Source of the DNA: Dysgonomonas sp. 520
GTDB taxonomy: Bacteria > Bacteroidota > Bacteroidia > Bacteroidales > Dysgonomonadaceae
Assembly (NCBI RefSeq): GCF_010501095.1
Contig: NZ_QVMP01000019.1
Location: forward strand, 1 to 64,000
Direction: 5' to 3'
DNA length: 64,000 nucleotides
The notes beneath the pieces were generated by a model. It did not search any database. It saw only the letters and a program-made list of their open reading frames with translations, and was not told where the DNA came from. Below are positions 1-64,000 of this stretch, in pieces. Made by a program: the position numbers and the translations under genes. Numbering within the stretch: the stretch's first letter is position 1; the number at the start of each line of letters is the position of its first letter.

Positions 1-2
1 TT

Positions 3-1106
3 TATCATTTGAACATCGGGCAGCCCGATTTGCCAACACCAAAAGAGGGACTTGATGCGTTGCGGAATATAGATCGCACTATTCTGGAATATAGTCCCAG
101 TGACGGTTATCGTTCTTATCGGGAAAAACTTGTCACATATTATGCCAAATATAAAATAAATGTGGCGGCCGATGATATTATAATCACAACCGGAGGCTCG
201 GAGGCCGTTCTGTTTGCTTTTCTGGCATGCCTTAATCCCGGAGACGAAATAATTGTTCCCGAACCGGCCTATGCAAACTATATGGCATTTGCCGTATCAG
301 CCGGAGCGGTTATCAGAACAGTGCCGTCTTCTATCGAGGAGGGGTTTGCATTGCCTCCTGTCGAAAAATTTGAGGCGCTGATAAATGAGCGTACCAAAGG
401 TATTATGATCTGCAATCCGAACAACCCAACCGGTTATCTATACTCTCGGTCGGAAATGAATCAGATAAAGCACCTTGTTCAAAAATATGACCTGTATCTT
501 TTTTCCGACGAGGTTTATCGTGAGTTCATCTATACGGGGTCGCCCTATATTTCGGCCTGTCATTTGGTTGGAATAGAAGAAAATGTTGTGCTTATCGATT
601 CAGTATCAAAGAGATATAGCGAATGTGGTATACGCATAGGTGCAATAATCACTAAAAATAAAGAACTGCGCAAAACCCTGATGAAATTCTGTCAGGCACG
701 CTTGAGCCCTCCTCTGGTTGGACAAATAGTGGCAGAGGCTTCGCTAGATGCCGATCCTGAATATTTGAGAGATGTTTACGAAGAATATGTAGAGCGTCGT
801 AAGTTCTTGATCGACAGATTGAACCAAATACCGGGGGTTTATTCGCCAATACCTATGGGGGCCTTTTATACGGTTGCCCGCCTGCCGGTGGACGATGCCG
901 ATAAATTTTGCGCATGGTGCCTTTCCGACTTTGAATATGAGGGACAAACCGTCTTCATGGCTCCTGCGTCTGGTTTCTACACATCCCCCGAATTGGGACG
1001 GGACGAGGTTCGTATAGCCTATGTCTTGAAAAAAGAAGATTTGGCAAAGGCTTTGACTGTACTCGAAAAAGCCCTTGAAGCTTATGCACAAGTGAAAGAC
1101 AAATAA
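3..1106 (+). CDS. Class I/II pyridoxal-phosphate aminotransferase, 5' end outside window
   Basis: Aspartate/aromatic-type aminotransferase, fold type I, transferring an amino group between an amino acid and a 2-oxo acid. The frame is open to the left edge: codons before the first TTG read Tyr-His-Leu-Asn-Ile-Gly-Gln-Pro, the usual N-terminal motif, so the true start lies upstream and the TTG at 9 is not a start. Visible motifs are NPNNPTG, SDEVYREF with the PLP-ring aspartate, and SVSKRYSECG, whose lysine (codon 609-611) should form the Schiff base. The C-terminus is complete. It converges on the glycosyltransferase with 10 bases between the stop codons. The substrate cannot be told from sequence alone. 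Confidence 0.9.
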   Translation, partial: YHLNIGQPDLPTPKEGLDALRNIDRTILEYSPSDGYRSYREKLVTYYAKYKINVAADDIIITTGGSEAVLFAFLACLNPGDEIIVPEPAYANYMAFAVSAGAVIRTVPSSIEEGFALPPVEKFEALINERTKGIMICNPNNPTGYLYSRSEMNQIKHLVQKYDLYLFSDEVYREFIYTGSPYISACHLVGIEENVVLIDSVSKRYSECGIRIGAIITKNKELRKTLMKFCQARLSPPLVGQIVAEASLDADPEYLRDVYEEYVERRKFLIDRLNQIPGVYSPIPMGAFYTVARLPVDDADKFCAWCLSDFEYEGQTVFMAPASGFYTSPELGRDEVRIAYVLKKEDLAKALTVLEKALEAYAQVKDK

Positions 1107-1141
1107 TAGATTTGCTTCACTGAAGCAAATCTATTATTTGT
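1099..1141. terminator. Bidirectional terminator, perfect 21-bp inverted repeat
   Basis: The arms 1099-1119 and 1121-1141 are perfect reverse complements around a single C at 1120. The hairpin covers both stop codons of the convergent genes and is rich in A/T at its base, so it can end transcription from either side. Confidence 0.8.
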
Positions 1142-2241
1142 TGAGCGTTAAGTCTGTTCCCATACAGAGAATCCAGTTTCTGCAATCTCTTTTCCTGTTC
1201 AGATAAATCAAAATCTTTAGTGTAATATTTGTGAATTATTTTCAATAATTCAGAGTTATTTTCAGGGAATTTCAAACACAAGTCCTCCAAACCGGAACCT
1301 TCTAGCATTGCATCATTAGCCAAGCAAAAGCGTCCTGTATACAAGGAATTTATGAGTTTAATCTTAACCCCTGCCGGATATTCCGTATATAGTACATTTA
1401 TCGAAGCATTCTTTACAAGTTTCTCCATCTCCTCAGAACTGGGATTTCCGATTATAGTTACATTTTCTAGATCCTTCAATTTGGTTATTAAAAGCTTATC
1501 CGGATCTTTTCCTGCAATAATAATATCTAACGAATGGTCTCTTTGTGTTATGTTTTCGTTTAAATAGATGGCTGAATTAATGTTTTCGGCAACACTCAAA
1601 TTTCCATGAAAAAGTAAATATGGTTTTTCTATTTTCTCTACAATTTCAACTTTGTCATTTTGATGAAAAATAGGAATATAAATAACCTTCTCTTTTCCAA
1701 ATTTATATTGAAAATAATCTGTATCCGATTTTGATAAAGGTATTATATAATTGCTAAAATTCAGTTTTTTTTCATAGTGTTTAAGGCGGATTTTTTCGAG
1801 CCAGAAGTATAGTTTCTCAATTACTGATTTTGTAGTTTTTCTCAACCCGTCATAATAAAAATGTTCTATATTATGAGTTCTTACAATCTTTAACCTATTA
1901 CTCAATGATGAATTACCCAGATAATAGCAGGTGTGAATTCCTTCAAAAAGAATTGGGTAATCATTAGATGAAAGATTTTTAATCAACTCTTTATTTTTGC
2001 GACTTTTTACAATGTATGGCAGTGTAGATAATTGCGATATAATACCTGTGTGTCTTTTGTAATAGTATACTTTATTACAGTATTTTTCCAATTCAGCCGA
2101 ATGTTTCCTGCCATATTCAAATGTATGAAGGATTATGTTCACTCCTAATTCCTGAAGCGATTTCAATTTATAAAAAACATCAATAACCCCACCGTAATCT
2201 GGAGGATATGGTATGTTAAAAGAAACAATATTGAGAACCAA
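1117..2241 (-). CDS. Glycosyltransferase, GT4-like (GT-B fold)
   Basis: A 374-residue cytoplasmic or peripheral glycosyltransferase, probably adding a sugar from a nucleotide donor to a surface glycan. The N-terminal half starts with NIVSFNIPYPPDYGG, typical of the GT4 acceptor domain. The C-terminal half has the FHGNLS segment, a GKDP turn, and the YPAGVKIKLINSL stretch where GT4 enzymes carry the donor-binding region. No signal peptide or membrane span is seen. A TATCTTTG box (minus strand, 2286-2293) lies 45 bases upstream of the ATG and may be its promoter, without a clear -33 element. It stands alone rather than in a glycan operon, so donor and acceptor remain open. Confidence 0.8.
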   Translation of the reverse strand: MVLNIVSFNIPYPPDYGGVIDVFYKLKSLQELGVNIILHTFEYGRKHSAELEKYCNKVYYYKRHTGIISQLSTLPYIVKSRKNKELIKNLSSNDYPILFEGIHTCYYLGNSSLSNRLKIVRTHNIEHFYYDGLRKTTKSVIEKLYFWLEKIRLKHYEKKLNFSNYIIPLSKSDTDYFQYKFGKEKVIYIPIFHQNDKVEIVEKIEKPYLLFHGNLSVAENINSAIYLNENITQRDHSLDIIIAGKDPDKLLITKLKDLENVTIIGNPSSEEMEKLVKNASINVLYTEYPAGVKIKLINSLYTGRFCLANDAMLEGSGLEDLCLKFPENNSELLKIIHKYYTKDFDLSEQEKRLQKLDSLYGNRLNAQQIIDLLQ

Positions 2242-2346
2242 TTTTATGAGTATTTAAGTTGTTAATTACTTTGTAAATGTAAAAACAAAGATAGCATTTC
2301 TGAACTAAATATACCGGTTAAAAAAATATAGTATAACATTTTACAT

Positions 2347-2354
2347 TATCTTTG
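2347..2354 (+). promoter_or_regulatory. Bacteroidota -7 box for the DUF4924 gene
   Basis: TATCTTTG matches the TAnnTTTG -7 consensus. It sits 22 bases before the ATG at 2377. No clear TTTG -33 element is seen. Confidence 0.5.
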
Positions 2355-2376
2355 TACTTTTAGAAATATACAACTA

Positions 2377-2919
2377 ATGCTTATTGCTCAAAAGAAAAAA
2401 GAAAGTAATATTGCCGAATATCTGCTTTATATGTGGCAAGTGGAAGACTTGATACGAGCAAACGGATCTGATATTGATCGTATCAGGAAAAATATTATAG
2501 ATCAGTATGATCAACCGGTTGAGGTGAAACAAGAAATAGAAGATTGGTATCAGAACCTGATAAAGATGATGGAGCTGGAAGGCATAAAAGAAACCGGTCA
2601 TCTGCAAATAAATAAAAATGTTATTATAGAGTTGACAGATCTGCACCTCAGACTTTTAAAATCGCCACAAGAATCGTTTTATATCGCTACTTATTATAAT
2701 ACATTACCATTTATAGTTGAACTCAGGGCGAAAAATCCGGATAAAGATATTCCCGAAATTGAAACTTGTTTTTCAGCTATGTATGGATATTTATTGCTCA
2801 AAATACAAGGGCGTGAAATTTCGGATGAAACCCAGAAAGCCATGTCGCAGATAAGTTCTTTGTTGAGATTATTGGCTGAAAAATATTTTCAGGAGCGTAA
2901 AGGAGAATTAGAAATCTAA
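2377..2919 (+). CDS. DUF4924 family protein
   Basis: A 180-residue protein of a Bacteroidota-restricted family of unknown function, recognised from its highly conserved start (IAEYLLYMWQVEDLIRAN) and the block HLQINKNVIIELTDLHLRLL. It is predicted all-helical and cytoplasmic, with no signal peptide, no membrane segment and no cysteine cluster. It has its own -7 box just upstream and is followed after 99 bases by rmlD on the same strand, so the two could be co-transcribed. No biochemical role can be assigned. Confidence 0.85.
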   Translation: MLIAQKKKESNIAEYLLYMWQVEDLIRANGSDIDRIRKNIIDQYDQPVEVKQEIEDWYQNLIKMMELEGIKETGHLQINKNVIIELTDLHLRLLKSPQESFYIATYYNTLPFIVELRAKNPDKDIPEIETCFSAMYGYLLLKIQGREISDETQKAMSQISSLLRLLAEKYFQERKGELEI

Positions 2920-3018
2920 GGTCATAGATTTTTTATTACTTTGGTAAATATAAATAAGACAGGTGGTTATACTGCTAAAATACATTGTTGATACATACTG
3001 TCACTAAAAAATAATACG

Positions 3019-3969
3019 ATGGCATTCTTTTCAGGAAATAAACAGACGGGAGATGAGGAGCAAACAGCCAAAAATGTTTTTCATCTCAATTTAGAACAAA
3101 AAAATATCCTTGTGACAGGAGGTAACGGTCAGCTTGGGAGTGAGTTGAAGAGGTTGGTGCAATCTCACGAAAATAATCTGCAATTCTTTTTCACGGATGT
3201 AGACACTCTTGATATTACCCGTCTTGACGAGATAGAAACGTTTTTGGATGAAAACAAAATTTCTTATATAATCAATTGTGCAGCATACACAGCCGTTGAC
3301 AAGGCGGAGGATGATGTAGACCTTTGTTACAAAATAAACAGGGATGCAGTGAAAAATCTGGCTTTGGCAGCAACTAAGCACAATGCAAAAGTGATTCATG
3401 TTTCAACCGATTATGTGTTTGACGGAACAAGCACTTCCCCTTATAAAGAAACAGATCCGGTAAATCCGAAATCTGTATATGGAGAATCGAAACAGGAGGG
3501 AGAAGCCGTTTTGATGGAAATCTGCCCAAACTCAATTATTATCCGCACCGCCTGGTTGTATTCTATATATGGAAACAACTTTGTTAAAACAATGATAAAA
3601 TTAGGAAAGGAGCGCGAATCGCTGAATGTGGTTGCAGACCAGGCGGGAACACCTACCAATGCGGCAGACTTGGCTTGTGCAATCGTGAAGATTATTGATT
3701 ATAGCGAAGCTAACGGATTAAAATCGGGAATCTATCATTATTCAAATGAGGGAGTTGCAACATGGTATGATTTCACCCTGCTTATTCACAAATTGGCCGG
3801 TATTACGACGTGTAAGGTTAGCCCTATTCCTACAAGCGATTATCCTACTCGTGCCGTGCGTCCACAATATAGTGTGTTGGATAAGAGTAAGATAAAATCG
3901 ACGTTCGGGATATCTATTCCAAAATGGGAGGATAGCTTGGCGGTATGTATTTCAGAATTGACGGTATAA
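3019..3969 (+). CDS. rmlD: dTDP-4-dehydrorhamnose reductase
   Basis: Last enzyme of dTDP-L-rhamnose synthesis: it reduces dTDP-4-dehydro-L-rhamnose with NAD(P)H. It is an extended SDR with a GGNGQLGSE Rossmann motif near residues 34-42, the STDYVFDG motif, and the catalytic Tyr154-x3-Lys158 (YGESK). The protein carries about 27 residues before the usual RmlD start (KNILVTGG). There is no ATG between, so the extension appears real; it is polar and looks disordered. The other rml genes are not in the window. A strong terminator follows. Confidence 0.92.
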   Translation: MAFFSGNKQTGDEEQTAKNVFHLNLEQKNILVTGGNGQLGSELKRLVQSHENNLQFFFTDVDTLDITRLDEIETFLDENKISYIINCAAYTAVDKAEDDVDLCYKINRDAVKNLALAATKHNAKVIHVSTDYVFDGTSTSPYKETDPVNPKSVYGESKQEGEAVLMEICPNSIIIRTAWLYSIYGNNFVKTMIKLGKERESLNVVADQAGTPTNAADLACAIVKIIDYSEANGLKSGIYHYSNEGVATWYDFTLLIHKLAGITTCKVSPIPTSDYPTRAVRPQYSVLDKSKIKSTFGISIPKWEDSLAVCISELTV

Positions 3970-3988
3970 CCGGAAGGATATAAACGAC

Positions 3989-4022
3989 AAGAGGAGTTGA
4001 ACTGTTTTCAACTCCTCTTTTG
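3989..4022 (+). terminator. Rho-independent terminator after rmlD
   Basis: The 13-bp perfect stem 3989-4001 / 4007-4019 has a 5-base loop and is followed by a T run. Confidence 0.85.
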
Positions 4023-4047
4023 TGTTATTTTACTTGTTTATTTGTCG

Positions 4048-4251
4048 TTATTTTTTCTGAGGACAGCAGGCTTTTCTTTCGGCGGGAGTCTTGTCACACG
4101 CTTTTTTGTCTTTTGGGCATGTGTTTTTCTTATCTTTTGTACATTCTGTCCTTGCCTTATTCTTGCACGTTTTTTGATTGTCTTGTGCCATTGCAAAGTT
4201 TGATGAAAGAAGTGCTACCACCAACATCGACGAAAATAATACTTTCTTCAT
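4048..4251 (-). CDS. Small exported Cys/Lys-rich protein
   Basis: A 67-residue protein: a Sec signal peptide (MKK, then a hydrophobic stretch, cleaved near AMAQ) followed by about 45 residues dominated by Lys, Thr and six Cys, including a final Ala-Cys-Cys-Pro. No known fold is recognised. The cysteine spacing could bind metal or form disulfides in the periplasm, but this is inference. A TATATTTG box (minus strand, 4297-4304) lies 46 bases upstream. The gene is convergent with rmlD across that gene's terminator. The signal peptide and start context support a real gene despite its size. Confidence 0.65.
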   Translation of the reverse strand: MKKVLFSSMLVVALLSSNFAMAQDNQKTCKNKARTECTKDKKNTCPKDKKACDKTPAERKACCPQKK

Positions 4252-4408
4252 AATTTTATTCGTAATAAGTTTTAGCTTTATTATTTAGAGTTATCACAAA
4301 TATATCGGATTTTTTATACCGATGTATATCAGTGGCATATAATATATCTAACAAAATATTAAGAATCGTAAAAATATATGGAATACCCCTCTCACAATAC
4401 TCTAGCAT

Positions 4409-4439
4409 TTTGAAGGGGGAAGAATAGAGCCTATCTTTG
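4409..4439 (+). promoter_or_regulatory. Promoter of the META-domain lipoprotein gene
   Basis: TTTG (4409-4412), 19 bases, TATCTTTG (4432-4439): a complete match to the Bacteroidota housekeeping promoter. It predicts a leader of roughly 80 bases before the ATG at 4529. Confidence 0.75.
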
Positions 4440-4528
4440 CCCCCTGAAAAATAAAAGAAAAAATATTTGAACATAACTTCAAACACATTGTTCATATAAT
4501 AAACAAAACGATTTAAATTCAGAAAACA

Positions 4529-5308
4529 ATGAAACGATTAATTAATTTATCACTTGCTATGGCAGTGATTATTTCTTTAGGTATGACAACACAAGGCTGT
4601 AAAAGTACGAAAGATACTCTTGGAGGGGTGAGTGCCATTAATGGTACATGGGTATTAGCAACATTGGATGGAGAGGACGTAGCTGATATTTTTGAAGGTA
4701 AAGTTCCTACTATGAATGTTGACGCATCAGCAAAACAAATTTTCGGTAATGGTGGTTGCAACTCATACACAGGTGCTTTTACTTACGAAAAGGGTGTGTT
4801 CTCGGCTCCACGTGTGGCTGCTACAATGATGATGTGTTTTGCAAAAAACAAAGAGTCTGCTTTTTTTGCAATGTTGGCGAAACCAAATACAATATCTGTT
4901 GAAAATGGTGTTTTGACATTTAAAAATAGTGGGTCGGTTGTGGCAACTTTCATCAGAGGCGTAGATCAAAATGTATTTACTCAAGAGTGGAAACTGGAGT
5001 CTATTAATGGAGAAAGTTCCGACAAATTATTTACAGAAGAAACTCTGCCTACCCTGAAGTTTAATGTGGAAGAGAAACGTGTGAATGGAAGCGCAGGCTG
5101 CAATACTTTTAATGGAACTTATAGTGTTGCAAGTGAATATATAACTGTAGGTCCATTAATGACAACTCGTCGTGCCTGTCCTAATATGGAGGGAGAATAT
5201 AAATACACACAGGCATTGACCGGTGTTAGTAAAGTATCTATGACTAAAAACGGTACGCTCACGTTAACCAGAGACGGGAAAAATATCCTTACATATATTA
5301 AGAAATAA
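4529..5308 (+). CDS. Lipoprotein with two META (HslJ-like) domains
   Basis: A 259-residue envelope lipoprotein. The signal peptide ends in a lipobox (MTTQGC, Cys24), followed by two tandem META domains, about residues 37-140 and 150-255. Each has the family pattern of W-x-L near the start, then GCN (GGCNSYTG and AGCNTFNG) and a Met/Cys-containing core (MMMCF; RRACPNME). META domains occur in heat-shock protein HslJ and in secreted proteins; their biochemical role is poorly defined. The gene has its own promoter and shares a bidirectional terminator with gyrB. Confidence 0.88.
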   Translation: MKRLINLSLAMAVIISLGMTTQGCKSTKDTLGGVSAINGTWVLATLDGEDVADIFEGKVPTMNVDASAKQIFGNGGCNSYTGAFTYEKGVFSAPRVAATMMMCFAKNKESAFFAMLAKPNTISVENGVLTFKNSGSVVATFIRGVDQNVFTQEWKLESINGESSDKLFTEETLPTLKFNVEEKRVNGSAGCNTFNGTYSVASEYITVGPLMTTRRACPNMEGEYKYTQALTGVSKVSMTKNGTLTLTRDGKNILTYIKK

Positions 5309-5321
5309 TGTAAGACTAGCG

Positions 5322-5367
5322 AAAAAAAACGGAGGCTTGATTCTGAAAATCAAGCCTCCGTTTTTTA
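5322..5367. terminator. Bidirectional terminator between the META lipoprotein gene and gyrB
   Basis: The stem 5330-5342 / 5348-5360 is perfect, with a 5-base loop. It is flanked by an A run on the left and a T run on the right, so it works on both strands. Confidence 0.88.
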
Positions 5368-5383
5368 TTTTCATTCTGCCCGG

Positions 5384-7345
5384 TTATGCGTCTATATTAG
5401 CATAAGTGGCGTTTTCTTCGATAAACTCTCTACGTGGAGCTACGTCTTCACCCATCAACATTGAGAAAATATGATCTGCTTCCGCAGCATTTTCTATTGT
5501 TACCTGACGCAACGTTCTGTGTTCTGGGTTCATTGTTGTATCCCAAAGCTGAGTGGCGTTCATTTCTCCAAGACCTTTATAGCGTTGAGTATGGATGGCA
5601 TTTTCGTTCCCATCTCCGTACTTATCAATAAATGCCTGGCGTTGTCTGTCGTCCCAGCAATATTCTTCAACCTTGCCTTTTTTACACAGGTAAAGAGGAG
5701 GAGTGGCAATATAAATATAGCCTTTCTCAAGCAGGGCTTTCATGTGGCGGAAGAAGAATGTCAAAATCAATGTGGCAATGTGGCTTCCGTCCACATCGGC
5801 ATCGGTCATGATTACAACCTTTTGGTAACGTAACTTTTCCAGATTCAACTCCTTAGAGTCGTCTTCTGTTCCGATAGTTACGCCCAGAGCTGTATATATG
5901 TTCTTTATTTCATCACTCTCCAAAACCTTGTGAGGCATTGCTTTTTCCACATTCAAAATCTTACCCCTCAAAGGTAGAATTGCTTGGAACATCCTGTCTC
6001 TTCCTTGTTTGGCTGTACCACCTGCCGAATCTCCTTCGACCAGAAATATTTCGCATATTTCAGGATCTTTGCTTGAGCAGTCAGCCAGTTTACCCGGTAA
6101 ACCGCCACCTCCCATCGGAGACTTGCGTTGTACCATTTCACGAGCTTTACGTGCGGCATGACGAGCTGTTGCAGCCAGAACAACTTTTTCTACGATAGTT
6201 TTAGCCTCTTTCGGATGTTCTTCCAAATAGTAACCAAGTGCTTCACCCACCGCCTGATCAACAGCGCCAATCACCTCGTTGTTTCCTAGTTTGGTTTTAG
6301 TCTGTCCTTCAAATTGAGGTTCTGCAACTTTTATTGAAACGACAGCAGTAAGTCCTTCACGGAAGTCGTCGCCACTGATTTCAATTTTCAGTTTCTCCAA
6401 CATTTTCGAGTCGTCGGCATATTTTTTCAAAGTTCTGGACAATCCCCGACGGAAACCTGTGAGGTGAGTACCTCCCTCTATGGTGTGTATATTGTTTACA
6501 TAAGAATATACATTCTCATTGTATGTGGTGTTGTACGACATCGCTATTTCTACGGGAATTCCTTGTTTCTCCGTAACGATGTGGATTACATCGGGAATCA
6601 ATGCCTCTTTTGATGCGTCTATGTAACGAACAAACTCTTCCAGACCTTTTTCTGAATAGAAGATTTCCGATTTATAAGACTCGTCTTCTTTTTTTACCCT
6701 TTTATCCGTCAAGGATAGTTTTACTCCCGCATTCAGGAAAGCAAGTTCTCGCAGACGAGAAGCAAGGGTATCATACTTATATTCTGTTGAAAGCGTAAAA
6801 ATCGAGTCGTCCGGCTTAAAGGTAATAGTAGTACCGGTTCCGGAGGCTTCACCTTCTATTTCCAACCCTTGAGTTGGTACACCTTTAGAAAACTCCATTG
6901 CATATAGTTTTCCGTCTTTTCTTACCTCTGCTCTTAAGAAAGTAGACAAGGCGTTCACACAAGATACCCCCACACCGTGCAAACCTCCGGATACTTTATA
7001 TGTACCCTTGTCAAATTTACCTCCGGCGTGAAGAACTGTCAAAACAACTTCAAGAGCGGATTTCTGCTCCTTGGCCATCATACCGACTGGTATACCACGA
7101 CCATCGTCTTTCACAGTGATGGAATTGTCTTCATTGATAAAAACTTCGATATTGGTACAAAAACCTGCCAAAGCCTCATCTATTGAGTTATCAACAACTT
7201 CATAGACCAAGTGATGCAAACCTTTTTCACCAACATCGCCAATATACATGGCGGGTCTTTTCCTCACGGCCTCCAAGCCTTCCAATACCTGGATATTGTC
7301 GGCGGAGTATGACGCGCTCGCTGCTTTTTTTTCTTTTTCTGTCAT
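5384..7345 (-). CDS. gyrB: DNA gyrase subunit B
   Basis: ATPase subunit of the A2B2 gyrase that introduces negative supercoils. At 653 residues it has the normal length. Order: GHKL ATPase domain (VVDNSIDEALAG, DDGRGIPV, GLHGVGVSCVNALS), transducer domain, TOPRIM domain (EGDSAGG with the catalytic Glu, and the MTDADVDGSHI DxD motif), and a C-terminal tail ending in the QRYKGLGEMN block. No intein or large insertion is present. It is transcribed alone, convergent with the META gene. A plausible promoter and a 5'-terminal hairpin precede it. Confidence 0.97.
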   Translation of the reverse strand: MTEKEKKAASASYSADNIQVLEGLEAVRKRPAMYIGDVGEKGLHHLVYEVVDNSIDEALAGFCTNIEVFINEDNSITVKDDGRGIPVGMMAKEQKSALEVVLTVLHAGGKFDKGTYKVSGGLHGVGVSCVNALSTFLRAEVRKDGKLYAMEFSKGVPTQGLEIEGEASGTGTTITFKPDDSIFTLSTEYKYDTLASRLRELAFLNAGVKLSLTDKRVKKEDESYKSEIFYSEKGLEEFVRYIDASKEALIPDVIHIVTEKQGIPVEIAMSYNTTYNENVYSYVNNIHTIEGGTHLTGFRRGLSRTLKKYADDSKMLEKLKIEISGDDFREGLTAVVSIKVAEPQFEGQTKTKLGNNEVIGAVDQAVGEALGYYLEEHPKEAKTIVEKVVLAATARHAARKAREMVQRKSPMGGGGLPGKLADCSSKDPEICEIFLVEGDSAGGTAKQGRDRMFQAILPLRGKILNVEKAMPHKVLESDEIKNIYTALGVTIGTEDDSKELNLEKLRYQKVVIMTDADVDGSHIATLILTFFFRHMKALLEKGYIYIATPPLYLCKKGKVEEYCWDDRQRQAFIDKYGDGNENAIHTQRYKGLGEMNATQLWDTTMNPEHRTLRQVTIENAAEADHIFSMLMGEDVAPRREFIEENATYANIDA

Positions 7346-7390
7346 TTTTTATTTGTGTTTTCTATGCCGTTTGCAAACCCATTTTCAGTA

Positions 7391-7448
7391 GCGGAAATGT
7401 TCCGCAAAAAGCAGAACAAATATACAAAAAAAAGCCCGATTATGCAAT
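7391..7448 (-). promoter_or_regulatory. gyrB promoter and leader hairpin
   Basis: On the minus strand, ATTG (7445-7448), 20 bases, TATATTTG (7417-7424) is one mismatch from consensus. Just after the expected start site lies a hairpin with 6-bp arms and a 3-base loop (7391-7405, GCGGAA/TTCCGC). It could stabilise the mRNA or act in regulation. Confidence 0.5.
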
Positions 7449-7513
7449 ACTAAATTCACGATTCAAAAGTAATTACAAGCCTGTAAATCAAGATTAACAA
7501 TTATTAGTAATAA

Positions 7514-7545
7514 GCAAAAAAAGCCACTTCTATTTGAAGCGGCTC
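7514..7545 (-). terminator. Terminator of the rplM-rpsI-rpsB-tsf operon
   Basis: Read on the minus strand, an 8-bp stem with one G-U pair (7523-7530 / 7536-7543) is followed by a seven-T run. Confidence 0.8.
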
Positions 7546-7568
7546 TCTTTAATATATTTTGATGCAAA

Positions 7569-8393
7569 TTACTCTGCGTTCAATGTAATGCGTTTAAATC
7601 CTACAACAGCCAGTTCTTTGTCGTGACTTGCCAAATACTGAGCGATTGTTTGTTTTGGATTTTTTACAAATTCTTGTTGAAGAAGTGTATATTCTTTGTA
7701 GAATTTTTGCAATGCACCTTCTGCAATTTTATCCAATAGGTTTTCAGGTTTACCTGCTTCACGAGCTTTGTCGCGTGCAATGCTCATTTCTCTTTCTTTG
7801 ATCTCTTCAGACACTTGTTCTGCAACCAAAGCAACAGGGTTCATAGCTGCAATTTGCATAGCGATATCTTTTCCTACTTGTACATCTACATCGGCTTTGT
7901 TGAAACCTACGATAGTTGCCAATTTATTTCCAGGGTGAACGTAAGCCACAACCGAAGGAGCAGTAATTGTTTCGTATGCGCCTATTTCCATTTTTTCTCC
8001 GGTAACACCCATTCTGTCAGTTACCAAATCCTGGATAGAACGACCATCAATTTGAATGGCTTTCAAAGCATCCATATCAGCAGGTTTGTTGGCCAATGCT
8101 GCGTCAAGGATAGTTGTAGTTAAACCAACAAAGTCAGCATTCATTGCAACGAAGTCCGTTTCGCAGTTAAGAGCTACGATTGTCGCAAAATCGCCATTTG
8201 TAGAGGCCAATACGCATCCTTCAGATGCATCACGATCGCCACGTTTGGCAGCAAAAGCCTGTCCTTTTTTACGTATTATTTCTATTGCTTTATCAATATC
8301 TCCTTCTGCTTCAGTCAAAGCACTTTTACAATCCATCATCCCTGCGCCTGTTCTTTTGCGTAGGTTTTGGATGTCTGCCATAGTAATAGCCAT
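7569..8393 (-). CDS. tsf: Translation elongation factor Ts
   Basis: Guanine-nucleotide exchange factor that recycles EF-Tu-GDP in the cytoplasm. 274 residues. The N-terminal UBA-like domain (LRKRTGAGMMDCKSALTEAEGD, residues about 10-30) is followed by the conserved NCETDFVA block that contacts EF-Tu, and a dimerisation region. It is the last gene of the ribosomal operon. A long terminator-like hairpin with a poly-U tail lies between it and rpsB, so its level may be set by read-through. Confidence 0.96.
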   Translation of the reverse strand: MAITMADIQNLRKRTGAGMMDCKSALTEAEGDIDKAIEIIRKKGQAFAAKRGDRDASEGCVLASTNGDFATIVALNCETDFVAMNADFVGLTTTILDAALANKPADMDALKAIQIDGRSIQDLVTDRMGVTGEKMEIGAYETITAPSVVAYVHPGNKLATIVGFNKADVDVQVGKDIAMQIAAMNPVALVAEQVSEEIKEREMSIARDKAREAGKPENLLDKIAEGALQKFYKEYTLLQQEFVKNPKQTIAQYLASHDKELAVVGFKRITLNAE

Positions 8394-8442
8394 ATTTTTA
8401 TCCTTTCTTTAGATTATTAATTTCCGGTTTGTTTTTTGAAAT

Positions 8443-8501
8443 AAAAAAAGTTAAGATATAAGCGCTCAGAATAAAACACTCCGGCACTTAAGTCTTAACT
8501 T
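8443..8501 (-). terminator. Terminator-like hairpin between rpsB and tsf (attenuator candidate)
   Basis: On the minus strand a 9-bp perfect outer stem (8493-8501 with 8448-8456) encloses a 7-bp stem with one G-U pair and a further 4-bp stem, then a run of T follows directly. The hairpin lies inside the operon, 15 bases after the rpsB stop, and should let only part of the transcription reach tsf. Confidence 0.65.
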
Positions 8502-8515
8502 AATATCAGAATATT

Positions 8516-9367
8516 TTACTCTTCGTCTTCTTTTGCGATCTTGCTGACAACGTCTGCGTTCAAAGCGTCTACGTCTTCCTTAGCAACACGCTCTTTTTTT
8601 GCTGTTGCTCTGGCTTTACGCTCTTTGCGTTCGCCGCCGTCTTCCTGTGCTTCTGCTGCGTTTGAATCAGCTTTCTCTATTTTTCTTTCTTCAAGACCTT
8701 CTTTAATGCTTTCGCACAAAGTAGAGACAATCAGTTCTACCGATTTTGCAGCATCATCATTCGCAGGAATAACGAAGTCGATGTTTGTTGGGTCAGAGTT
8801 GGTATCTACCATAGCAAATACAGGTATACCCAGTCTGTTCGCTTCTTTCACGGCAATATGTTCTTTCATTACGTCAACAACGAACAATGCCGATGGAAGA
8901 CGAGTCAAATCTTGAATAGAACCAAGAGTTTTCTCCAATTTAGCACGTTGACGTGTTACTTGAAGTTTTTCTCTTTTCGACAAAGTATCGAATGTTCCGT
9001 CTTTCACCATTTTGTCGATAGTTGACATTTTCTTCACCGCTTTACGGATTGTTGGAAAGTTAGTCAACATACCTCCTGGCCAGCGTTCGATAACGTAAGG
9101 CATATTTACCGAAAGTGCCAAATCGGCAATCACTTGTTTTGCTTGTTTTTTTGTAGCAACAAACAAAATTTTCTTTCCCGATTTTGCTATTTGTTTTAGA
9201 GCTGCTGCCGCTTCGTCAGTTTTCGCAGCTGTTTTGTATAGGTCGATGATATGAATACCATTACGCTCCATAAAAATATAAGGAGCCATAGCAGGATTCC
9301 ATTTTCTCTTCAAGTGTCCGAAGTGAACACCTGCTTCTAGTAACTGGTCAAATTCTAATTTTGCCAT
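8516..9367 (-). CDS. rpsB: 30S ribosomal protein S2
   Basis: Ribosomal protein bS2/uS2 of the small subunit, needed for binding of S1. The core (residues 1-225) is typical, opening with LEFDQLLEAGVHFGHLKRKWNPAM and including ERWPGGMLTNFPT. After it comes a charged, low-complexity tail of about 55 residues rich in Lys, Glu and Ala, longer than the 241-residue E. coli protein. The gene follows rpsI after a 190-base non-coding stretch that holds several inverted repeats. S2 leaders are known autoregulatory sites in other bacteria. Confidence 0.96.
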   Translation of the reverse strand: MAKLEFDQLLEAGVHFGHLKRKWNPAMAPYIFMERNGIHIIDLYKTAAKTDEAAAALKQIAKSGKKILFVATKKQAKQVIADLALSVNMPYVIERWPGGMLTNFPTIRKAVKKMSTIDKMVKDGTFDTLSKREKLQVTRQRAKLEKTLGSIQDLTRLPSALFVVDVMKEHIAVKEANRLGIPVFAMVDTNSDPTNIDFVIPANDDAAKSVELIVSTLCESIKEGLEERKIEKADSNAAEAQEDGGERKERKARATAKKERVAKEDVDALNADVVSKIAKEDEE

Positions 9368-9420
9368 TGTGTTTTTTTACTTTGTTTTAATTCGTTTACT
9401 TTCTTTTTCTGTTAAAAATG

Positions 9421-9514
9421 AATTGTCAGGTAGTTCGCATCTTTCCGAAGTCCTGTCAATTTAGATGCTAAACGTTTCCAGTTAGCAGTAACTTTCATGC
9501 AACTTGCAGAGTTG
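9421..9514 (-). ncRNA. Structured leader candidate upstream of rpsB
   Basis: The rpsI-rpsB gap holds a cluster of inverted repeats. 9422-9430 pairs with 9452-9460 (9 bp, one mismatch). 9437-9442 pairs with 9463-9468 (6 bp), interleaved with the first stem as in an H-type pseudoknot. Two simple hairpins with 5-bp arms lie at 9480-9493 and 9500-9514. No -7 box is seen in the gap, so it probably acts inside the operon transcript as a regulatory element for S2 synthesis. Function is inferred. Confidence 0.5.
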
Positions 9515-9558
9515 TGTCGAACAATAGCCGCAAGCCGATAGTAGTTGACTGATATTGA

Positions 9559-9945
9559 TTAACGTTTCGAGAATTGGAATCTTTTTCTCGCTTTTGGTTG
9601 TCCCGGTTTTTTACGTTCAACAACACGAGGATCGCGAGTCATGAACCCTTCTGCTCTAAGAGCTGGTTTATCTTCTGCATTAATTTTAACAAGTGCGCGG
9701 GCAATACCTAAGCGAGCAGCCTCAGACTGTCCTTTGTATCCGCCACCTTTCAAATTAATATTTATGTCATATTTTTCAACAACGCCTAATGTGTTTAGAG
9801 GTTGTTTTACAACATATTGAAGAATAGTTGAAGGGAAGTAATTATCTAACTCTCTCTTGTTGATAATGATTTTTCCGGTTCCTTCGCTTACGTACACACG
9901 TGCTACCGCAGCTTTGCGTCTTCCGATTGCGTTTATTACTTCCAT
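9559..9945 (-). CDS. rpsI: 30S ribosomal protein S9
   Basis: uS9 of the small subunit; its C-terminal tail reaches the P site. 128 residues. It opens with MEVINAIGRRKAAVARVYV and contains the family motif GGGYKGQSEAARLGIARAL. It ends in the basic tail RKRFQFSKR, with the terminal Lys-Arg that contacts P-site tRNA. The ATG is 5 bases after the rplM stop, so the pair is translationally linked as in most bacteria. Confidence 0.97.
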   Translation of the reverse strand: MEVINAIGRRKAAVARVYVSEGTGKIIINKRELDNYFPSTILQYVVKQPLNTLGVVEKYDININLKGGGYKGQSEAARLGIARALVKINAEDKPALRAEGFMTRDPRVVERKKPGQPKARKRFQFSKR

Positions 9946-9950
9946 TGTTA

Positions 9951-10406
9951 TTATTTAAGAGCGTTAATATCAATTGTTTTAGGTTGTTGAGCTTCGTGCT
10001 TGTGCTCAGTTCCTTCATATACATAAAGGTTTTTCAAAAGTGCCGCACCTAGTCTGTTTTTAGGCAACATACCTTTTACTACTTTATGAACCAGACGATC
10101 CGCACCTTTTTCAAGCAATTTGGCAGGAGTCATTTCTCTTTGTCCGCTAGGATAACCTGTATATCTCAAATATACACGGTCGTTCCATTTGTTTCCTGTC
10201 AATACAACTTTTTCTGCATTGATAAGGATCACGTTATCGCCACAATCAACATGTGGAGTGTAATTTGGCTTATATTTACCTCTCAATATTTTAGCCACTT
10301 TCGAAGCCAAACGACCTAATGTTTGTCCAGTTGCATCAACCACAACCCACTCTTTGTTTGCAGTTGCCTTGTTTGCAGAAATGGTCTTATAACTTAAAGT
10401 ATCCAC
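9951..10406 (-). CDS. rplM: 50S ribosomal protein L13
   Basis: uL13 of the large subunit, an early assembly protein. 151 residues. Motifs: WVVVDATGQTLGRLASKVA, then the NAEKVVLTGNKW segment and the VHKVVKGMLPKNRLG block with the basic surface that binds 23S rRNA. It is the first gene of the rplM-rpsI-rpsB-tsf operon, driven by a consensus promoter about 130 bases upstream. The leader in between may carry an L13 autoregulatory structure of the kind described for Bacteroidia, but only short potential stems are visible. Confidence 0.97.
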   Translation of the reverse strand: MDTLSYKTISANKATANKEWVVVDATGQTLGRLASKVAKILRGKYKPNYTPHVDCGDNVILINAEKVVLTGNKWNDRVYLRYTGYPSGQREMTPAKLLEKGADRLVHKVVKGMLPKNRLGAALLKNLYVYEGTEHKHEAQQPKTIDINALK

Positions 10407-10538
10407 TTTCTTTTAATGTTTTTAATTTGTTAATGCTTTCTATTTGGCTCTAGTATTTTCGTTTCGGGCTAAGGGTATTGAAACAAATAACTACTTAAAT
10501 ACCAAATAATTAAATTCACTTCTTCAATAATCGGTCTG

Positions 10539-10569
10539 CAAAATTACTCTTTTTGACCGAATTAGCAAA
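10539..10569 (-). promoter_or_regulatory. Promoter of the rplM operon
   Basis: Read on the minus strand: TTTG (10566-10569), 19 bases, TAATTTTG (10539-10546). Both elements and the spacing match the Bacteroidota consensus. Confidence 0.75.
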
Positions 10570-10674
10570 ATAAATGAGTCGGAATTTTATGGCTTTCTTC
10601 ATTATACAAGACTTGTAACATTGTGTAATCTCGTAATTTCCTTAATGCAATTACTTTTTCTTAATACTTTGTAT

Positions 10675-10706
10675 ATTGCGAATCTGAAATATTACGAATA
10701 ACTTTG
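10675..10706 (+). promoter_or_regulatory. Promoter of the NUDIX-LuxR regulator pair
   Basis: ATTG (10675-10678), 20 bases, TAACTTTG (10699-10706). This is one mismatch in the -33 element. It predicts a leader of about 65 bases. Confidence 0.5.
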
Positions 10707-10776
10707 TGGAAATTGTTAATGTAATTCGGGGGAATGCCGTATTATCTTAATTGTGTGAGTATCATTTTATGAAATT

Positions 10777-11577
10777 ATGCAAACAACAGATGTTATAAAT
10801 GAGGATTTATTATCTTCAAACTTGAACAAAACTCAATTACAGCCCGGATTTGTAGTCAATTGCGTTATTCTGGCGTTTTTTGAAGGGCACTTGAAAGTTC
10901 TTCTCAATAAGTTTAACTTGGTAGACAAATGGGTTCTGCCGGGTGGTTTTGTACGTCGGGATGAAGGTGTTGACGAAGCGGCCCTCAGAATTGCAACAGA
11001 ACGAACAAAAGTTAATAATATCTATATACATCAATATCATCTGTTTGGTGATAAGGATAGGATTGATTTGGAGCAAAACAAAGAGATTTTACGTAAAGCC
11101 GGGGTGAAAGATGTGGAAAACCATTGGTTTGCTCAAAGATTTATAGCTGTTGGCTATTACGCTTTGGTTGATTATACTAAAGTTGTTACCGATAACATTG
11201 ATCCCAATTTTCAAACCGAATGGCACGATCTTAATGATCTTCCATCCTTGTTTTTCGATCATAATAAAATGATTCATTATGCAATAGAATCTATCCGTAT
11301 GAAGTTGGGGTATGTGCCCATAGGATATGAGTTGCTTCCGGATAAATTTACAATGCCCGAGCTAAGGGCTGTCTATGAATCTATTATCGGCAGACCCTTG
11401 GATAGACGAAATTTTCAACGAAAAATGTTGTCTGTTGGTTTGGTTAGGAGGTTGGACGAAACCCAGAAAAAGAAAGCTCATAAAGCACCTTTCTTATACG
11501 AATTCATCACCACTCAGTACGAAACTGCCCTCGAATTCGGAATGCAATTAATGCCCTGGAATAACAAAGACTTATGA
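10777..11577 (+). CDS. NUDIX-domain transcriptional regulator (NrtR/BT0354-like)
   Basis: A 266-residue two-domain protein: a NUDIX-fold domain (about residues 25-150) and a C-terminal winged-helix domain (about 180-245, including YESIIGRPLDRRNFQRKMLSVG). The NUDIX box keeps G-x5-E-x7-R but the following Glu is Ile and the second Glu of the EE pair is Arg (RIATERTKV), so phosphohydrolase activity is unlikely. Relatives in Bacteroides such as BT0354 act as ligand-sensing repressors of sugar genes; the ligand here is unknown. Its TGA overlaps the ATG of the next regulator by 4 bases, implying translational coupling. Confidence 0.85.
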   Translation: MQTTDVINEDLLSSNLNKTQLQPGFVVNCVILAFFEGHLKVLLNKFNLVDKWVLPGGFVRRDEGVDEAALRIATERTKVNNIYIHQYHLFGDKDRIDLEQNKEILRKAGVKDVENHWFAQRFIAVGYYALVDYTKVVTDNIDPNFQTEWHDLNDLPSLFFDHNKMIHYAIESIRMKLGYVPIGYELLPDKFTMPELRAVYESIIGRPLDRRNFQRKMLSVGLVRRLDETQKKKAHKAPFLYEFITTQYETALEFGMQLMPWNNKDL

Positions 11578-12455
11578 GTTTTCTGACAAGGACTTCTATT
11601 CTTTCGGAGTATATCAACGAAAATTTATCGCTAATCCCTGTTATCAATAGGTTTGGTATAAAATTAGGGTTGGAAGATAGAACTGTTGAAGCTATCTGTA
11701 TTGATTTGAGAATTAATGTCGAGTTTTTTCTGGCAATACTCAATACGTATCTGAATGAAGAGTATTTTCCTGAGAAAAAATTGCAGGAGTTTGATATTGA
11801 GCTGGTGATGAAGTACCTGAAACAAACCGATGTCTACTACGCTCATGCTCAGATACCGAACATAGAAAAACACCTCAATGCGTTTATCGCAATGAGCGAT
11901 CCGAATAATAAACAGCTTGATCTTATTCGAAAAATATTCTACAAGTTTAAGGACGAACTTCTCAGCCGTATCAATGCCGGATTGTTGGATGAAGACAATT
12001 CGCAAGCCTTGTTGCTAGACCTGAAAAACATCTTGATAAAACACATTTCCGGAAACTTCAATGAAAACCTGTGTTACGCAGTTATTTTTTCTGTCGACAG
12101 CTTGTTTTCCGACTTAAGCAAACACAATCGGATCAGGGAAAAAATATTGAAACCTAAGATAAAGGAATTGGAAGATTCCGGTATCGACGATTGGCAGGCA
12201 ATTTTTGCAGATAACGACAACTCCGTGCATAAAGAAGAGACTCAGGAAATTTCGCCTCGCGAATTGGAAGTCTTGAAATTTATCGCAATGGGATATTTGA
12301 ACAAAGAAATAGCCGACAAGCTCAATATCAGTCTGAACACAGTTCTGTCTCACAGGAAAAATATCACATCAAAGTTAGGGATAAAAACTGTTTCAGGACT
12401 TATTTTTTACTGCATTAGCCACGGTTACATATCTGCCGACGAAATAGAGCTTTAG
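11574..12455 (+). CDS. LuxR-type regulator with a degenerate RIC/hemerythrin-like N-terminus
   Basis: A 293-residue protein. The C-terminal 65 residues are a GerE/LuxR HTH (SPRELEVLKFIAMGYLNKEIADKLNIS). The N-terminal part reads VINRFGIKLGLEDRTVEAIC and YLKQTDVYYAHAQIPNIEKHL, which resembles the ScdA/YtfE (RIC) di-iron repair family and related Bacteroidales proteins. However, the expected ligand His in YLxxxH is Asp, and the downstream His region is also altered. It is therefore probably a sensor that lost or changed its metal site. There is no receiver domain. It is coupled to the NUDIX regulator by a 4-base overlap. The RIC relationship is inferred from motif resemblance. Confidence 0.75.
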   Translation: MSFLTRTSILSEYINENLSLIPVINRFGIKLGLEDRTVEAICIDLRINVEFFLAILNTYLNEEYFPEKKLQEFDIELVMKYLKQTDVYYAHAQIPNIEKHLNAFIAMSDPNNKQLDLIRKIFYKFKDELLSRINAGLLDEDNSQALLLDLKNILIKHISGNFNENLCYAVIFSVDSLFSDLSKHNRIREKILKPKIKELEDSGIDDWQAIFADNDNSVHKEETQEISPRELEVLKFIAMGYLNKEIADKLNISLNTVLSHRKNITSKLGIKTVSGLIFYCISHGYISADEIEL

Positions 12456-12517
12456 GGTATTTTCTCAATCGGCGGTCTTTTACTTTGCGGTTATAAGATT
12501 ATTAAAGTTTTGTTGTA

Positions 12518-12525
12518 TATATTTG
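12518..12525 (+). promoter_or_regulatory. Bacteroidota -7 box for the GT90 gene
   Basis: TATATTTG, 53 bases before the ATG at 12579. There is no TTTG at the expected -33 spacing. Confidence 0.4.
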
Positions 12526-12578
12526 TGTAGATTTCATTCTTGTTGATATAATAATTAATATACTATTTAAATTTTTAT

Positions 12579-13553
12579 ATGTTTTCAAATATAAAAAGAG
12601 CTTCTTTCAGGCATAAAAATAATAAACCATGGTATTACGTAAAGAATCACTTTCGTTATAAATTACCACGTTTAGCTCATTATCAAAAATTATTGGATGA
12701 AAAATTAGCATCTGTTGCAGATTATGATCTTGAGTATATTAATTACAGGCTGAATTATTATAATCGTTTGGAAGAAAAATATACTTTGCCCGATGAAATG
12801 GCAGAATCTTTATCCGGATTTAAACTAGAGAATCATCGTAAGGTGTATTTTTTCGATACATTTGAGTACGCACGCTATTTTCCACAGGATTTACAGATAA
12901 TTCCATTATTCGGGGATATAATTCACGTGCCGGAATATCCGTCTCTTGTAAAAAGTCGCCCGATAGAGGGCGATAATGCAAATTCTGTAGTGTTGAAATT
13001 GGATAAAATAAGGCATTTTCTTTTTCTCAATGATAAAAAATCGTTCAAGGAAAAGAAAGATATGCTGATTTTTAGGGGAAAAGTACGGCAAGAGCATCGG
13101 ATACGTTTTATGGATATGTATTATAATAAAAGTCCGAGAATAGATATCGGACAGGTGAATATTACACCCGACGCAAAATATCCTGCGAATAGATTGACTA
13201 TAGGCGAACAACTGGACTATAAATTTATTTTGAGTATCGAGGGTAATGATGTTGCCAGCAATTTGAAATGGGTGATGTCTTCTAACTCATTGGCCGTTAT
13301 GCCTAAACCTAAATATGAAACATGGTTTATGGAGGGAACGCTGATTCCGGATTATCATTATGTGCTGATAAAAGACGATTATTCGGATTTAGAAGAAAGG
13401 ATGGATTATTATATTCAAAATCCTGACAAGGCTCAGCAAATTATAGATAATGCCCATGAATATGTGAATCAATTTAAAAACAAAGAACGGGAAGATTTAT
13501 TAAGTCTGTTGGTACTAAAAAAATATTTCCAAAAAACAGGGCAGATGCCTTGA
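12579..13553 (+). CDS. Glycosyltransferase family 90 (CAP10/LpsA-like)
   Basis: A 324-residue glycosyltransferase of the CAP10/lipopolysaccharide-modification family. Recognised from MLIFRGKVRQEHRIRFM, then the segment YKFILSIEGNDVASNLKWVMSSNS, typical of the donor site, and a C-terminal YHYVLIKDDYSDLEERM block. No membrane segment is present. GT90 members transfer xylose, glucose or related sugars; the donor here is unknown. It converges with the WaaP-like kinase gene (26-base gap), which together with a GT10 gene makes a small surface-glycan locus. Confidence 0.87.
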   Translation: MFSNIKRASFRHKNNKPWYYVKNHFRYKLPRLAHYQKLLDEKLASVADYDLEYINYRLNYYNRLEEKYTLPDEMAESLSGFKLENHRKVYFFDTFEYARYFPQDLQIIPLFGDIIHVPEYPSLVKSRPIEGDNANSVVLKLDKIRHFLFLNDKKSFKEKKDMLIFRGKVRQEHRIRFMDMYYNKSPRIDIGQVNITPDAKYPANRLTIGEQLDYKFILSIEGNDVASNLKWVMSSNSLAVMPKPKYETWFMEGTLIPDYHYVLIKDDYSDLEERMDYYIQNPDKAQQIIDNAHEYVNQFKNKEREDLLSLLVLKKYFQKTGQMP

Positions 13554-13579
13554 TAAGAACTTGGTTCAGGTAGTGTTCT

Positions 13580-14380
13580 CTATTTTTTTCTTTTCAGCGA
13601 AAACATTCTTGTGAATGACTTTCTGCGTTTCCATTGCTTGTCGTGCCGCATTTTTATGCCTATGGCTTCGCCTAAAGTTGTGTCTTTGTCCCAACCCCGT
13701 GCTTCTATGTAGTGCTGCAAAACGTATTCGTACAAATCCATCCGTCCGGTAAAACGGGTCAGATTGTTAAAGCAATCGGAGATTGAAAGTTGCTTTCCCG
13801 AAGAAAGAAAATCCATACGGTTTATATCTATCAAAGAGAAAGTGTTATGCCCTTCCTGCTGGTGATACAATACATTTGTTGAGTTGAGGTCGCGATGTAA
13901 TATCCCCTTTTGGTGCAATTCTGCCACAAAAAAGGCAAAGTCTTTTGCTATCGCATGGTCGAATATCTCCAGATCAATAAGTTTTTCCCGTATTGGAGGG
14001 GAGTAATTGCTACCCGAAATGAAGTATCCGTACTTGAATAAGCCGTTTTCCCATTCTTCCAGAAAAGCTATCTCTTGAGGTGTGTCAACATTTCTTTTTC
14101 TCAATTCCATTGCATTGTAAAATGCCCGTTTAGCTTTGCTTTTTCGAAAGAAGCTGTATATCACACGTTGGAGGAAGTATGGTTTTTTATAGCGTTTTAC
14201 AACAACATCCTTCAACGTTTCATCCGAAGAGTCAATTGCAAAACTTTTGATGACATTGCGAGCCGAGAAGATTACAGTTCCATTAGAGCTGAAAGTTTCA
14301 GGAAGGTTTTCTATAAAGTTTCTGACGAGAGGGGTGTTCTCGTAGTTCCGACTTATAATTATCTTTTTGTTTTCTCCCAT
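13580..14380 (-). CDS. Lipopolysaccharide core kinase (WaaP/KdkA-like)
   Basis: A 266-residue protein-kinase-like fold enzyme, probably phosphorylating a Kdo or heptose residue of the LPS core at the inner membrane face. The catalytic loop HQKGILHRDLNSTNVLY (HRDxxxxN) and the metal-binding segment SLIDINRMDF (ID-x-N in place of DFG) are clear; a long basic N-lobe precedes them. It lies 3 bases after the GT10 gene and is probably the third gene of a prfC-GT10-kinase transcript. An O-antigen or core role is inferred from the neighbours. Confidence 0.82.
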   Translation of the reverse strand: MGENKKIIISRNYENTPLVRNFIENLPETFSSNGTVIFSARNVIKSFAIDSSDETLKDVVVKRYKKPYFLQRVIYSFFRKSKAKRAFYNAMELRKRNVDTPQEIAFLEEWENGLFKYGYFISGSNYSPPIREKLIDLEIFDHAIAKDFAFFVAELHQKGILHRDLNSTNVLYHQQEGHNTFSLIDINRMDFLSSGKQLSISDCFNNLTRFTGRMDLYEYVLQHYIEARGWDKDTTLGEAIGIKMRHDKQWKRRKSFTRMFSLKRKK

Positions 14381-14383
14381 AAT

Positions 14384-15442
14384 TTACCGGCTTAATGGTG
14401 ATGGACTATCGAAGAGATATTTTACTTTTTGTTTCAGTTTAAATATATTACGACCAATGGTGTAATTGTAAAAATTATGCCAATTGCTCATAGTATGGCA
14501 GGGTTGTAGTGTAACCTCTTTCTTGGGGAGCGAGGGGTTGAGCCTGTCGCACAACGAGGCGATATAATTGAACATATTGTATTCTTCCAGAACTCGTTCC
14601 TTGCTGTTTTCTAATGCTTTGATTCTTTGTTCGTAAACATTGTCAGCTATCATCCGGTCAATTGTTTCGACAGTTCGGTCGAAATTGAAAATATCAATCG
14701 GCTGAAAAGATGTGTCGTCAAAATAATCGGAAAGATTAGTGCAACCGTAATAAAACGGGAATGATTCGGACAGAAAGCAATCGGATATTTTTTCAGTCCA
14801 ATAATAATCCTGAGCCGAATTTTCAATAGCTATATGATATTTATAAGGAGCCAAAACATCCCACTTATCATCAAAATCATGAAATCCCCGCCCGAAAACA
14901 TCTATTTTGTCACCATAATATTCCTTCAACCTCTCCACAAAACGAATGCGGTCAAGATGCCCTTGTGTAAATGCTTTATTGCTGGTAATGACTGATATGA
15001 GTTTTGTTTTCTTTGGCGCAGGTGATTTTTTTAAATTATCATAATCTAGCGAATATTCAAAGGTTCCGTCTGTTTTCTTATTGTATCCGACAAACCAAGG
15101 CAATATAGCAGGTCCAAGCACCAGATTAGGGTGGTTGGTTTTCGCTTGGCACGAACATACCAAACCGAATTGACGGATATAATTTTTCGGATAAACCAGC
15201 ACGGAACGAGGCTCGGTACTTAATAATATCGTGTTCTGAGGGGCAACCCGACAAGTTTCCGCCTGACGAATTCCTTTTCCTTGAATCACCCAGAAGTCGG
15301 GTTCGTCAATATCCTCATCGATATAAAACCGATAGCGTCCATCTGAAGAAAATCCTAGTCCGCCCTCTGTTTGACGGAGCATTATGTCTCCGAGATTCTT
15401 ACGATAGGGAACTAATTTTACTTTATATGGTTCTTTTTTCAA
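14384..15442 (-). CDS. Glycosyltransferase family 10 (fucosyltransferase-like)
   Basis: A 352-residue enzyme with the GT10 C-terminal signature: YKYHIAIENSAQDYYWTEK, then SESFPFYYGCTNLSDYF. This is the GDP-fucose-binding region of alpha-1,3/4-fucosyltransferases. GT10 members from Bacteroidota decorate LPS or capsule with fucose, but other donors are possible. It starts 17 bases after prfC and ends 3 bases before the kinase, so the three are likely one transcript. No GDP-fucose synthesis genes are visible in the window, although manC for GDP-mannose lies at 46928. Confidence 0.85.
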   Translation of the reverse strand: MKKEPYKVKLVPYRKNLGDIMLRQTEGGLGFSSDGRYRFYIDEDIDEPDFWVIQGKGIRQAETCRVAPQNTILLSTEPRSVLVYPKNYIRQFGLVCSCQAKTNHPNLVLGPAILPWFVGYNKKTDGTFEYSLDYDNLKKSPAPKKTKLISVITSNKAFTQGHLDRIRFVERLKEYYGDKIDVFGRGFHDFDDKWDVLAPYKYHIAIENSAQDYYWTEKISDCFLSESFPFYYGCTNLSDYFDDTSFQPIDIFNFDRTVETIDRMIADNVYEQRIKALENSKERVLEEYNMFNYIASLCDRLNPSLPKKEVTLQPCHTMSNWHNFYNYTIGRNIFKLKQKVKYLFDSPSPLSR

Positions 15443-15459
15443 GAAATAATTTTTTTAAT

Positions 15460-17040
15460 TCAGAATTCAGATGTAAAATGAAACTTTATATCTTTAAAAT
15501 CTTGTTGTGCCATCATTAAAACATAGTTGGAGTCGGCAAGAAACACATCCCTGCCTTCTTTATCCTTCGCCATGTACTGAGATTTACGCTTCTTAAAATT
15601 CTCTAGTTCAGCGCTGTTGTCACTCTCTATCCAACATGCCTTATACAGATTGAGAGGCTCCCACCGGCATTGTGCTCCATACTCGTGAAGAAGGCGGTAT
15701 TGAATCACTTCGAATTGCAACTGACCTACGGTTCCTATAATCTTCCGTCCGTTAAACTGATTCACAAACAGCTGGGCAACCCCTTCGTCCATCAATTGGT
15801 CGATGCCTTTTTGCAGCTGCTTGGTCTTCATCGGGTCGGCGTTTTCAATATATTTAAACATCTCTGGAGAGAAGCTAGGCAATCCTTTGAAGTGGATTTC
15901 TTCTCCAGATGTCAAGGTGTCGCCTATTTTGAAGTTTCCTGTATCGGGAAGACCTACAATGTCTCCTGCGTATGCCTCGTCCACGGTTTCTTTCTTTTGC
16001 GCCATAAAGGCTGTTGGCGAAGAGAAGCGCATCATACGGTTGAAACGGATGTGTTTATAGTTGACATTCCGTTCAAATTTACCGGAACATATCTTCACAA
16101 AAGCTATACACGACCTGTGGTTCGGGTCCATGTTGGCATGTATCTTGAATATAAATCCGGAGAAATTTTCTTCCATCGGGTCAACTTCCCTTTCAATGGC
16201 TTCTACCGGACGGGGATAAGGAGCTATCTGCGTAAAACAATCGAGCAGTTCTTTCACCCCGAAGTTGTTTAATGCCGAGCCAAAGAAAACGGGAGCTATC
16301 TGCCCTTTCAGGTATGTGTCTATGTCTAATTCGGGATAAACCCCGTCAATCAGTTCTATATCTTCCCGTAATTTTTCTGCCAGAGAGTTGCCGATATGTT
16401 TTTCCAAATCAGGATTGTTTATATCCTTGAATTCGATGGATTCGGTAACCATTTGCTTGTTTGGAGTATACAAATCAAGTTTTTCTTTATATATATTGTA
16501 TACACCCCGAAAACTTTGTCCGCTATCAATAGGCCAACTCAACGGGCGGACGTTTATCTTCAATTCTTCCTCCAACTCGTCGAGCAAGTCGAAAGGGTCT
16601 TTCCCGTCCCTGTCCATTTTGTTGACAAAAATCATCACGGGAGTATTCCTCATCCGGCAAACCTCCATCAGTTTGCGGGTTTGGGCTTCCACGCCTTTAG
16701 CCACATCCACCACTATGATTACGCTGTCAACAGCCGTCAAAGTGCGATATGTGTCTTCCGCAAAATCCTGGTGACCGGGAGTGTCCAGAATGTTTATCTT
16801 GTATCCTTCATATTCAAAACCCATCACGGAAGTAGCAACCGATATACCACGCTGCTTTTCAATCTCCATCCAGTCGGATGTAGCCGTTTTTTTTATCTTG
16901 TTCGACTTCACGGCTCCCGCCACATGGATGGCGCCTCCAAACAACAGCAGTTTTTCGGTCAATGTCGTTTTCCCGGCGTCAGGGTGGCTGATGATGGCAA
17001 ATGTACGTCTTCGTTTTATTTCTGTTTCTAGTTCACTCAT
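15460..17040 (-). CDS. prfC: Peptide chain release factor 3
   Basis: GTPase that removes RF1/RF2 from the ribosome after peptide release. 526 residues, normal length. G1 [15 protein letters not shown] (about 18-32), G2 region [11 protein letters not shown]3 [17 protein letters not shown]4 [10 protein letters not shown], then domains II and III with the RF3-specific C-terminus. A consensus promoter lies 43-73 bases upstream. The downstream GT10 and kinase genes follow almost without gap, so surface-glycan genes may be expressed from the prfC promoter. Confidence 0.96.
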
Positions 17041-17356
17041 GCAAAATATAAAAATGAAATGCTACCTTATGTTTTCGAGGTGCAAAGATACAATAATAAT
17101 ATGCTAGCACAAAGCTAAAAATATTCAATTGGAAATAAACAGGTTGAGAAATTTTGTTTGTGACAGTCAATTAGATTTCCGGGGTGAAATCTTACAAATT
17201 TCGGATTTTTGATGAACAATTCTGGTTTAACCTTGTTTATAAAGAGAACACAGGCAAGATAGGGCATGTATATAAATCATCCGTACGTTTGTTTCTAAGC
17301 AGGAATATCCTGATAAAAAATGTAAAACTTAATATTTAACAACTATAAAAATTTAA
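17041..17356. other. Divergent intergenic region between prfC and dps
   Basis: A 316-base stretch with no gene. It holds the prfC promoter and, on the plus strand, a TACGTTTG box (17284-17291) that may serve dps without a clear -33 element. A small hairpin (GATTTC/GAAATC) lies around 17190-17208. No repeat is seen. Confidence 0.5.
17083..17113 (-). promoter_or_regulatory. Promoter of prfC
   Basis: Minus strand: TTTG (17110-17113), 19 bases, TATCTTTG (17083-17090). Full consensus and spacing. Confidence 0.75.
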
Positions 17357-17854
17357 ATGAATATGAAAACTTTAGATTATCTTCATCTTGATGCAAATGC
17401 AACCGAAAAAGTAGTAAAAGGATTACAACAATTTTTAGCCGACTATCAGGTGTATTACACCAATTTGCGTGGATTCCACTGGAATATAAAAGGTAAGAAT
17501 TTCTTTACTCTGCATAGTAAATTTGAAGAAATGTATGACGATGCCGCTGAAAAAGTGGACGAAATAGCAGAACGCATTTTGATGTTAGGTGGCACTCCTG
17601 CCAATAAATTCAGCGATTACCTGAAAATATCAAAAGTAAAGGAAGTAGCCGGTGTTACCTGCGGTTGCGAAGCTGTTAAAAATATCCTTGAGACTTTAGG
17701 ATTATTGATTGAAGACGAAAGAAAATTGCTCGAATTGGCAGGTGACGCAAACGATGAGTCTACCGTATCTCTTTTGAGTGATTATCTGAAAGAACAAGAA
17801 AAAACCGTGTGGATGTTGGTCGCATACGCATCCGACGAAGAGTGCAATAAATAA
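17357..17854 (+). CDS. dps: Dps-family ferritin-like protein
   Basis: A 165-residue four-helix Dps protein that forms a dodecamer, oxidises and stores iron, and protects DNA under oxidative stress. The inter-subunit ferroxidase ligands are visible in FHWNIKGKNFFTLHSKFEEMYDDAAEKVDEIAERI. Two in-frame ATGs (17357 and 17363) are possible starts. It stands alone between its own upstream region and a terminator. OxyR-type regulation is usual in the order, but no operator is recognised here. Confidence 0.93.
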   Translation: MNMKTLDYLHLDANATEKVVKGLQQFLADYQVYYTNLRGFHWNIKGKNFFTLHSKFEEMYDDAAEKVDEIAERILMLGGTPANKFSDYLKISKVKEVAGVTCGCEAVKNILETLGLLIEDERKLLELAGDANDESTVSLLSDYLKEQEKTVWMLVAYASDEECNK

Positions 17855-17876
17855 GAGTCTGTAATAGTGTTTGGGT

Positions 17877-17911
17877 AAGTTGTCCTTGTATAAGGGCAAC
17901 TTATTTTTTTT
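17877..17911 (+). terminator. Terminator after dps
   Basis: The 9-bp stem AAGTTGTCC/GGGCAACTT with one G-U pair has an 8-base loop and is followed by a run of eight T. Confidence 0.8.
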
Positions 17912-18027
17912 GACTTTTTTTTGTCAAACAGCGTGACACAAAAATGCACAAAACTAAAAAGCCCGGATGACTTCACAATATGATCCGCATTTTCTGTACT
18001 CTTGCTAAAAAATGGGTGGGGATATAT

Positions 18028-18058
18028 TTTGTAAGTTCGTTGAAAAACAATATCTTTG
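18028..18058 (+). promoter_or_regulatory. Promoter of rpsA
   Basis: TTTG (18028-18031), 19 bases, TATCTTTG (18051-18058). Both elements and spacing are perfect. The leader is about 70 bases. Confidence 0.78.
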
Positions 18059-18135
18059 CACCGCTTTTTATTAAGCGAAAAATAATGTTTAACTTTTAAA
18101 GATACTGATCAGGACCGGTGCCAGATCGAAATTGA

Positions 18136-19926
18136 ATGATTGACAATTTAAAAAATGTGCAACCAGACGCAAACTTCGACTGGGATGCTTACGAAAAAGG
18201 CGATTCTTATACAAGTAAAAGCCATGAAGAATTAGAAAAAACTTATGACCAATCGCTAAACAAAATAAGCGATAAAGAAGTGGTTATGGGTAAAGTAACT
18301 TCGATGAACAAACGTGAAGTTGTTGTTAACATCGGTTACAAATCGGATGGTGTGGTTTCTATGAACGAATTCCGCTACAATCCGGACCTTAAAGTTGGTG
18401 ATGAAGTAGAAGTTTACATCGAAAGCCAAGAAGACAAAAAAGGTCAATTGCTTCTATCTCACAAAAAAGCACGTGCTACACGTTCTTGGGATAGAGTGAA
18501 CGAAGCTCTTGAAAATGATGAAATCATTAAAGGTTACATCAAATGTCGCACTAAGGGTGGTATGATCGTTGACGTATTTGGTATCGAGGCGTTCTTGCCG
18601 GGATCTCAGATCGACGTTAAACCTATCCGTGACTACGATGTGTTTGTTGATAAAACAATGGAATTCAAAGTTGTTAAAATCAACCACGAATTCAAAAACG
18701 TTGTTGTATCTCACAAAGCGCTTATCGAAGCTGAGCTTGAACAACAAAAGAAAGATATTATCTCGAAACTGGAAAAAGGACAAGTGCTTGAAGGTACAGT
18801 TAAAAACATCACTTCGTATGGTGTGTTTATCGACCTTGGTGGCGTAGACGGACTTATCCACATCACAGACCTTTCTTGGGGACGTGTTCAGCATCCGGAA
18901 GAAGTGGTACAATTGGATCAAAAGATCAATGTTGTTATCCTTGACTTCGACGATGACAAAAAACGTATCGCTCTTGGCTTGAAACAACTTACTCCTCATC
19001 CTTGGGATGCATTGAGTGCTGACCTTAAAGTTGGTGACAAAGTGAAAGGTAAAGTTGTGGTTATGGCCGACTATGGTGCATTCATCGAAATTGCTCCGGG
19101 CGTAGAAGGTCTTATACACGTATCGGAAATGAGCTGGACTCAACATCTACGCAGTGCTCAAGACTTTATGTCTGTGGGTGACGAAGTAGAAGCTGTTGTT
19201 CTTACTCTTGACCGTGACGAACGTAAGATGTCTCTTGGTATCAAACAATTGAAACCGGATCCATGGGAAAATATCGAAGAAAGATATCCTGTTGGAAGCA
19301 AACATACAGCTAAAGTACGCAACTTCACTAACTTCGGTGTATTTGCCGAAATAGAAGAAGGTGTGGACGGACTTATCCACATTTCTGACTTGTCTTGGAC
19401 TAAGAAAATCAAACACCCAAGCGAGGTAACTCAAATTGGTGCTGATATTGATGTTCAGGTTCTTGAAATTGACAAGGATAACCGTCGTTTGAGTCTGGGA
19501 CACAAACAATTGGAAGAAAATCCTTGGGATGTATTTGAAACTATCTTTACAGTAGGATCGGTACACGAAGGAACAGTTGTTGAAATGGCAGATAAAGGTG
19601 CTGTGGTTTCTCTTCCTTACGGTGTTGAAGGTTTTGCAACTCCAAAACACTTGGTGAAAGAAGACGGCACTCAAGCTCAAGTAGATGAGAAACTTCAGTT
19701 CAAAGTGATTGAGTTCAACAAAGATTCTAAGAGAATCATTGTTTCTCACAGCAGAACTTTCGAAGACGAAAAAGCTGATGCTGCACCAGAAAAGAAGAAA
19801 AGAGCAACTAAGAAAGATAAAGAAGAATCTTCACAAGTGACTTCAACTTCAACAGAGAAAACAACTCTTGGAGATATCGAAGAATTGGCTGCTTTGAAAG
19901 AAAAACTTTCTGGAGAAAACAAGTAA
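18136..19926 (+). CDS. rpsA: 30S ribosomal protein S1
   Basis: mRNA-binding protein of the small subunit that assists initiation. 596 residues with six S1 (OB-fold) repeats starting near residues 49, 134, 219, 304, 391 and 478. The middle repeats are closest to each other (for example GVFIDLGGVDGLIHITDLSW). A Lys/Glu/Thr-rich tail of about 45 residues follows the last repeat. Codon choice differs from the surroundings (many CTT, CGT, ATC), as expected for a highly expressed gene. The ATG at 18136 has no Shine-Dalgarno match, normal for this phylum. Confidence 0.95.
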   Translation: MIDNLKNVQPDANFDWDAYEKGDSYTSKSHEELEKTYDQSLNKISDKEVVMGKVTSMNKREVVVNIGYKSDGVVSMNEFRYNPDLKVGDEVEVYIESQEDKKGQLLLSHKKARATRSWDRVNEALENDEIIKGYIKCRTKGGMIVDVFGIEAFLPGSQIDVKPIRDYDVFVDKTMEFKVVKINHEFKNVVVSHKALIEAELEQQKKDIISKLEKGQVLEGTVKNITSYGVFIDLGGVDGLIHITDLSWGRVQHPEEVVQLDQKINVVILDFDDDKKRIALGLKQLTPHPWDALSADLKVGDKVKGKVVVMADYGAFIEIAPGVEGLIHVSEMSWTQHLRSAQDFMSVGDEVEAVVLTLDRDERKMSLGIKQLKPDPWENIEERYPVGSKHTAKVRNFTNFGVFAEIEEGVDGLIHISDLSWTKKIKHPSEVTQIGADIDVQVLEIDKDNRRLSLGHKQLEENPWDVFETIFTVGSVHEGTVVEMADKGAVVSLPYGVEGFATPKHLVKEDGTQAQVDEKLQFKVIEFNKDSKRIIVSHSRTFEDEKADAAPEKKKRATKKDKEESSQVTSTSTEKTTLGDIEELAALKEKLSGENK

Positions 19927-19950
19927 GAGAATATAATTCTAAGTAATATG

Positions 19951-19985
19951 TAGAGCGTAGCTGTTTTAGTTACGCTCTATTTTTA
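19951..19985 (+). terminator. Terminator after rpsA
   Basis: The 12-bp stem 19951-19962 / 19968-19979 (one G-U pair) has a 5-base loop and is followed by a T-rich tail. Confidence 0.85.
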
Positions 19986-20058
19986 TATATCTGAATATAT
20001 CGAATTAGATTTTTTATTATTTTTGAGGATATTGAATGTTTATGGCAGAAATCTGACT

Positions 20059-20673
20059 ATGAAAAAATATTTTGTATTCTTACTGTTAATAATGTCTACT
20101 CCGCTTCTAGGGCAAACTTATTATTATAAACAAGTAAATATTGTATATAGTAATGGTCAAAAAGTTTCGGGAGACGGAACCGGTCAGTTTGTAACGTTTA
20201 GTAACAAAGGGTGTTACGATTCAAATATAGAAGGATATACAGTAAAGAATGGTTTTCTGGAATATAAAGGGATTGATGATGGTATATACGTTTATTATGG
20301 AACTAGTTATTGGGGAACATGCAATTACTATTTCTCATCAGACAAAGGAAGGCTTAATGTGAAAGAGCAATCTACGGGTAATACGTATGTCTATCAGCGT
20401 ATGACACCCCCAAATGGAGTGAAAACATCATCTAAAATAAAAAATATTGCACCCAATCCATCCCCAATGCCTTTGCCTAATCCAATGCCAAATCCCTCTC
20501 CCAGACCTGCACCTAATCGGGTGCAACAATGCAAAGGTTGTAGAGGCTCTGGGTTATGTAGTATGTGTGAAGGAAAAGGATTTTGGAAAAAAGATGGAAA
20601 GATTTTCTCTTGTTCGAGATGCTATGGAGATGGTAAATGCAGAGTTTGTTATGGTAAAGGTGTTATTAAATGA
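20059..20673 (+). CDS. Exported protein with four DnaJ-type zinc knuckles
   Basis: Start placed at ATG 20059, where a signal peptide begins (MKKYFVFLLLIMSTPLLGQ). The frame extends further up only through a TTG. 204 residues. The mature N-terminal domain (about 20-115) has no family I recognise. A Pro/Asn-rich linker (about 130-155) follows, then a C-terminal module with four CxxCxGxG motifs (CKGCRGSG, CSMCEGKG, CSRCYGDG, CRVCYGKG), the layout of the DnaJ zinc-finger domain. There is no J domain. The next gene encodes a relative of its N-terminal domain. Function is unknown; a zinc-binding or redox/chaperone role in the envelope is speculation. Confidence 0.75.
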   Translation: MKKYFVFLLLIMSTPLLGQTYYYKQVNIVYSNGQKVSGDGTGQFVTFSNKGCYDSNIEGYTVKNGFLEYKGIDDGIYVYYGTSYWGTCNYYFSSDKGRLNVKEQSTGNTYVYQRMTPPNGVKTSSKIKNIAPNPSPMPLPNPMPNPSPRPAPNRVQQCKGCRGSGLCSMCEGKGFWKKDGKIFSCSRCYGDGKCRVCYGKGVIK

Positions 20674-20699
20674 TTTTGTAATTTAAATAATATATATAT

Positions 20700-21167
20700 A
20701 TGAAAAAAATAATTCTATTGTGCTGTATTATCGGTACTTGTATATTTAATATGCAATCCCAGACATATTATAAATATATAGAGTCTGTTGATGAGAATGG
20801 TGTAAAGGAGAAATTAACCAATATTGTTGGGGTATATATTGTTTTCACCGATAACGGTTGTTATGAATCTGATCAAAATGGATATATAAAAAAATTCCCT
20901 GATGGCTCAACAAGTTTTTATAGCTATAGGTATGAAGGAATGAGTAATGGATTACATGTTTATGTTAAAGGTGATACCCACTATAATTTGTACGGACAAC
21001 AGAGTTTTCATCCAACCGGATATCTATATTTTTCGAAAGATTATAATCGCATAAACTCTCGAGCTTCTGAAGAATTTGTAAGAAGATATGGTGGCCTTTT
21101 GAAAAATAAAACACATGTTTATCAGAAAGGTACACCTCCGGGCAAAGCACCGCAAGAGTTTTACTAA
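20700..21167 (+). CDS. Exported paralogue of the preceding gene's N-terminal domain
   Basis: 155 residues. A signal peptide (MKKIILLCCIIGTCIFNMQSQ) is followed by a single domain. It aligns by eye with the mature domain upstream: TYYKYIESVDENG versus TYYYKQVNIVYSNG, NGCYESDQNGY versus KGCYDSNIEGY, a later SKDYNRIN versus SDKGRLN, and the ending HVYQKGTPP versus YVYQRMTPP. It lacks the proline linker and zinc knuckles. The genes are 26 bases apart and probably co-transcribed. The fold and role are not recognised. Confidence 0.7.
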   Translation: MKKIILLCCIIGTCIFNMQSQTYYKYIESVDENGVKEKLTNIVGVYIVFTDNGCYESDQNGYIKKFPDGSTSFYSYRYEGMSNGLHVYVKGDTHYNLYGQQSFHPTGYLYFSKDYNRINSRASEEFVRRYGGLLKNKTHVYQKGTPPGKAPQEFY

Positions 21168-21174
21168 TATCTAA

Positions 21175-21882
21175 TCAATCCAATATTTTCATCAATTCAT
21201 CAATTCTGCTTATTTCATAAGTAGGCTTGATATCTTTAATCTCTTGATGGTGTGGATTAAACCAAACCTGATCAATGCCACAGGCATGTGCGCCTTTTAT
21301 GTCGGTATCCAGCATATCGCCAATCATTAATGATTCTTCTTTCTCCGCATTTGCTTTTTTCAGGGCATAATCAAAAATTTTAGGATTCGGTTTGTTAACT
21401 CCGGCTTCGTCGGAAAGGATAATCTGGTCGAAAAAGTGATACAAACCCGATTGTTTGAGTTTGGTATATTGAACTTCTTTAAATCCGTTGGTGATAATAT
21501 GTAATTTGTACTCTCCATTTAGTTTGTTCAGCAAGTCGATTGCTCCATCAATCGTTTTTCTCTTCATGGAGGTTTTTGCCATATAGTCGGAATTTATTTG
21601 CTCTGACTTTTCTATGCTGAAAGCATTGTGTTTTTCGAACAAAGTGTAGAACCGAGATCTTGTGAGTTCTTCCTTTTTCAGCAAACCTTTGCTGTATTGA
21701 TCCCAAAGGCGATTGTTGTGTTTTAGGTAAACCGTATAGAAATTATCAAATGAAGAATAATAGTTTTCGAAATTATAAATCAGATAAATCTCTTTCATAG
21801 ACTCTAAGCTGTTGGCTGCTGTGTCCCAAAGAGTATCATCCAGATCGAAAAATAAGTTCGTGTATTTCTTTTTCATAGTCAT
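21175..21882 (-). CDS. YjjG-type HAD hydrolase (nucleotide 5'-phosphatase)
   Basis: A 235-residue cytoplasmic HAD phosphatase. Motif I FFDLDDTLWDT with the nucleophile Asp, motif II HIITNGF, the conserved Lys in motif III, and motif IV MIGDMLDTDIKGAHACGIDQVWF. The helical cap and overall order match the YjjG family, which dephosphorylates non-canonical pyrimidine nucleotides and so cleans the nucleotide pool. It lies downstream of the coiled-coil lipoprotein gene, whose terminator separates the two. Confidence 0.87.
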   Translation of the reverse strand: MTMKKKYTNLFFDLDDTLWDTAANSLESMKEIYLIYNFENYYSSFDNFYTVYLKHNNRLWDQYSKGLLKKEELTRSRFYTLFEKHNAFSIEKSEQINSDYMAKTSMKRKTIDGAIDLLNKLNGEYKLHIITNGFKEVQYTKLKQSGLYHFFDQIILSDEAGVNKPNPKIFDYALKKANAEKEESLMIGDMLDTDIKGAHACGIDQVWFNPHHQEIKDIKPTYEISRIDELMKILD

Positions 21883-21888
21883 ATATTA

Positions 21889-21926
21889 GAAAAAATGAAG
21901 CACTGCCTACAAAGTATAAGCAGTGC
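21889..21926 (-). terminator. Terminator after the coiled-coil lipoprotein gene
   Basis: Minus strand: 7-bp stem GCACTGC/GCAGTGC (21900-21906 / 21920-21926) followed by a T-rich tail. Confidence 0.75.
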
Positions 21927-21952
21927 CGTTAGGGTATGTTAAAATTCTATTC

Positions 21953-22831
21953 TTAGCTAACTTCGATAACCAGATATGGAGTCAGACTCCAGAATTTTTG
22001 ATGATCTATAATCATAACCACAACATTGCCGTTAGCATCTTTCACCAAATTGTAGCTGGTAGATGGGTGATCAGACAATATTTTTGCTTTTTTAGCATAT
22101 ACGGGTATCTCTTTTGTATTGCGAATATCAATCTTGATAAATTTATTTTTATCGATAGATTCTTTCATAAGTTTCGAAGAAACCAAGAATCCTCCGGAAA
22201 CAACTTTGGCTTCTTTCAGTTCCTTAGATGTACCGAACATATAATAAGCAGTATTCAACGCTTTGTCTTGTTCTTTTATTTTTGCAGCCTGAGCCACATT
22301 CTTGTCGGTTAAGTCCTGATTACTGACAGTCAGGTCTTTGTTGTCGTTGGCAAGTTTGGCGATTGTAGCGTCACGGGTAGCCAGAGCTTCTTGCAATTCG
22401 GTTATTGTGGCAGCTCTTTTTTCCAATTCGGCAGTCAGTTGTTCGATGGTACTTTTAAAGGCAGTTGCTTCTTTGCCACCTTTGCTCATTTTTTGATTCA
22501 ATGTTGCAATTGTTTCCCTGTTCTTTTTCAGAATATCGTTGATCATTGCAAAATTGTTTTGTATTTCGGTTTTAGTATCGGCCGACATTTCGCCTTTAGT
22601 CGTAGATTGTACGGCCAGATATTTTTCGGCTTCCCTTATCTGGTTGAAGTTTTCCTGCACTTCAGATATTAGTGCGGCCATTTCTGCAGTTTCCTGTTCT
22701 CCTTGGCTTAAGGCAGTTCTTAGCGAATCGTTTTCTGCTTTAAGTTTATTTTCCTGATCCGAATTTTTTAAATTACACGATGCTAGAAGAGCAACACATG
22801 TAAATCCTAAAATCAATTTTTTCATTTTCAT
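21953..22831 (-). CDS. Coiled-coil lipoprotein (Cbp1-like)
   Basis: 292 residues. Signal peptide with a lipobox ending at Cys19 (ALLASC), a long heptad-rich coiled coil (about 25-190), and a C-terminal globular domain of about 95 residues (from YYMFGTSKELKEAK to LTPYLVIEVS). The architecture matches Bacteroidota lipoproteins annotated as Cbp1-family collagen-binding adhesins; whether this one binds collagen cannot be said. A TACTTTTG box on the minus strand (23005-23012) could start a leader of about 165 bases. Confidence 0.72.
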   Translation of the reverse strand: MKMKKLILGFTCVALLASCNLKNSDQENKLKAENDSLRTALSQGEQETAEMAALISEVQENFNQIREAEKYLAVQSTTKGEMSADTKTEIQNNFAMINDILKKNRETIATLNQKMSKGGKEATAFKSTIEQLTAELEKRAATITELQEALATRDATIAKLANDNKDLTVSNQDLTDKNVAQAAKIKEQDKALNTAYYMFGTSKELKEAKVVSGGFLVSSKLMKESIDKNKFIKIDIRNTKEIPVYAKKAKILSDHPSTSYNLVKDANGNVVVMIIDHQKFWSLTPYLVIEVS

Positions 22832-23342
22832 TTAATATTAATAAGTAATAGATAAAATTTAATGATGTATTTTAGATCTATAACCTGCTTAGGTTGTCTT
22901 ATTTTGAGTCGCTTTCGCTCCTCGAATGTTGTTTCCAAAGCAATAAAAGGTCAGAAACCTTAGTTCCCTTTCTATGTATAACAACCATCAAACTTAATCG
23001 TTCTCAAAAGTAAATAAAAATAAAATTATTTGGGCTTTTTTACAAAAAAACTAACTTGAACGTGTTAAAATAAGTGATTATTGATACTGTATGATGTATG
23101 TGGGGTATTTAATTATGCCAATCGGTAGTTGAGAAATGTTGGGTTGTTTTCGGTATTTTGTAGGGGCGAATAAACATTCGCCCGTATATATTTTTCTTTT
23201 CGGGCGTAAAATTTTATGCCCCTACTTTCGGGCAGATTAGAAACCTGCCCCACCCATCCCTCCCCTAAAGAGAGAAAGGGGTTATTCCCTCTCTTTTAGA
23301 GAGGGTTAGGGAGAGGTGTTTTCAACTACCGATTCTCATTAA
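22832..23342. other. Intergenic region with leader and repeat
   Basis: A 511-base gap without a gene. The left part (to about 23012) is the presumed leader of the lipoprotein gene, with the -7 box at its far end. The right part is the MITE-like repeat copy listed separately, which runs up to the stop codon of the VOC gene. Confidence 0.6.
23110..23342. repeat. MITE-like intergenic repeat, family A, copy 1
   Basis: Terminal inverted repeats AATCGGTAGTTGA (23120-23132) and its exact complement (23322-23334), with imperfect extension outward. Inside are a GTAGGGGC/GCCCCTAC palindrome and a CCCTCTC/GAGAGGG hairpin. Copy 2 at 32721-32920 shares the ends and both inner modules. It has no coding capacity and may act as a terminator for the genes on either side. 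Confidence 0.75.
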
Positions 23343-23726
23343 TTATTCAGCCACAAGTTCAATGATATTTCCATCCACATCAAGAAAAACACTTTCGTAA
23401 AATCCATCACCCGTAATTCTTGGCTCGCCAATAATGCGGAATCCGTCTTTTCTGAGGCGTTCGGTCAATTCGTCCACATGCAGCCTGCTATCGAGGTTGA
23501 ATGCCAGATGGCATAATCCAATCCGTTCACCTTCGGCACGTTCTTCAATGCCGGTTCGTCTCATAATTTCGATTGTAACTTCACCGTCGAAACTGACAAA
23601 ATAAGATTCAAATCCCTTTGTTGGATTTACGTATTTTGAGTTACTCTTGCCATTGAAATAAGTTTGGTAAAACTCTCTCATTTCTTCCAGCTTGTTTGTC
23701 CAGATTGCAATATGCCCTATTCTCAT
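23343..23726 (-). CDS. VOC-family (glyoxalase/bleomycin-resistance fold) protein
   Basis: A 127-residue single VOC domain made of two beta-alpha-beta-beta-beta units: MRIGHIAIWTNKLEEMREFY at the start and CHLAFNLDSRLHVDELTERLRKDGF in the middle. Metal ligands of the fold are likely His5, the Glu near IEIMRR, His in CHLAF, and the Glu in GNIIELVAE. This resembles YaeR/GloA-type proteins. The substrate is unknown. It lies 21 bases after rsmI and is probably the last gene of the kinase-rsmI-VOC transcript. Confidence 0.85.
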   Translation of the reverse strand: MRIGHIAIWTNKLEEMREFYQTYFNGKSNSKYVNPTKGFESYFVSFDGEVTIEIMRRTGIEERAEGERIGLCHLAFNLDSRLHVDELTERLRKDGFRIIGEPRITGDGFYESVFLDVDGNIIELVAE

Positions 23727-23747
23727 TTTTTTTACTTTATCTTGTTG

Positions 23748-24422
23748 TTATTCTTTTCCTTGCACAATGATCACAAACTCGCCACGAGGTTCCTTTTCTG
23801 TGAAATGAGCGATAAGCTCTTTTAACGTTCCCCTTCTTATTTCTTCGTGAAGTTTAGATATTTCCCTGCAAGTGGCGGCATAACGATCTTCACCCATGTA
23901 TTCGGACAATTGGGTCAGTGTCTTAAGCACTCTGTATGGCGATTCGTACAAAACAATTGTACGGTCTTCCTCGGCCAGTTGTTTAAATTTGGTTTGTCGT
24001 CCTTTCTTCTGAGGCAGAAAACCTTCGAAGCAAAACCTGTCGCAAGGTATCCCTGAGGCTACAAGTGCCGGCACAAATGCAGTTGCTCCCGGCAGACATT
24101 CTACCTTGATTCCTGCTTTGGCACATTCCCGTGCAATGAGAAATCCCGGGTCGGATATTCCCGGAGTTCCGGCGTCCGAAACCAAAGCGATATTTTCTCC
24201 GCTTTCCAGACGATCCACGATGTGCGATATAGCTTTGTGTTCGTTAAACTTATGATACGATTGCATCTTGTTTTGAATTTCAAAATGCTTAAGAAGGAAA
24301 GACGTCGTGCGAGTGTCCTCTGCCAATATCAGGTCGGCCTCCTTCAATAGTCGGACAGCACGGAATGTCATGTCTTCCAGATTTCCCACAGGAGTGGGGA
24401 CTATATATAATATGCCTTTCAT
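23748..24422 (-). CDS. rsmI: 16S rRNA (cytidine1402-2'-O)-methyltransferase
   Basis: SAM-dependent methyltransferase acting on C1402 in the ribosomal decoding centre. 224 residues, of the tetrapyrrole-methylase fold. Motifs: LYIVPTPVGNLEDMTFRA, LAEDTRTTSFLLKHF, VSDAGTPGISDPG, LPGATAFVPALVASG, and FEGFLPQKKGRQ. It is slightly shorter than E. coli RsmI, lacking part of the C-terminal tail. Its start overlaps the stop of the upstream histidine kinase gene by 4 bases. Confidence 0.94.
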   Translation of the reverse strand: MKGILYIVPTPVGNLEDMTFRAVRLLKEADLILAEDTRTTSFLLKHFEIQNKMQSYHKFNEHKAISHIVDRLESGENIALVSDAGTPGISDPGFLIARECAKAGIKVECLPGATAFVPALVASGIPCDRFCFEGFLPQKKGRQTKFKQLAEEDRTIVLYESPYRVLKTLTQLSEYMGEDRYAATCREISKLHEEIRRGTLKELIAHFTEKEPRGEFVIIVQGKE

Positions 24423-25618
24423 TTCAATTTATCATCGTTTGTTTCTTGCGGAAGTGTTGATTTTAGTTCAATTCGGAAAATAGTGCCCAAGTATGGCTCA
24501 GAGCCTTGCACATATATTTTTCCGTGGTGATATTCTTCAATAATACGTTTCACCAGCGACAGCCCCAACCCCCAACCTCGGCTTTTGGTTGTATATCCGG
24601 GTTTGAAAACTGTCTTGAATCTGGATTTTGGAATCCCTTTTCCGGTGTCTTCTATGTCAAGATAAATCGTATCTCCTTTATGAAAAAGTGTATAACTGAG
24701 AGATCCTTTGCCCTCCATCGCATCCACCGCATTTTTACTGATGTTCTCAATCACCCAGTCGAAAAGAGGTTCGTTGATAGAAGCATACAGGGGTTCATCT
24801 TCAAAGTCGTAAGTCATCTCAACTTTCTTCGATATTCTGGTTTTCAGGTATTCGATCGACTTAGCCAGAACTTCCTGCATATTCACGGTTTGAGTAGATG
24901 GGGCAGAACCAATTTTAGAGAAACGATCCGTTATTACTTGCAGGCGGCGAGTGTCTTTCTCCATTTCGGTGATAATGGAATTGTCAAAATTTTTCATCCT
25001 CATATATTCGAGCCATGCCATCAGCGAAGAAATAGGTGTTCCTAATTGATGGGCTGTTTCTTTCGATAACCCTACCCATACTTTGTTTTGTTCGGCTCGT
25101 TTAGTGCTCAGAAGAGCCCAGAATGACACCAACACAAAGACCGTAAGAATACCAATCTGAACATAAGGATAAATTTGCAGTTGCTTGAGTGTGTACGAAT
25201 CATCGTAATATACAAACTGCTCGAAAGTTTCATTGTCTACCACTATCGGTTCGTGCTTTTTGCGAAACGAATCAACTTTCTTTTTCAGAAATTCAGCCTG
25301 TTTTTCTTCTTCTTCCGGCAGTTCTATATTGATAGACGTGATCACATTGTCGTCTTCGTCGCACAGCAAAACCGGAATGGTTGTGTTGCTCGAAATTATC
25401 TGGAGCACAAAAGTGAGGTCGGTATCTACATCAGATGTGTTGACAATGCGTGTGGCTTCTGCCCACTGCCTGATCTTTTGTTCTTCTTCTTTCGATAGGT
25501 TTTTGACAAGGTTGTTAGACACAACAAGCGACCCTATCACAATGAGCGATGCTATTGCAATGAAGATGTATTTGGCTATTTTATTTCTATCGAACAAAAA
25601 TGATATTACGATTGACAT
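24419..25618 (-). CDS. Membrane sensor histidine kinase, orphan
   Basis: 399 residues. TM1 about 14-34, a periplasmic loop of about 110 residues, TM2 about 150-170, then an H-box (SKETAHQLGTPISSLMAW, His near residue 190) and a HATPase domain with N box (ENISKNAVDAME), G1 (DIEDTGKGIP) and G2 (GWGLGLSLVKRI). There is no clear HAMP and no adjacent response regulator. It precedes rsmI with a 4-base overlap. A TACATTTG box (25633-25640) lies just upstream of the ATG. The signal and the partner are unknown. Confidence 0.9.
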   Translation of the reverse strand: MSIVISFLFDRNKIAKYIFIAIASLIVIGSLVVSNNLVKNLSKEEEQKIRQWAEATRIVNTSDVDTDLTFVLQIISSNTTIPVLLCDEDDNVITSINIELPEEEEKQAEFLKKKVDSFRKKHEPIVVDNETFEQFVYYDDSYTLKQLQIYPYVQIGILTVFVLVSFWALLSTKRAEQNKVWVGLSKETAHQLGTPISSLMAWLEYMRMKNFDNSIITEMEKDTRRLQVITDRFSKIGSAPSTQTVNMQEVLAKSIEYLKTRISKKVEMTYDFEDEPLYASINEPLFDWVIENISKNAVDAMEGKGSLSYTLFHKGDTIYLDIEDTGKGIPKSRFKTVFKPGYTTKSRGWGLGLSLVKRIIEEYHHGKIYVQGSEPYLGTIFRIELKSTLPQETNDDKLK

Positions 25619-25675
25619 GACAATCTTGATTACAAATGTAGGAAAAAGACAGATAAGGTGGCAGGCCTATTTGCT

Positions 25676-25715
25676 TTTTGTTATATTGTAGAGGCGATTT
25701 ACCGATCGCCCTGAA
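25676..25715 (+). repeat. Partial family A repeat module
   Basis: TTGTAGAGGCGATTTACC followed by GATCGCCC resembles the inner GTAGGGGCGAA...TTCGCCC module of family A copy 1, without the terminal repeats. Confidence 0.45.
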
Positions 25716-25773
25716 AACTTATTCCTGTATTTGTAACGAAAATGCTTGTCGGTTTCGTATTTTTGTAGTCAAA

Positions 25774-26709
25774 ATGTATGTGAAAATGCAAGCAAAACCA
25801 TATAAAGACTTTGGCGATTTCCTACAACAAAGATTTCCCTTCAAAGTGCAAAAAATATCAATCAACGCAGGATTCACCTGCCCCAACAGAGACGGACTGA
25901 AGGGGGTTGGAGGATGCACCTACTGTAACAACCAGAGTTTCAGTCCCGGATATGGGGCGGGACAGCGATCGGTTTTGGAACAACTGAAAGACGGGGTTGA
26001 CTTCTTTTCCTACAAATATCCGGAGATGAAGTATCTGGCATATTTTCAGTCATATACGAACACTTACGATGAGACGGCGGCGTTGGTTGCCAAATATGAG
26101 GAGGCTTTGGCATATCCCGGTGTAGTGGGCATTATCATAGGAACCCGTCCTGATTGCATGCCTGACGATTTGCTCAACTATTTTGCAGAACTGAATAAAC
26201 GGACATTCCTGATGCTTGAGTATGGTGTTGAATCTACATCGGACAGTACTTTGCAACTCATCAATAGAGGGCATACCTATGCCGAAAGCGTGGACGCTAT
26301 ACGTAAGACTGCCGATAGGGGAATTGCAACAGGCGCACACATGATTCTCGGTTTGCCAAACGAAAGCAGGGAGCAGATATTGGAGCATGCACGCGTTTTG
26401 TCTTCGCTGCCTCTAACAACCTTGAAGCTGCACCAATTGCAATTGATTAAGGGCACAACCATGGCACAGCAATATAAAGACCATCCCGATTGGTTCAGCT
26501 TGTTTTCGGTGGACGAGTACATTGATCTGTGTATAGATTTTGCAGAAAGGCTGAACCCTGATTTTGTTATAGAACGTTTTGTTTCACAATCGCCTAAGTC
26601 TCTCCTCATTGCTCCTGATTGGGGATTGAAAAACTTTGAGTTTACAGCCAAAATTCTCAAACGCTTCAAGGAGCGGAATACGTGGCAAGGGCGGTTATAC
26701 GGAATTTGA
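25774..26709 (+). CDS. Radical SAM protein, TIGR01212/YhcC family
   Basis: 311 residues. 4Fe-4S radical SAM enzyme with CTYCNNQSF, preceded by SINAGFTCPNRDG, so the cluster cysteines are in the family-typical C-x-C-x2-C arrangement. Further motifs: GTRPDCMPDD, MLEYGVES and a His-rich LKLHQLQLIKG. The frame is open further upstream but runs through a repeat module. ATG 25774 or ATG 25786 gives the normal family length, and a TATTTTTG box at 25758-25765 favours 25786. The reaction is not established; an RNA or tRNA modification role has been proposed for the family. Confidence 0.88.
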   Translation: MYVKMQAKPYKDFGDFLQQRFPFKVQKISINAGFTCPNRDGLKGVGGCTYCNNQSFSPGYGAGQRSVLEQLKDGVDFFSYKYPEMKYLAYFQSYTNTYDETAALVAKYEEALAYPGVVGIIIGTRPDCMPDDLLNYFAELNKRTFLMLEYGVESTSDSTLQLINRGHTYAESVDAIRKTADRGIATGAHMILGLPNESREQILEHARVLSSLPLTTLKLHQLQLIKGTTMAQQYKDHPDWFSLFSVDEYIDLCIDFAERLNPDFVIERFVSQSPKSLLIAPDWGLKNFEFTAKILKRFKERNTWQGRLYGI

Positions 26710-26713
26710 ACTC

Positions 26714-27385
26714 CTACTCGATAACAGAGGCAAACGAGGACAGAATGGCTTTATGCGGATAAGAGCTTAATTCGTCTTTCGTTGTCGCTCCTGTGGTTAC
26801 GGCTACGAAATCAACCCCTGCCGAATGAGCTGTTTTTGCATCAATTATGCTATCGCCAAAATAAAGGGTTTTGTCAGTGGTTGAGTTCAACCGGCTTACA
26901 GCAAGCAAAAGTCCCTCCGGATCAGGTTTTGCTACTCTTACTTCTTCTATACCAATGATTATATCGAATAATCCTTGTACGTTGTATTCGTCAATGGTTT
27001 TTCCTATTGTACTACTTTCTTTTGTAGAAACAATCCCGATTTTATTATTGATTGATATTTCCCTGATCCTTTTCAAGAAAGATAGTGCCTCAGGGTAGAA
27101 GTGAGTGTTGGCAGACATAACCATATCAGCTTCCTTTTTATATTCGGTTTTGAAGTTTAGGAGCGTTTCCTTGTCTCCCAGTCCGGTAAGTTGGGCAAAT
27201 GAATCTTCCAGAGTCATGCCAATGGTTCTTTTTATCATGTCATCAGTTATGCCTGAAAAATGATGACGCCTGAGAACTGTGTGGAAACACATCAATATTC
27301 CTTTTGAGGAATTGGCCAATGTGTAATCGAAATCGAAGATAAAAGTATTGTATGCTTGAAGTTGCAGAAAGTTTGAACTGTTCAT
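26714..27385 (-). CDS. HAD phosphatase, phosphoglycolate-phosphatase-like
   Basis: Start set at ATG 27385 (MNSSNFLQLQAYNTFIFDFD), because the longer frame would run through the neighbour's terminator. 223 residues. Motif I FIFDFDYTLANSS, motif II GIVSTKESST, motif III Lys, motif IV LYFGDSIIDAKTAHSAGVDFVAV. The cap and motif order are those of Gph/PGP-type HADs. Substrate not certain. It is convergent with the radical SAM gene, 4 bases away. Confidence 0.85.
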   Translation of the reverse strand: MNSSNFLQLQAYNTFIFDFDYTLANSSKGILMCFHTVLRRHHFSGITDDMIKRTIGMTLEDSFAQLTGLGDKETLLNFKTEYKKEADMVMSANTHFYPEALSFLKRIREISINNKIGIVSTKESSTIGKTIDEYNVQGLFDIIIGIEEVRVAKPDPEGLLLAVSRLNSTTDKTLYFGDSIIDAKTAHSAGVDFVAVTTGATTKDELSSYPHKAILSSFASVIE

Positions 27386-27424
27386 CTTGTGTTGGTGTGT
27401 TATATGAAAACGATGCGTAAAGAT

Positions 27425-27457
27425 AAAAAAAATGCTGCAATAAATAATTGCAGCATT
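27425..27457 (-). terminator. Terminator after the DUF937/OmpA gene
   Basis: Minus strand: perfect 10-bp stem (27431-27440 / 27448-27457), 7-base loop, then a T run. Confidence 0.88.
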
Positions 27458-27475
27458 TTTGATTGTTAATGTCAT

Positions 27476-28693
27476 TTATTTTAGAAACCGGAGAGCAATG
27501 ATGCGGTCTTTTATCCGGTCGGAATCGGGTGCATCGGCAGGATATTTGGCAAATTTATCGCCATATCCCTCTGCGCTTAATCGGCTGGCTGATATGCCTC
27601 CTTTTTCGAGGATCGACCTGACAGTTTCGGCACGTTCCTGAGATATTTTCTGATTTACCTTAGAATCGCCTGTTTTATCGGTATATCCTCCGATTTTAAT
27701 TTTAGTACCTTGATAATTGTTCAATATTGATGCAATATTCTTCAATTGTACGTGAGATTCGGGTGTCAGCTCGGTTGAACTACCATGCAGAAACTCTATG
27801 TTGTCGAAATTGAACCATTTGTCTTTCAGCAGATTTTCGTCCGCATTCTTGTATTCGTCAGAACCTAGGAACTTAATAATCTGGTCTTCAATGCCACCTG
27901 CATAAGCCTGAATTTTCACCCCATCGGGAAGAACCAACTCTGTGTTGACCTTTTCGGTTGTTGCCGGAGCTGCCGGTTCGGTTGCTTCCTCTCCTTGTGT
28001 AATGGTTGTAGCAGGAGCAGTGAGCAAACCTCGATCTTTGTCGGTTTCCGATCCTCCGCACGATCTCCAAACGAAGAACAATGCAAGAATGGCCAGAACG
28101 AGAAGAAGCCACCAAAGCCAACTGCTGCTTTTCTTTTTTTCTTCTCTTGGTGCGCCTGGCGTACTGGTCAGAACAGACGACAGTCCGAAAGACTTAACCA
28201 ACTCGTTCGGAATGTATTTCGCAAAACTGTCTTTTTGTTTGTCCAATTCGTTAAGCAAGTGGTTCATGCTCCATTTGTCTTTAGATATTTTTTTACCCAG
28301 AAATCCTGTCAGCACAGGAGCCAGCATCGAAACCAACCTGTTAGTTGCAACCTTTGATATCCCGCTATTGTTCGATACTGCTGTTGTGAAACTTTCGGCC
28401 CTATCGCCCAACAGGTGTTGCAAAAAATCGTCGCCTATTTTTTGTTGGTCGAGACTTGGATCGTCTTCAAAAATTTTCTCTACTCCCGACAAAATGTTAA
28501 GATTGCCGGCTTCGTCCAATATATTCTTTATTTGTGGAGTGTTACCATTTTTCAACAGAACACCCAGCAAACCGGATATTATAGATGAAACGGAAGAAGA
28601 CACTTTTGAATCGCTTTCGCCAAACATTGTTGCGGCCTTCGAAATCATCCCTGAATTTATCAGGCCTTTTAATGAGTCAAATACATTTACCAT
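27476..28693 (-). CDS. DUF937 and OmpA-domain envelope protein
   Basis: Start at ATG 28693 (MVNVFDSLKGLINSG). 405 residues. The N-terminal helical DUF937/YidB-like domain (about 1-165) is followed by a Lys/Ser-rich linker, one membrane segment (SSSWLWWLLLVLAILALFFV, near 185-205) and a periplasmic Thr/Ala-rich stalk. The C-terminal OmpA domain (about 290-405) has IKIGGYTDKTGDSKVNQKIS and the ERAETVRSIL motif that binds peptidoglycan diaminopimelate. The layout suggests a cytoplasmic domain tied through the inner membrane to the cell wall. Further function is unknown. Confidence 0.85.
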   Translation of the reverse strand: MVNVFDSLKGLINSGMISKAATMFGESDSKVSSSVSSIISGLLGVLLKNGNTPQIKNILDEAGNLNILSGVEKIFEDDPSLDQQKIGDDFLQHLLGDRAESFTTAVSNNSGISKVATNRLVSMLAPVLTGFLGKKISKDKWSMNHLLNELDKQKDSFAKYIPNELVKSFGLSSVLTSTPGAPREEKKKSSSWLWWLLLVLAILALFFVWRSCGGSETDKDRGLLTAPATTITQGEEATEPAAPATTEKVNTELVLPDGVKIQAYAGGIEDQIIKFLGSDEYKNADENLLKDKWFNFDNIEFLHGSSTELTPESHVQLKNIASILNNYQGTKIKIGGYTDKTGDSKVNQKISQERAETVRSILEKGGISASRLSAEGYGDKFAKYPADAPDSDRIKDRIIALRFLK

Positions 28694-28915
28694 AATTACT
28701 TCATTATAAAAAAAATAAATAAAATTCGTCTTACAATGAATTAAACAACTCACAAAAAAAATTAGTTTTAAAGATTACGCTCTATAAATTAAAATTACAA
28801 ATCTTTAATACTTTCTGAACGAATGAGATACCTTCAATACTGTTATTCTGAAAATCAGGTTACATAAATTAACTATCCGTAGTTTGTTTTCGTGTAAAAA
28901 ATGAAGGAATAACCA

Positions 28916-31900
28916 CTAATTTTCCTCTTTTTCTTTCGGCTTGAATAAATTTTTAACCTTGCCAAAAAATGAAGAGACATTCTTGAAAAAGTCTTGGGTC
29001 TTTTTAGGAACCCCTACCGACTCGATTAAGGCCGGTCTGAATATTTGCAGAAAATAGTTGAATGTTGAATGATAAGGGTCACGTTCCATCACAATGTGTG
29101 GGCGTCTTATAGGTGCATCGGGTTTGTTGGGGTTGTTCTTTCTCAAAACACTGTTAGCCAGTCCTGAAACAAATTTATTCTGATAGTTGCTGTTTAAACT
29201 TTTCATCACAGAGATGTTCAAATCGTTGTAGGGAAACAGCATATTTATTGTTGCACCCTTGCTGGATGCGTCTATCTGGAACATCATGTTTTCAACAGTC
29301 CCGCTATTAATCCGGGCAGGAGCCAAAGGCGTTACTATCTGATTCAAATCGGTCAACTCAAGTTTATCGACAGTTCCGTTCAACAAGAATCTGTCGTATG
29401 ACGAAGATGCGGGAACCAGCCATGTTGCGTCGAATTTGGCATTCCCCATAAGCATACCGTCTGCTTGAACCTTGATGAATTGTTTTTCGCTAAATGGCCT
29501 GTTGGTTAGTTTCGAGATATACCCATTCATGTCGGATATAAAGAATTTTCCGGGAATGGTTCCCTGCTTTGCCAATTCTTCGTAAACAACATTGAAATTA
29601 TATACGTTTGCCGTGTCAATATCCAATCCTAATGGAAGTTTTTGCAATCCTTCGTATATCATTGGCATGATGTTGTGCTCAATTTCAATCTGCTGATTCT
29701 TGAAGTTTTCAAGTATAACATCCTGAATTGTTAGACTTCTGGCTTTCAATGTATTGTTGAATACATATTGCGACAGGTCGATATCTGACAATAATATGCT
29801 TTTGGTGGTAACATCAAACCAGTCTTTGTGCTTCGGATGCTGATACGCAAACTCCATTTTCGGATATTTGGACAATAAATGTATATTTTCGACCAATAAG
29901 TTTACACCTTTTTGCTTACTTATGTCTATGTTGCCCAATTTCAGAGTATAAAACCCGTCCATCAGAGGAAACTCAAGGTCTTTAATCTCGAAGTCGAGAT
30001 TTCGTAGATTGAATGTCCTTTTGTCCGTATCAATTGCCAATCCTGCGAAATTCAGGCTGACGGGTTTATACTTGTACCTTAAGGCGTTGTCAGGTTTATT
30101 GAACGTGAGATCTATATCGGCATCTTTTATGTCAAACTCTCCGATTTCGATTTTTTCACGGAAAGAACTCAAGGCATCGTATATGTTTATGTTGCCTTCA
30201 TTCTCCCTGTTTCTTATACTGTCGGTCTTTTTGTCCGACACAAGCGAAGCGTAAAAGTTTGGGTTCTGGAGCATGAATTTTCCAACCTTGAATGTTTTAC
30301 TGTTGAACAGAATGTCAGACAAACCCAGATGTTGGGTGTTGGCGTTTATAATGTTGTCCGACTGCTTTATGTAGAAGTCCACATTCGTGATGTTGAAGTT
30401 CTTTAGTTCTAACGTCTCTTTATTTGGATTTATAGCCAATGACTTCAGATTAATCCGTTTCGATCGGGTAATAAGAGTGTCGTTTGTTGTGTGATCTATA
30501 AATTTGAATTTCGGATTCGTTATTCGTAAACCTCCTAAAAATATCTTGTTTATATTTATATCAGCGTTTTGACTGCTTTTTTCTGATGCTTTCATCTCCT
30601 CTTTAGGTGTGTTTTTCACAATCACTACATCGGGGTTGTTTATGATCAATGAGTCGGACAGAAAATCATATCCCGATTTGTTGGCTTTGTAAGTTATGCC
30701 ACCGAGATAGATGTACGGACTGGAAATGCCAATATGCGTTGAGGGTGCTGTTTCCCATTTCCCGACTAGCGGAATCAGGTTGAAGTTTTTCAACAACAAA
30801 AACTTCTTCTCACTATCCAATACCCCCCTGCCTATTGTCAACCTGTAATTTTTGTCGGGAGACAGGTTGTCAAAGTTGCTGAAACTAAGCATGAACTTGC
30901 CGTAGGTGAATAAATGAGGCGACTCTTTCATCGTGCTGTCGTTAAGAAGGATCGTTTCTGCCCGAAAATCGAAGTTTTTGAGTTTATACCTGTTGTTTGT
31001 TTTTTTATCGTTCAAGATAAAATTGGCTTGGTTTATATTTATTTTACTGACAGATAGATAATTGATAAAGTAATTTATCAATTTGGAAATATTGTCGTTG
31101 TTTGCGGGTTCTTTTACGGTTATTTCCTTTTTCTGAACATGATAGGGTGTCAGAGTATATTCAAATGATGGAGAGTTTAAAGATATTTCATTAACCTTGA
31201 ATCCGTTGTCATACTCTAGGCCGTTGGCCTTGAGAGAAGAAAACGACGCATTCAGAAGGTCTGTTTTTAGTCTGTTCGATATAGGATAGATTTTCACATC
31301 TTCAATCTCAAATAGCCCCTCCTCCATATCTAGCGACATTTCCCCGATTTGGAAGTTATGGTTTTGGCTGACCATATTTCCGGTTATATCTTTAGCTTTT
31401 ATAGTAAAACTTTCCGAATATAAGAACCTTTGCTCTTTGTCGGCCAGCGAATCTACCAGAAACCCTTTCGCATCAAAATCGAGGTGATTTAGGGTATATT
31501 GGTCATTTGCCCGATTCATCTTTATCAAATAAGTCATTTTGGCATCCCTTATGCCTATGTCATTGATAGAAACCTGATGCAAAATAGGAGAAATCAAGCT
31601 ATAAAGCGACCATATATTTTCGGGCGTCAATTCTTGCAAACGTTGATTCTTTTTTGTCGGAACAGAGTCTTTTTTATTTATATAATATTCAATATCGGGC
31701 GACGAAATGATGAACGATCTGGCATCCAGATAGTTCATTGCATTTTCTCTTCTGAAATGAATACCGTTTACTTCTACCTTGCTTAGCAAGGCATTGACAT
31801 AACTGTTTGCCGGGTTGCTTTCGTTATCAATCAGTTCTTTTTGTGTAGATAGCTGGCTCTCACCAATCGAGATCAACGAGTCTTGTGTACTAAGCCTGAT

Positions 31901-32632
31901 GCTTTCGGTGGTAAGCCTGAAAATGTTATTTTGCATGAGCACCTGCGGTTGGTTGGTGACAAACTCAAAATTGTCGCAATAGAGCAGCTTGCCCGAAGTG
32001 TAAGACTCTGAGTCGAGCCTGAAGCCATAAGCCTTGAAAGTTACGTCATTAAGCGCATAAACAGATTGCTGAACGGAGTCTTCAAGAGTGTATGACACAT
32101 GCGCGTGCTCCAGATTTATGTCCTTAACACTCAATACGTCGATATAGGGAGAAATCAGGTTGTGTAGATTTATCTCTTTCTGATTTTTAGGTTCAATATT
32201 TTCCCGAACCGAATAGTAAGGCTGATAGACTTCGATACGAGGATTTTTTACCTCAAACAGTTTAAACCCCAGATTCTTGTAATTAATTCTCCATGTAAGG
32301 TTCAACCCCTTAAAATCAATCAGGTCAACCTTTACTTTATAGTAGTTTTCGGGTAGGCTGTCGTTCTTTTTCCAGAGGTCAAAAACAGCCGAGTCGGGCA
32401 TAAATTCAATTCCTCCGATTGATAATTCCCCATCAAAAAGGCCAATATGAAGTTCCTTAAAAGTAAATTTATAGAACCCTTCCGACGCATCGGCAACAAT
32501 GGCGCTCAACTGGCTTCTTAAGTAGCTTTCGAGCCTGTGTGTAAGATACCAGTTGAGTCCAAATACGATTACGATGATGCTGGCCGACGCAATCAGAATC
32601 CGGTCTGTAAATTTATTTTTTTTAGATTTCAT
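28916..32632 (-). CDS. Very large AsmA-like membrane-anchored protein
   Basis: Start at ATG 32632 (MKSKKNKFTDRILIASAS). A longer frame begins only at a TTG. 1238 residues: one N-terminal membrane anchor (about 10-30), then a periplasmic part of some 1200 residues made of repeating beta-strand units. Phrases such as NPRIEVYQPYY, NLDFEIKDLEF and a C-terminal GTVENMMFQIDASSKG recall AsmA/DUF748/TamB-like proteins that form long lipid-conducting grooves between the membranes. Assignment rests on architecture and style, not on a recognised signature. It has no close operon partner. Confidence 0.65.
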   Translation of the reverse strand: MKSKKNKFTDRILIASASIIVIVFGLNWYLTHRLESYLRSQLSAIVADASEGFYKFTFKELHIGLFDGELSIGGIEFMPDSAVFDLWKKNDSLPENYYKVKVDLIDFKGLNLTWRINYKNLGFKLFEVKNPRIEVYQPYYSVRENIEPKNQKEINLHNLISPYIDVLSVKDINLEHAHVSYTLEDSVQQSVYALNDVTFKAYGFRLDSESYTSGKLLYCDNFEFVTNQPQVLMQNNIFRLTTESIRLSTQDSLISIGESQLSTQKELIDNESNPANSYVNALLSKVEVNGIHFRRENAMNYLDARSFIISSPDIEYYINKKDSVPTKKNQRLQELTPENIWSLYSLISPILHQVSINDIGIRDAKMTYLIKMNRANDQYTLNHLDFDAKGFLVDSLADKEQRFLYSESFTIKAKDITGNMVSQNHNFQIGEMSLDMEEGLFEIEDVKIYPISNRLKTDLLNASFSSLKANGLEYDNGFKVNEISLNSPSFEYTLTPYHVQKKEITVKEPANNDNISKLINYFINYLSVSKININQANFILNDKKTNNRYKLKNFDFRAETILLNDSTMKESPHLFTYGKFMLSFSNFDNLSPDKNYRLTIGRGVLDSEKKFLLLKNFNLIPLVGKWETAPSTHIGISSPYIYLGGITYKANKSGYDFLSDSLIINNPDVVIVKNTPKEEMKASEKSSQNADININKIFLGGLRITNPKFKFIDHTTNDTLITRSKRINLKSLAINPNKETLELKNFNITNVDFYIKQSDNIINANTQHLGLSDILFNSKTFKVGKFMLQNPNFYASLVSDKKTDSIRNRENEGNINIYDALSSFREKIEIGEFDIKDADIDLTFNKPDNALRYKYKPVSLNFAGLAIDTDKRTFNLRNLDFEIKDLEFPLMDGFYTLKLGNIDISKQKGVNLLVENIHLLSKYPKMEFAYQHPKHKDWFDVTTKSILLSDIDLSQYVFNNTLKARSLTIQDVILENFKNQQIEIEHNIMPMIYEGLQKLPLGLDIDTANVYNFNVVYEELAKQGTIPGKFFISDMNGYISKLTNRPFSEKQFIKVQADGMLMGNAKFDATWLVPASSSYDRFLLNGTVDKLELTDLNQIVTPLAPARINSGTVENMMFQIDASSKGATINMLFPYNDLNISVMKSLNSNYQNKFVSGLANSVLRKNNPNKPDAPIRRPHIVMERDPYHSTFNYFLQIFRPALIESVGVPKKTQDFFKNVSSFFGKVKNLFKPKEKEEN

Positions 32633-32996
32633 CAAAATCCGCAATGAAAACTTAAGCAAGTTAAACAAAGTATTCGAGTAATAAACAACTCTGCTGTGTT
32701 TTCTGTTTATACCACATGATTTAGTAACGCCAATCAGTAGTCGGTTTTACGTATGACAAAATATTGGGTCGTTTTCGATATTTTGTAGGGGTAGACCAGA
32801 GGACTGCCCCTACAAAAACTACCCCCATTCATCTTCCCCAAAAAGGAGGAAGGCTTTGTCCCCTCTCTTTCGGAGAGGGTTAGGGAGAGGTGTATTCAAT
32901 AACTGATTTACATTAGTAATAGTTCTAAAGAGATTCTTATATTTGTATTTCAATTTTTTTTTGACAATCTAATTTACCAATACGAATAATACAACA
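32633..32996. other. Divergent intergenic region with repeat copy
   Basis: 364 bases without a gene. It contains family A repeat copy 2 (32721-32920) and a TATATTTG box at 32938-32945 that may drive the hexokinase gene. On the minus strand a TACTTTG box lies near 32667-32673 before the AsmA-like gene. Confidence 0.55.
32721..32920. repeat. MITE-like intergenic repeat, family A, copy 2
   Basis: Ends TTAGTAACGCCAATCAGTA and TAACTGATTTACATTAGTAA are imperfect inverted repeats. The inside carries TTTTGTAGGGG/CCCCTACAAAA and CCCTCTC/GAGAGGG. It is clearly related to 23110-23342 in order and sequence of the modules. Confidence 0.75.
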
Positions 32997-34211
32997 ATGG
33001 AAAGAAACATTTTTGAATTGAAAACAAGGCAAGAAAAAGATATTGCTTTGTCTCTGCAAACAAAGGTCGAAAAAGGACTAAAGGAAGATAACACAGAAAT
33101 AAAATGCTATCTTACCTATATCAATCCGGTAAAGGATTTGGTAGAAGGAAAAGCTCTTGTCTTAGATTTGGGTGGAACCAATTTCAGGGCGGCGGTAGTT
33201 GAATTTAAAGACGGCGTGGCGGAAATTCACCCGGAAAACGGGTTGAAAAAGAATTTGGTGGAGTATATGAAAACGGAAGGGGCGAAACGTGAAACTCTGT
33301 TTGAAAAGATGGCAGACTTGATAGTCGACGGACTTAATCTTGAAGGGGTGTCTGCAATCGGTTACTGTTTTTCGTATCCTGCCGAGTCTCAGACAAATGG
33401 AGACGCCATCCTCACCGAATGGACTAAAGAAGTAGTAGTTGAAGGAATGATAGGGGAGCTTGTTGGGCAACCCCTTCTCGAATACCTTAATAAGAAGTTG
33501 GGCAGAAATCAGTTCACAAGCATTAAAGTTATAAATGATACCGTAGCCAGCCTTTTTGCAGGATTGACAAATCCCGGATATGACGACTATATCGGACTGA
33601 TTGTGGGAACGGGTACTAATATGGCAAGTTTCTTTAAGGCAAACAAAATTGAAAAATTACCATCCGGCTATTCCAAAGAAGGCTCGTTGGCTGTAAATCT
33701 GGAATCGGGCAATTTTCAACCTCCCCATCTGACTACAATAGACGAAATTGTTGATGCAAGTTCAGACACAAAAGGAAAGCAACGCTTCGAGAAAGCCGTA
33801 TCGGGAATGTATTTGGGCAAAATCTTGAAATACACATTCCCTTACGACGAGTTTGAAGATGAATTTGATGCTGAAAAACTGACCCGCATCATTAATTATC
33901 CTGACATACACAAAAAAAGGTATGTGAAGGTGGCTCGTTGGATATATAAACGTTCGGCTCAGATGGTAGCAGCATCGTTAGCCGGATTGGTTAGCACAAT
34001 GGTTGCGCAAGATACATCTATCAAAAACATATTGCTGACAGCCGAAGGCAGCCTTTTCTGGAGTAAGGATAACAAAGAGATAGACTATGAATTGTTGGTT
34101 GATAAAGAACTCGAAAAATTGTTGGAAGAGATGAACCTCGATGTAAAAGTCCGGATCAAGAAAATAGACAACGCCAACCTCATCGGTTCTGCTATTGCAG
34201 CTCTATCCTGA
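32997..34211 (+). CDS. Hexokinase (eukaryote-type)
   Basis: ATP-dependent hexose phosphorylation, entry to glycolysis. 404 residues. Motifs of the hexokinase family proper rather than ROK: phosphate-1 LDLGGTNFRAAVVE (about 56-69), the catalytic-Asp segment VINDTVAS (Asp181), phosphate-2 IVGTGTNMA, and NLESGNF. This single-domain, about 45-kDa form is known from Bacteroides and relatives. It is monocistronic, followed by its own terminator. Confidence 0.93.
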   Translation: MERNIFELKTRQEKDIALSLQTKVEKGLKEDNTEIKCYLTYINPVKDLVEGKALVLDLGGTNFRAAVVEFKDGVAEIHPENGLKKNLVEYMKTEGAKRETLFEKMADLIVDGLNLEGVSAIGYCFSYPAESQTNGDAILTEWTKEVVVEGMIGELVGQPLLEYLNKKLGRNQFTSIKVINDTVASLFAGLTNPGYDDYIGLIVGTGTNMASFFKANKIEKLPSGYSKEGSLAVNLESGNFQPPHLTTIDEIVDASSDTKGKQRFEKAVSGMYLGKILKYTFPYDEFEDEFDAEKLTRIINYPDIHKKRYVKVARWIYKRSAQMVAASLAGLVSTMVAQDTSIKNILLTAEGSLFWSKDNKEIDYELLVDKELEKLLEEMNLDVKVRIKKIDNANLIGSAIAALS

Positions 34212-34238
34212 TAGGGGTAAGGTATATAATATGAAAGG

Positions 34239-34277
34239 AACTCCCTGTCGGTAAAATATTGCGGCAGGGAGTTTTTG
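34239..34277 (+). terminator. Terminator after hexokinase
   Basis: AACTCCCTG/CAGGGAGTT stem (34239-34247 / 34265-34273), extended inward by three pairs, then a T run. Confidence 0.82.
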
Positions 34278-34336
34278 TGTAAATGCGAATTTGATATTTA
34301 TCGAAAATAAGTATCTTCAAATAAAAAGATAAACAG

Positions 34337-34344
34337 TATATTTG
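34337..34344 (+). promoter_or_regulatory. Bacteroidota -7 box for the permease gene
   Basis: TATATTTG, 23 bases before the ATG at 34368. No clear -33 element. Confidence 0.45.
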
Positions 34345-34367
34345 TTACAGAAAATAAAAATAACCTT

Positions 34368-35618
34368 ATGAATAATATCAAGATTCGCCTGATAATAATG
34401 AATTTCATCCAGTTCTTTATCTGGGGTGCATGGATGATTACAATTGCCAATTATTGGTTTGGAACAAGAGGCTGGGAGAGCGCAGAGTTTGGGATTATAT
34501 TTTCCACAATGGGCATTGCTTCTATTTTTATGCCTACCCTGTGTGGCATTATAGCCGATCGTTGGATAAACACCGAAAGGCTATATGGGATTCTGCATAT
34601 ATTGGGTGGATTGACTTTCATTTCTTTACCGTTTGTTGATAATCCGACTACGTTCTTCTGGGTTATTTTGCTTGCAATGATATTTTATATGCCTACCATA
34701 GCACTGGCTAACTCGATAGCTTATAGTGTGCTTAATAGTAATAAGTTAGATACAATAAAGCATTTTCCGCCCATACGTGTTTGGGGTACAATCGGCTTCA
34801 TTGCAGCGATGTGGCTTGTGAATCTGACAGGAAATAAATCTTCTGAGAATCAGTTTTATATAGCAGGGTTTGCCGCTATTGTTTTGGGTGTATATGCTTT
34901 CACTTTGCCGAAATCTCCACCGCAAAATACATCAAGTAAAAACAAAACATGGGTGCAGATGCTAGGGTTAGATGCCTTCAAATTGTTTAAAGACTATAAG
35001 ATGGCATTGTTCTTCCTCTTTAGCATGTTGTTAGGCGCTGCGCTTCAACTGACTAACGCTTATGGGGATGTTTATTTGGATGATTTTAAGAATATCCCTC
35101 AATATCAAGATTCTTTAGTGGTAAAATATTCCACTATCATATTATCAATTTCTCAAATGTCGGAAACCTTGTTCATCTTGGCTATTCCTTTCTTCCTCAG
35201 GCGATTTGGTATAAAGAAAGTAATGCTGATGAGTATGTTTGCATGGGTTTTGCGTTTTGGTTTGTTTGCCTACGGAAATCCCGCCGGAGGACTATGGATG
35301 ATTATTCTTTCGTGCATAGTTTACGGCATGGCGTTCGACTTCTTCAATATATCGGGATCTCTGTTTGTAGACAAATCTACCGACCATAAGATCCGTTCAT
35401 CGGCACAAGGCTTGTTCATGATGATGACCAACGGATTCGGGGCAGTCTTGGGTAGCTGGATTAGCGGGGTGCTGATCGGGAAATACTTCACGGCGGCAGA
35501 TGGAGCAAAAGACTGGCACAACATCTGGTTGATGTTTGCAGCTTATGCTTTAGTTGTAGCGATTTTGTTCGCCATATTCTTCAAATACGACTATAAGCAA
35601 GAAGAAGCAGAATCGTAA
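34368..35618 (+). CDS. MFS nucleoside permease (NupG/XapB-like)
   Basis: 416-residue inner-membrane transporter with 12 predicted helices. The N-terminal motif RLIIMNFIQFFIWGAWMITIANYWF and the segment FFLRRFGIKKVMLMSMFAWVLRFG between helices are typical of the nucleoside:H+ symporter family. A charged loop (KSPPQNTSSKNK) lies mid-protein. It probably imports nucleosides for salvage; the exact substrate is not provable here. Convergent with mltG, 3 bases between stops. Confidence 0.87.
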   Translation: MNNIKIRLIIMNFIQFFIWGAWMITIANYWFGTRGWESAEFGIIFSTMGIASIFMPTLCGIIADRWINTERLYGILHILGGLTFISLPFVDNPTTFFWVILLAMIFYMPTIALANSIAYSVLNSNKLDTIKHFPPIRVWGTIGFIAAMWLVNLTGNKSSENQFYIAGFAAIVLGVYAFTLPKSPPQNTSSKNKTWVQMLGLDAFKLFKDYKMALFFLFSMLLGAALQLTNAYGDVYLDDFKNIPQYQDSLVVKYSTIILSISQMSETLFILAIPFFLRRFGIKKVMLMSMFAWVLRFGLFAYGNPAGGLWMIILSCIVYGMAFDFFNISGSLFVDKSTDHKIRSSAQGLFMMMTNGFGAVLGSWISGVLIGKYFTAADGAKDWHNIWLMFAAYALVVAILFAIFFKYDYKQEEAES

Positions 35619-35621
35619 ATA

Positions 35622-36656
35622 TCAGAAAATTTTCCTTCTATTCAGCGCATTGTGGTATCTGGCTGCATTGCGCTCATGCTCGGCATTAGTTACGGCGAAA
35701 TTGTGCCTGCCCGAAAAATCCTCTTTGGCGCACATAAATAAATAGTTGTGCTTTGCCGGATTCAATGTGCCGTCTATGCCTTTGATTGATGGAACCCGTA
35801 TTGGCCCCGGAGGTAATCCTGCATGTTCGTATGTGCTGTAAGGAGACGATTTTGCAGCATCTTTATGCCTGTTCAGCACGCGCTTGAGCGAAAAATCGTT
35901 TATAGCAAACTTTATTGTTGGGTCGGCTTGCAAAAGCATATTTTTGTTGATCCGATTGAGATATAACCCCGCAACAACCGGGTATTCGTCGGAGTAGAAA
36001 CATTCTTCTTCAACTATCGAAGCCAGTGTAGACACCTCGATAGGGGTAAGTCCTAGTTTCTGAGCTTCACCTTTTCGTTTTTCAGTCCAGAATTTTTTGT
36101 ATTCAGAGTTCATCCTGTCCAGAAAAGAGTTGAGGCTGATATCCCAATATATATTATATGTGTTTGGAATGAACATCGCTACGATTGTTTCCGTATCAAA
36201 CCCCAAGGCTTTACATACATTCGGGTCATTTAAGGCAGATAGTAAATCGTTCTGATTCAGCATCAATTGTTTGCTTATACGTTCCGCTAAATCAGTTTTT
36301 GTGCGTATGTTGTTGAACTTCAGGTTGACAGGCGTTTGCTGTCCCTTGTTGAGTAGCCTAACAACTTGCAAAACAGTCATTTCTGGCTTTATGGCATAAC
36401 GCCCCGTCTTTATATTGTCGGGATAATCCATGTATTGAGAAATCATCTCGAAGTTTTGCAGATTTTCTATATGAGCTGTTGTATCCAGTTGAGTGAGAAT
36501 ATCATTGTAGTCCTTTTTCTCGTCGATATAGATATAAACAGTCTCATTGATATTGAAGCCTGTTTTCACTATCGTGTAGATGTATATGGCTGATGCAGAT
36601 AACAATGCAACTATCAATAATACACCGAAGAGAATATATTTTGTTCGTTTTTTCAT
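35622..36656 (-). CDS. mltG: Endolytic murein transglycosylase MltG
   Basis: Inner-membrane lytic transglycosylase that cuts nascent glycan strands and so sets their length. 344 residues: a short cytoplasmic N-terminus, one membrane helix (about 8-30), a LysM-like subdomain, and a YceG catalytic domain with ASIVEEECFYSDEYPVVAGLYLNRI (catalytic Glu) and LLQADPTIKFAI, ending in the conserved PGPIRVPSIKGIDGTLNPAKHNYLFM block. A TAATTTTG box on the minus strand (36694-36701) lies 37 bases upstream. Confidence 0.93.
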   Translation of the reverse strand: MKKRTKYILFGVLLIVALLSASAIYIYTIVKTGFNINETVYIYIDEKKDYNDILTQLDTTAHIENLQNFEMISQYMDYPDNIKTGRYAIKPEMTVLQVVRLLNKGQQTPVNLKFNNIRTKTDLAERISKQLMLNQNDLLSALNDPNVCKALGFDTETIVAMFIPNTYNIYWDISLNSFLDRMNSEYKKFWTEKRKGEAQKLGLTPIEVSTLASIVEEECFYSDEYPVVAGLYLNRINKNMLLQADPTIKFAINDFSLKRVLNRHKDAAKSSPYSTYEHAGLPPGPIRVPSIKGIDGTLNPAKHNYLFMCAKEDFSGRHNFAVTNAEHERNAARYHNALNRRKIF

Positions 36657-36982
36657 TCCCGATGTGCTAAGTTTGTTTTGGTAAAATGAGATGCAAAATT
36701 ACAGATAAATTTGTTTAGATGTTATCAAGTGCGACTTAAAATAAAATAATGAGGCGAAAAATCGAGTGCATCTGTCTGTTTGTTAGTTTTTTATTATTTA
36801 ACTAAAAATAGGAGGGGTGAAAATGATCAAAGTATGAGAGATATATGTTATTTTTGTGTGAATCTGTCAATTTTTAACAGGGGCGATTTTTTTTATTTTA
36901 TCTATCTTGTCATTCTGAACAATGTGAAGAAGCTGTGCTTTTCGAGTTTCATTTCGTTCAGCATGACAAAAACTTTAAAATT
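36657..36982. other. Divergent intergenic region mltG / MBL hydrolase
   Basis: 326 bases without a gene. It holds the mltG -7 box on the left and the core of a family B repeat on the right (36908-36974), which ends 8 bases before the start codon of the MBL gene. The middle is AT-rich with nothing recognised. Confidence 0.55.
36908..36974. repeat. Family B dispersed repeat, core copy
   Basis: TGTCATTCTGAAC at the left and GTTCAGCATGACAAAAAC at the right form an imperfect palindrome. It matches 40710-40776 along its length. It supplies the open frame upstream of the MBL gene, which is therefore not coding. Confidence 0.7.
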
Positions 36983-37621
36983 ATGAATGTAAAGGTATTT
37001 CAGTTCAACCCCGTAGGGGTAAATACATACGTCGTGTATGACGAAACGAAAGAATGTACAATAATTGATGCGGGTTGTTTTTATGCCGATGAGAAAGAAC
37101 ATCTGTTGAATTTCATCTTGGATAATGATCTCATTGTGAAACACATGATAAACACGCATCTTCATTTTGACCATGTGTTCGGATGTAATTTTATTTCTGA
37201 GCAATTTGGTGTTGTGCTTGAGGCGAATGATAAAGATCAGTTTTTATTGGATCAATTTGACGGTCAACTCAGAATGTTTGGCTTTAATCCTGTCGGAGAG
37301 GCTCCGAAGATAGGAAAGGTGATAAAAGAAGGAGATATGATAGAATTTGGTGATCAAAGATTCTTTGTTATACATGTGCCCGGTCATTCTCCGGGTAGTT
37401 TGGTCTTCTACAATGAAGAAGAGGAGTGCCTTTTTGCAGGAGATGTTCTGTTTAGGGATAGTATCGGACGGACGGATTTAGCGAGAGGGAATCATGACGA
37501 ACTTGTTGCGGGAATCAAATCGAAATTGATGACACTACCTCCCGAAACATTAGTCTATTCGGGGCATGGTCCTAACACAACAGTAGGTTACGAGAAAAAA
37601 CATAATCCATATTTGCAATAA
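36983..37621 (+). CDS. MBL-fold metallo-hydrolase (glyoxalase II-like)
   Basis: Start at ATG 36983 (MNVKVFQFNPVGVNTYVVY). 212 residues. Metal site HxHxDH at His59-His61-Asp63-His64 (THLHFDH), a further His in VPGHSPGS, Asp in FAGDVLF and a C-terminal His in YSGHGPNT. This is the GloB-like small hydrolase type, thioester or related substrate. It precedes gcvP by 31 bases on the same strand and is probably co-transcribed. The physiological substrate is not known. Confidence 0.88.
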   Translation: MNVKVFQFNPVGVNTYVVYDETKECTIIDAGCFYADEKEHLLNFILDNDLIVKHMINTHLHFDHVFGCNFISEQFGVVLEANDKDQFLLDQFDGQLRMFGFNPVGEAPKIGKVIKEGDMIEFGDQRFFVIHVPGHSPGSLVFYNEEEECLFAGDVLFRDSIGRTDLARGNHDELVAGIKSKLMTLPPETLVYSGHGPNTTVGYEKKHNPYLQ

Positions 37622-37652
37622 AATAATATAAACGCCTTTAATCTAAAAGAAT

Positions 37653-40496
37653 ATGTTGTCAGAAAGATTTCAAGACCGTCATATCGGTGTCAATGAGCAA
37701 GATCAGGAAATAATGCTCAAAAAACTAGGATTGTCATCAATGGAAGAATTGTTGGAGCAGACAATTCCGTCGGATATAAGATTAAAGGAAAAATTGAATC
37801 TGCCTCCTGCCCTGACCGAATATGAGTATGCTCAGGATATAGCATCTTTGGCGTCGAAGAATAAAGTTTATGCGTCTTACATAGGTATGGGATGGTACGA
37901 CACGGTTGTTCCGGCGGCAATTTACAGAAATGTGTTCGAGAATCCTGTATGGTATACATCATACACACCTTATCAGGCCGAAATATCGCAAGGCCGGCTT
38001 GAAGCGTTGATGAATTTTCAAACCGTAGTAAGTGAATTGACAGGTTTGCCTTTGTCAAACTGTTCTTTGCTGGACGAGGCTACTGCCGCCGCCGAATCGG
38101 CAGCCATGTTTATGTCGCTAAGGAGTAAAGAGCAGGTGAAAAATGGAGCAAATAAACTATTTGTTGATAAGAATATATTTCCGCAAACTTTAGCCGTTGT
38201 AGAAACAAGGGCTGTGCCTCAGGGTATTGAAGTTGTGGTCGGAGATTACAAAACAATAGAGTTGGATGACAAATTTTTCGGTGCTATTATACAATATCCA
38301 AATTCAGACGGATTGATTGAAGATTACACAGCTTTTGCATCAAAAGCACAAAGTATAGGTTGCAAGATTGCTGTTGCTACCGACCTGATGGCATTGACAA
38401 AACTTGTACCTCCCGGACAATGGGGGGCGGATGTGGCTTTCGGAAGCAGTCAGAGATTTGGAGTGCCGATGTTTTACGGAGGCCCTTCGGCGGGATTCTT
38501 TGCAACAAAAGAAGAATACAAGCGGAACGTTCCGGGGCGCATCATCGGTTTGAGTAAGGATGCTTACGGAAAAGATGCTTACCGTATGGCTCTTCAAACA
38601 CGCGAGCAACATATAAAAAGAGAAAAGGCAACGTCCAATATATGTACGGCGCAGGCTTTACTTGCAACTATGTCTAGCTTTTATGCCGTATATCATGGTG
38701 CGGAAGGTTTGCGAAGAATAGCATCAAGAATCCATTCCGTAGCAGCCATTGTAAGTGAAAAACTGAAAGATTTTGGTTTTACATTGTTGAATGATCAATA
38801 TTTTGACACGATCAAAATCGCTCTTCCTGAAGGAATCTCTCAGGATGCATTGAGAAAAATAGCAGAGTCAAAACAAGTAAACCTCCGTTATTTCAGTACG
38901 GGTGAAGTAGGAGTTAGTGTGGATGAAACCACCAACCAAGAACGAATGAATCAACTGCTTTCGGTTTTTGCATTAGCCGTGATGAAATCGTTTGAAGAAG
39001 TGGAGTTGACGGAAACTTCAATCATTGACGAAAAATATCTGCGTAAGGATGAATACCTTTCTCACTATACTTTTAAGAACTATCATACCGAAACCGAATT
39101 GATGCGCTATATCAAACGTTTGGAGAGAAAAGATATTTCTTTGGCGCACTCGATGATTTCGCTTGGTTCGTGTACGATGAAACTCAATGCCGCCTCGGAG
39201 CTGTTGCCGTTGGGAATGTCGGGGTTACAGAATATTCACCCTTTTGCCCCGAAAGATCAGACAGAAGGGTATAGCGAGTTGATTAAGAATTTAGGTGATT
39301 ATCTGGCCGAAATAACAGGATTTGCCGCAGTCAGCTTTCAGCCAAATTCGGGAGCTGCGGGAGAATATGCCGGCTTGATGGTAATTCGTGAATATCAAAA
39401 AAGTATAGGGCAAGGACATCGTAATATTGTTTTGATTCCGGCATCGGCTCACGGAACGAACCCCGCATCAGCAATTCAGGCAGGATATGAAACCGTGACC
39501 GTAGCTTGCGATGAAGGCGGAAATGTCCGTGTAGATGATTTGCAGGCAAAGGCAGAAGAACATAAGGATAATTTGGCAGCTTGTATGATAACTTATCCGT
39601 CCACACATGGAATATTTGAGAAAGAAATAAGGCGCATGTGTGAGATCATACATCAATACGGCGGTCAGGTGTATATGGATGGTGCGAATATGAATGCGCA
39701 GGTCGGCTTGACTAATCCCGGATTTATCGGTGCAGATGTTTGCCATCTCAATTTGCATAAAACATTTGCCATACCTCATGGAGGAGGAGGCCCGGGCGAA
39801 GGACCGATAGGTGTGGCCAAACATCTTGTGTCGTTTTTGCCGCATCACCCCATGTTAGATGGCAGTACGATGAATACGGTTGCTTCTTCTCCCTATGGCA
39901 GTGCAGGTATTTTGCCGATTACCTACGGATATATCCGCATGATGGGAGAAGACGGCTTGACCAATGCTACCAAGGTTGCAATTTTGAACGCTAACTATCT
40001 GTCCGAATGCTTGAAAGATACGTATGGTATTGTTTATAGAGGAGCATCGGGCAGGGTAGGACACGAACTTATTCTTGAATGTCGCAAGATAAAAGAGAAA
40101 TCAGGTATAACCGAGACTGATATTGCAAAACGCTTGGTTGACTATGGTTATCATGCCCCTACACTCTCGTTTCCTGTTCATGGAACGTTGATGATAGAGC
40201 CAACAGAGAGCGAGAGCCTTTCGGAATTGGATCGTTTTGTGGCTGTTATGAACCGGATATGGGAAGAAATAGAAGAGGTGGAAAACGGCACATTCAGCAA
40301 AGAAGACAATGTCCTTGTTAATTCGCCTCACCCACAGTATGAAGTTTGTGCCGACGAGTGGAAGCATGCCTATCCCCGATCAAAAGCGGCATTTCCGTTA
40401 GATTATTTGAAAGAAAATAAGTTCTGGGTAGATGTTGCCCGTGTGGATAATGCTTATGGCGATAGAAATCTGGTGAGTTGTCTTTGTGAAATTTAA
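37653..40496 (+). CDS. gcvP: Glycine dehydrogenase (decarboxylating), P-protein
   Basis: PLP enzyme of the glycine cleavage system: decarboxylates glycine and passes the aminomethyl group to lipoyl-GcvH. 947 residues, a full-length fused form with N- and C-terminal halves of the same fold. The PLP lysine is Lys703 in HLNLHKTFAIPHGGGGPG, and the glycine-rich loop follows it. GcvT, GcvH and Lpd genes are not adjacent. Right after the stop begins the relic of an outer-membrane barrel gene, read from the same strand. Confidence 0.96.
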   Translation: MLSERFQDRHIGVNEQDQEIMLKKLGLSSMEELLEQTIPSDIRLKEKLNLPPALTEYEYAQDIASLASKNKVYASYIGMGWYDTVVPAAIYRNVFENPVWYTSYTPYQAEISQGRLEALMNFQTVVSELTGLPLSNCSLLDEATAAAESAAMFMSLRSKEQVKNGANKLFVDKNIFPQTLAVVETRAVPQGIEVVVGDYKTIELDDKFFGAIIQYPNSDGLIEDYTAFASKAQSIGCKIAVATDLMALTKLVPPGQWGADVAFGSSQRFGVPMFYGGPSAGFFATKEEYKRNVPGRIIGLSKDAYGKDAYRMALQTREQHIKREKATSNICTAQALLATMSSFYAVYHGAEGLRRIASRIHSVAAIVSEKLKDFGFTLLNDQYFDTIKIALPEGISQDALRKIAESKQVNLRYFSTGEVGVSVDETTNQERMNQLLSVFALAVMKSFEEVELTETSIIDEKYLRKDEYLSHYTFKNYHTETELMRYIKRLERKDISLAHSMISLGSCTMKLNAASELLPLGMSGLQNIHPFAPKDQTEGYSELIKNLGDYLAEITGFAAVSFQPNSGAAGEYAGLMVIREYQKSIGQGHRNIVLIPASAHGTNPASAIQAGYETVTVACDEGGNVRVDDLQAKAEEHKDNLAACMITYPSTHGIFEKEIRRMCEIIHQYGGQVYMDGANMNAQVGLTNPGFIGADVCHLNLHKTFAIPHGGGGPGEGPIGVAKHLVSFLPHHPMLDGSTMNTVASSPYGSAGILPITYGYIRMMGEDGLTNATKVAILNANYLSECLKDTYGIVYRGASGRVGHELILECRKIKEKSGITETDIAKRLVDYGYHAPTLSFPVHGTLMIEPTESESLSELDRFVAVMNRIWEEIEEVENGTFSKEDNVLVNSPHPQYEVCADEWKHAYPRSKAAFPLDYLKENKFWVDVARVDNAYGDRNLVSCLCEI

Positions 40497-40498
40497 TA

Positions 40499-40615
40499 TT
40501 TGGAAAAATATCCGTGAATTTGGGATATGAATATGGTTTCACCAATATGGTAGATAGCGACCATGTATCGTCTCATAATAACAACGCTTTCTTGACATTA
40601 GGTTATAAGTTCTAA
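40499..40615 (+). pseudogene. Relic 3' end of an outer-membrane beta-barrel gene
   Basis: Starting two bases after the gcvP stop, one frame reads FGKISVNLGYEYGFTNMV, then ends NAFLTLGYKF with a TAA at 40613. This parallels the C-terminus of the intact barrel protein at 40970-41569 (LGKLNVNIGYDFGLTNIS ... NAYITVGYKF). It has no start or upstream barrel. Probably the remains of a tandem duplicate truncated by a deletion that ended at gcvP. Confidence 0.8.
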
Positions 40616-40633
40616 AGAAAAATTATACAGTAT

Positions 40634-40671
40634 AAAAAGCAGAATCTGAAAACTAAGATTCTGCTTTTTTG
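40634..40671 (+). terminator. Terminator following the relic (serves gcvP)
   Basis: Perfect 9-bp stem 40639-40647 / 40656-40664, extended by an A run / T run pairing on both sides. Confidence 0.88.
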
Positions 40672-40682
40672 TTATGAAACCG

Positions 40683-40807
40683 TCTAGACTTTTTCGTTTT
40701 ATTCAATTTTGTCATCCTGAGAGTATCGAAGGATCTGTTTTTTAGATGTTTCACTACGTTCAACATGACAAAAACTCAAAAATTAAGTATAATTTAAAAA
40801 GTCTAGA
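40683..40807. repeat. Family B repeat with 12-bp terminal inverted repeats
   Basis: TCTAGACTTTTT (40683-40694) and its exact complement (40796-40807) flank a 125-bp element whose core (40710-40776) matches the repeat at 36908-36974. It has no coding capacity and looks like a MITE. Confidence 0.72.
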
Positions 40808-40844
40808 TGACTTCATACTAAAATATTGTGTTTTTGCATACATT

Positions 40845-40875
40845 CTTGTCAAATTAAATTAATTCACTATATTTG
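40845..40875 (+). promoter_or_regulatory. Promoter of the outer-membrane barrel gene
   Basis: CTTG (40845-40848), 19 bases, TATATTTG (40868-40875): one mismatch in the -33 element. Leader about 85 bases. Confidence 0.62.
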
Positions 40876-40969
40876 ACGTTAATTTTATTAAAATACAAAG
40901 CTATAAAAAGGGGGACACCGAAAACCTGAGAATAAGAGTAGGTATTTACATTTTAATTGTGAAAAGAAT

Positions 40970-41569
40970 ATGAAGATTGTAATTAAATCATGCATGGTAG
41001 CTATGGCTCTACTTCTTAGCACATCTGCTTATGCATTATTGCCATTTGGCTTTGGAATACATGCCGGTATGAATACTTCTAATGTGGGAGGAGACGTGGA
41101 CGATACAAAAGCAAAGGTCGGTTATCAAGTTGGGGCAACAGTAGATTTTACAGTGCCTATCATCGGTATATTTGCAGAATCGGGTGTAAGTTTAACTACA
41201 AAAGGTTTTAAACAAGAAGTAGGCGACAAAACTTATTCTACAAATGCAATGTATTTGCAAGTGCCTCTTTATTTCGGCTATAAAATATCAGCATTGAATT
41301 TGTTGGCTGTGAAATTTAAAGCAGGGCCTTACTGGGCTTATGGTATCGGAGGTAAATATAAAGATGTGAATGGTAAAAAACATGATACATTCGGTGACGA
41401 TGGATTTAAAAAGAACGATTTTGGTCTTACTGCAGCCGTTGGTGGTGAAGTTCTGGGTAAATTGAATGTAAATATCGGTTATGATTTTGGTCTTACCAAT
41501 ATAAGTCAGGTTGACGATTATAAAGTAAGAAATCGCAATGCTTACATAACAGTAGGTTACAAGTTCTAA
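40970..41569 (+). CDS. Outer-membrane beta-barrel protein (PorT/OMP_b-brl family)
   Basis: 199 residues. The signal peptide (MKIVIKSCMVAMALLLSTSAYA) is followed by an eight-strand-type barrel pattern: GFGIHAGMNTSNV at the first strand, alternating aromatic strands, and a terminal strand ending in TVGYKF, the Bacteroidota outer-membrane signature for insertion. Function unknown; relatives are small porin-like or structural proteins. Its own promoter and terminator flank it, and a relic of a second copy lies upstream. Confidence 0.85.
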   Translation: MKIVIKSCMVAMALLLSTSAYALLPFGFGIHAGMNTSNVGGDVDDTKAKVGYQVGATVDFTVPIIGIFAESGVSLTTKGFKQEVGDKTYSTNAMYLQVPLYFGYKISALNLLAVKFKAGPYWAYGIGGKYKDVNGKKHDTFGDDGFKKNDFGLTAAVGGEVLGKLNVNIGYDFGLTNISQVDDYKVRNRNAYITVGYKF

Positions 41570-41595
41570 AGAAGAACAGAATTACAATATTTTAC

Positions 41596-41632
41596 AATAA
41601 GGTTATCCATTGCGGGTAACCTTATTTATTTT
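41596..41632 (+). terminator. Terminator after the barrel gene
   Basis: The stem 41596-41605 / 41617-41626 is extended inward by three pairs and followed by a T-rich tail. Confidence 0.82.
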
Positions 41633-41721
41633 TAACAAATCGAAAATCAATTTAGAAGTTTTTATTCAATGAAACCAATCAAAATTTGAATGATATTTAT
41701 ACTAACTATCATTCAATTGCT

Positions 41722-41729
41722 TATCTTTG
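41722..41729 (+). promoter_or_regulatory. Bacteroidota -7 box for the DUF2723 gene
   Basis: TATCTTTG, 51 bases before the ATG at 41781. Its TTG is the only upstream start in the frame, which argues against that longer start. Confidence 0.5.
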
Positions 41730-41780
41730 CACCCAAATATTCAGAAAAATCTAAAAAGAGATTACATTAACAAAGATAAA

Positions 41781-44700
41781 ATGAAAAAATACAACCTTAT
41801 TAACAACATCTTCGGATGGGTGAGTTTTGCTATCGCAGCGGTTGTCTATTGTTTAACCATTGAACCTAGTGCCAGTTTTTGGGATTGCGGAGAATTTATC
41901 ACCACCGCATACAAACTAGAAGTGGGACACCCTCCCGGTGCACCGTTTTTCATGCTGACCGGAAAATTCTTCAGCTTGTTTGCTTCCGACCCATCGCAAG
42001 TGGCAGCAATGATAAATATAATGTCGGCATTGATGAGTGCTTTGACAATCTTATTCTTGTTCTGGACAATAACACATCTGGCCAAAAAACTAATATATCC
42101 CGACAGCAGTAAAAGTAAAGAAATGACAATGGGGCAGTTGATAGCCATCATGTCAGCGGGTCTTGTAGGAGCTTTAGCCTATACGTTTTCCGATACATTC
42201 TGGTTTTCGGCGGTCGAGGGTGAGGTTTATGCCTACTCTTCAATGTTTACGGCTCTGGTGTTCTGGCTAATACTGAAATGGGAAAACCGATCCGATCAGG
42301 TGGGTGCGGATAGATGGCTTATTATAATCGCTTATGCGATGGGCTTGTCTATCGGGGTTCACTTGCTCAACTTGTTGTGTATTCCTGCAATTGTATTGAT
42401 ATACTACTTCAAAAAGACAGAAAAACCCGACCTGAAAGGCACACTCTTGGCTTTACTCGGGTCTTTCGGGTTGATAGTGGTGCTGATGTATGGCATCATC
42501 CCCGGATTTTCGAAAGTAGGAGGTTGGTTCGAGTTGTTCTTCGTAAATACCTTAGGCTTTTCATACAACTCCGGAGTTTTTGCATACCTGATATTGGTAG
42601 CCTTGTTATTGATATGGGGATTGTTCGAAACATTCTCGTCGAAAGGTAACATGAACAGGGCAAAAGTAGCTTTCGTTTTGTGTATGACAATAACGGGAGT
42701 TGTGTTCATCAGTTCCAGTGTTTGGATATGGTTAATCCTGCTTGCAGGTTTGATTGCTTTCATGGTAATGTTTAAAGGCTTGACTGTTCGGATGTTGAAC
42801 ACATCCCTTTTGTGCCTGATGGTAATATTGATAGGATATTCTTCTTTTGCGCTTATCCCGATACGGTCTACCGCAAATCCTCCGATGGATCAGAACTCAC
42901 CGGAAGATGCGTTTTCGCTTGCAGGCTATCTGAATCGTGAGCAGTATGGCGATTCTCCTCTTTTCTATGGACGGACGTATGCTTCGACAGGGAAATTGAA
43001 GGAAGGAAAAATATCAGATAAGAAATATGGTCGTGTGGTGAAAAATTCGCCTGACGAAAAGGATAAATATGTAGTTGAAGCAGAAATTCCGGAGGTGGAA
43101 TATTCGAACACGATGTTATTCCCCCGAATGCATGCCGATAAAAATCAGCCCAACTATGATATTTATATGCAAGGCTATGCAAACTGGGGTGGGGTAACAA
43201 ATCCGAATAAGGCTCCGACTTTTTTCCAGAATCTACAATTTTTCTTCTCCTACCAGATCAATCACATGTATATCAGATATTTCATGTGGAACTTCTCGGG
43301 TAGGCAGAACGATATACAAGGCAGGGGTGGAATAACAGACGGAAACTGGATAACAGGTATCAGTTTCATAGATGAATATATTTTAGGCTTAGGTCCACAA
43401 GACGATCTTCCTCCTGATATGGCAGACAGTAAAGGGCGCAATAAGTTTTATATGTTGCCGCTCATTTTAGGACTACTGGGTATAATTTATCAAATAACAC
43501 GTGACGAAAGAGGTAAGCAGCAGTTCTGGGTGACGTTCATGTTGTTCTTTATGACGGGCTTAGCTATTGTAGTTTACCTGAATCAGAAACCGGCCGAACC
43601 TCGTGAGCGGGATTACGCCTATGCAGGGTCGTTCTATGCCTTTGCAATATGGATTGGACTCGGAGTTCCTGCAATCTGGGCACTGCTGAAAAAACGTGTA
43701 GCAGAATTGCCGGCGTCGGTAATTGCAGCCGTGGCGTGTATTTGTGTGCCTATTCAGATGGCTACGCAAACATGGGACGATCACGATCGTTCGGGCAGAT
43801 ACATTATGCACGATGTGGCAATGAACTACCTGAAAAGCTGTGAAAAAGATGCCATTATATTTACCAACGGAGACAACGATACTTTCCCCTTATGGTATAT
43901 ACAAGAGGTGGAAGGATACAGGACCGATGTGCGAGTATGTAATTTAAGTTACTTGCAAACAGATTGGTATGTCGATCAGATGCGTCGTCCGTACTACGAT
44001 TCTCCTGCGCTTCCTATCGATTGGGAAAGAAGTGCTTATATGGGAGGAAAAGGTCAAAGCGCAATGGTGATGACAAACAGGCTTCTGGAAGGCATGATAA
44101 AAGAAGATATCAGGCGACGGGAAGGTATCAGGGATGATGATGCTATGGGTATGTACAGGCTGCAGACTATTGATGTGTCGGGTTTGTATGATACGGCATT
44201 CAAAGACACGGTTTTGCTGAAAGATGCTATGGCTGTGTTGAGGAGTGGAAACGATACATATAAACGTCCGGATAATTTGAAGATGTATTCGCCTGTAGTG
44301 CCGGGCATAAACCTGAAAATGGATATTGATACCACGGCGGTGAACTGGGCAAACCTGGGCACAGAACCATTACCCGAAATGTATATCAATCTTGGTGAAA
44401 ACAGGGTTGGAAGAGGTGTAAGCCGCAGCGAGCTGATGATGTTGGAGATGATTTCCAATATAAACGAAACCAATTGGAAACGACCTATCTATTTCGCTAC
44501 CACAGTAGGGACTGACATGTATATGGGATTGCAGTCGAACTTTATGATGAAAGGCCTTACCAACAGAATTGTGCCGGGAATACGTCCGAATAAAGAAGGC
44601 GTTGATACGGAGGTTACATTTAATAATCTTGTGAACGAGTTTGTGTACAGAGGAATAAATGACCCGAATGTTTACCTGGATGAGACAAATATGAGAACAT

Positions 44701-45377
44701 GTAAAACATATCGTTTGATGTTCAGGTCTTTGATTGGTGCGCTGATAGAAGAAGGAAAGAAAGACAAAGCATTGAAGGCACTGGATAAGTGTTTGGAAGT
44801 TGTTCCCGGAACAACAGTTCCATTCGGAGCCGAGTCTATTCTTTTTGCTGACTGTTACTATGAGTTGGGCGAGGTGGAAAAAGGCCGGAAATTGTTGGGC
44901 GATATAACAGACCGTTCTTCAAAAACATTAAACTGGCTAAACCGGGTGAAAGAAAAGCAGATGAAAAATCTGGCAGACGATATAAGAAGCAATATTTATA
45001 CTATATTGATGAGTATGCATGTGGCTCAAGCGTATGGAGATAGTAAAACTTACATGAGTTATGTAGACCAGCTTCTTTCATACGTTCCGGTTTACTATTC
45101 CAACAGGGTTAGCATCTACGAACCGGGTATGCGCAGGTCTATTGGTCTTGGAGATTATATTCTGGCCAATATGTTGAGTACTTCTTATACGAACGGAGAA
45201 AAGGCTATGCAAGAGAAGGATATGGCGTCATTGTATTCTGAAAATGAAGCCACAGGAAAAATTCTTGAGGTGATGAAAAGGTATAATCCTCGTTTATACG
45301 ATCAATACAAAACGGTGACGACCAATCCTGCACCAGCACCAGAACCAAAAATAGAAAACGAACAGGAAACAAAATAA
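41781..45377 (+). CDS. DUF2723 multi-pass membrane protein (GT-C-like glycosyltransferase)
   Basis: Start at ATG 41781 (MKKYNLINNIFGWVSFAIAA). 1198 residues: about a dozen membrane helices in the first 650 residues and a soluble C-terminal part with helical TPR-like repeats. The first loop carries EPSASFWDCGEFITTAYKLE with the conserved Asp/Glu of GT-C enzymes, and GHPPGAPFF follows. DUF2723 proteins are lipid-linked-sugar-dependent transferases involved in protein O-glycosylation in Bacteroidota. The role here is inferred. A terminator separates it from the deacetylase gene. Confidence 0.85.
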   Translation: MKKYNLINNIFGWVSFAIAAVVYCLTIEPSASFWDCGEFITTAYKLEVGHPPGAPFFMLTGKFFSLFASDPSQVAAMINIMSALMSALTILFLFWTITHLAKKLIYPDSSKSKEMTMGQLIAIMSAGLVGALAYTFSDTFWFSAVEGEVYAYSSMFTALVFWLILKWENRSDQVGADRWLIIIAYAMGLSIGVHLLNLLCIPAIVLIYYFKKTEKPDLKGTLLALLGSFGLIVVLMYGIIPGFSKVGGWFELFFVNTLGFSYNSGVFAYLILVALLLIWGLFETFSSKGNMNRAKVAFVLCMTITGVVFISSSVWIWLILLAGLIAFMVMFKGLTVRMLNTSLLCLMVILIGYSSFALIPIRSTANPPMDQNSPEDAFSLAGYLNREQYGDSPLFYGRTYASTGKLKEGKISDKKYGRVVKNSPDEKDKYVVEAEIPEVEYSNTMLFPRMHADKNQPNYDIYMQGYANWGGVTNPNKAPTFFQNLQFFFSYQINHMYIRYFMWNFSGRQNDIQGRGGITDGNWITGISFIDEYILGLGPQDDLPPDMADSKGRNKFYMLPLILGLLGIIYQITRDERGKQQFWVTFMLFFMTGLAIVVYLNQKPAEPRERDYAYAGSFYAFAIWIGLGVPAIWALLKKRVAELPASVIAAVACICVPIQMATQTWDDHDRSGRYIMHDVAMNYLKSCEKDAIIFTNGDNDTFPLWYIQEVEGYRTDVRVCNLSYLQTDWYVDQMRRPYYDSPALPIDWERSAYMGGKGQSAMVMTNRLLEGMIKEDIRRREGIRDDDAMGMYRLQTIDVSGLYDTAFKDTVLLKDAMAVLRSGNDTYKRPDNLKMYSPVVPGINLKMDIDTTAVNWANLGTEPLPEMYINLGENRVGRGVSRSELMMLEMISNINETNWKRPIYFATTVGTDMYMGLQSNFMMKGLTNRIVPGIRPNKEGVDTEVTFNNLVNEFVYRGINDPNVYLDETNMRTCKTYRLMFRSLIGALIEEGKKDKALKALDKCLEVVPGTTVPFGAESILFADCYYELGEVEKGRKLLGDITDRSSKTLNWLNRVKEKQMKNLADDIRSNIYTILMSMHVAQAYGDSKTYMSYVDQLLSYVPVYYSNRVSIYEPGMRRSIGLGDYILANMLSTSYTNGEKAMQEKDMASLYSENEATGKILEVMKRYNPRLYDQYKTVTTNPAPAPEPKIENEQETK

Positions 45378-45385
45378 GAAAGAAT

Positions 45386-45430
45386 GAGATTGCATCTATA
45401 TAGAGATAATAGTTGCAATCTCGTTTGTTT
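45386..45430 (+). terminator. Terminator after the DUF2723 gene
   Basis: GAGATTGCA/TGCAATCTC stem (45386-45394 / 45414-45422), 19-base loop, T-rich tail. Confidence 0.7.
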
Positions 45431-45438
45431 TTGATATT

Positions 45439-46053
45439 ATGTTAATAGAACGTCCTCCTTTTTTATATAGAGCGCTTTTCCCGAAAGGGTATTGGCGTAT
45501 ACCTCAAGAAGGTAAGAAAGTCGTATATCTCACATTTGATGACGGGCCGATTCCGGAAATGACACCCTGGGTGTTGGATATATTGGATAAGTATAAAATT
45601 AAAGCAACATTCTTTTGTGTAGGGGATAATGTCAGAAAATACCCGGAAGTTTATCAGCAGGTTTTAGATAAAGGACATAGGGTTGGCAATCATACTCACA
45701 ATCATATACAAGGAATAAGAACACGCACAAAAAACTACATAAAAAACACCGAATTAGCTGCACGATATATAAAATCGGATCTTTTCCGCCCTCCTCACGG
45801 GCACATGAGAATAAGGCAATATTTTCCCTTGAGAAAAAAATACCGCATTATTTTGTGGGATGTCGTAACTCGGGATTATAGTAAATATATGACGCCGGAA
45901 CTGGTTTTTGAGAATGTAAGAAAGTATACAAGAAGTGGCTCTATCATTGTTTTTCACGACTCGTTGAAAGCCGAACAGAATATCAGGGGCGCTTTGGAGA
46001 GAAGTATTGAGTGGCTGATAGCTCAAGGGTATACGTTCGAAATGATTCCTTAG
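45439..46053 (+). CDS. Polysaccharide deacetylase (NodB domain)
   Basis: 204 residues, nearly all NodB domain. Motif 1 LTFDDGPIPEMTP (general base Asp and metal Asp), motif 2 HxxxH as HTHNH, motif 3 FRPPHGH, and late motifs DVVTRDYSK and IIVFHDS. A metal-dependent N- or O-deacetylase of peptidoglycan or another glycan. No signal peptide is seen, so it is likely cytoplasmic or non-classically placed. It converges with the GT2 gene, 9 bases away. Confidence 0.9.
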   Translation: MLIERPPFLYRALFPKGYWRIPQEGKKVVYLTFDDGPIPEMTPWVLDILDKYKIKATFFCVGDNVRKYPEVYQQVLDKGHRVGNHTHNHIQGIRTRTKNYIKNTELAARYIKSDLFRPPHGHMRIRQYFPLRKKYRIILWDVVTRDYSKYMTPELVFENVRKYTRSGSIIVFHDSLKAEQNIRGALERSIEWLIAQGYTFEMIP

Positions 46054-46062
46054 AGAGCATGT

Positions 46063-46863
46063 CTATCTGAACAATCGGACAAAAAAACGAACTATTCCAA
46101 ATAAGAATTTATTGTTTCGCATAGGAATGATAAGGTACTCGTAATTCTTGAAGAGCTGTAATTGTTCATAATCTTTTCTGACGGAAGGCGGAATACACTC
46201 CGATAGCACCTTTTCTCTTTCCTTGTCGTGTTTTTCTTGCATCTTCTTGTCGGTGCTTATGCCATCCCACGAAAAATTTACAATGTCTATATCTACAAAC
46301 GTTGGTTGTTCGTTGTGTAATCCAATAACTTCAAGGAAGAATTTCCAGTCGGAAACAATCTTTAAACTTTCGTCGTATAGTCCGTATTTGTCAAATAAAT
46401 CTCGTCTGATGAAAGTTGCCTGATGCTTGATCGTTCCGGCGTAAAAATCGTATAAGGTAAGATCCCGACCTTTGTTTTTCACGGTCGATTTATGATCGCC
46501 CCAGTCATTGACTTGATTGCCGTTTATAAATGGGGAAGAATAATCTGTCTGCTCAAAAATATTTTGTAGAACATCGTCCGAAACGAATGAATCCCCCGAA
46601 TTGAGAAAAAGACAATATTTTCCTTTAGCAAGTTTTATTCCCTTGTTCATGGCATTGAATATGCCGCTATCGGGTTCGCTGATATGTATATTTATGTTGG
46701 ATGAATATTTCTTTATGACATCGGTGCTGCCATCGGTAGAAGCCCCGTCGATAACGATATATTCATAGGAGTGATAAGTTTGCCCAATAACGCTTTTGAT
46801 AGTTTCTTCCAACCCTTTGGCGTTATTTAAATTGACAGTGATTATACTTAAAATAACTTTCAT
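46063..46863 (-). CDS. Glycosyltransferase family 2
   Basis: Start at ATG 46863 (MKVILSIITVNLNNAKGLEE). The frame is open 16 codons further up, but that stretch is the terminator of manC. 266 residues, GT-A fold: YIVIDGASTDGSTDVI, the DSGIFNAMNKGI segment, and the catalytic-region YCLFLNSGDSF with the metal-binding Asp. Similar to WcaA-type enzymes for exopolysaccharide or LPS repeat units. Directly downstream of manC, which supplies GDP-mannose. Confidence 0.88.
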   Translation of the reverse strand: MKVILSIITVNLNNAKGLEETIKSVIGQTYHSYEYIVIDGASTDGSTDVIKKYSSNINIHISEPDSGIFNAMNKGIKLAKGKYCLFLNSGDSFVSDDVLQNIFEQTDYSSPFINGNQVNDWGDHKSTVKNKGRDLTLYDFYAGTIKHQATFIRRDLFDKYGLYDESLKIVSDWKFFLEVIGLHNEQPTFVDIDIVNFSWDGISTDKKMQEKHDKEREKVLSECIPPSVRKDYEQLQLFKNYEYLIIPMRNNKFLFGIVRFFVRLFR

Positions 46864-46872
46864 TCCGTATGC

Positions 46873-46902
46873 AAAAAAAGAAAAGTGGCGAAAGCCACCT
46901 TT
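46873..46902 (-). terminator. Terminator after manC
   Basis: Minus strand: stem around GTGGC/GCCAC with a GAAA-type loop and one bulged base, followed by a long T run. Confidence 0.7.
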
Positions 46903-46927
46903 CAAGGTCATGTATGTTTCTCAAAAT

Positions 46928-48010
46928 TTATACAAACTCGTCTCCGAAGTTGTGCTTAACATCGGTTACAAACTGTCTGATGCGTTGCTCGTCTTCTTTT
47001 TTACAAATCAATAGAACATTGTCCGTATCGGCTATAATGTAGCCGTCAAGTCCCTGAACAACGGCTACTTTCCCTTTCGGAATGGCTGCTATATTTTCAG
47101 AACTGTCAAAAAACAGGGTGTTTCCTGCCAATGCGGCGTTAGCGTCATCGTCTTTAGGATTGGAAATATCATGCAATGATCCCCACGTACCTAGATCGGA
47201 CCAACCAAAATTGGCCGCCATAACGTATACGTTAGATGCCTTTTCCATAACCCCATAGTCGATGGATATATTTGGCGATCGAGGGAACTGTTGCTCTATA
47301 AATTGCGTTTCTTCAGGTGTATTGAATAGTTCACATCCAGGGTCGAGAAGATTTGCGATGTCAGGCAGATGACGGTGAAACGCATCCATAATGGTGTTCA
47401 CATTCCATATAAATATACCGGAATTCCATAAAAATTCGCCACTTTCGAAGAAGACTTTGGCTAGTTCAATATCTGGTTTTTCGGTGAAAACTTTTACTTT
47501 AGTGACATCATTTACTTTCTCTTCGCTCATTTGTATATATCCGTAGCCTGTTTCGGGTCGGCTCGGTTTTATACCAAGAGTCAGCAGGACTGGATTTTTT
47601 TCAACAAAGTCAAATGCCTTTTGTATGGTCGTTACAAATTCGTCTTCCTTTAAGATGAGGTGATCGGAAGGAGCAACAATAATATTTGCATTTGGGTTGA
47701 TCGCTTTTATCCTGTACGTTGCAAAGGCTATGCATGGAGCGGTATTCCTTCTTACAGGTTCAAGTAATATTTGTTCGGAAGTCAACTCCGGCAATTCGTC
47801 TTTTACAAGGTCAAAATAGGCTTTGTTCGTAACGATTAATATATTTTCAACTGGAACTATTTTTTTTAGTCGATCGAAAGTTAATTGTAACAAAGATCTT
47901 CCGGTGCCAAAAAAGTCAAGGAACTGCTTTGGGCGGGATTCTCGACTAAAAGGCCAGAATCGGCTACCGATACCGCCACCCATAATTACGCAGTAATTGT
48001 TTTTATTCAT
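46928..48010 (-). CDS. manC: Mannose-1-phosphate guanylyltransferase
   Basis: Makes GDP-mannose from mannose-1-phosphate and GTP, the donor for mannose and precursor for GDP-fucose. 360 residues, only the nucleotidyltransferase part, without the fused isomerase. Signature CVIMGGGIGSRFWPFSRESRPKQFL reduced here to its core GGIGSRFWPFSR...PKQF, then APSDHLI and the FTEKPD and EFLWNSGIF blocks. It stands before the GT2 gene and near the GT10 fucosyltransferase-like gene only at a distance. Confidence 0.94.
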   Translation of the reverse strand: MNKNNYCVIMGGGIGSRFWPFSRESRPKQFLDFFGTGRSLLQLTFDRLKKIVPVENILIVTNKAYFDLVKDELPELTSEQILLEPVRRNTAPCIAFATYRIKAINPNANIIVAPSDHLILKEDEFVTTIQKAFDFVEKNPVLLTLGIKPSRPETGYGYIQMSEEKVNDVTKVKVFTEKPDIELAKVFFESGEFLWNSGIFIWNVNTIMDAFHRHLPDIANLLDPGCELFNTPEETQFIEQQFPRSPNISIDYGVMEKASNVYVMAANFGWSDLGTWGSLHDISNPKDDDANAALAGNTLFFDSSENIAAIPKGKVAVVQGLDGYIIADTDNVLLICKKEDEQRIRQFVTDVKHNFGDEFV

Positions 48011-48120
48011 TATGTATGTTTAGTAATAATATATAGTAATATGACTCAAAAATTTAATGTCAAAATTGTATTGTACAAAGAAAGCTATTTTTTTTCTTTA
48101 AAAAAAGAAGCATATTATTA

Positions 48121-48150
48121 TTTGAAATAAATAATATTATTATATCTTTG
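48121..48150 (+). promoter_or_regulatory. Promoter of tRNA-Leu
   Basis: TTTG (48121-48124), 18 bases, TATCTTTG (48143-48150), ending 10 bases before the tRNA. Confidence 0.7.
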
Positions 48151-48160
48151 CACACGCAAT

Positions 48161-48244
48161 GCCCAGATGGCGGAATTGGTAGACGCGCTGGTCTCAAACA
48201 CCAGTGGATTCATTTCCATGCCGGTTCGATCCCGGCTCTGGGTA
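48161..48244 (+). tRNA. tRNA-Leu (anticodon CAA)
   Basis: Class II tRNA of 84 nt. Acceptor arms GCCCAGA and TCTGGGT (one G-U at the end), anticodon stem CTGGT/ACCAG with loop CTCAAAC giving anticodon CAA, a long variable arm, and the TpsiC stretch GGTTCGATCCC. CCA is not encoded. tRNA-Leu 3' ends are known integration sites of Bacteroides mobilizable elements such as NBU1, and an island begins right behind this one. Confidence 0.95.
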
Positions 48245-48255
48245 CTGAAAAAATG

Positions 48256-48295
48256 AAAGCCTAATTGATAGTCAGTCAATTAGGCTTTTTATTTT
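48256..48295 (+). terminator. Terminator after tRNA-Leu
   Basis: Perfect 11-bp stem (48258-48268 / 48276-48286) with a 7-base loop and a T-rich tail. Confidence 0.85.
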
Positions 48296-48300
48296 GAGGG

Positions 48301-48321
48301 ATTGTTCCCAAATTGTTCCCA
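48301..48321. repeat. Tandem direct repeat next to the island end
   Basis: ATTGTTCCCA occurs twice, at 48301-48310 and 48312-48321, 11 bases apart or about one helical turn. Possible recombinase or accessory-protein arm sites. Confidence 0.45.
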
Positions 48322-48344
48322 GACAGATTTTGAAAGATTTCGGG

Positions 48345-48503
48345 CTATGTCCACTTGGAGACAATATCAATAGTTTCATTCAATGGTATATACTTTTTCT
48401 CTATTTCATCTACTTTAACCACTATAGGCATTTCGGTAAGTTGTCCAGCGATGACGCAGACTCCAGTTGAGAGGATCGGCAACGATTCTTTTGACACTTT
48501 GTC
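48345..48503 (-). pseudogene. Detached 3' end of herA
   Basis: Minus-strand frame directly beyond the IS target duplication: DKVSKESLPILSTGVCVIAG, then EMPIVVKVDEIEKKYI, ending at a TAG (48345-48347). Joining it to the herA body through a single copy of the duplicated bases restores an unbroken reading frame and the typical HerA C-terminus (the strands after the arginine-finger region). It cannot be expressed as part of HerA while the IS is in place. Confidence 0.88.
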
Positions 48504-48509
48504 TAAATA
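48504..48509. repeat. Target-site duplication, left copy
   Basis: TAAATA, identical to 49945-49950 on the other side of the IS. Confidence 0.75.
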
Positions 48510-49944
48510 GTCACCCCTTAAAAAGCGGCTTTAAGTTTTTCACTTAATAAAATTGTCTGTATCCGTAAAATGATATAGGCAATTTTTTGTTTGTATTTAT
48601 TCATTACCCTTTTGAAGTTGAATGCTGCCGCTGCCAACATGACGTTAATGGCATCACCAAAGTCTCCCTTGTAGAAGTTTCTCGATAATCTATGGTCTGT
48701 TTTCAAATGTCCTATTATTGGTTCTATAGCAGCTCTTCGCTTATGCGCTTTTCTTCGTTTTTGTTGTTGGTATTGATACAGTTTCTTAGAGAAAGGTTTA
48801 GGGATCAGTATTTGAGTTTCTTCTATTTGCGATCGTCCTTTGTATCCTCTATCCGCATATAGGTTTTTAGGACGTTTCCCCTTCAATCTTTCGTATTGCT
48901 CAAGAGCTTTATCCAAGGTATGTCCGTCATATTCATTGCCAAATGCCAAAGCTCCGACTATCACTCCGGTTGTCTGCGTATAAAGGATAGAGACCTTGTT
49001 GCCAAATTCATACTTCTTATGTTCTTTGCCTTTTGAAATACAGTGAACCTGAGGTTCGTGAAGACTGTAGATTTTATGCTTGCTGTTCCTTTGTTGCTTT
49101 AAAACCTGGCTGAACAATGCTAATGATTGTCTGTGTGGATGAGATGCGGGTAATTTGCGCTCGAGTTCCCGAACCAGTCGACCGGCAATAGTCTTTACTT
49201 TACGGTTGGCCTTGGCGGCTTTCTTTCTATTCTTCGGATGCGAACCAAAACGTTGATCGGGAAGCAGTCTCTTTAAGGTATGTGTATAGCTCTGGCGAAG
49301 TTCAATACCTTCTGTTTTAGCTATACCTTTACATTGGGAGATAATCTTACGATGCAACTTGTTATCGGTGGGATAGGTTATGTTCTTTTCCTGGACAGTC
49401 GTATCGGCTGAGATTGAACCTTCATCGCCATCCTTACCGTTGATGCGAATACTTTCTTTGAGAATCAACTCAACACCGGATTCCCCTATCCGATGACGAA
49501 AGTGTACTAGTTCTGATGATGCACAAGGATATTTGGGAACAAACTCCAGCTCTCCGCAAAAGTATTGGTAGTAGTTGTTTTCACTCCATTGTTCAACAAC
49601 CGATTCATCCGAGAGGTTTCTAACATGTTTTAGTATCAGCAGACCAACCATCAACCGAATCGGTTTTGCCGGAGCCCCATTGTCTTGACTATAAAGAGAA
49701 CTAAACTCACGATCAAACATAGCCCAATCTACTCTGTTTGCCAAAATATAAAGCGGATGACGTTGGTCTAAACTATCTTCCAATGAGAAGAACATACTTC
49801 TCTGAGAATCTTTTTTCGAAGGTAATAACATAAAATATCTGCAAGAATTATCAGATAAAGATACTAATTCTTGCAGATATAAACAAGAAATAATCAAACT
49901 AATATATTGTCAATCAAATAAATGAAATGCTTTTAAGGATAGAC
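48510..49944 (-). mobile_element. IS5-like insertion sequence, 1435 bp
   Basis: The ends are imperfect inverted repeats: GTCACCCCTTAAAAAGC on the left and, read inward from the right, GTCTATCCTTAAAAGC. A 6-bp duplication TAAATA flanks it. It carries one transposase gene and interrupts herA between its Leu and Asp codons. Confidence 0.85.
48518..49897 (-). CDS. IS5-family transposase
   Basis: 459 residues at most; a second in-frame ATG after 23 codons (MLLPSKKDSQRSMFF) is the more likely start. An N-terminal DUF772 domain (VGLLILKHVRNLSDESVVEQW) is followed by a DDE domain with SADTTVQEKN (first Asp), LYADRGYKG (second Asp) and RRAAIEPIIGHLKTDHRLSR (Glu, with the family Y/K-rich surroundings). 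The frame is complete without frameshift, so the IS may be active. Assignment to an IS5 subgroup is not attempted. Confidence 0.9.
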   Translation of the reverse strand: MIISCLYLQELVSLSDNSCRYFMLLPSKKDSQRSMFFSLEDSLDQRHPLYILANRVDWAMFDREFSSLYSQDNGAPAKPIRLMVGLLILKHVRNLSDESVVEQWSENNYYQYFCGELEFVPKYPCASSELVHFRHRIGESGVELILKESIRINGKDGDEGSISADTTVQEKNITYPTDNKLHRKIISQCKGIAKTEGIELRQSYTHTLKRLLPDQRFGSHPKNRKKAAKANRKVKTIAGRLVRELERKLPASHPHRQSLALFSQVLKQQRNSKHKIYSLHEPQVHCISKGKEHKKYEFGNKVSILYTQTTGVIVGALAFGNEYDGHTLDKALEQYERLKGKRPKNLYADRGYKGRSQIEETQILIPKPFSKKLYQYQQQKRRKAHKRRAAIEPIIGHLKTDHRLSRNFYKGDFGDAINVMLAAAAFNFKRVMNKYKQKIAYIILRIQTILLSEKLKAAF

Positions 49945-51657
49945 TAAATATGATATAGATCTGCCGACTTTATCAATATCTTCATCATTGACCAATCTAT
50001 GGATAAAATAGTTGTGAAGCTGGGAAATGATTGTGGTAGATATATCTGATGGGCGCTGACTTGCAATTGTCATAAACACCCCAAATTTTCGCCCTTCCTT
50101 GATAATTTCCTCAAATACTTCAAGCCGATAATCTTTCCATGTATCACTTTCTCTACTTGATTGATAAGAGAGTATGTTGTGAGCTTCATCAATAATGATA
50201 TTTAGATATGATAGGTCTTCTTCTTTTTTCTTTTTATGCTCATTGTATAGATAGCGGGTTATTAAGAGTGGTATCATCTTCTTCGCATCTTGATTGGTAT
50301 CATTCAAGTTTATAGTAGCAATATTTTTGCCATCCCAAAAATCTCGATCATCAGTAAAGTCTATCAACTTCTCTATATCATTCACTACACTTTTTAGTTT
50401 ATTGATGGCTGGAGCAATATGCTCGTTCATTGCCCTATTATTCAAAAGGTCTCTAATAAGTCTAAGATACATTATTTTGATGAACTTCTCAATAAAATTC
50501 GTAGGATCGGTATAAGCCCCTGCTTGCTGATAATAGAGAGTCTGCTTAGCAAATTCATGATTAGAATTTCCATTTTGAGAAATATCTCGAATATTATTCA
50601 AATATGCTTCCCCTCTCCCTACGAGATAATAATAGCGGTTGTTGTCATGAAAAGAAATATCACTTCTCAACTCTATTTCCTCTCCAGAATCCTCATCTAT
50701 ACGTTTTGGTACAATCTGTTCAACATAGTCTAAAAGAAGTTCTGCTTTGGGTTTATCAGCCATGCATAATATTTCGACAATACATTGTTTTAAATAATTC
50801 TTGAAATGAGTTTCATTGTTGATCCTTTTCGCAAGTTCAATACACCTACTAATAAATGGTCGTTGCGTCTTTTCTGTTGCACTGGCGAAAATACAAAGCA
50901 TATCAAGATCAAGCAAAGATTCTTTTGGTAGAGGCAGTGTGTCTTTTTTTGAGCGGGTTGAAAGATTACATATTTTCTTGTTTGAGACCATTACATCTTT
51001 GCCTGAATACTCGCCATTGAAATCCACAAATAAGAATTTAGAGTTATTTGAAAAATTCAGATTATCTTTATATGATTCAAAGAGTTCTCTATATATCTTG
51101 GCGAGCGTATATGACTTTCCACTTCCTGTATTGCCAAAAACACCTATATGGCTTGAAAATAGTCTATTTACCCCTAAAGAGATTGGCATAAAGTTATCCG
51201 AGGATAATGTGCCTATTGTTATCGTCTTATCCGTGTCTTTACTAACAAATTTGTGAATTTTTACAAATTCTTCATTAGATAATAGATAGCACTCATTATC
51301 AATTAGGGGAAGTTCTTTCACTCCTTTAATAAATTTGTCTGAATCAAGGTAGCCTAGCAGACTAACACTTAAAATTCGATGTATTTTGTCCTCGCTTGAA
51401 GAATAATTGTTCCCATTTCGAGAAGTGTCTTCGGTAATATATTCACTTTCAACCTTAGCAATAATAGATGAGAAACCTTTGATGATTTTTATATAACCAC
51501 CAACCGAGATATTTTTTACCAATCCACCTTTATAAATGATGTGGGAAAGATTTTTTTGTTTATCAACTCTTACTCTTACATCTCTTCCATTGACTGACAA
51601 TACGCAGCCAATTCTAAATATAGACTGGTTGACAACTATCTCATTATTATTTGCCAT
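49933..51657 (-). pseudogene. herA: HerA-type ATPase of a SIR2-HerA defence pair, truncated by an IS
   Basis: The 574-codon body. N-terminal HAS-barrel (FRIGCVLSVNGRDVRVRV), Walker A GNTGSGKSYTL (about 172-182), Walker B LNIIIDEAHN (about 487-494) and the nearby SQRPSDIS sensor. The last three residues and the stop come from the IS; the true C-terminus is at 48345-48503. HerA forms hexamers, and in SIR2-HerA anti-phage systems it complexes with the NAD-degrading SIR2 protein. The start overlaps the end of the SIR2 gene by 11 bases. A residual function of the truncated protein cannot be excluded. Confidence 0.88.
49945..49950. repeat. Target-site duplication, right copy
   Basis: TAAATA, identical to 48504-48509. 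Confidence 0.75.
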
Positions 51658-52825
51658 AGTTGAAACTTACTGGAATCATGCGAGATATCCACTCAAAAAC
51701 TTTATTTATTCCGCTAAAATCAAATTCTACAATATTGTCTATTCCAAACTTTTCCATCGCCTCTTTATTAGCAGAGTTAAAGTTGGTTGGTGTAAATATT
51801 ACTACATTGCTATTCGATTTGAACTTAGTTTGATATTTTTCTTCATCGGCATCTGAATGAGCAAAAATTGCGACCAATAAAGTTGGATTTGTTCTTGTTG
51901 CTCGCTCTACTATGCTCGCGATATGTTCATCTCCAAAAGAAAAGCCCATTACCATCAGCAAAGAATTCTCTTTCTCGAGAGAATTAGAGAACATTCGCAT
52001 TAAATCATAAAAATGGATATCTAAAACCGTTTCACTGAACTTTCTTTTGGTTGGATTCACAATAATCAGTTTCTCATACGCGTCAAAAAACTTTTTTAGT
52101 CGAGTTCCTACTTTTATTTTCTGCCCTCCAATTTTAGTCTTGGCATCTTCTATCATCTCGGAGAGACTATCCTTAAGAGAAATAAAAAAGTCATCTCCGA
52201 TGATTGACAGCTCCTTAGAGATAGCGTCCACCAACTGAAGTCTTGAATCATTAAGTATTTGTCCGTATTCGTTCGCAGACCAATTTATTGAGCCATGCAT
52301 CTTTAACAGATTGAAAACCGGTAGTTCAGTCGAGTTCTGAAAGTGGACACTGTTTTTAGTATATGATTTTTGGAAATTGCCTTCGTCAAAAATAGGCTTT
52401 ACACTACCCTTGAAGCCATCATTCAATTCAACCTTGCATTTTTCAGCACTATTTTCAAAAAAAGTATCAATATTGGTTGTATATATGTTTAGCTGTTTAG
52501 CTAAGAGACTTCCGCCCCGATTATGAATTATCTGGTTCCACTGCTCAAGAAAAAATGAATATTGATCTATAACTTGCTGATAGATGCCAATATTTTTAGC
52601 TTTTTCTGAATCAATATTGGGATACATAACTTGGATAAAATACGACTTGTAGATTGATCCCTTAACAAGACTTTTTATGTTGTCGGACTCTTTGTTGTCA
52701 TTCAGATCGGCTAACAACGTTTCTATATCTCCCAGTGTTGACAAGTATGGGCGAGACAAGCCAGAACCAATCAAAAAATTGATGTTGGCTGATTGAATAA
52801 ACTCTTTCAGTTTTTCGATTCTCAT
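51647..52825 (-). CDS. SIR2-like NADase effector of a SIR2-HerA system
   Basis: 392 residues. Sirtuin-fold N-terminal domain with FLIGSGLSRP (GxGxS NAD loop), IYTTNIDTFFE (TxNxD) and LLKMHGSINW (the catalytic His), then a C-terminal part with GFSFGDEHIASIV. Prokaryotic SIR2 proteins of this kind deplete NAD+ on phage infection. The following gene is HerA, overlapping by 11 bases, so the operon is the known SIR2-HerA layout. The gene itself is intact. It is preceded by the R-M gene on the same strand with 11 bases between. Confidence 0.88.
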   Translation of the reverse strand: MRIEKLKEFIQSANINFLIGSGLSRPYLSTLGDIETLLADLNDNKESDNIKSLVKGSIYKSYFIQVMYPNIDSEKAKNIGIYQQVIDQYSFFLEQWNQIIHNRGGSLLAKQLNIYTTNIDTFFENSAEKCKVELNDGFKGSVKPIFDEGNFQKSYTKNSVHFQNSTELPVFNLLKMHGSINWSANEYGQILNDSRLQLVDAISKELSIIGDDFFISLKDSLSEMIEDAKTKIGGQKIKVGTRLKKFFDAYEKLIIVNPTKRKFSETVLDIHFYDLMRMFSNSLEKENSLLMVMGFSFGDEHIASIVERATRTNPTLLVAIFAHSDADEEKYQTKFKSNSNVVIFTPTNFNSANKEAMEKFGIDNIVEFDFSGINKVFEWISRMIPVSFNYGK

Positions 52826-52836
52826 CTATTATATGT

Positions 52837-55800
52837 TTAATTGTCAATAGTGGACATTATTTTGTTTGTCATTACCAACGCCTTTATTATGCGTTGATAG
52901 TGCATAATGTCATCATAGGCTAGTGTGCGCCCTTGTCTGTCTTTTAGCCATTTCTGGGCGGGCTGATAGCCGCCTATATAGAATTGCCATGCTGTTAGGG
53001 GTACATTGTCAAAATACTGTTGGTCATTTACCCATATCCGACCGCTCTGTTCATCAGGAAATAATTCCCAGCGTGGTTTACCTACAATATTATCTCCGGC
53101 AACAGGATATTGCGTGATAAGTTTCGATAAGGAGGGATGCTCCATCAAATGAACCTTACGAAGTTCGCCTCCAATGACAACAAGGCGATGAAACTCTTCC
53201 GCGTCTTGCGGATAAGGCACATATGGGAAGTCTGTTTTTAGAAATTCTTTGTATTTCTTGCGGTATGCCGGACTATGAAGGATGGCATAGATATAATCGA
53301 GTAAATCTATCGGAGCATATTTGTTAGTATCGCCACTTTTTTCTGCCTCAAATTCCAGCCCAACGCCTGTAGTTATCTTCTGAACGATCTTTAAGTCAAG
53401 GTTGGGAGTACGGGTAGTGTTAAGTAAGTCAGACTGTTGTGGATATAGATATAGAGGGAATATATATCCGGTCTCTTTTGTTTGAGAAGATATATTGCAC
53501 ATATCAGATAATAGCTTACTTACAAATACGTGCTGGAAATCGAATGATGATTGTTGTCTGCAGGTTATTAACGAAATATTGTCTTCCTTAAAAAGATGGT
53601 TTGCGATTTCGGCTCTAGGATAAGCGACAAATCCTTTAGACTTGCCAGTATAGAAAGTGTATCGCTCGTCAAAAGGCCTATACATAATCTTAATCGCTCT
53701 CGGATTATTTGATTTCAGGTCATTTTTTGCAGCATTAATAGTCCAATCTCGACCATCCATAGGTAGTTGTAAAATAGACCGTATATGCTCTGGGTCATTT
53801 AAAGCAAACACATTCTGTACATCACAGAGCTCTTGTTCTGTGAATTTTATGGTAATTTTATCTCGCTTTGTCTGAAAACCAGATACATTTAATACAAATA
53901 GTCTGTCTATTTTGAATCCTTTTTCATATTCTTTAATCAAAGAAAAGTCTTTGGGGACGAAAAAGTAGTATGGCGCAGAGATGGCTAACTCAGACCAGTT
54001 GATTGTATGTAAATTGCCGGCATTTAATACAGAGTATTTATCTTCTCGTTTGCCATAAAGATCATGATGAAAGACTTTTCCTAATTGTGTTGGTGCTTTT
54101 TCTCCGGTCTTTATGAAAATGTTGATTGAGACCCCCTGCATAATATCAAAGACATTTTCATCTTTGCTACCATCTAAGGCAGTCTCCTTTTTTTTCGTGC
54201 TACCGTGTAAGTCTATGATATATATCTTATCAAAAGTAGTGAGTAGAGATTTTCGCATCTGACGATGAGTTACTCCGTCAATAAAGCTATTATTAGAAAT
54301 ATAGGCTAAGACTCCCTCTCCATTTTCATCTATGAAATGCTGCCCATATCGAATAAACTTGATATAGTCGTCATCAAGATTGATCTTTCGTTCGTTCAGA
54401 TTTTTCTTGTAGTCCGCAATGAGATTCTGAATCCATTCTCCTTTGTTGTTGCTACTCACACTATACGGCGGATTTCCCAATACTACCATAACGGGTGTGT
54501 TGCGTTTAATCTCGTTTGCACCATTGGCTTCGCGAGCGAGAAACTGAGCAAAGAGCGTTCCGGTGTCTTTGTGATACTCTTCCAATGAATTGGTAAGGAA
54601 TACACGTAGGCGTTTGTTTTCTATCGCTTTATATCCAGTTTCAGTAAGCAGCCAATCCAACTTCAGATGCGCCATTGTATAGGAAGCCATCAATAGCTCA
54701 AATCCATTGAGGCGAGGAAGCAGATGTTCTTCTACATAACCCTGCCACATGCCGGTCTGTCCTTGAAACTTATCGTATATTTGACTTACAACTTCTGCCA
54801 AGAAAGTTCCTGTTCCTGTCGCCGGATCAAGTATCTGCACTTTGTGGGTTTCTACTTGTTCTTTCTTTTTATTATCAGTATAACGCTTATCGAGACTTTG
54901 TATGATGCTGCGCTCAATCTTGATTTTTGACGTATCTGCCAATCCCATTGGCAAGTCAAACTCTTGTTGTAAAATTTCATCTACAGCTCTTACAATAAAG
55001 CTTACTACTGCCTGTGGAGTATACCAAACGCCACGACTTTTTCTCAATTTTGGATCATAAGCAGAAAGAAAGTTTTCGTAAAAATGAATCATCGGATCGG
55101 TTTGCTGTGTCCGCTTTCCAAATCCTTTCATAACAGCTTGAATATCCGTGGCACGAAAAGTCTCGGCCAAGTCATCTACTATCCAACTGATTCGTTCGTC
55201 GAGATCATATCCGGCAACATTTTGAAACAGTTGCCGGAGAAATGGATTAGTTTTAGGAATCAGTGTCGCTGCTTCATGGCGAGAAAAGGTGTCGGGAGTA
55301 GAATCGTGCAAACGAGCCGCAAACATACCATAAGCAATAGTTTGAGCATATACATCGGCAAACTCTTTAGGGGTGATGTCATGAATCAAAACCTCTTTAA
55401 ATGCATTCATCTGTCCTTCCAAGTTTCCTTCTATATCGCCTTGTGAAAAAGACTTTTCAATCACATCGGCTAATAATCGCGCCTTGCCCGCCATTATTTC
55501 AGCCAGCTTAGCCGAGGAGGTTATGCGTTGTGGTTTCGCATCACCAAAACGAGTTATCAGGTGAGTGAACTTATCGAAGTTTTCTTGCAGAGGAATAATC
55601 TTTTCACCTTTGAGCTCCGCAATACGGATGCTTTCAACAAACTCACCTTTTTCATACAATAAAAAGTCAAGGTAGTCGGTGAACAGGATATTATCTAACG
55701 AATTTTTATACCGAGTGAATTGTTCTTTATTCTTATTGCGACCGGTAAGGTCGGAATCGTTAATATCCTTTGCTTCAATAAACGCTACCGGGATATTATC

Positions 55801-55902
55801 CGTCTTTCGTTGCAGAATATAGTCAGGAGCTCCACAGGCTTGTCGCGCCGGTTCGTTAAGCACGATAAGATGGGGTAACATCGTTGCCAGAAGCTGTTGC
55901 AA
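52837..55902 (-). CDS. Single-chain restriction-modification enzyme (type ISP/IIG-like)
   Basis: An open frame of 1021 codons from a TTG; the next ATG is at 55878. A PD-(D/E)xK-type nuclease segment sits near the N-terminus (GAPDYIL ... AFIEAKD). A helical region is followed by an N6-adenine methyltransferase domain with SAM motif I ILDPATGTGTFLAEV (about 360) and catalytic motif IV VVLGNPPYSVS (about 475). The C-terminal half looks like the type ISP specificity region. No helicase motifs are seen, unlike LlaGI. The apparent real start is at 55983, but codon 13 of that frame is TAA, so full-length translation is blocked; internal initiation may rescue it. Confidence 0.85.
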   Translation of the reverse strand: MQQLLATMLPHLIVLNEPARQACGAPDYILQRKTDNIPVAFIEAKDINDSDLTGRNKNKEQFTRYKNSLDNILFTDYLDFLLYEKGEFVESIRIAELKGEKIIPLQENFDKFTHLITRFGDAKPQRITSSAKLAEIMAGKARLLADVIEKSFSQGDIEGNLEGQMNAFKEVLIHDITPKEFADVYAQTIAYGMFAARLHDSTPDTFSRHEAATLIPKTNPFLRQLFQNVAGYDLDERISWIVDDLAETFRATDIQAVMKGFGKRTQQTDPMIHFYENFLSAYDPKLRKSRGVWYTPQAVVSFIVRAVDEILQQEFDLPMGLADTSKIKIERSIIQSLDKRYTDNKKKEQVETHKVQILDPATGTGTFLAEVVSQIYDKFQGQTGMWQGYVEEHLLPRLNGFELLMASYTMAHLKLDWLLTETGYKAIENKRLRVFLTNSLEEYHKDTGTLFAQFLAREANGANEIKRNTPVMVVLGNPPYSVSSNNKGEWIQNLIADYKKNLNERKINLDDDYIKFIRYGQHFIDENGEGVLAYISNNSFIDGVTHRQMRKSLLTTFDKIYIIDLHGSTKKKETALDGSKDENVFDIMQGVSINIFIKTGEKAPTQLGKVFHHDLYGKREDKYSVLNAGNLHTINWSELAISAPYYFFVPKDFSLIKEYEKGFKIDRLFVLNVSGFQTKRDKITIKFTEQELCDVQNVFALNDPEHIRSILQLPMDGRDWTINAAKNDLKSNNPRAIKIMYRPFDERYTFYTGKSKGFVAYPRAEIANHLFKEDNISLITCRQQSSFDFQHVFVSKLLSDMCNISSQTKETGYIFPLYLYPQQSDLLNTTRTPNLDLKIVQKITTGVGLEFEAEKSGDTNKYAPIDLLDYIYAILHSPAYRKKYKEFLKTDFPYVPYPQDAEEFHRLVVIGGELRKVHLMEHPSLSKLITQYPVAGDNIVGKPRWELFPDEQSGRIWVNDQQYFDNVPLTAWQFYIGGYQPAQKWLKDRQGRTLAYDDIMHYQRIIKALVMTNKIMSTIDN

Positions 55903-55944
55903 AGCAGGTCGATAGGTGTGTTCACGTGCAACTCCAGATTGGTA

Positions 55945-55983
55945 TTACCTTTGTAACTCTTCGATATACTGTTTTATGTTCAT
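55945..55983 (-). pseudogene. Orphaned N-terminus of the R-M gene with in-frame TAA
   Basis: ATG at 55983 reads MNIKQYIEELQR, then TAA (55945-55947), then continues in the same frame YQSGVAREHTYRPALQQLL into the R-M protein. Homologous enzymes usually start with an uninterrupted stretch of this kind (Y-x-x-G-x-A-x-E-H-x-Y-R). A single-base change probably created the stop. Confidence 0.75.
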
Positions 55984-56087
55984 TTTCAAATTGTTTTACT
56001 TGCTTACAAATTTAATGAATATTAGGCAAATGGGAACAACAATAATGAAGAACCTTTGTTTTTAGCAACTTATGTTGTTTTCTTACT

Positions 56088-56216
56088 CTATACTTGGCAG
56101 CCAAAAAGAAGGTTATGTGCTCTTGCTATATCTTCAGGGTCTATTACACTTAATAAATATATTATATGCTCAAAAATTGGTTATCCTGCTAATAGAATTT
56201 CGTTACCTTTGACCAT
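56088..56216 (-). pseudogene. Short relic or chance frame between the R-M and KAP genes
   Basis: MVKGNEILLAG, TAA, then PIFEHIIYLLSVIDPEDIAR up to a TAG at 56088. It looks protein-like but short, with no family recognised. Possibly the remains of a small gene of the R-M cluster. Confidence 0.25.
56204..56211 (+). promoter_or_regulatory. Bacteroidota -7 box for the KAP gene
   Basis: TACCTTTG, 68 bases before the ATG at 56280. No -33 element at normal spacing. Confidence 0.35.
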
Positions 56217-56279
56217 GGTTAGTATGTTCGTAGTGTAGCATTATAACACTTTGTAGAATAGTATAATAAGATTAATCGT

Positions 56280-57710
56280 ATGATTTGTAGGTTACAAGAC
56301 CCCGAAATAATAGAACGCAATCCTTTTCAGAATTGTAAATTAGGACGTGAAAAGTATGCTAGAATATTAACACAGATAGTTTCTTCTTACACAAATGGTT
56401 GTGTCTTGGCTATCAATGGGGAATGGGGAAGTGGAAAAACAACATTTATGAAAATGTGGCGTCAATACTTGAATAAAGAGAATTTCAAAACGCTATACTT
56501 CAATGTGTGGGAACACGATTTTGTTTCAGACCCTTTAGTCGGCTTAATAGGGGAGTTGCAAGAATTAGAACTCAAAGAGAATGTTAAAAGCAAGTTAGCG
56601 ACCGTTATTGCTACTGGCGGAAAAATTTTTACCAGCATCGTTTCTGCCGCAACTACCACTGCAGTAAAGAAATATTTAGGAGATGAGATAGGTGATGTTC
56701 TTAAAGCCGGAATAGATGCATCTTCTGATTTATTAAAAAAAGAATTAGATACTTATAAAGAGCAATGCAACTCAATAAAAGAATTTCGCAATGCATTGAT
56801 CGATCTTGTTGATTCTTGTAATGAAGGTAAGCCCTTAATATTTATGGTGGATGAATTGGATAGATGCAATCCGGCTTATGCGGTAAAAGTCCTCGAAAGG
56901 ATCAAACACCTTTTCTCTATTCCCAATATTGTATTTGTTTTATCGATCGACAAGAAACAGCTATGCAGCTCCATCCGAGGATACTACGGCAGTGACTCTA
57001 TCAATGCGGAAGAATATCTCAAACGCTTTATAGATATAGAATATGCTTTGCCAGAGCCAGATATAGACAAATTTTGCGCCTATCTTTTTGATGTGTATGA
57101 CTTTGATGCTTTTTTCGAAAACCCTCAACGTTTATCTAATTTTAGAGATAGAGAAGAGGGTGAGAGTTTTGTAAAAATGTCCAAAATTATATTTGCTCAG
57201 ATGCATCTTAATTTAAGGCAAATGGAAAAAATATATGCGCATATTCGTCTAACGCTACAAACAATTCAAACAAATAGCTATTCTCAACCTGGTACGATTT
57301 TACTTTTGCAATACTTCCGTATATCCTACCCTGATTTTTATCACTCTTTACTTACCAAAAAAATAACGATACAAAAAATTGTTCAATTTTTAGAAGAAAA
57401 GTTGCCTGCCAGACTTCTTTCCTCATCAGACGTATACGATACCAATTCTCGTTTTGTTATCTTCGAAATTGCAAAGCTCTTGTCTTGCTATTCGATTGAT
57501 AGTAGAGGATTTAAAACTTATGAACTTCTAACCAAAGACGCAGAACCAGCATTAACATTTAAGTTGAATGTAATAAATAACGACCTTCTATTGGGTGCTG
57601 TAAAACATTATGAAGAAAGAGGAGCGATAATAGGTGGTATATTTGATCTGAGTATAATAATTCAACGCATTGAGTTATTATTTGAGCTTCAAGAACCAAT
57701 ACAAGTATAA
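56280..57710 (+). CDS. KAP-family P-loop NTPase
   Basis: 476 residues. Walker A NGEWGSGKTTF (about 47-57), an insert with a mildly hydrophobic, Ala/Thr-rich stretch (about 100-125), Walker B LIFMVDELDRCNP (about 187-199) and FVLSIDKKQL, then a helical C-terminal region without recognised domains. KAP NTPases (STAND-related) occur in phage-exclusion systems such as PifA and in membrane signalling complexes. It is the only cargo gene on the plus strand and the only defence-type gene in the cluster with no damage. It converges with the membrane coiled-coil gene. Confidence 0.85.
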   Translation: MICRLQDPEIIERNPFQNCKLGREKYARILTQIVSSYTNGCVLAINGEWGSGKTTFMKMWRQYLNKENFKTLYFNVWEHDFVSDPLVGLIGELQELELKENVKSKLATVIATGGKIFTSIVSAATTTAVKKYLGDEIGDVLKAGIDASSDLLKKELDTYKEQCNSIKEFRNALIDLVDSCNEGKPLIFMVDELDRCNPAYAVKVLERIKHLFSIPNIVFVLSIDKKQLCSSIRGYYGSDSINAEEYLKRFIDIEYALPEPDIDKFCAYLFDVYDFDAFFENPQRLSNFRDREEGESFVKMSKIIFAQMHLNLRQMEKIYAHIRLTLQTIQTNSYSQPGTILLLQYFRISYPDFYHSLLTKKITIQKIVQFLEEKLPARLLSSSDVYDTNSRFVIFEIAKLLSCYSIDSRGFKTYELLTKDAEPALTFKLNVINNDLLLGAVKHYEERGAIIGGIFDLSIIIQRIELLFELQEPIQV

Positions 57711-57771
57711 GCAAGACTGCAAAATACAGTCTTGCTATTTTAGTATGAGCTATTAGCATGACAGAAAAGAG

Positions 57772-58329
57772 TTAGTGGTTATTTTGTTTCAAATTCTCCG
57801 CCTCACGACTAAGTCGTTCCGCCTCTTGTTCTTTCAATCTCGCTTTTTCCAAACGCTTGGCTTCTTCCAATACTGCTTTCTCATGTTGCTCTACTTGCTT
57901 TCGGATAATTTTTACACTATCTCGCTTATAGTCAAATATATTTTCCAAATAGCCTATTTCACCCGACGTTATTTCTCCTTGCATCTTAACATAGCGATAT
58001 TTTAGGTCGTTATCTTTGTACATAGCCATTTCCTCTCGTTGGTAGTATATAACAAACATACATACAAGCAAGGCAACACCTATACCGATTACACTAAAGA
58101 AGATTTTGTTCGAGGCAATGCTGAATATATGATGGCATTCTGTTTTTGTAGGCTTGCGAACCTCTTCGACTGTTTCTTGTAGCTTATCTGTCAATTCGTT
58201 TATGACGGATAAGTCCGGTAATTCTATTTCGGGTTGAATAACGGTAGGAGTATTATCGTTCCCCTTTTTAATCAGTTTCTTGATTTCTTCAAAAAGCGTG
58301 TACACTTCGTTTATCTCTATATTTCTCAT
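57772..58329 (-). CDS. Membrane-anchored coiled-coil protein of the mobilization region
   Basis: 185 residues. A cytoplasmic N-terminus of about 70 residues, one membrane helix (about 75-95, FFSVIGIGVALLVCMFVIYY), then a long Lys/Glu/Arg-rich coiled coil to the end. No family signature. It follows the relaxase gene by 28 bases on the same strand. Proteins of this layout are common behind relaxases in Bacteroidota elements and may help coupling to the conjugation channel. That role is inference. Confidence 0.65.
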   Translation of the reverse strand: MRNIEINEVYTLFEEIKKLIKKGNDNTPTVIQPEIELPDLSVINELTDKLQETVEEVRKPTKTECHHIFSIASNKIFFSVIGIGVALLVCMFVIYYQREEMAMYKDNDLKYRYVKMQGEITSGEIGYLENIFDYKRDSVKIIRKQVEQHEKAVLEEAKRLEKARLKEQEAERLSREAENLKQNNH

Positions 58330-58357
58330 TCTCTTACTGTTTAATTTGTTAATACAT

Positions 58358-59296
58358 TTACATTTGTCGTCCGAACTTTCGTTTTGGTTTCTTCTTTAAT
58401 CGCTGCTGGCGAAGATATTCTGCCTCATTCTCATCGTATCCGCTTCCGGGCTGAATATCAAACAATCCACCCAAAGCAGAACCGACTGATCCGATTGTTG
58501 ATACAACGGCATTACTGGTCGAGTGGGATTGTTCCTGACTTTGGCTTGCCGACTGACTGCGGGCATTTTGTTCCAACTGATAATCAATTTTCGAGTAACT
58601 AAACATCTTATCTACTTTTGAACCATTAAACAAATAGCCGTTTTTCTCAAACCGAACTCCCTGTACTTCATCGGAATCTCCTTTGGTTTTGAACTCGGTT
58701 TTTATCCCTGCCTTTTGCAGTTCATTCGTCAATTGTTTCCAGTTCTTACACTTTGGTACCAATGTTTTAAGAGAATTATATATCTCGTATTTGGTTTTAT
58801 CCGGTTCTTTCAAGCGATGTTCTTTTACGTTCTCTTTGCCGGTGGCGAAGTATAAACTGTATTTCTCGGTCAGTTCCTTGCAGATCTTCTCGCTTCGGAA
58901 ACGATCGTTGCTATCTGTAATTGTTTTGCCGTTATTATCCACCCGGTTATAAACCAAATGGATGTGCGGATGCTCCTTGTCGAAATGCCTCGCAATAATA
59001 TATTGTGTATTCACTATACCCATTTGTTTCATATAGTCGTGAGCAATCTGTCCCATCAGTTGATTGGATATCTTATCTTTGTCCTGTGCAGAAAAGTCTA
59101 ACGAGATATGGCACACCGGCTTTGCCACACGGCTATTCAAGCTCGCTTGGGCTACGAAACTCTGAACGATGGAAGCTTTGCTTTTCATGCGAAGCCCGTC
59201 AAAATCGACAATCTCCGTATTCTTTTGCTTGTCAAGGATATAATTGACCACACCCTTGAACGCTTTACCTTTTACTATTTTTGCCATCATCTTCAA
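58358..59296 (-). CDS. Relaxase / mobilization nuclease
   Basis: 312 residues. Relaxase/VirD2-type domain (about 1-170): MAKIVKGKAFKGVVNYILDK at the start, a candidate catalytic Tyr in the N-terminal part, and the metal-binding His triad HFDKEHPHIHLVYNRVD. The C-terminal third is polar and Gln/Ser-rich and probably disordered. It nicks oriT and pilots single-stranded DNA to the recipient. ATG 59296 lies inside mobC (32-base overlap); ATG 59287 gives the usual MAKIVKG start. It belongs to the BmgA/Bacteroides-type mobilization proteins. Confidence 0.92.
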   Translation of the reverse strand: MKMMAKIVKGKAFKGVVNYILDKQKNTEIVDFDGLRMKSKASIVQSFVAQASLNSRVAKPVCHISLDFSAQDKDKISNQLMGQIAHDYMKQMGIVNTQYIIARHFDKEHPHIHLVYNRVDNNGKTITDSNDRFRSEKICKELTEKYSLYFATGKENVKEHRLKEPDKTKYEIYNSLKTLVPKCKNWKQLTNELQKAGIKTEFKTKGDSDEVQGVRFEKNGYLFNGSKVDKMFSYSKIDYQLEQNARSQSASQSQEQSHSTSNAVVSTIGSVGSALGGLFDIQPGSGYDENEAEYLRQQRLKKKPKRKFGRQM

Positions 59297-59642
59297 TCAT
59301 TTCAATTACGTTATCAATCTTATCTGCCAGATAGAGGTATTCATGTCGAGTACTGGTATAGCCTTCGGCGTTAGCTCTTCTGGCAATCTGATTCAGGTTA
59401 TTCCCCATACCTGATAGCTTTCGAATATAATCGTTCAGTTCAGGTGTTAACCGGGGACAAATTTCACTCCCGGCTATACACTGACGAACGAAATCACTTC
59501 GGCTAATTCCTGCCGATTTGGCTTTCGTTTTTAACGAAAAGTATTCGCGAGAATCCATTTTAACGCTGACCATATAGGTGCGTTTTTCGCCTAATCCTTT
59601 AGTGGGGCGACCACCTGTTTTTCTCGGTTTTTTATCTTCCAT
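59265..59642 (-). CDS. mobC: MobC-type relaxosome accessory protein
   Basis: 125 residues, DNA-binding partner of the relaxase. A basic N-terminus (KKPRKTGGRPTKGLGEKR) is followed by a ribbon-helix-helix-like region and the MobC motif ELNDYIRKLSGMGNNLNQIARRAN. It overlaps the relaxase gene and begins about 50 bases from the palindromic oriT candidate. Confidence 0.9.
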   Translation of the reverse strand: MEDKKPRKTGGRPTKGLGEKRTYMVSVKMDSREYFSLKTKAKSAGISRSDFVRQCIAGSEICPRLTPELNDYIRKLSGMGNNLNQIARRANAEGYTSTRHEYLYLADKIDNVIEMIEDDGKNSKR

Positions 59643-59692
59643 TTTAAATTGCTATTTAACTATTAGACCAGCGGGATTTCCTCCCATTTTGG

Positions 59693-59736
59693 GGAGCAAG
59701 TGGCGTTTTGGTATGACCAAAACATAAACTTGCTCC
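59693..59736. other. Candidate origin of transfer (oriT), nested inverted repeats
   Basis: GGAGCAAGT (59693-59701) pairs with ACTTGCTCC (59728-59736), and inside it GTTTTGGT (59705-59712) pairs with ACCAAAAC (59716-59723). This double palindrome without a T tail lies right upstream of mobC-relaxase, where oriT sits in mobilizable elements of the phylum. The nic site is not assigned. Confidence 0.6.
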
Positions 59737-59758
59737 GCTAAAAATCGCAGATTTTCCA

Positions 59759-60826
59759 TTAGAGTCTAAATCCGGTCTTTTTACGAGGATTTACCTTCTT
59801 CTTTGAAGAATTGTCAAGCACTAAACTAAATTCTTCCATTAGTGTTTTCAAGGCAGGATTACGTTTAATCATGTCTTGAAGGATTGCCGTAGGCTGTTTC
59901 GCCTCAAGTAGGAAATCTGCAATATCGTACCCCTCTTTCTGTTGCTCCGGCGTTGCTCGTTTCTCCAGAAAATCGAAAATTTCGACCTCTATGTTTAGGC
60001 TCTTCATCTTGTTTGCTTTCACTTGCCAATCCTCCCACGCTCCTAAATCTGGAAATAGGATTGTCTTTCTACCTTTAAGAATCTGCAAGTTTTCATCATT
60101 GAAACAACCATGCTTTCCTCCGGTAGCGATCCATTGGAATTGGGGCATATAGTAAGAAGAGATTAATGCAGTCTTTTCGCTTTCTACAATCGCTACCGGC
60201 AGGTTGGATTGACTGGCGAGCAGGTGTTCGCCAAAGAAGCATTGTTTTAGATTGAAGTTCTCTTGCTTCAGGAGCGAGTGTACCCATGTGATATGATTAT
60301 ATGGATATTTAACTCGCTTTCCGGTCTCCGGATCGTATAGCATTACTTTTCCTGTGCGCACTCTTCCGGCAATATCCATTTGCCAGAAAACTGTTGCTCC
60401 GTCCCAATGCTTAGCGGAACCGACCTTGTATTTTATCATCAACTTCGTTGCTTCATCTTCTCCCAGTTGAGAAGATAGAAATTGAAACAACTTGTTTTGC
60501 TGGTAATGACCAAGCGAGGATGCCACTAAGTTGCTATCGATGAAGCTTGGTTCTTTTTCTTTCACGGGAGGGTAGTTTTTGGGTATTATTGTAGGATGAT
60601 AATCAATAAACTCCTCTCGTCTATCCGGATTCTCCTCAAAATATTGCTTCGGAGTGAAGTGGTATCCACATTTTTCTTCCCGGTCGCATCTACCCACATG
60701 ATTTGGAAGCGAAACTTTATTTTCGGTATCGATGTAGCGAGAAAAACACTTCTTTTGTTCACAAGCCGGGCAGGTGTGCCGCGTTGCGATTCCTTTATAG
60801 GGTTCTAATATATATCTATAGCTCAT
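59759..60826 (-). CDS. DUF6371 / Toprim-like DNA primase-type protein
   Basis: 355 residues. An N-terminal zinc-ribbon pattern (HTCPACEQKKCF ... GRCDREEKCGYHF) is followed by a DUF6371 region and a Toprim-like core (PVAIVESEKTALIS with the Glu, TILFPDLGAWEDW where an Asp-x-Asp is usually found). Found next to DUF3987 proteins in Bacteroidota mobile elements and probably used in their replication or priming. The Toprim metal motif is not fully canonical, so catalytic activity is uncertain. Confidence 0.75.
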   Translation of the reverse strand: MSYRYILEPYKGIATRHTCPACEQKKCFSRYIDTENKVSLPNHVGRCDREEKCGYHFTPKQYFEENPDRREEFIDYHPTIIPKNYPPVKEKEPSFIDSNLVASSLGHYQQNKLFQFLSSQLGEDEATKLMIKYKVGSAKHWDGATVFWQMDIAGRVRTGKVMLYDPETGKRVKYPYNHITWVHSLLKQENFNLKQCFFGEHLLASQSNLPVAIVESEKTALISSYYMPQFQWIATGGKHGCFNDENLQILKGRKTILFPDLGAWEDWQVKANKMKSLNIEVEIFDFLEKRATPEQQKEGYDIADFLLEAKQPTAILQDMIKRNPALKTLMEEFSLVLDNSSKKKVNPRKKTGFRL

Positions 60827-61045
60827 TATGTTTTTTACATTTTGTACACTTTCCGCATTTCTCGAAAAACAGAACTGTAAATCAATGCTTTACTTTCTTT
60901 GATATGTGCGTATCGGTTTACACAACCTCGCACTTTAAGTATGGTAAAAGCATAAAAAAGCGGAAAAGTGGATTGTTTTGCAAATTATTATATACCTGAA
61001 TGTCTTTGATTTAGGATCAAAAGTGTAGAGAATGTGGAAAATGCG
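60827..61045. other. Non-coding spacer between the DUF6371 and DUF3987 genes
   Basis: 219 bases. CACTTTCCGC (60847-60856) and GCGGAAAAGTG (60960-60970) are near-complementary, and a related string lies near 61034. It may be structured or a protein-binding site; no gene is seen. Confidence 0.35.
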
Positions 61046-62434
61046 CTAAAGCAATTTCCGGTATCGTCCATGTCTGTAGTTATCAAGCAAGCCATCCTTG
61101 AAATCACTAAGCATACGTTTGAAGCTATCTGCTGATATCGAAAACTGAGAAGCGACTTGTATTCCTTCCGCTGTAGAGAAGTCTGACGGAAGTGCATTAT
61201 ACAATCGTTGTTTGTCGGAGGGAAGCTGCTCCAAAGTTGCAGAAGAGGCAACGATTTGTTGAACTTTACGTGCGGTCTTCTGATAATAACCGACCAACTT
61301 GATAGCCCCCTCCACACTGACTAAATCAATAGAATCTTTAGAGGCTTCTCCACAGAGCCAGCGAGCAACTTGCAAGATCAGGCAAAAACGAATGGCATAT
61401 ATTTCCAATTTACTGTAAATACCCATCAACGTCTCGTTGATTTCTCGATTACATTGATCCGTATTCTCTCGTTGCCAGTCGTAGAGTCGCTTCCTGGCAT
61501 CTTCTTGAAAATATAACTCAACAGGAATTATATCGCCATTGTCATCGGTGAGGTATTCCTGATTGATAAGTTTCTGCATCAGGTTATTCCAAGTAGGGAT
61601 TACATGCCGAGATAACTGGTGATCGCTCCAATACTGCTTCTCTAAATTGTTTGGTAACACAAATAGAATGCGGTCTAAAAAACCGTTTTGATTACGTTCG
61701 CCTTTCGCCATCTCTCTCAATACTCCATGCTGAATGGTGCCAATTACGCCAATGAAGGAGTTTTTGACTGATACAGAGTTTTTGGATCCACGTCGATCCA
61801 AAATAATGGGCTTCCCATTATAAAGAGAGAGCCAGAACTGCTCCTCAGAACCCTTTGTGTAGCGATTGAAGTTCTTAAACCAAGAAGCTAACTCGTCCGT
61901 GTATAAACAAATTCCTCTTTTGTTATTTTCGTGGATGAAGGCAAGGCTTTCAGGAGTAATGTCTGAAACAACAAACTTTTTCAGAACGGGTTCGTTTGGC
62001 AGTTCGCTAATTCCTTGCTCCTCACGCTCTTTCCGACTGAGATAAAGAAGCTGTTCGTATTCCTTAATCTCTTTCTTAAACGCAACTCCATTCTTTGCGT
62101 CATGTTCAAACAAAGGATGAAAAGCAAAGCTAAGTGGATGGCTTTTGTTTACTCCCGGACGACCAATCAATGCAGTATATAGAATTGCTCGTTCTGTCCA
62201 GCCTTCCTTCAACTTGGCAACATGCGTATTCCCAATTCCAACTGATAGTACAAAACAAAGTGATGCTGCAATGTAATCAATGGGATAGTTGAGACATTCT
62301 CCTGTCGCATAGACAATATCCTGAATCTGATGTGGGAACACTTGAACCGGATAATCTGAGCCGTACATCTTTCCTTTACAATGTAGAGCTTCGTGGATGA
62401 TGCCCTCTGCTGTAATTTTATTGGTTTCCATCAC
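61046..62434 (-). CDS. DUF3987 domain protein (mobile-element replication ATPase)
   Basis: 462 residues. A modified P-loop LIGRPGVNKSHPLSF (about 88-102), an acidic motif in ICLYTDELASWFKNF (Walker-B-like) and FIGVIGTIQHGVL further on, as in DUF3987/primase-helicase-like proteins of integrative elements. The C-terminal region is helical. The stop of the upstream HTH gene overlaps its ATG by 4 bases. Probably takes part in replication or mobilization of the island; the exact reaction is not known. Confidence 0.85.
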   Translation of the reverse strand: MMETNKITAEGIIHEALHCKGKMYGSDYPVQVFPHQIQDIVYATGECLNYPIDYIAASLCFVLSVGIGNTHVAKLKEGWTERAILYTALIGRPGVNKSHPLSFAFHPLFEHDAKNGVAFKKEIKEYEQLLYLSRKEREEQGISELPNEPVLKKFVVSDITPESLAFIHENNKRGICLYTDELASWFKNFNRYTKGSEEQFWLSLYNGKPIILDRRGSKNSVSVKNSFIGVIGTIQHGVLREMAKGERNQNGFLDRILFVLPNNLEKQYWSDHQLSRHVIPTWNNLMQKLINQEYLTDDNGDIIPVELYFQEDARKRLYDWQRENTDQCNREINETLMGIYSKLEIYAIRFCLILQVARWLCGEASKDSIDLVSVEGAIKLVGYYQKTARKVQQIVASSATLEQLPSDKQRLYNALPSDFSTAEGIQVASQFSISADSFKRMLSDFKDGLLDNYRHGRYRKLL

Positions 62435-62742
62435 TTGCCCTCTCTTTCTCCGAGAATTTTCCGAATATCAGACATTCTATATCTGACCTTATTCCCGATT
62501 TTGATAGTTTTCAAGTAATTCTTTTTGTTCCAATGCCACAAGGTAGCATCACATACACCGCAAATTTCCTTTACCTCTTCTTTGGTAAGGTATTTTTCCT
62601 TTCGAGCTTCAGCGATCTCCAAAGAGAGCTCATTCTTTGCTCGGTTGATTAAATCGTTGGAGAAGTTAAGCAGGTCTTCTCCGGTTACTTCCAGTTTGAT
62701 ACTGGCATGCTCATTCTGAATAATGGATAATATATTCTTCAT
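62431..62742 (-). CDS. Helix-turn-helix (excisionase-type) DNA-binding protein
   Basis: 103 residues. The C-terminal half is a winged HTH of the HTH_17/MerR-excisionase type (YLTKEEVKEICGVCDATLWHW ... GNKVRYRMSDIRKIL). The N-terminal half is a short helical coil. Such genes precede the replication genes of Bacteroidota mobile elements and either control them or assist excision. It overlaps DUF3987 by 4 bases. Confidence 0.82.
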   Translation of the reverse strand: MKNILSIIQNEHASIKLEVTGEDLLNFSNDLINRAKNELSLEIAEARKEKYLTKEEVKEICGVCDATLWHWNKKNYLKTIKIGNKVRYRMSDIRKILGEREGK

Positions 62743-62790
62743 TTTATGTCAGCCTACCGAGGTTGAAACTTTCTTTTCCGGCAGGATTAC

Positions 62791-62827
62791 AAAAAGAAAG
62801 CCGCTACCCGACCAATGGATAGCAGCC
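62791..62827 (-). terminator. Terminator between the hypothetical gene and the HTH gene
   Basis: Minus strand: a 10-bp stem with two G-U pairs (62817-62826 / 62800-62809), 7-base loop, then a T-rich run. Confidence 0.75.
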
Positions 62828-62910
62828 ACAAAAATATATCAAATAAAATCTGAATATCAATGATTTAAGGCTCGTTAAATTCGCGCAATGACGGAACGAA
62901 TTAAACGAAT

Positions 62911-63795
62911 TTATTTGGATAGAATATCTTTTATCTCGTCAATGTAAGTACGGTTTTCTTTTAGGTCTTTCACTCTTGTTCCTCCTACAAGGTCGGTAAG
63001 TTCTCTATATGCCTTCTGTATTCCTCTTTCGGGAATAATATGGATGTTTGTGTCTTGATACTGTTTGTGTAAGGCATCTCTAAATGCTTTTATACCACCC
63101 GGCTTTGACAATCGTAGTTCTTCTAATGCGATTTTCAGACAAGCAATATCCCGCTGGCTATGGCTATTTCGAAGAAAGTCTTCGATGGCCTGAATTAACT
63201 CTTCTGGCAGTATTTGAGTATCGGGTCTCCTTCCTGCTGTTTTCTTTTCAGCGATAGCATCATCCATTGCCCAATCCATGACATTTTCACTTTCTGCCAG
63301 CTTCATCAACTCTCGATGCTTTTCCCAATCTGCCTTTGTTCGCAGTCCTAAATTAATAGATCGAGCTATGACTAATTTGATAACAGGCGAAATGACAATT
63401 TTTTCGGCAAAGGTCGTCTCTGGATTACGCCGTATCTCTTCACCACGTTCCACCATCCGTTCAAAGCTCTTTCCAAAGTAAAGCCATGAAAGCATTGCTG
63501 GCACAATAGATTCTGGAGAAGAGTTCTCAAATTCGTTTATCAAGGACTCTGCAAGATTGTTTTCAGAAAAGAGAGTTTCTATATCAGAAACATCTTCTGT
63601 TGATGCCTGGTTAACTCTTTTTCGAATGATCTTCTGATACTTCGGCACCAAAGAGAAAGCCTTTGTAAGAATTTGCTGGTAACCGGCATTATCCTTTCGG
63701 TTCATCTCTTCCTCAAAGCAATCGTACTCTTCCGGGTGGGAATCCATCCAGTCCTTTATGCGTTGTTTGAAGTTGTTGAAGTCTTGTTGGCTCAT
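62911..63795 (-). CDS. Hypothetical protein of the island backbone
   Basis: 294 residues, mostly helical and charged, with no signal peptide or membrane span and no catalytic motif that I recognise. The N-terminus (MSQQDFNNFKQRIKDWMDSHPEEYD) is very polar. The final third contains RNSHSQRDIACLKIALEELRL and GIKAFRDALHKQYQ, which may be DNA-binding helices. It lies between a regulator and the HTH gene of the mobile element and is followed by a terminator. Function unknown. Confidence 0.65.
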   Translation of the reverse strand: MSQQDFNNFKQRIKDWMDSHPEEYDCFEEEMNRKDNAGYQQILTKAFSLVPKYQKIIRKRVNQASTEDVSDIETLFSENNLAESLINEFENSSPESIVPAMLSWLYFGKSFERMVERGEEIRRNPETTFAEKIVISPVIKLVIARSINLGLRTKADWEKHRELMKLAESENVMDWAMDDAIAEKKTAGRRPDTQILPEELIQAIEDFLRNSHSQRDIACLKIALEELRLSKPGGIKAFRDALHKQYQDTNIHIIPERGIQKAYRELTDLVGGTRVKDLKENRTYIDEIKDILSK

Positions 63796-63813
63796 TTCCT
63801 CAATTATAATTTT

Positions 63814-64000
63814 CTAATAACCTTCAACATCTTCTCTTTTCTTTCCAATGTTCCAATTATTCTCATCAAGTTGTTTTATTTCGAGCCCAATTTTCTCTAT
63901 ATCTTCTTCCAGCCGTTTGTGAAAACAACTTTCACTGTCGTCCCCAGAAATTAACCAGTCAATTCTTTGAGCATAAGCAGCTGCTAATTTGCATAGACGA
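63814..64000 (-). CDS. XRE-family regulator, C-terminal part (cut by window edge)
   Basis: A minus-strand frame open to the right edge, ending at TAG 63814-63816. It reads RLCKLAAAYAQRIDWLISGD, the usual end of a Cro/C1-type HTH domain (xxAxAxxVxxDWLxxGD), then a short charged helix and ...KKREDVEGY. The start and most of the HTH are outside the window. Likely the repressor or controller of the island. Confidence 0.6.
   Translation of the reverse strand, partial: RLCKLAAAYAQRIDWLISGDDSESCFHKRLEEDIEKIGLEIKQLDENNWNIGKKREDVEGY

Follow-up and report, generated by a model that had tools for sequence, protein, structure and literature searches.

DnaJ-type zinc domains are best known from cytoplasmic or plastid chaperones, and the question raised by this locus is what such a domain would be doing at the end of a protein that bears a signal-like peptide. 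In the window, the whole stretch of 64,000 nucleotides of Dysgonomonas sp. 520 analysed here, two genes of the same strand, 26 bp apart, encode exported-type proteins, called T (tailed) and N (tailless). Both reading frames are confirmed at the coordinates given in a preliminary description made from the sequence alone (ORF list), and both N-termini are hydrophobic and signal-like (maximum 10-residue Kyte-Doolittle values of 2.61 for T and 2.95 for N); signal peptides were judged throughout from hydropathy and by eye, and the cleavage site of T is approximate. As that description also had it, T alone of the pair continues through a Pro/Asn linker into four CxxCxGxG knuckles, and a J domain is absent, with no Pfam J-domain match in T or N up to E 10. 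The parts of the pair are collected in Table 1.

Table 1. Features of the T/N gene pair in the window (forward-strand positions; residue limits within T are approximate where marked "about").
Feature	Position	Strand	Basis or remark
Gene T (tailed)	20059..20673	+	ATG 20059 to stop 20673; exported-type, 204 aa
Signal-like peptide of T, about residues 1-18	20059..20112	+	Hydropathy, eye
Mature domain of T, predicted lipocalin/FABP-like beta-barrel, about residues 19-118	20113..20412	+	Alignments, model
Pro/Asn/Ser-rich linker of T, about residues 119-157, predicted disordered	20413..20529	+	Composition, pLDDT
Zinc-knuckle tail of T (putative), residues 158-204, 47 residues			ORF, alignments
Knuckles 1+2, CxxCxGxG-x-CxxCxGxG	20530..20579	+	Pattern match, alignment
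Knuckles 3+4, CxxCxGxG-x-CxxCxGxG, stop three residues on	20611..20660	+	Pattern match, alignment
Gene N (tailless)	20700..21167	+	Exported-type, 155 aa, paralogue of T mature domain

In the model of T, the signal-like peptide, the strand-rich domain, the linker and the tail together account for the whole chain. Alignments give the mature domain a family signature, KGCYDS, at residues 50-55. The fraction of P, N, S, T, G and Q across residues 113-157 is 0.64, pLDDT falls below 50 at residues 130-152, within the linker, and N ends shortly past the point that matches the linker's start. All four knuckles are exact CxxCxGxG, with one residue between the first and second, ten between the second and third, one between the third and fourth, and three before the stop. 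Around the pair, as read by eye, lie a gene for a long S1-repeat-type protein upstream on the same strand (18136-19926), a Dps-type gene (iron storage; 17357-17854) one gene away upstream, and a convergent gene for a HAD-type hydrolase downstream (21175-21882). A TAnnTTTG box, the Bacteroidota-type -7 element, occupies 20018-20025 and starts 41 bp 5' of gene T; as the + strand of the window holds 53 such sites, it is weak evidence.

That the two mature domains align beyond chance, as had been supposed, emerges from three comparisons. The T/N pair SIGNIFICANCE shares 32% identity in BLASTP (E 5e-10, 149 columns, signal peptides included); the mature parts alone reach a Smith-Waterman score of 129, where 2000 shuffles average 37.0 (s.d. 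7.0) and peak at 78; and profile-profile comparison gives E 2.8e-21 over 118 columns, signal peptides again included. Chance likeness is thus ruled out. The preliminary description had suggested a duplication with gain or loss of the tail, of which the paralogy stands, while a recent local event probably does not: in a tree of 17 rows, the 11 tailed-type domains and six tailless paralogues (from the window, L006, L179, L180, L181 and L029) fall on opposite sides, a weakly supported split (59/86) that disfavours recent duplication at the locus. This tree omits the partner of L183 and the four second-group upstream partners of L182, L026, L031 and L035, described below. Our reading of these alignments is an old duplication retained as a pair, with the partner replaced in some lineages. 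A third match in the window's genome, at E 0.03, has two internal stops.

The pair is sporadic but recurrent in distant relatives, to judge from the searches of genomes and contigs. A one-sequence search found 2 of 61 genomes, the window's own among them, and the profile search of the shared domain that the preliminary description had suggested returned rare homologues: 16 of 101 genomes of the family match at E<=0.01, convincingly in two (the window's genome and G032). The remaining 14 matches (13 in frames of about 1000 codons and one in a 272-codon frame, at E 4.3e-4 or worse) were dropped as probable signal-peptide noise, since all align from position 1. In the order sample 7 of 393 genomes match at E<=1e-4, the window's own included, and G187, G288 and G375 do so through the tail or the tail and linker only; a T-type search of the phylum sample returned 1 of 395, the genome itself. 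Seven loci came from a search of named contigs, belonging to Dysgonomonas alginatilytica, an Alistipes MAG, two Prevotellaceae, an uncultured Bacteroidales, a Bacteroidaceae MAG and a truncated Prevotella copy, of which D. alginatilytica and one of the Prevotellaceae were in the query alignment and hence found by construction. Among 72,556 plasmid records there is one match at E<=0.01, the mobilizable 7.9-kb pRGF00008 (HG796775.1), which is not mentioned by name in the literature searched and whose accession falls in the range given for a rat-cecum metamobilome (PMC3913684). Phage records gave no match to the T family, the 127 pattern matches in viral contigs yielded no confirmed relative, and a phage origin was rejected on both counts; for the four proteins compared with PHROGs, every match is at E 0.016 or worse.

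Eleven loci carry an intact T-type gene (the window, L178 = L005, L179, L180 = L025, L181, L182, L183, L026, L029, L031 and L035), and in 10 of them a small exported-type gene adjoins it on the same strand, at distances from a 20-bp overlap to a 31-bp gap. The exception is L178 (D. alginatilytica), whose T-type gene borders the end of its contig; the N-type gene L006 sits at the edge of a second contig from that genome. Five loci have the partner downstream (window, L179, L180, L181, L029), the other five upstream (L182, L183, L026, L031, L035). The downstream partners of the window, L179, L180 and L181, together with L006, are paralogues of the barrel domain discussed below, with shuffle z values of 2.5-15.7, most above 5, against the 11 tailed-type proteins. 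The L029 partner is weaker (z 0.7-3.3 against tailed-type proteins, 6.2-6.9 against N of the window), as is that of L183 (reaching 10.1 in a single comparison, and 6.1-7.4 with N of the window). The upstream partners of L182, L026, L031 and L035 form a loose second group, joined mainly via L035, with z<=4.6 to the barrel. L183 keeps the pair without the tail. Together, the differing flanks and the occurrence on a plasmid are consistent with movement of the pair as a cassette. The truncated tailed-gene copy of a rumen Prevotella MAG (L184:5968-6291), omitted from the 11-locus comparison, shows no knuckle tail within the 750 bases read and is followed by another exported-type gene.

Structure prediction, likewise suggested by the preliminary description, gave barrel-like models of both proteins. 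AlphaFold modelled T from 7 sequences (mean pLDDT 73.0, pTM 0.52; strands at 19-115) and N from 6 (73.6 and 0.65), and in both models the strands succeed one another much as they do in lipocalins or fatty-acid-binding proteins, an order that suits an antiparallel barrel of 8-10 strands. Foldseek returned no match at E<=0.001 for either, the best being 4.2e-3 for T (an entry of the LolA-LolB complex, TM 0.27-0.30) and 5.6e-2 for N. In VIA-align no family reaches Z>=8 for either model; the designed barrel 6czg_A (Z 7.0, rmsd 3.4, 83 aligned) for T and 8ehc_B (Z 6.8, rmsd 3.2, 86 aligned) for N are each tied with many barrels, and most of the listed matches are small beta-barrels resembling lipocalins or FABPs. 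These include Bacteroidota lipocalin-like proteins (4qrl) and potempin E (8ehc), small barrels such as T and N are predicted to be, of middling structural similarity (VIA Z 5.4-6.8), for which, unlike T, no zinc tail is noted. A T-family profile finds no PDB sequence matching the barrel part at E up to 1. With no significant Foldseek match and tied Z values of at most 7.0, a lipocalin/FABP-like barrel is a plausible rather than proven fold for the mature domain, the fold class being likely from the models, and no ligand is indicated.

The tail occurs in two forms among the tailed-type homologues, one with eight Cys (window, L179, L180) and one with six Cys and an HxH motif (L178, L182, L026, L029, L031, L035). 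In the second, found in 6 of the 11, knuckle 2 is absent and HxH follows the third CxxC, ahead of the last knuckle. Profiles of the two forms align with a moderate probability of 79.7%. In seven aligned 8-Cys tails, from five N-terminal contexts, all eight Cys are invariant and Gly positions vary in several, with GxG parts lost singly in L179, L043, L045 and L047; these seven are drawn from nine exported tails read, the longer L040 and L181 tails being left out. In nine aligned 6-Cys tails, three of them closely related, neither the six CxxC Cys nor one of the His varies, and every tail has HxH; the L182 and L026 tails have two extra Cys each. The L181 tail (L181:5917-6657, a Prevotellaceae MAG), a variant of the 8-Cys form, is longer and has 14 Cys, nearly double the usual number. 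Degeneracy of the knuckles in homologues, which the preliminary description had held to count against its reading, is therefore found in part: the eight Cys hold wherever the 8-Cys form was aligned, whereas knuckle 2 is lost in 6 of the 11 homologues, L183 is tailless and some GxG parts are gone. Moreover, L178 and L181, neighbouring rows of the tree (93/89), bear different forms, so that tails seem to have been replaced over time.

The exchange of a Cys pair for a His pair fits a metal site rather than a disulfide, and the replacement of knuckle 2 by His favours metal over disulfides as far as aligned residues can tell. The T tail probably binds zinc, given its conserved ligand pattern. Searches of the window's genome (99.65% complete, 68 contigs) found no match to DsbB or VKOR at E<=0.01; of 14 control genomes, the same searches matched 6 and 3, respectively, and since the control Bacteroides ihuae is also without a match, the absence is not special to the window's genome. 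The His form together with the missing DsbB and VKOR disfavours a disulfide-bonded tail, and other envelope oxidants may exist beside these two.

The DnaJ cysteine-rich domain (PF00684; 1exk) has four CxxCxGxG knuckles in the same order as the 8-Cys tail. A profile of that tail matches the DnaJ chain 1exk_A at E 3.9e-5 over all four knuckles (0.021 as a single stretch), and the next chains belong to other proteins, at E 0.0044 or worse. The spacers of 1exk are longer, with 8- and 5-residue insertions in the alignment where the 8-Cys tail has one residue between knuckles 1 and 2 and between knuckles 3 and 4, and T differs from DnaJ in being of exported type and without a J domain. Against PF00684 the window's tail scores 21.3 bits, below the cut-off of 32.7. 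A search of the genome with the DnaJ central domain gave a single match at E<=0.001, in a 381-codon frame on another contig, taken as an ordinary DnaJ. For DUF7895 (PF25433), the tail alone reaches 28.7 bits, above the cut-off of 27, and covers positions 2-25 of 75, that is, the first knuckle pair only, full-length T falling below the cut-off at 25.3; six of the seven aligned tails match at E<=0.1. Pfam and NCBIfam models thus cover such tails in part only.

A DnaJ-like zinc module outside the cytoplasm had been called unusual in the preliminary description. The exported-type tail is there as described, and it is no one-off, since 11 more proteins of exported type (WG, MORN, DUF7477 and unrecognised) finish in such a tail. 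A DNA pattern for the knuckle dyad has two matches in the window's genome, both in T, and none for the reversed control; across 295 genomes of the order it has 19, against one for the reversed control, so that chance knuckles are ruled out. The dyad is found in 10 of these genomes, six times as the C-terminal tail of an exported-type protein (the window, L040 with MORN, L043, L045, the WG-like L047, whose WG score is below cut-off, and the barrel L048 = L025), twice in a cytosol-type protein and twice (L044, L046) in no plausible protein. The dyad alone is no signature of the T family, because it is common in viral contigs, where at least 120 stretches carry it. A 6-Cys profile gave 10 matches in 9 of 314 genomes, a sample overlapping the 295: three of DUF7477 type (Pfam-checked in one, L027), three barrels, two WG proteins, an ordinary DnaJ (L193) and L191, which has no recognised N-terminal domain and HxxH in place of HxH. 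L043 and L027 show no firm relation (E 0.014, in part from the tail). Two tail-only matches, an ordinary DnaJ and a multiheme-type protein, were discarded by eye. The tails of L043, L045 and L179, although they stand behind different N-terminal parts, also agree in their flanks, with YGY or HGY before knuckle 1, Pro-Tyr in the middle and K-x-YG after the last knuckle, which suggests shuffling of the whole module. Distributed in this way, the tail resembles a module put to repeated use outside the cytoplasm.

For T and N themselves, the reading we favour, while holding it at a little below even chances, is that two exported barrels travel as a cassette in which T carries, on a flexible tether, a zinc clamp for docking a partner protein. 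T and N would act jointly, either in the periplasm or at the cell surface, with a ligand or partner bound by each barrel, and the product of the partner gene would share the task of T. The tail would fold round two metal ions, through Cys4 and Cys4 here and through Cys4 and Cys2His2 in relatives, and on its linker it could serve as a second, protein-binding clamp, docking another envelope protein, or N, beside the barrel. No Hsp70 step is expected, since there is no J domain. Weighing against this reading are the four partners of doubtful relation to the barrel, the tailless pair of L183, the truncated L184 copy, the lack of a significant Foldseek match, the drop of the 1exk match when scored as a single stretch, the PF00684 score below cut-off, and closely similar knuckle pairs in L039, L042, L195 and L197, proteins that have no clear signal peptide.

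Chloroplast BSD2/ZnJ2, ZnJ6 and PSA2 (PF25436) offer a close parallel for a DnaJ-type zinc domain outside a full DnaJ, and T shares with the BSD2/ZnJ proteins four knuckles without a J domain, as seen by pattern, Pfam and alignment; PF25436 (BSD2_CRD) is not among the matches of T, N or the seven aligned tails, and the descriptions compared mention no beta-barrel, tandem partner or His form. ZnJ6, J-less and with four CxxCxGxG-type motifs, is reported to bind zinc, hold clients and oxidise (PMC7865324); ZnJ2 is likewise reported to be a zinc-binding holdase, and in a refolding assay also to cooperate with DnaK (PMC5818400). By analogy with these proteins, a domain of this kind can act on clients alone, and their chaperone activity lends something to the view that T is a periplasmic holdase or thiol-disulfide chaperone, whose zinc tail would bind unfolded or reduced clients while the barrel recruits it to a place. 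We consider this unlikely: a gene convincing in two of 101 genomes of the family does not look like a housekeeping chaperone, part of any thiol active site would be missing from the His-for-Cys form, and no DsbB or VKOR was found for coupling. Docking is preferred to chaperoning because the genes are rare and patchy. An exported, modular version with a natural Cys-to-His swap and a partner gene would allow the role of the domain to be tested without Hsp70.

In 21 of 21 tailed proteins checked (10 barrels and 11 others, counting L196 from outside the order and leaving out L195 and L197), the chain ends 6-12 residues past the last CxxC and N-terminal hydrophobicity is 2.47-3.31, whereas two cytosol-type controls have neither a hydrophobic N-terminus nor a tail at the chain end. 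A last element placed after a linker in all these signal-bearing proteins, behind several different N-terminal parts, could be a C-terminal sorting or anchoring signal of Bacteroidales exported proteins, read by a dedicated machinery. Sorting tails normally have many clients. Here clients are few per genome, with T only in the window's genome (8-Cys pattern; no 6-Cys match at E<=1e-5) and three in the richest genome read (G210). No type IX secretion C-terminal-domain model, which such a domain might escape, is among the NCBIfam matches of T up to E 10; these include a weak one (E 0.13) to the N-terminus of a PorU family over residues 1-55. A sorting role is accordingly rated as quite unlikely, and docking is preferred to it because few clients were found per genome.

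Two further readings are improbable to a like degree. As a metal scavenger or buffer, the tail would capture zinc outside the cell for the barrels to handle or deliver, which the 14 Cys of the L181 tail and the nearby Dps-type gene might favour; no metal transporter was seen by eye among the ORFs adjoining the pair or in the relatives' flanks read, and the tails are constrained in Cys spacing, not merely Cys-rich. An exported inhibitor or competition cassette, such as a protease inhibitor or an effector with immunity partner, would be fast-evolving and mobile, in keeping with a patchy, divergent and once plasmid-borne family and with potempin E, a small, exported inhibitor of proteases, which shares the tied top rank for N, but those Z values lie within the VIA-align background range, no protease or toxin gene adjoins the pair by eye, and PADLOC, over four proteins scanned, gave nothing better than E 0.029 (T at best E 0.15, N none).

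Extended from the pair to the tails at large, the docking reading becomes a more tentative proposal: that Bacteroidales possess a previously undescribed, swappable C-terminal zinc domain (Cys8 or Cys6-His2), DnaJ-derived or converged, that serves exported binding proteins of barrel, WG, MORN or DUF7477 type as a general module for docking, with envelope thiols staying reduced. None of the literature matches listed, judged by titles and abstract openings in a search with most subscription journals outside its scope, concerns an exported DnaJ-type zinc tail in this order. The T tail would test the stability of zinc-thiolate sites in an envelope for which the genome gives no sign of DsbB or VKOR, and a tail family would annotate a group of exported proteins now covered in part by Pfam and NCBIfam.

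The survey for further copies and tails that the preliminary description had proposed yielded both a recurrent pair and the 11 further exported-type carriers. Two knuckle proteins of the cytosol type (L039:600-2093 and L042:1408-2892), of about 500 aa, have some fifteen CxxC pairs, many of them CxxCxGxG; unlike in DnaJ, a long knuckle-free C-terminal part follows the CxxC array, in which the knuckles are internal, and L039 matches BSD2_CRD above cut-off in Pfam. A search of the phylum sample for the tail matched 4 of 247 genomes, the window's own and those of L195, a protein without signal peptide whose knuckles lie in its N-terminal part, of L197, a short frame with a C-terminal tail and no clear signal, and of L196. 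The last of these (L196:1479-1841), from outside the order, is a short lipoprotein-type protein that ends in a closely similar 8-Cys tail.
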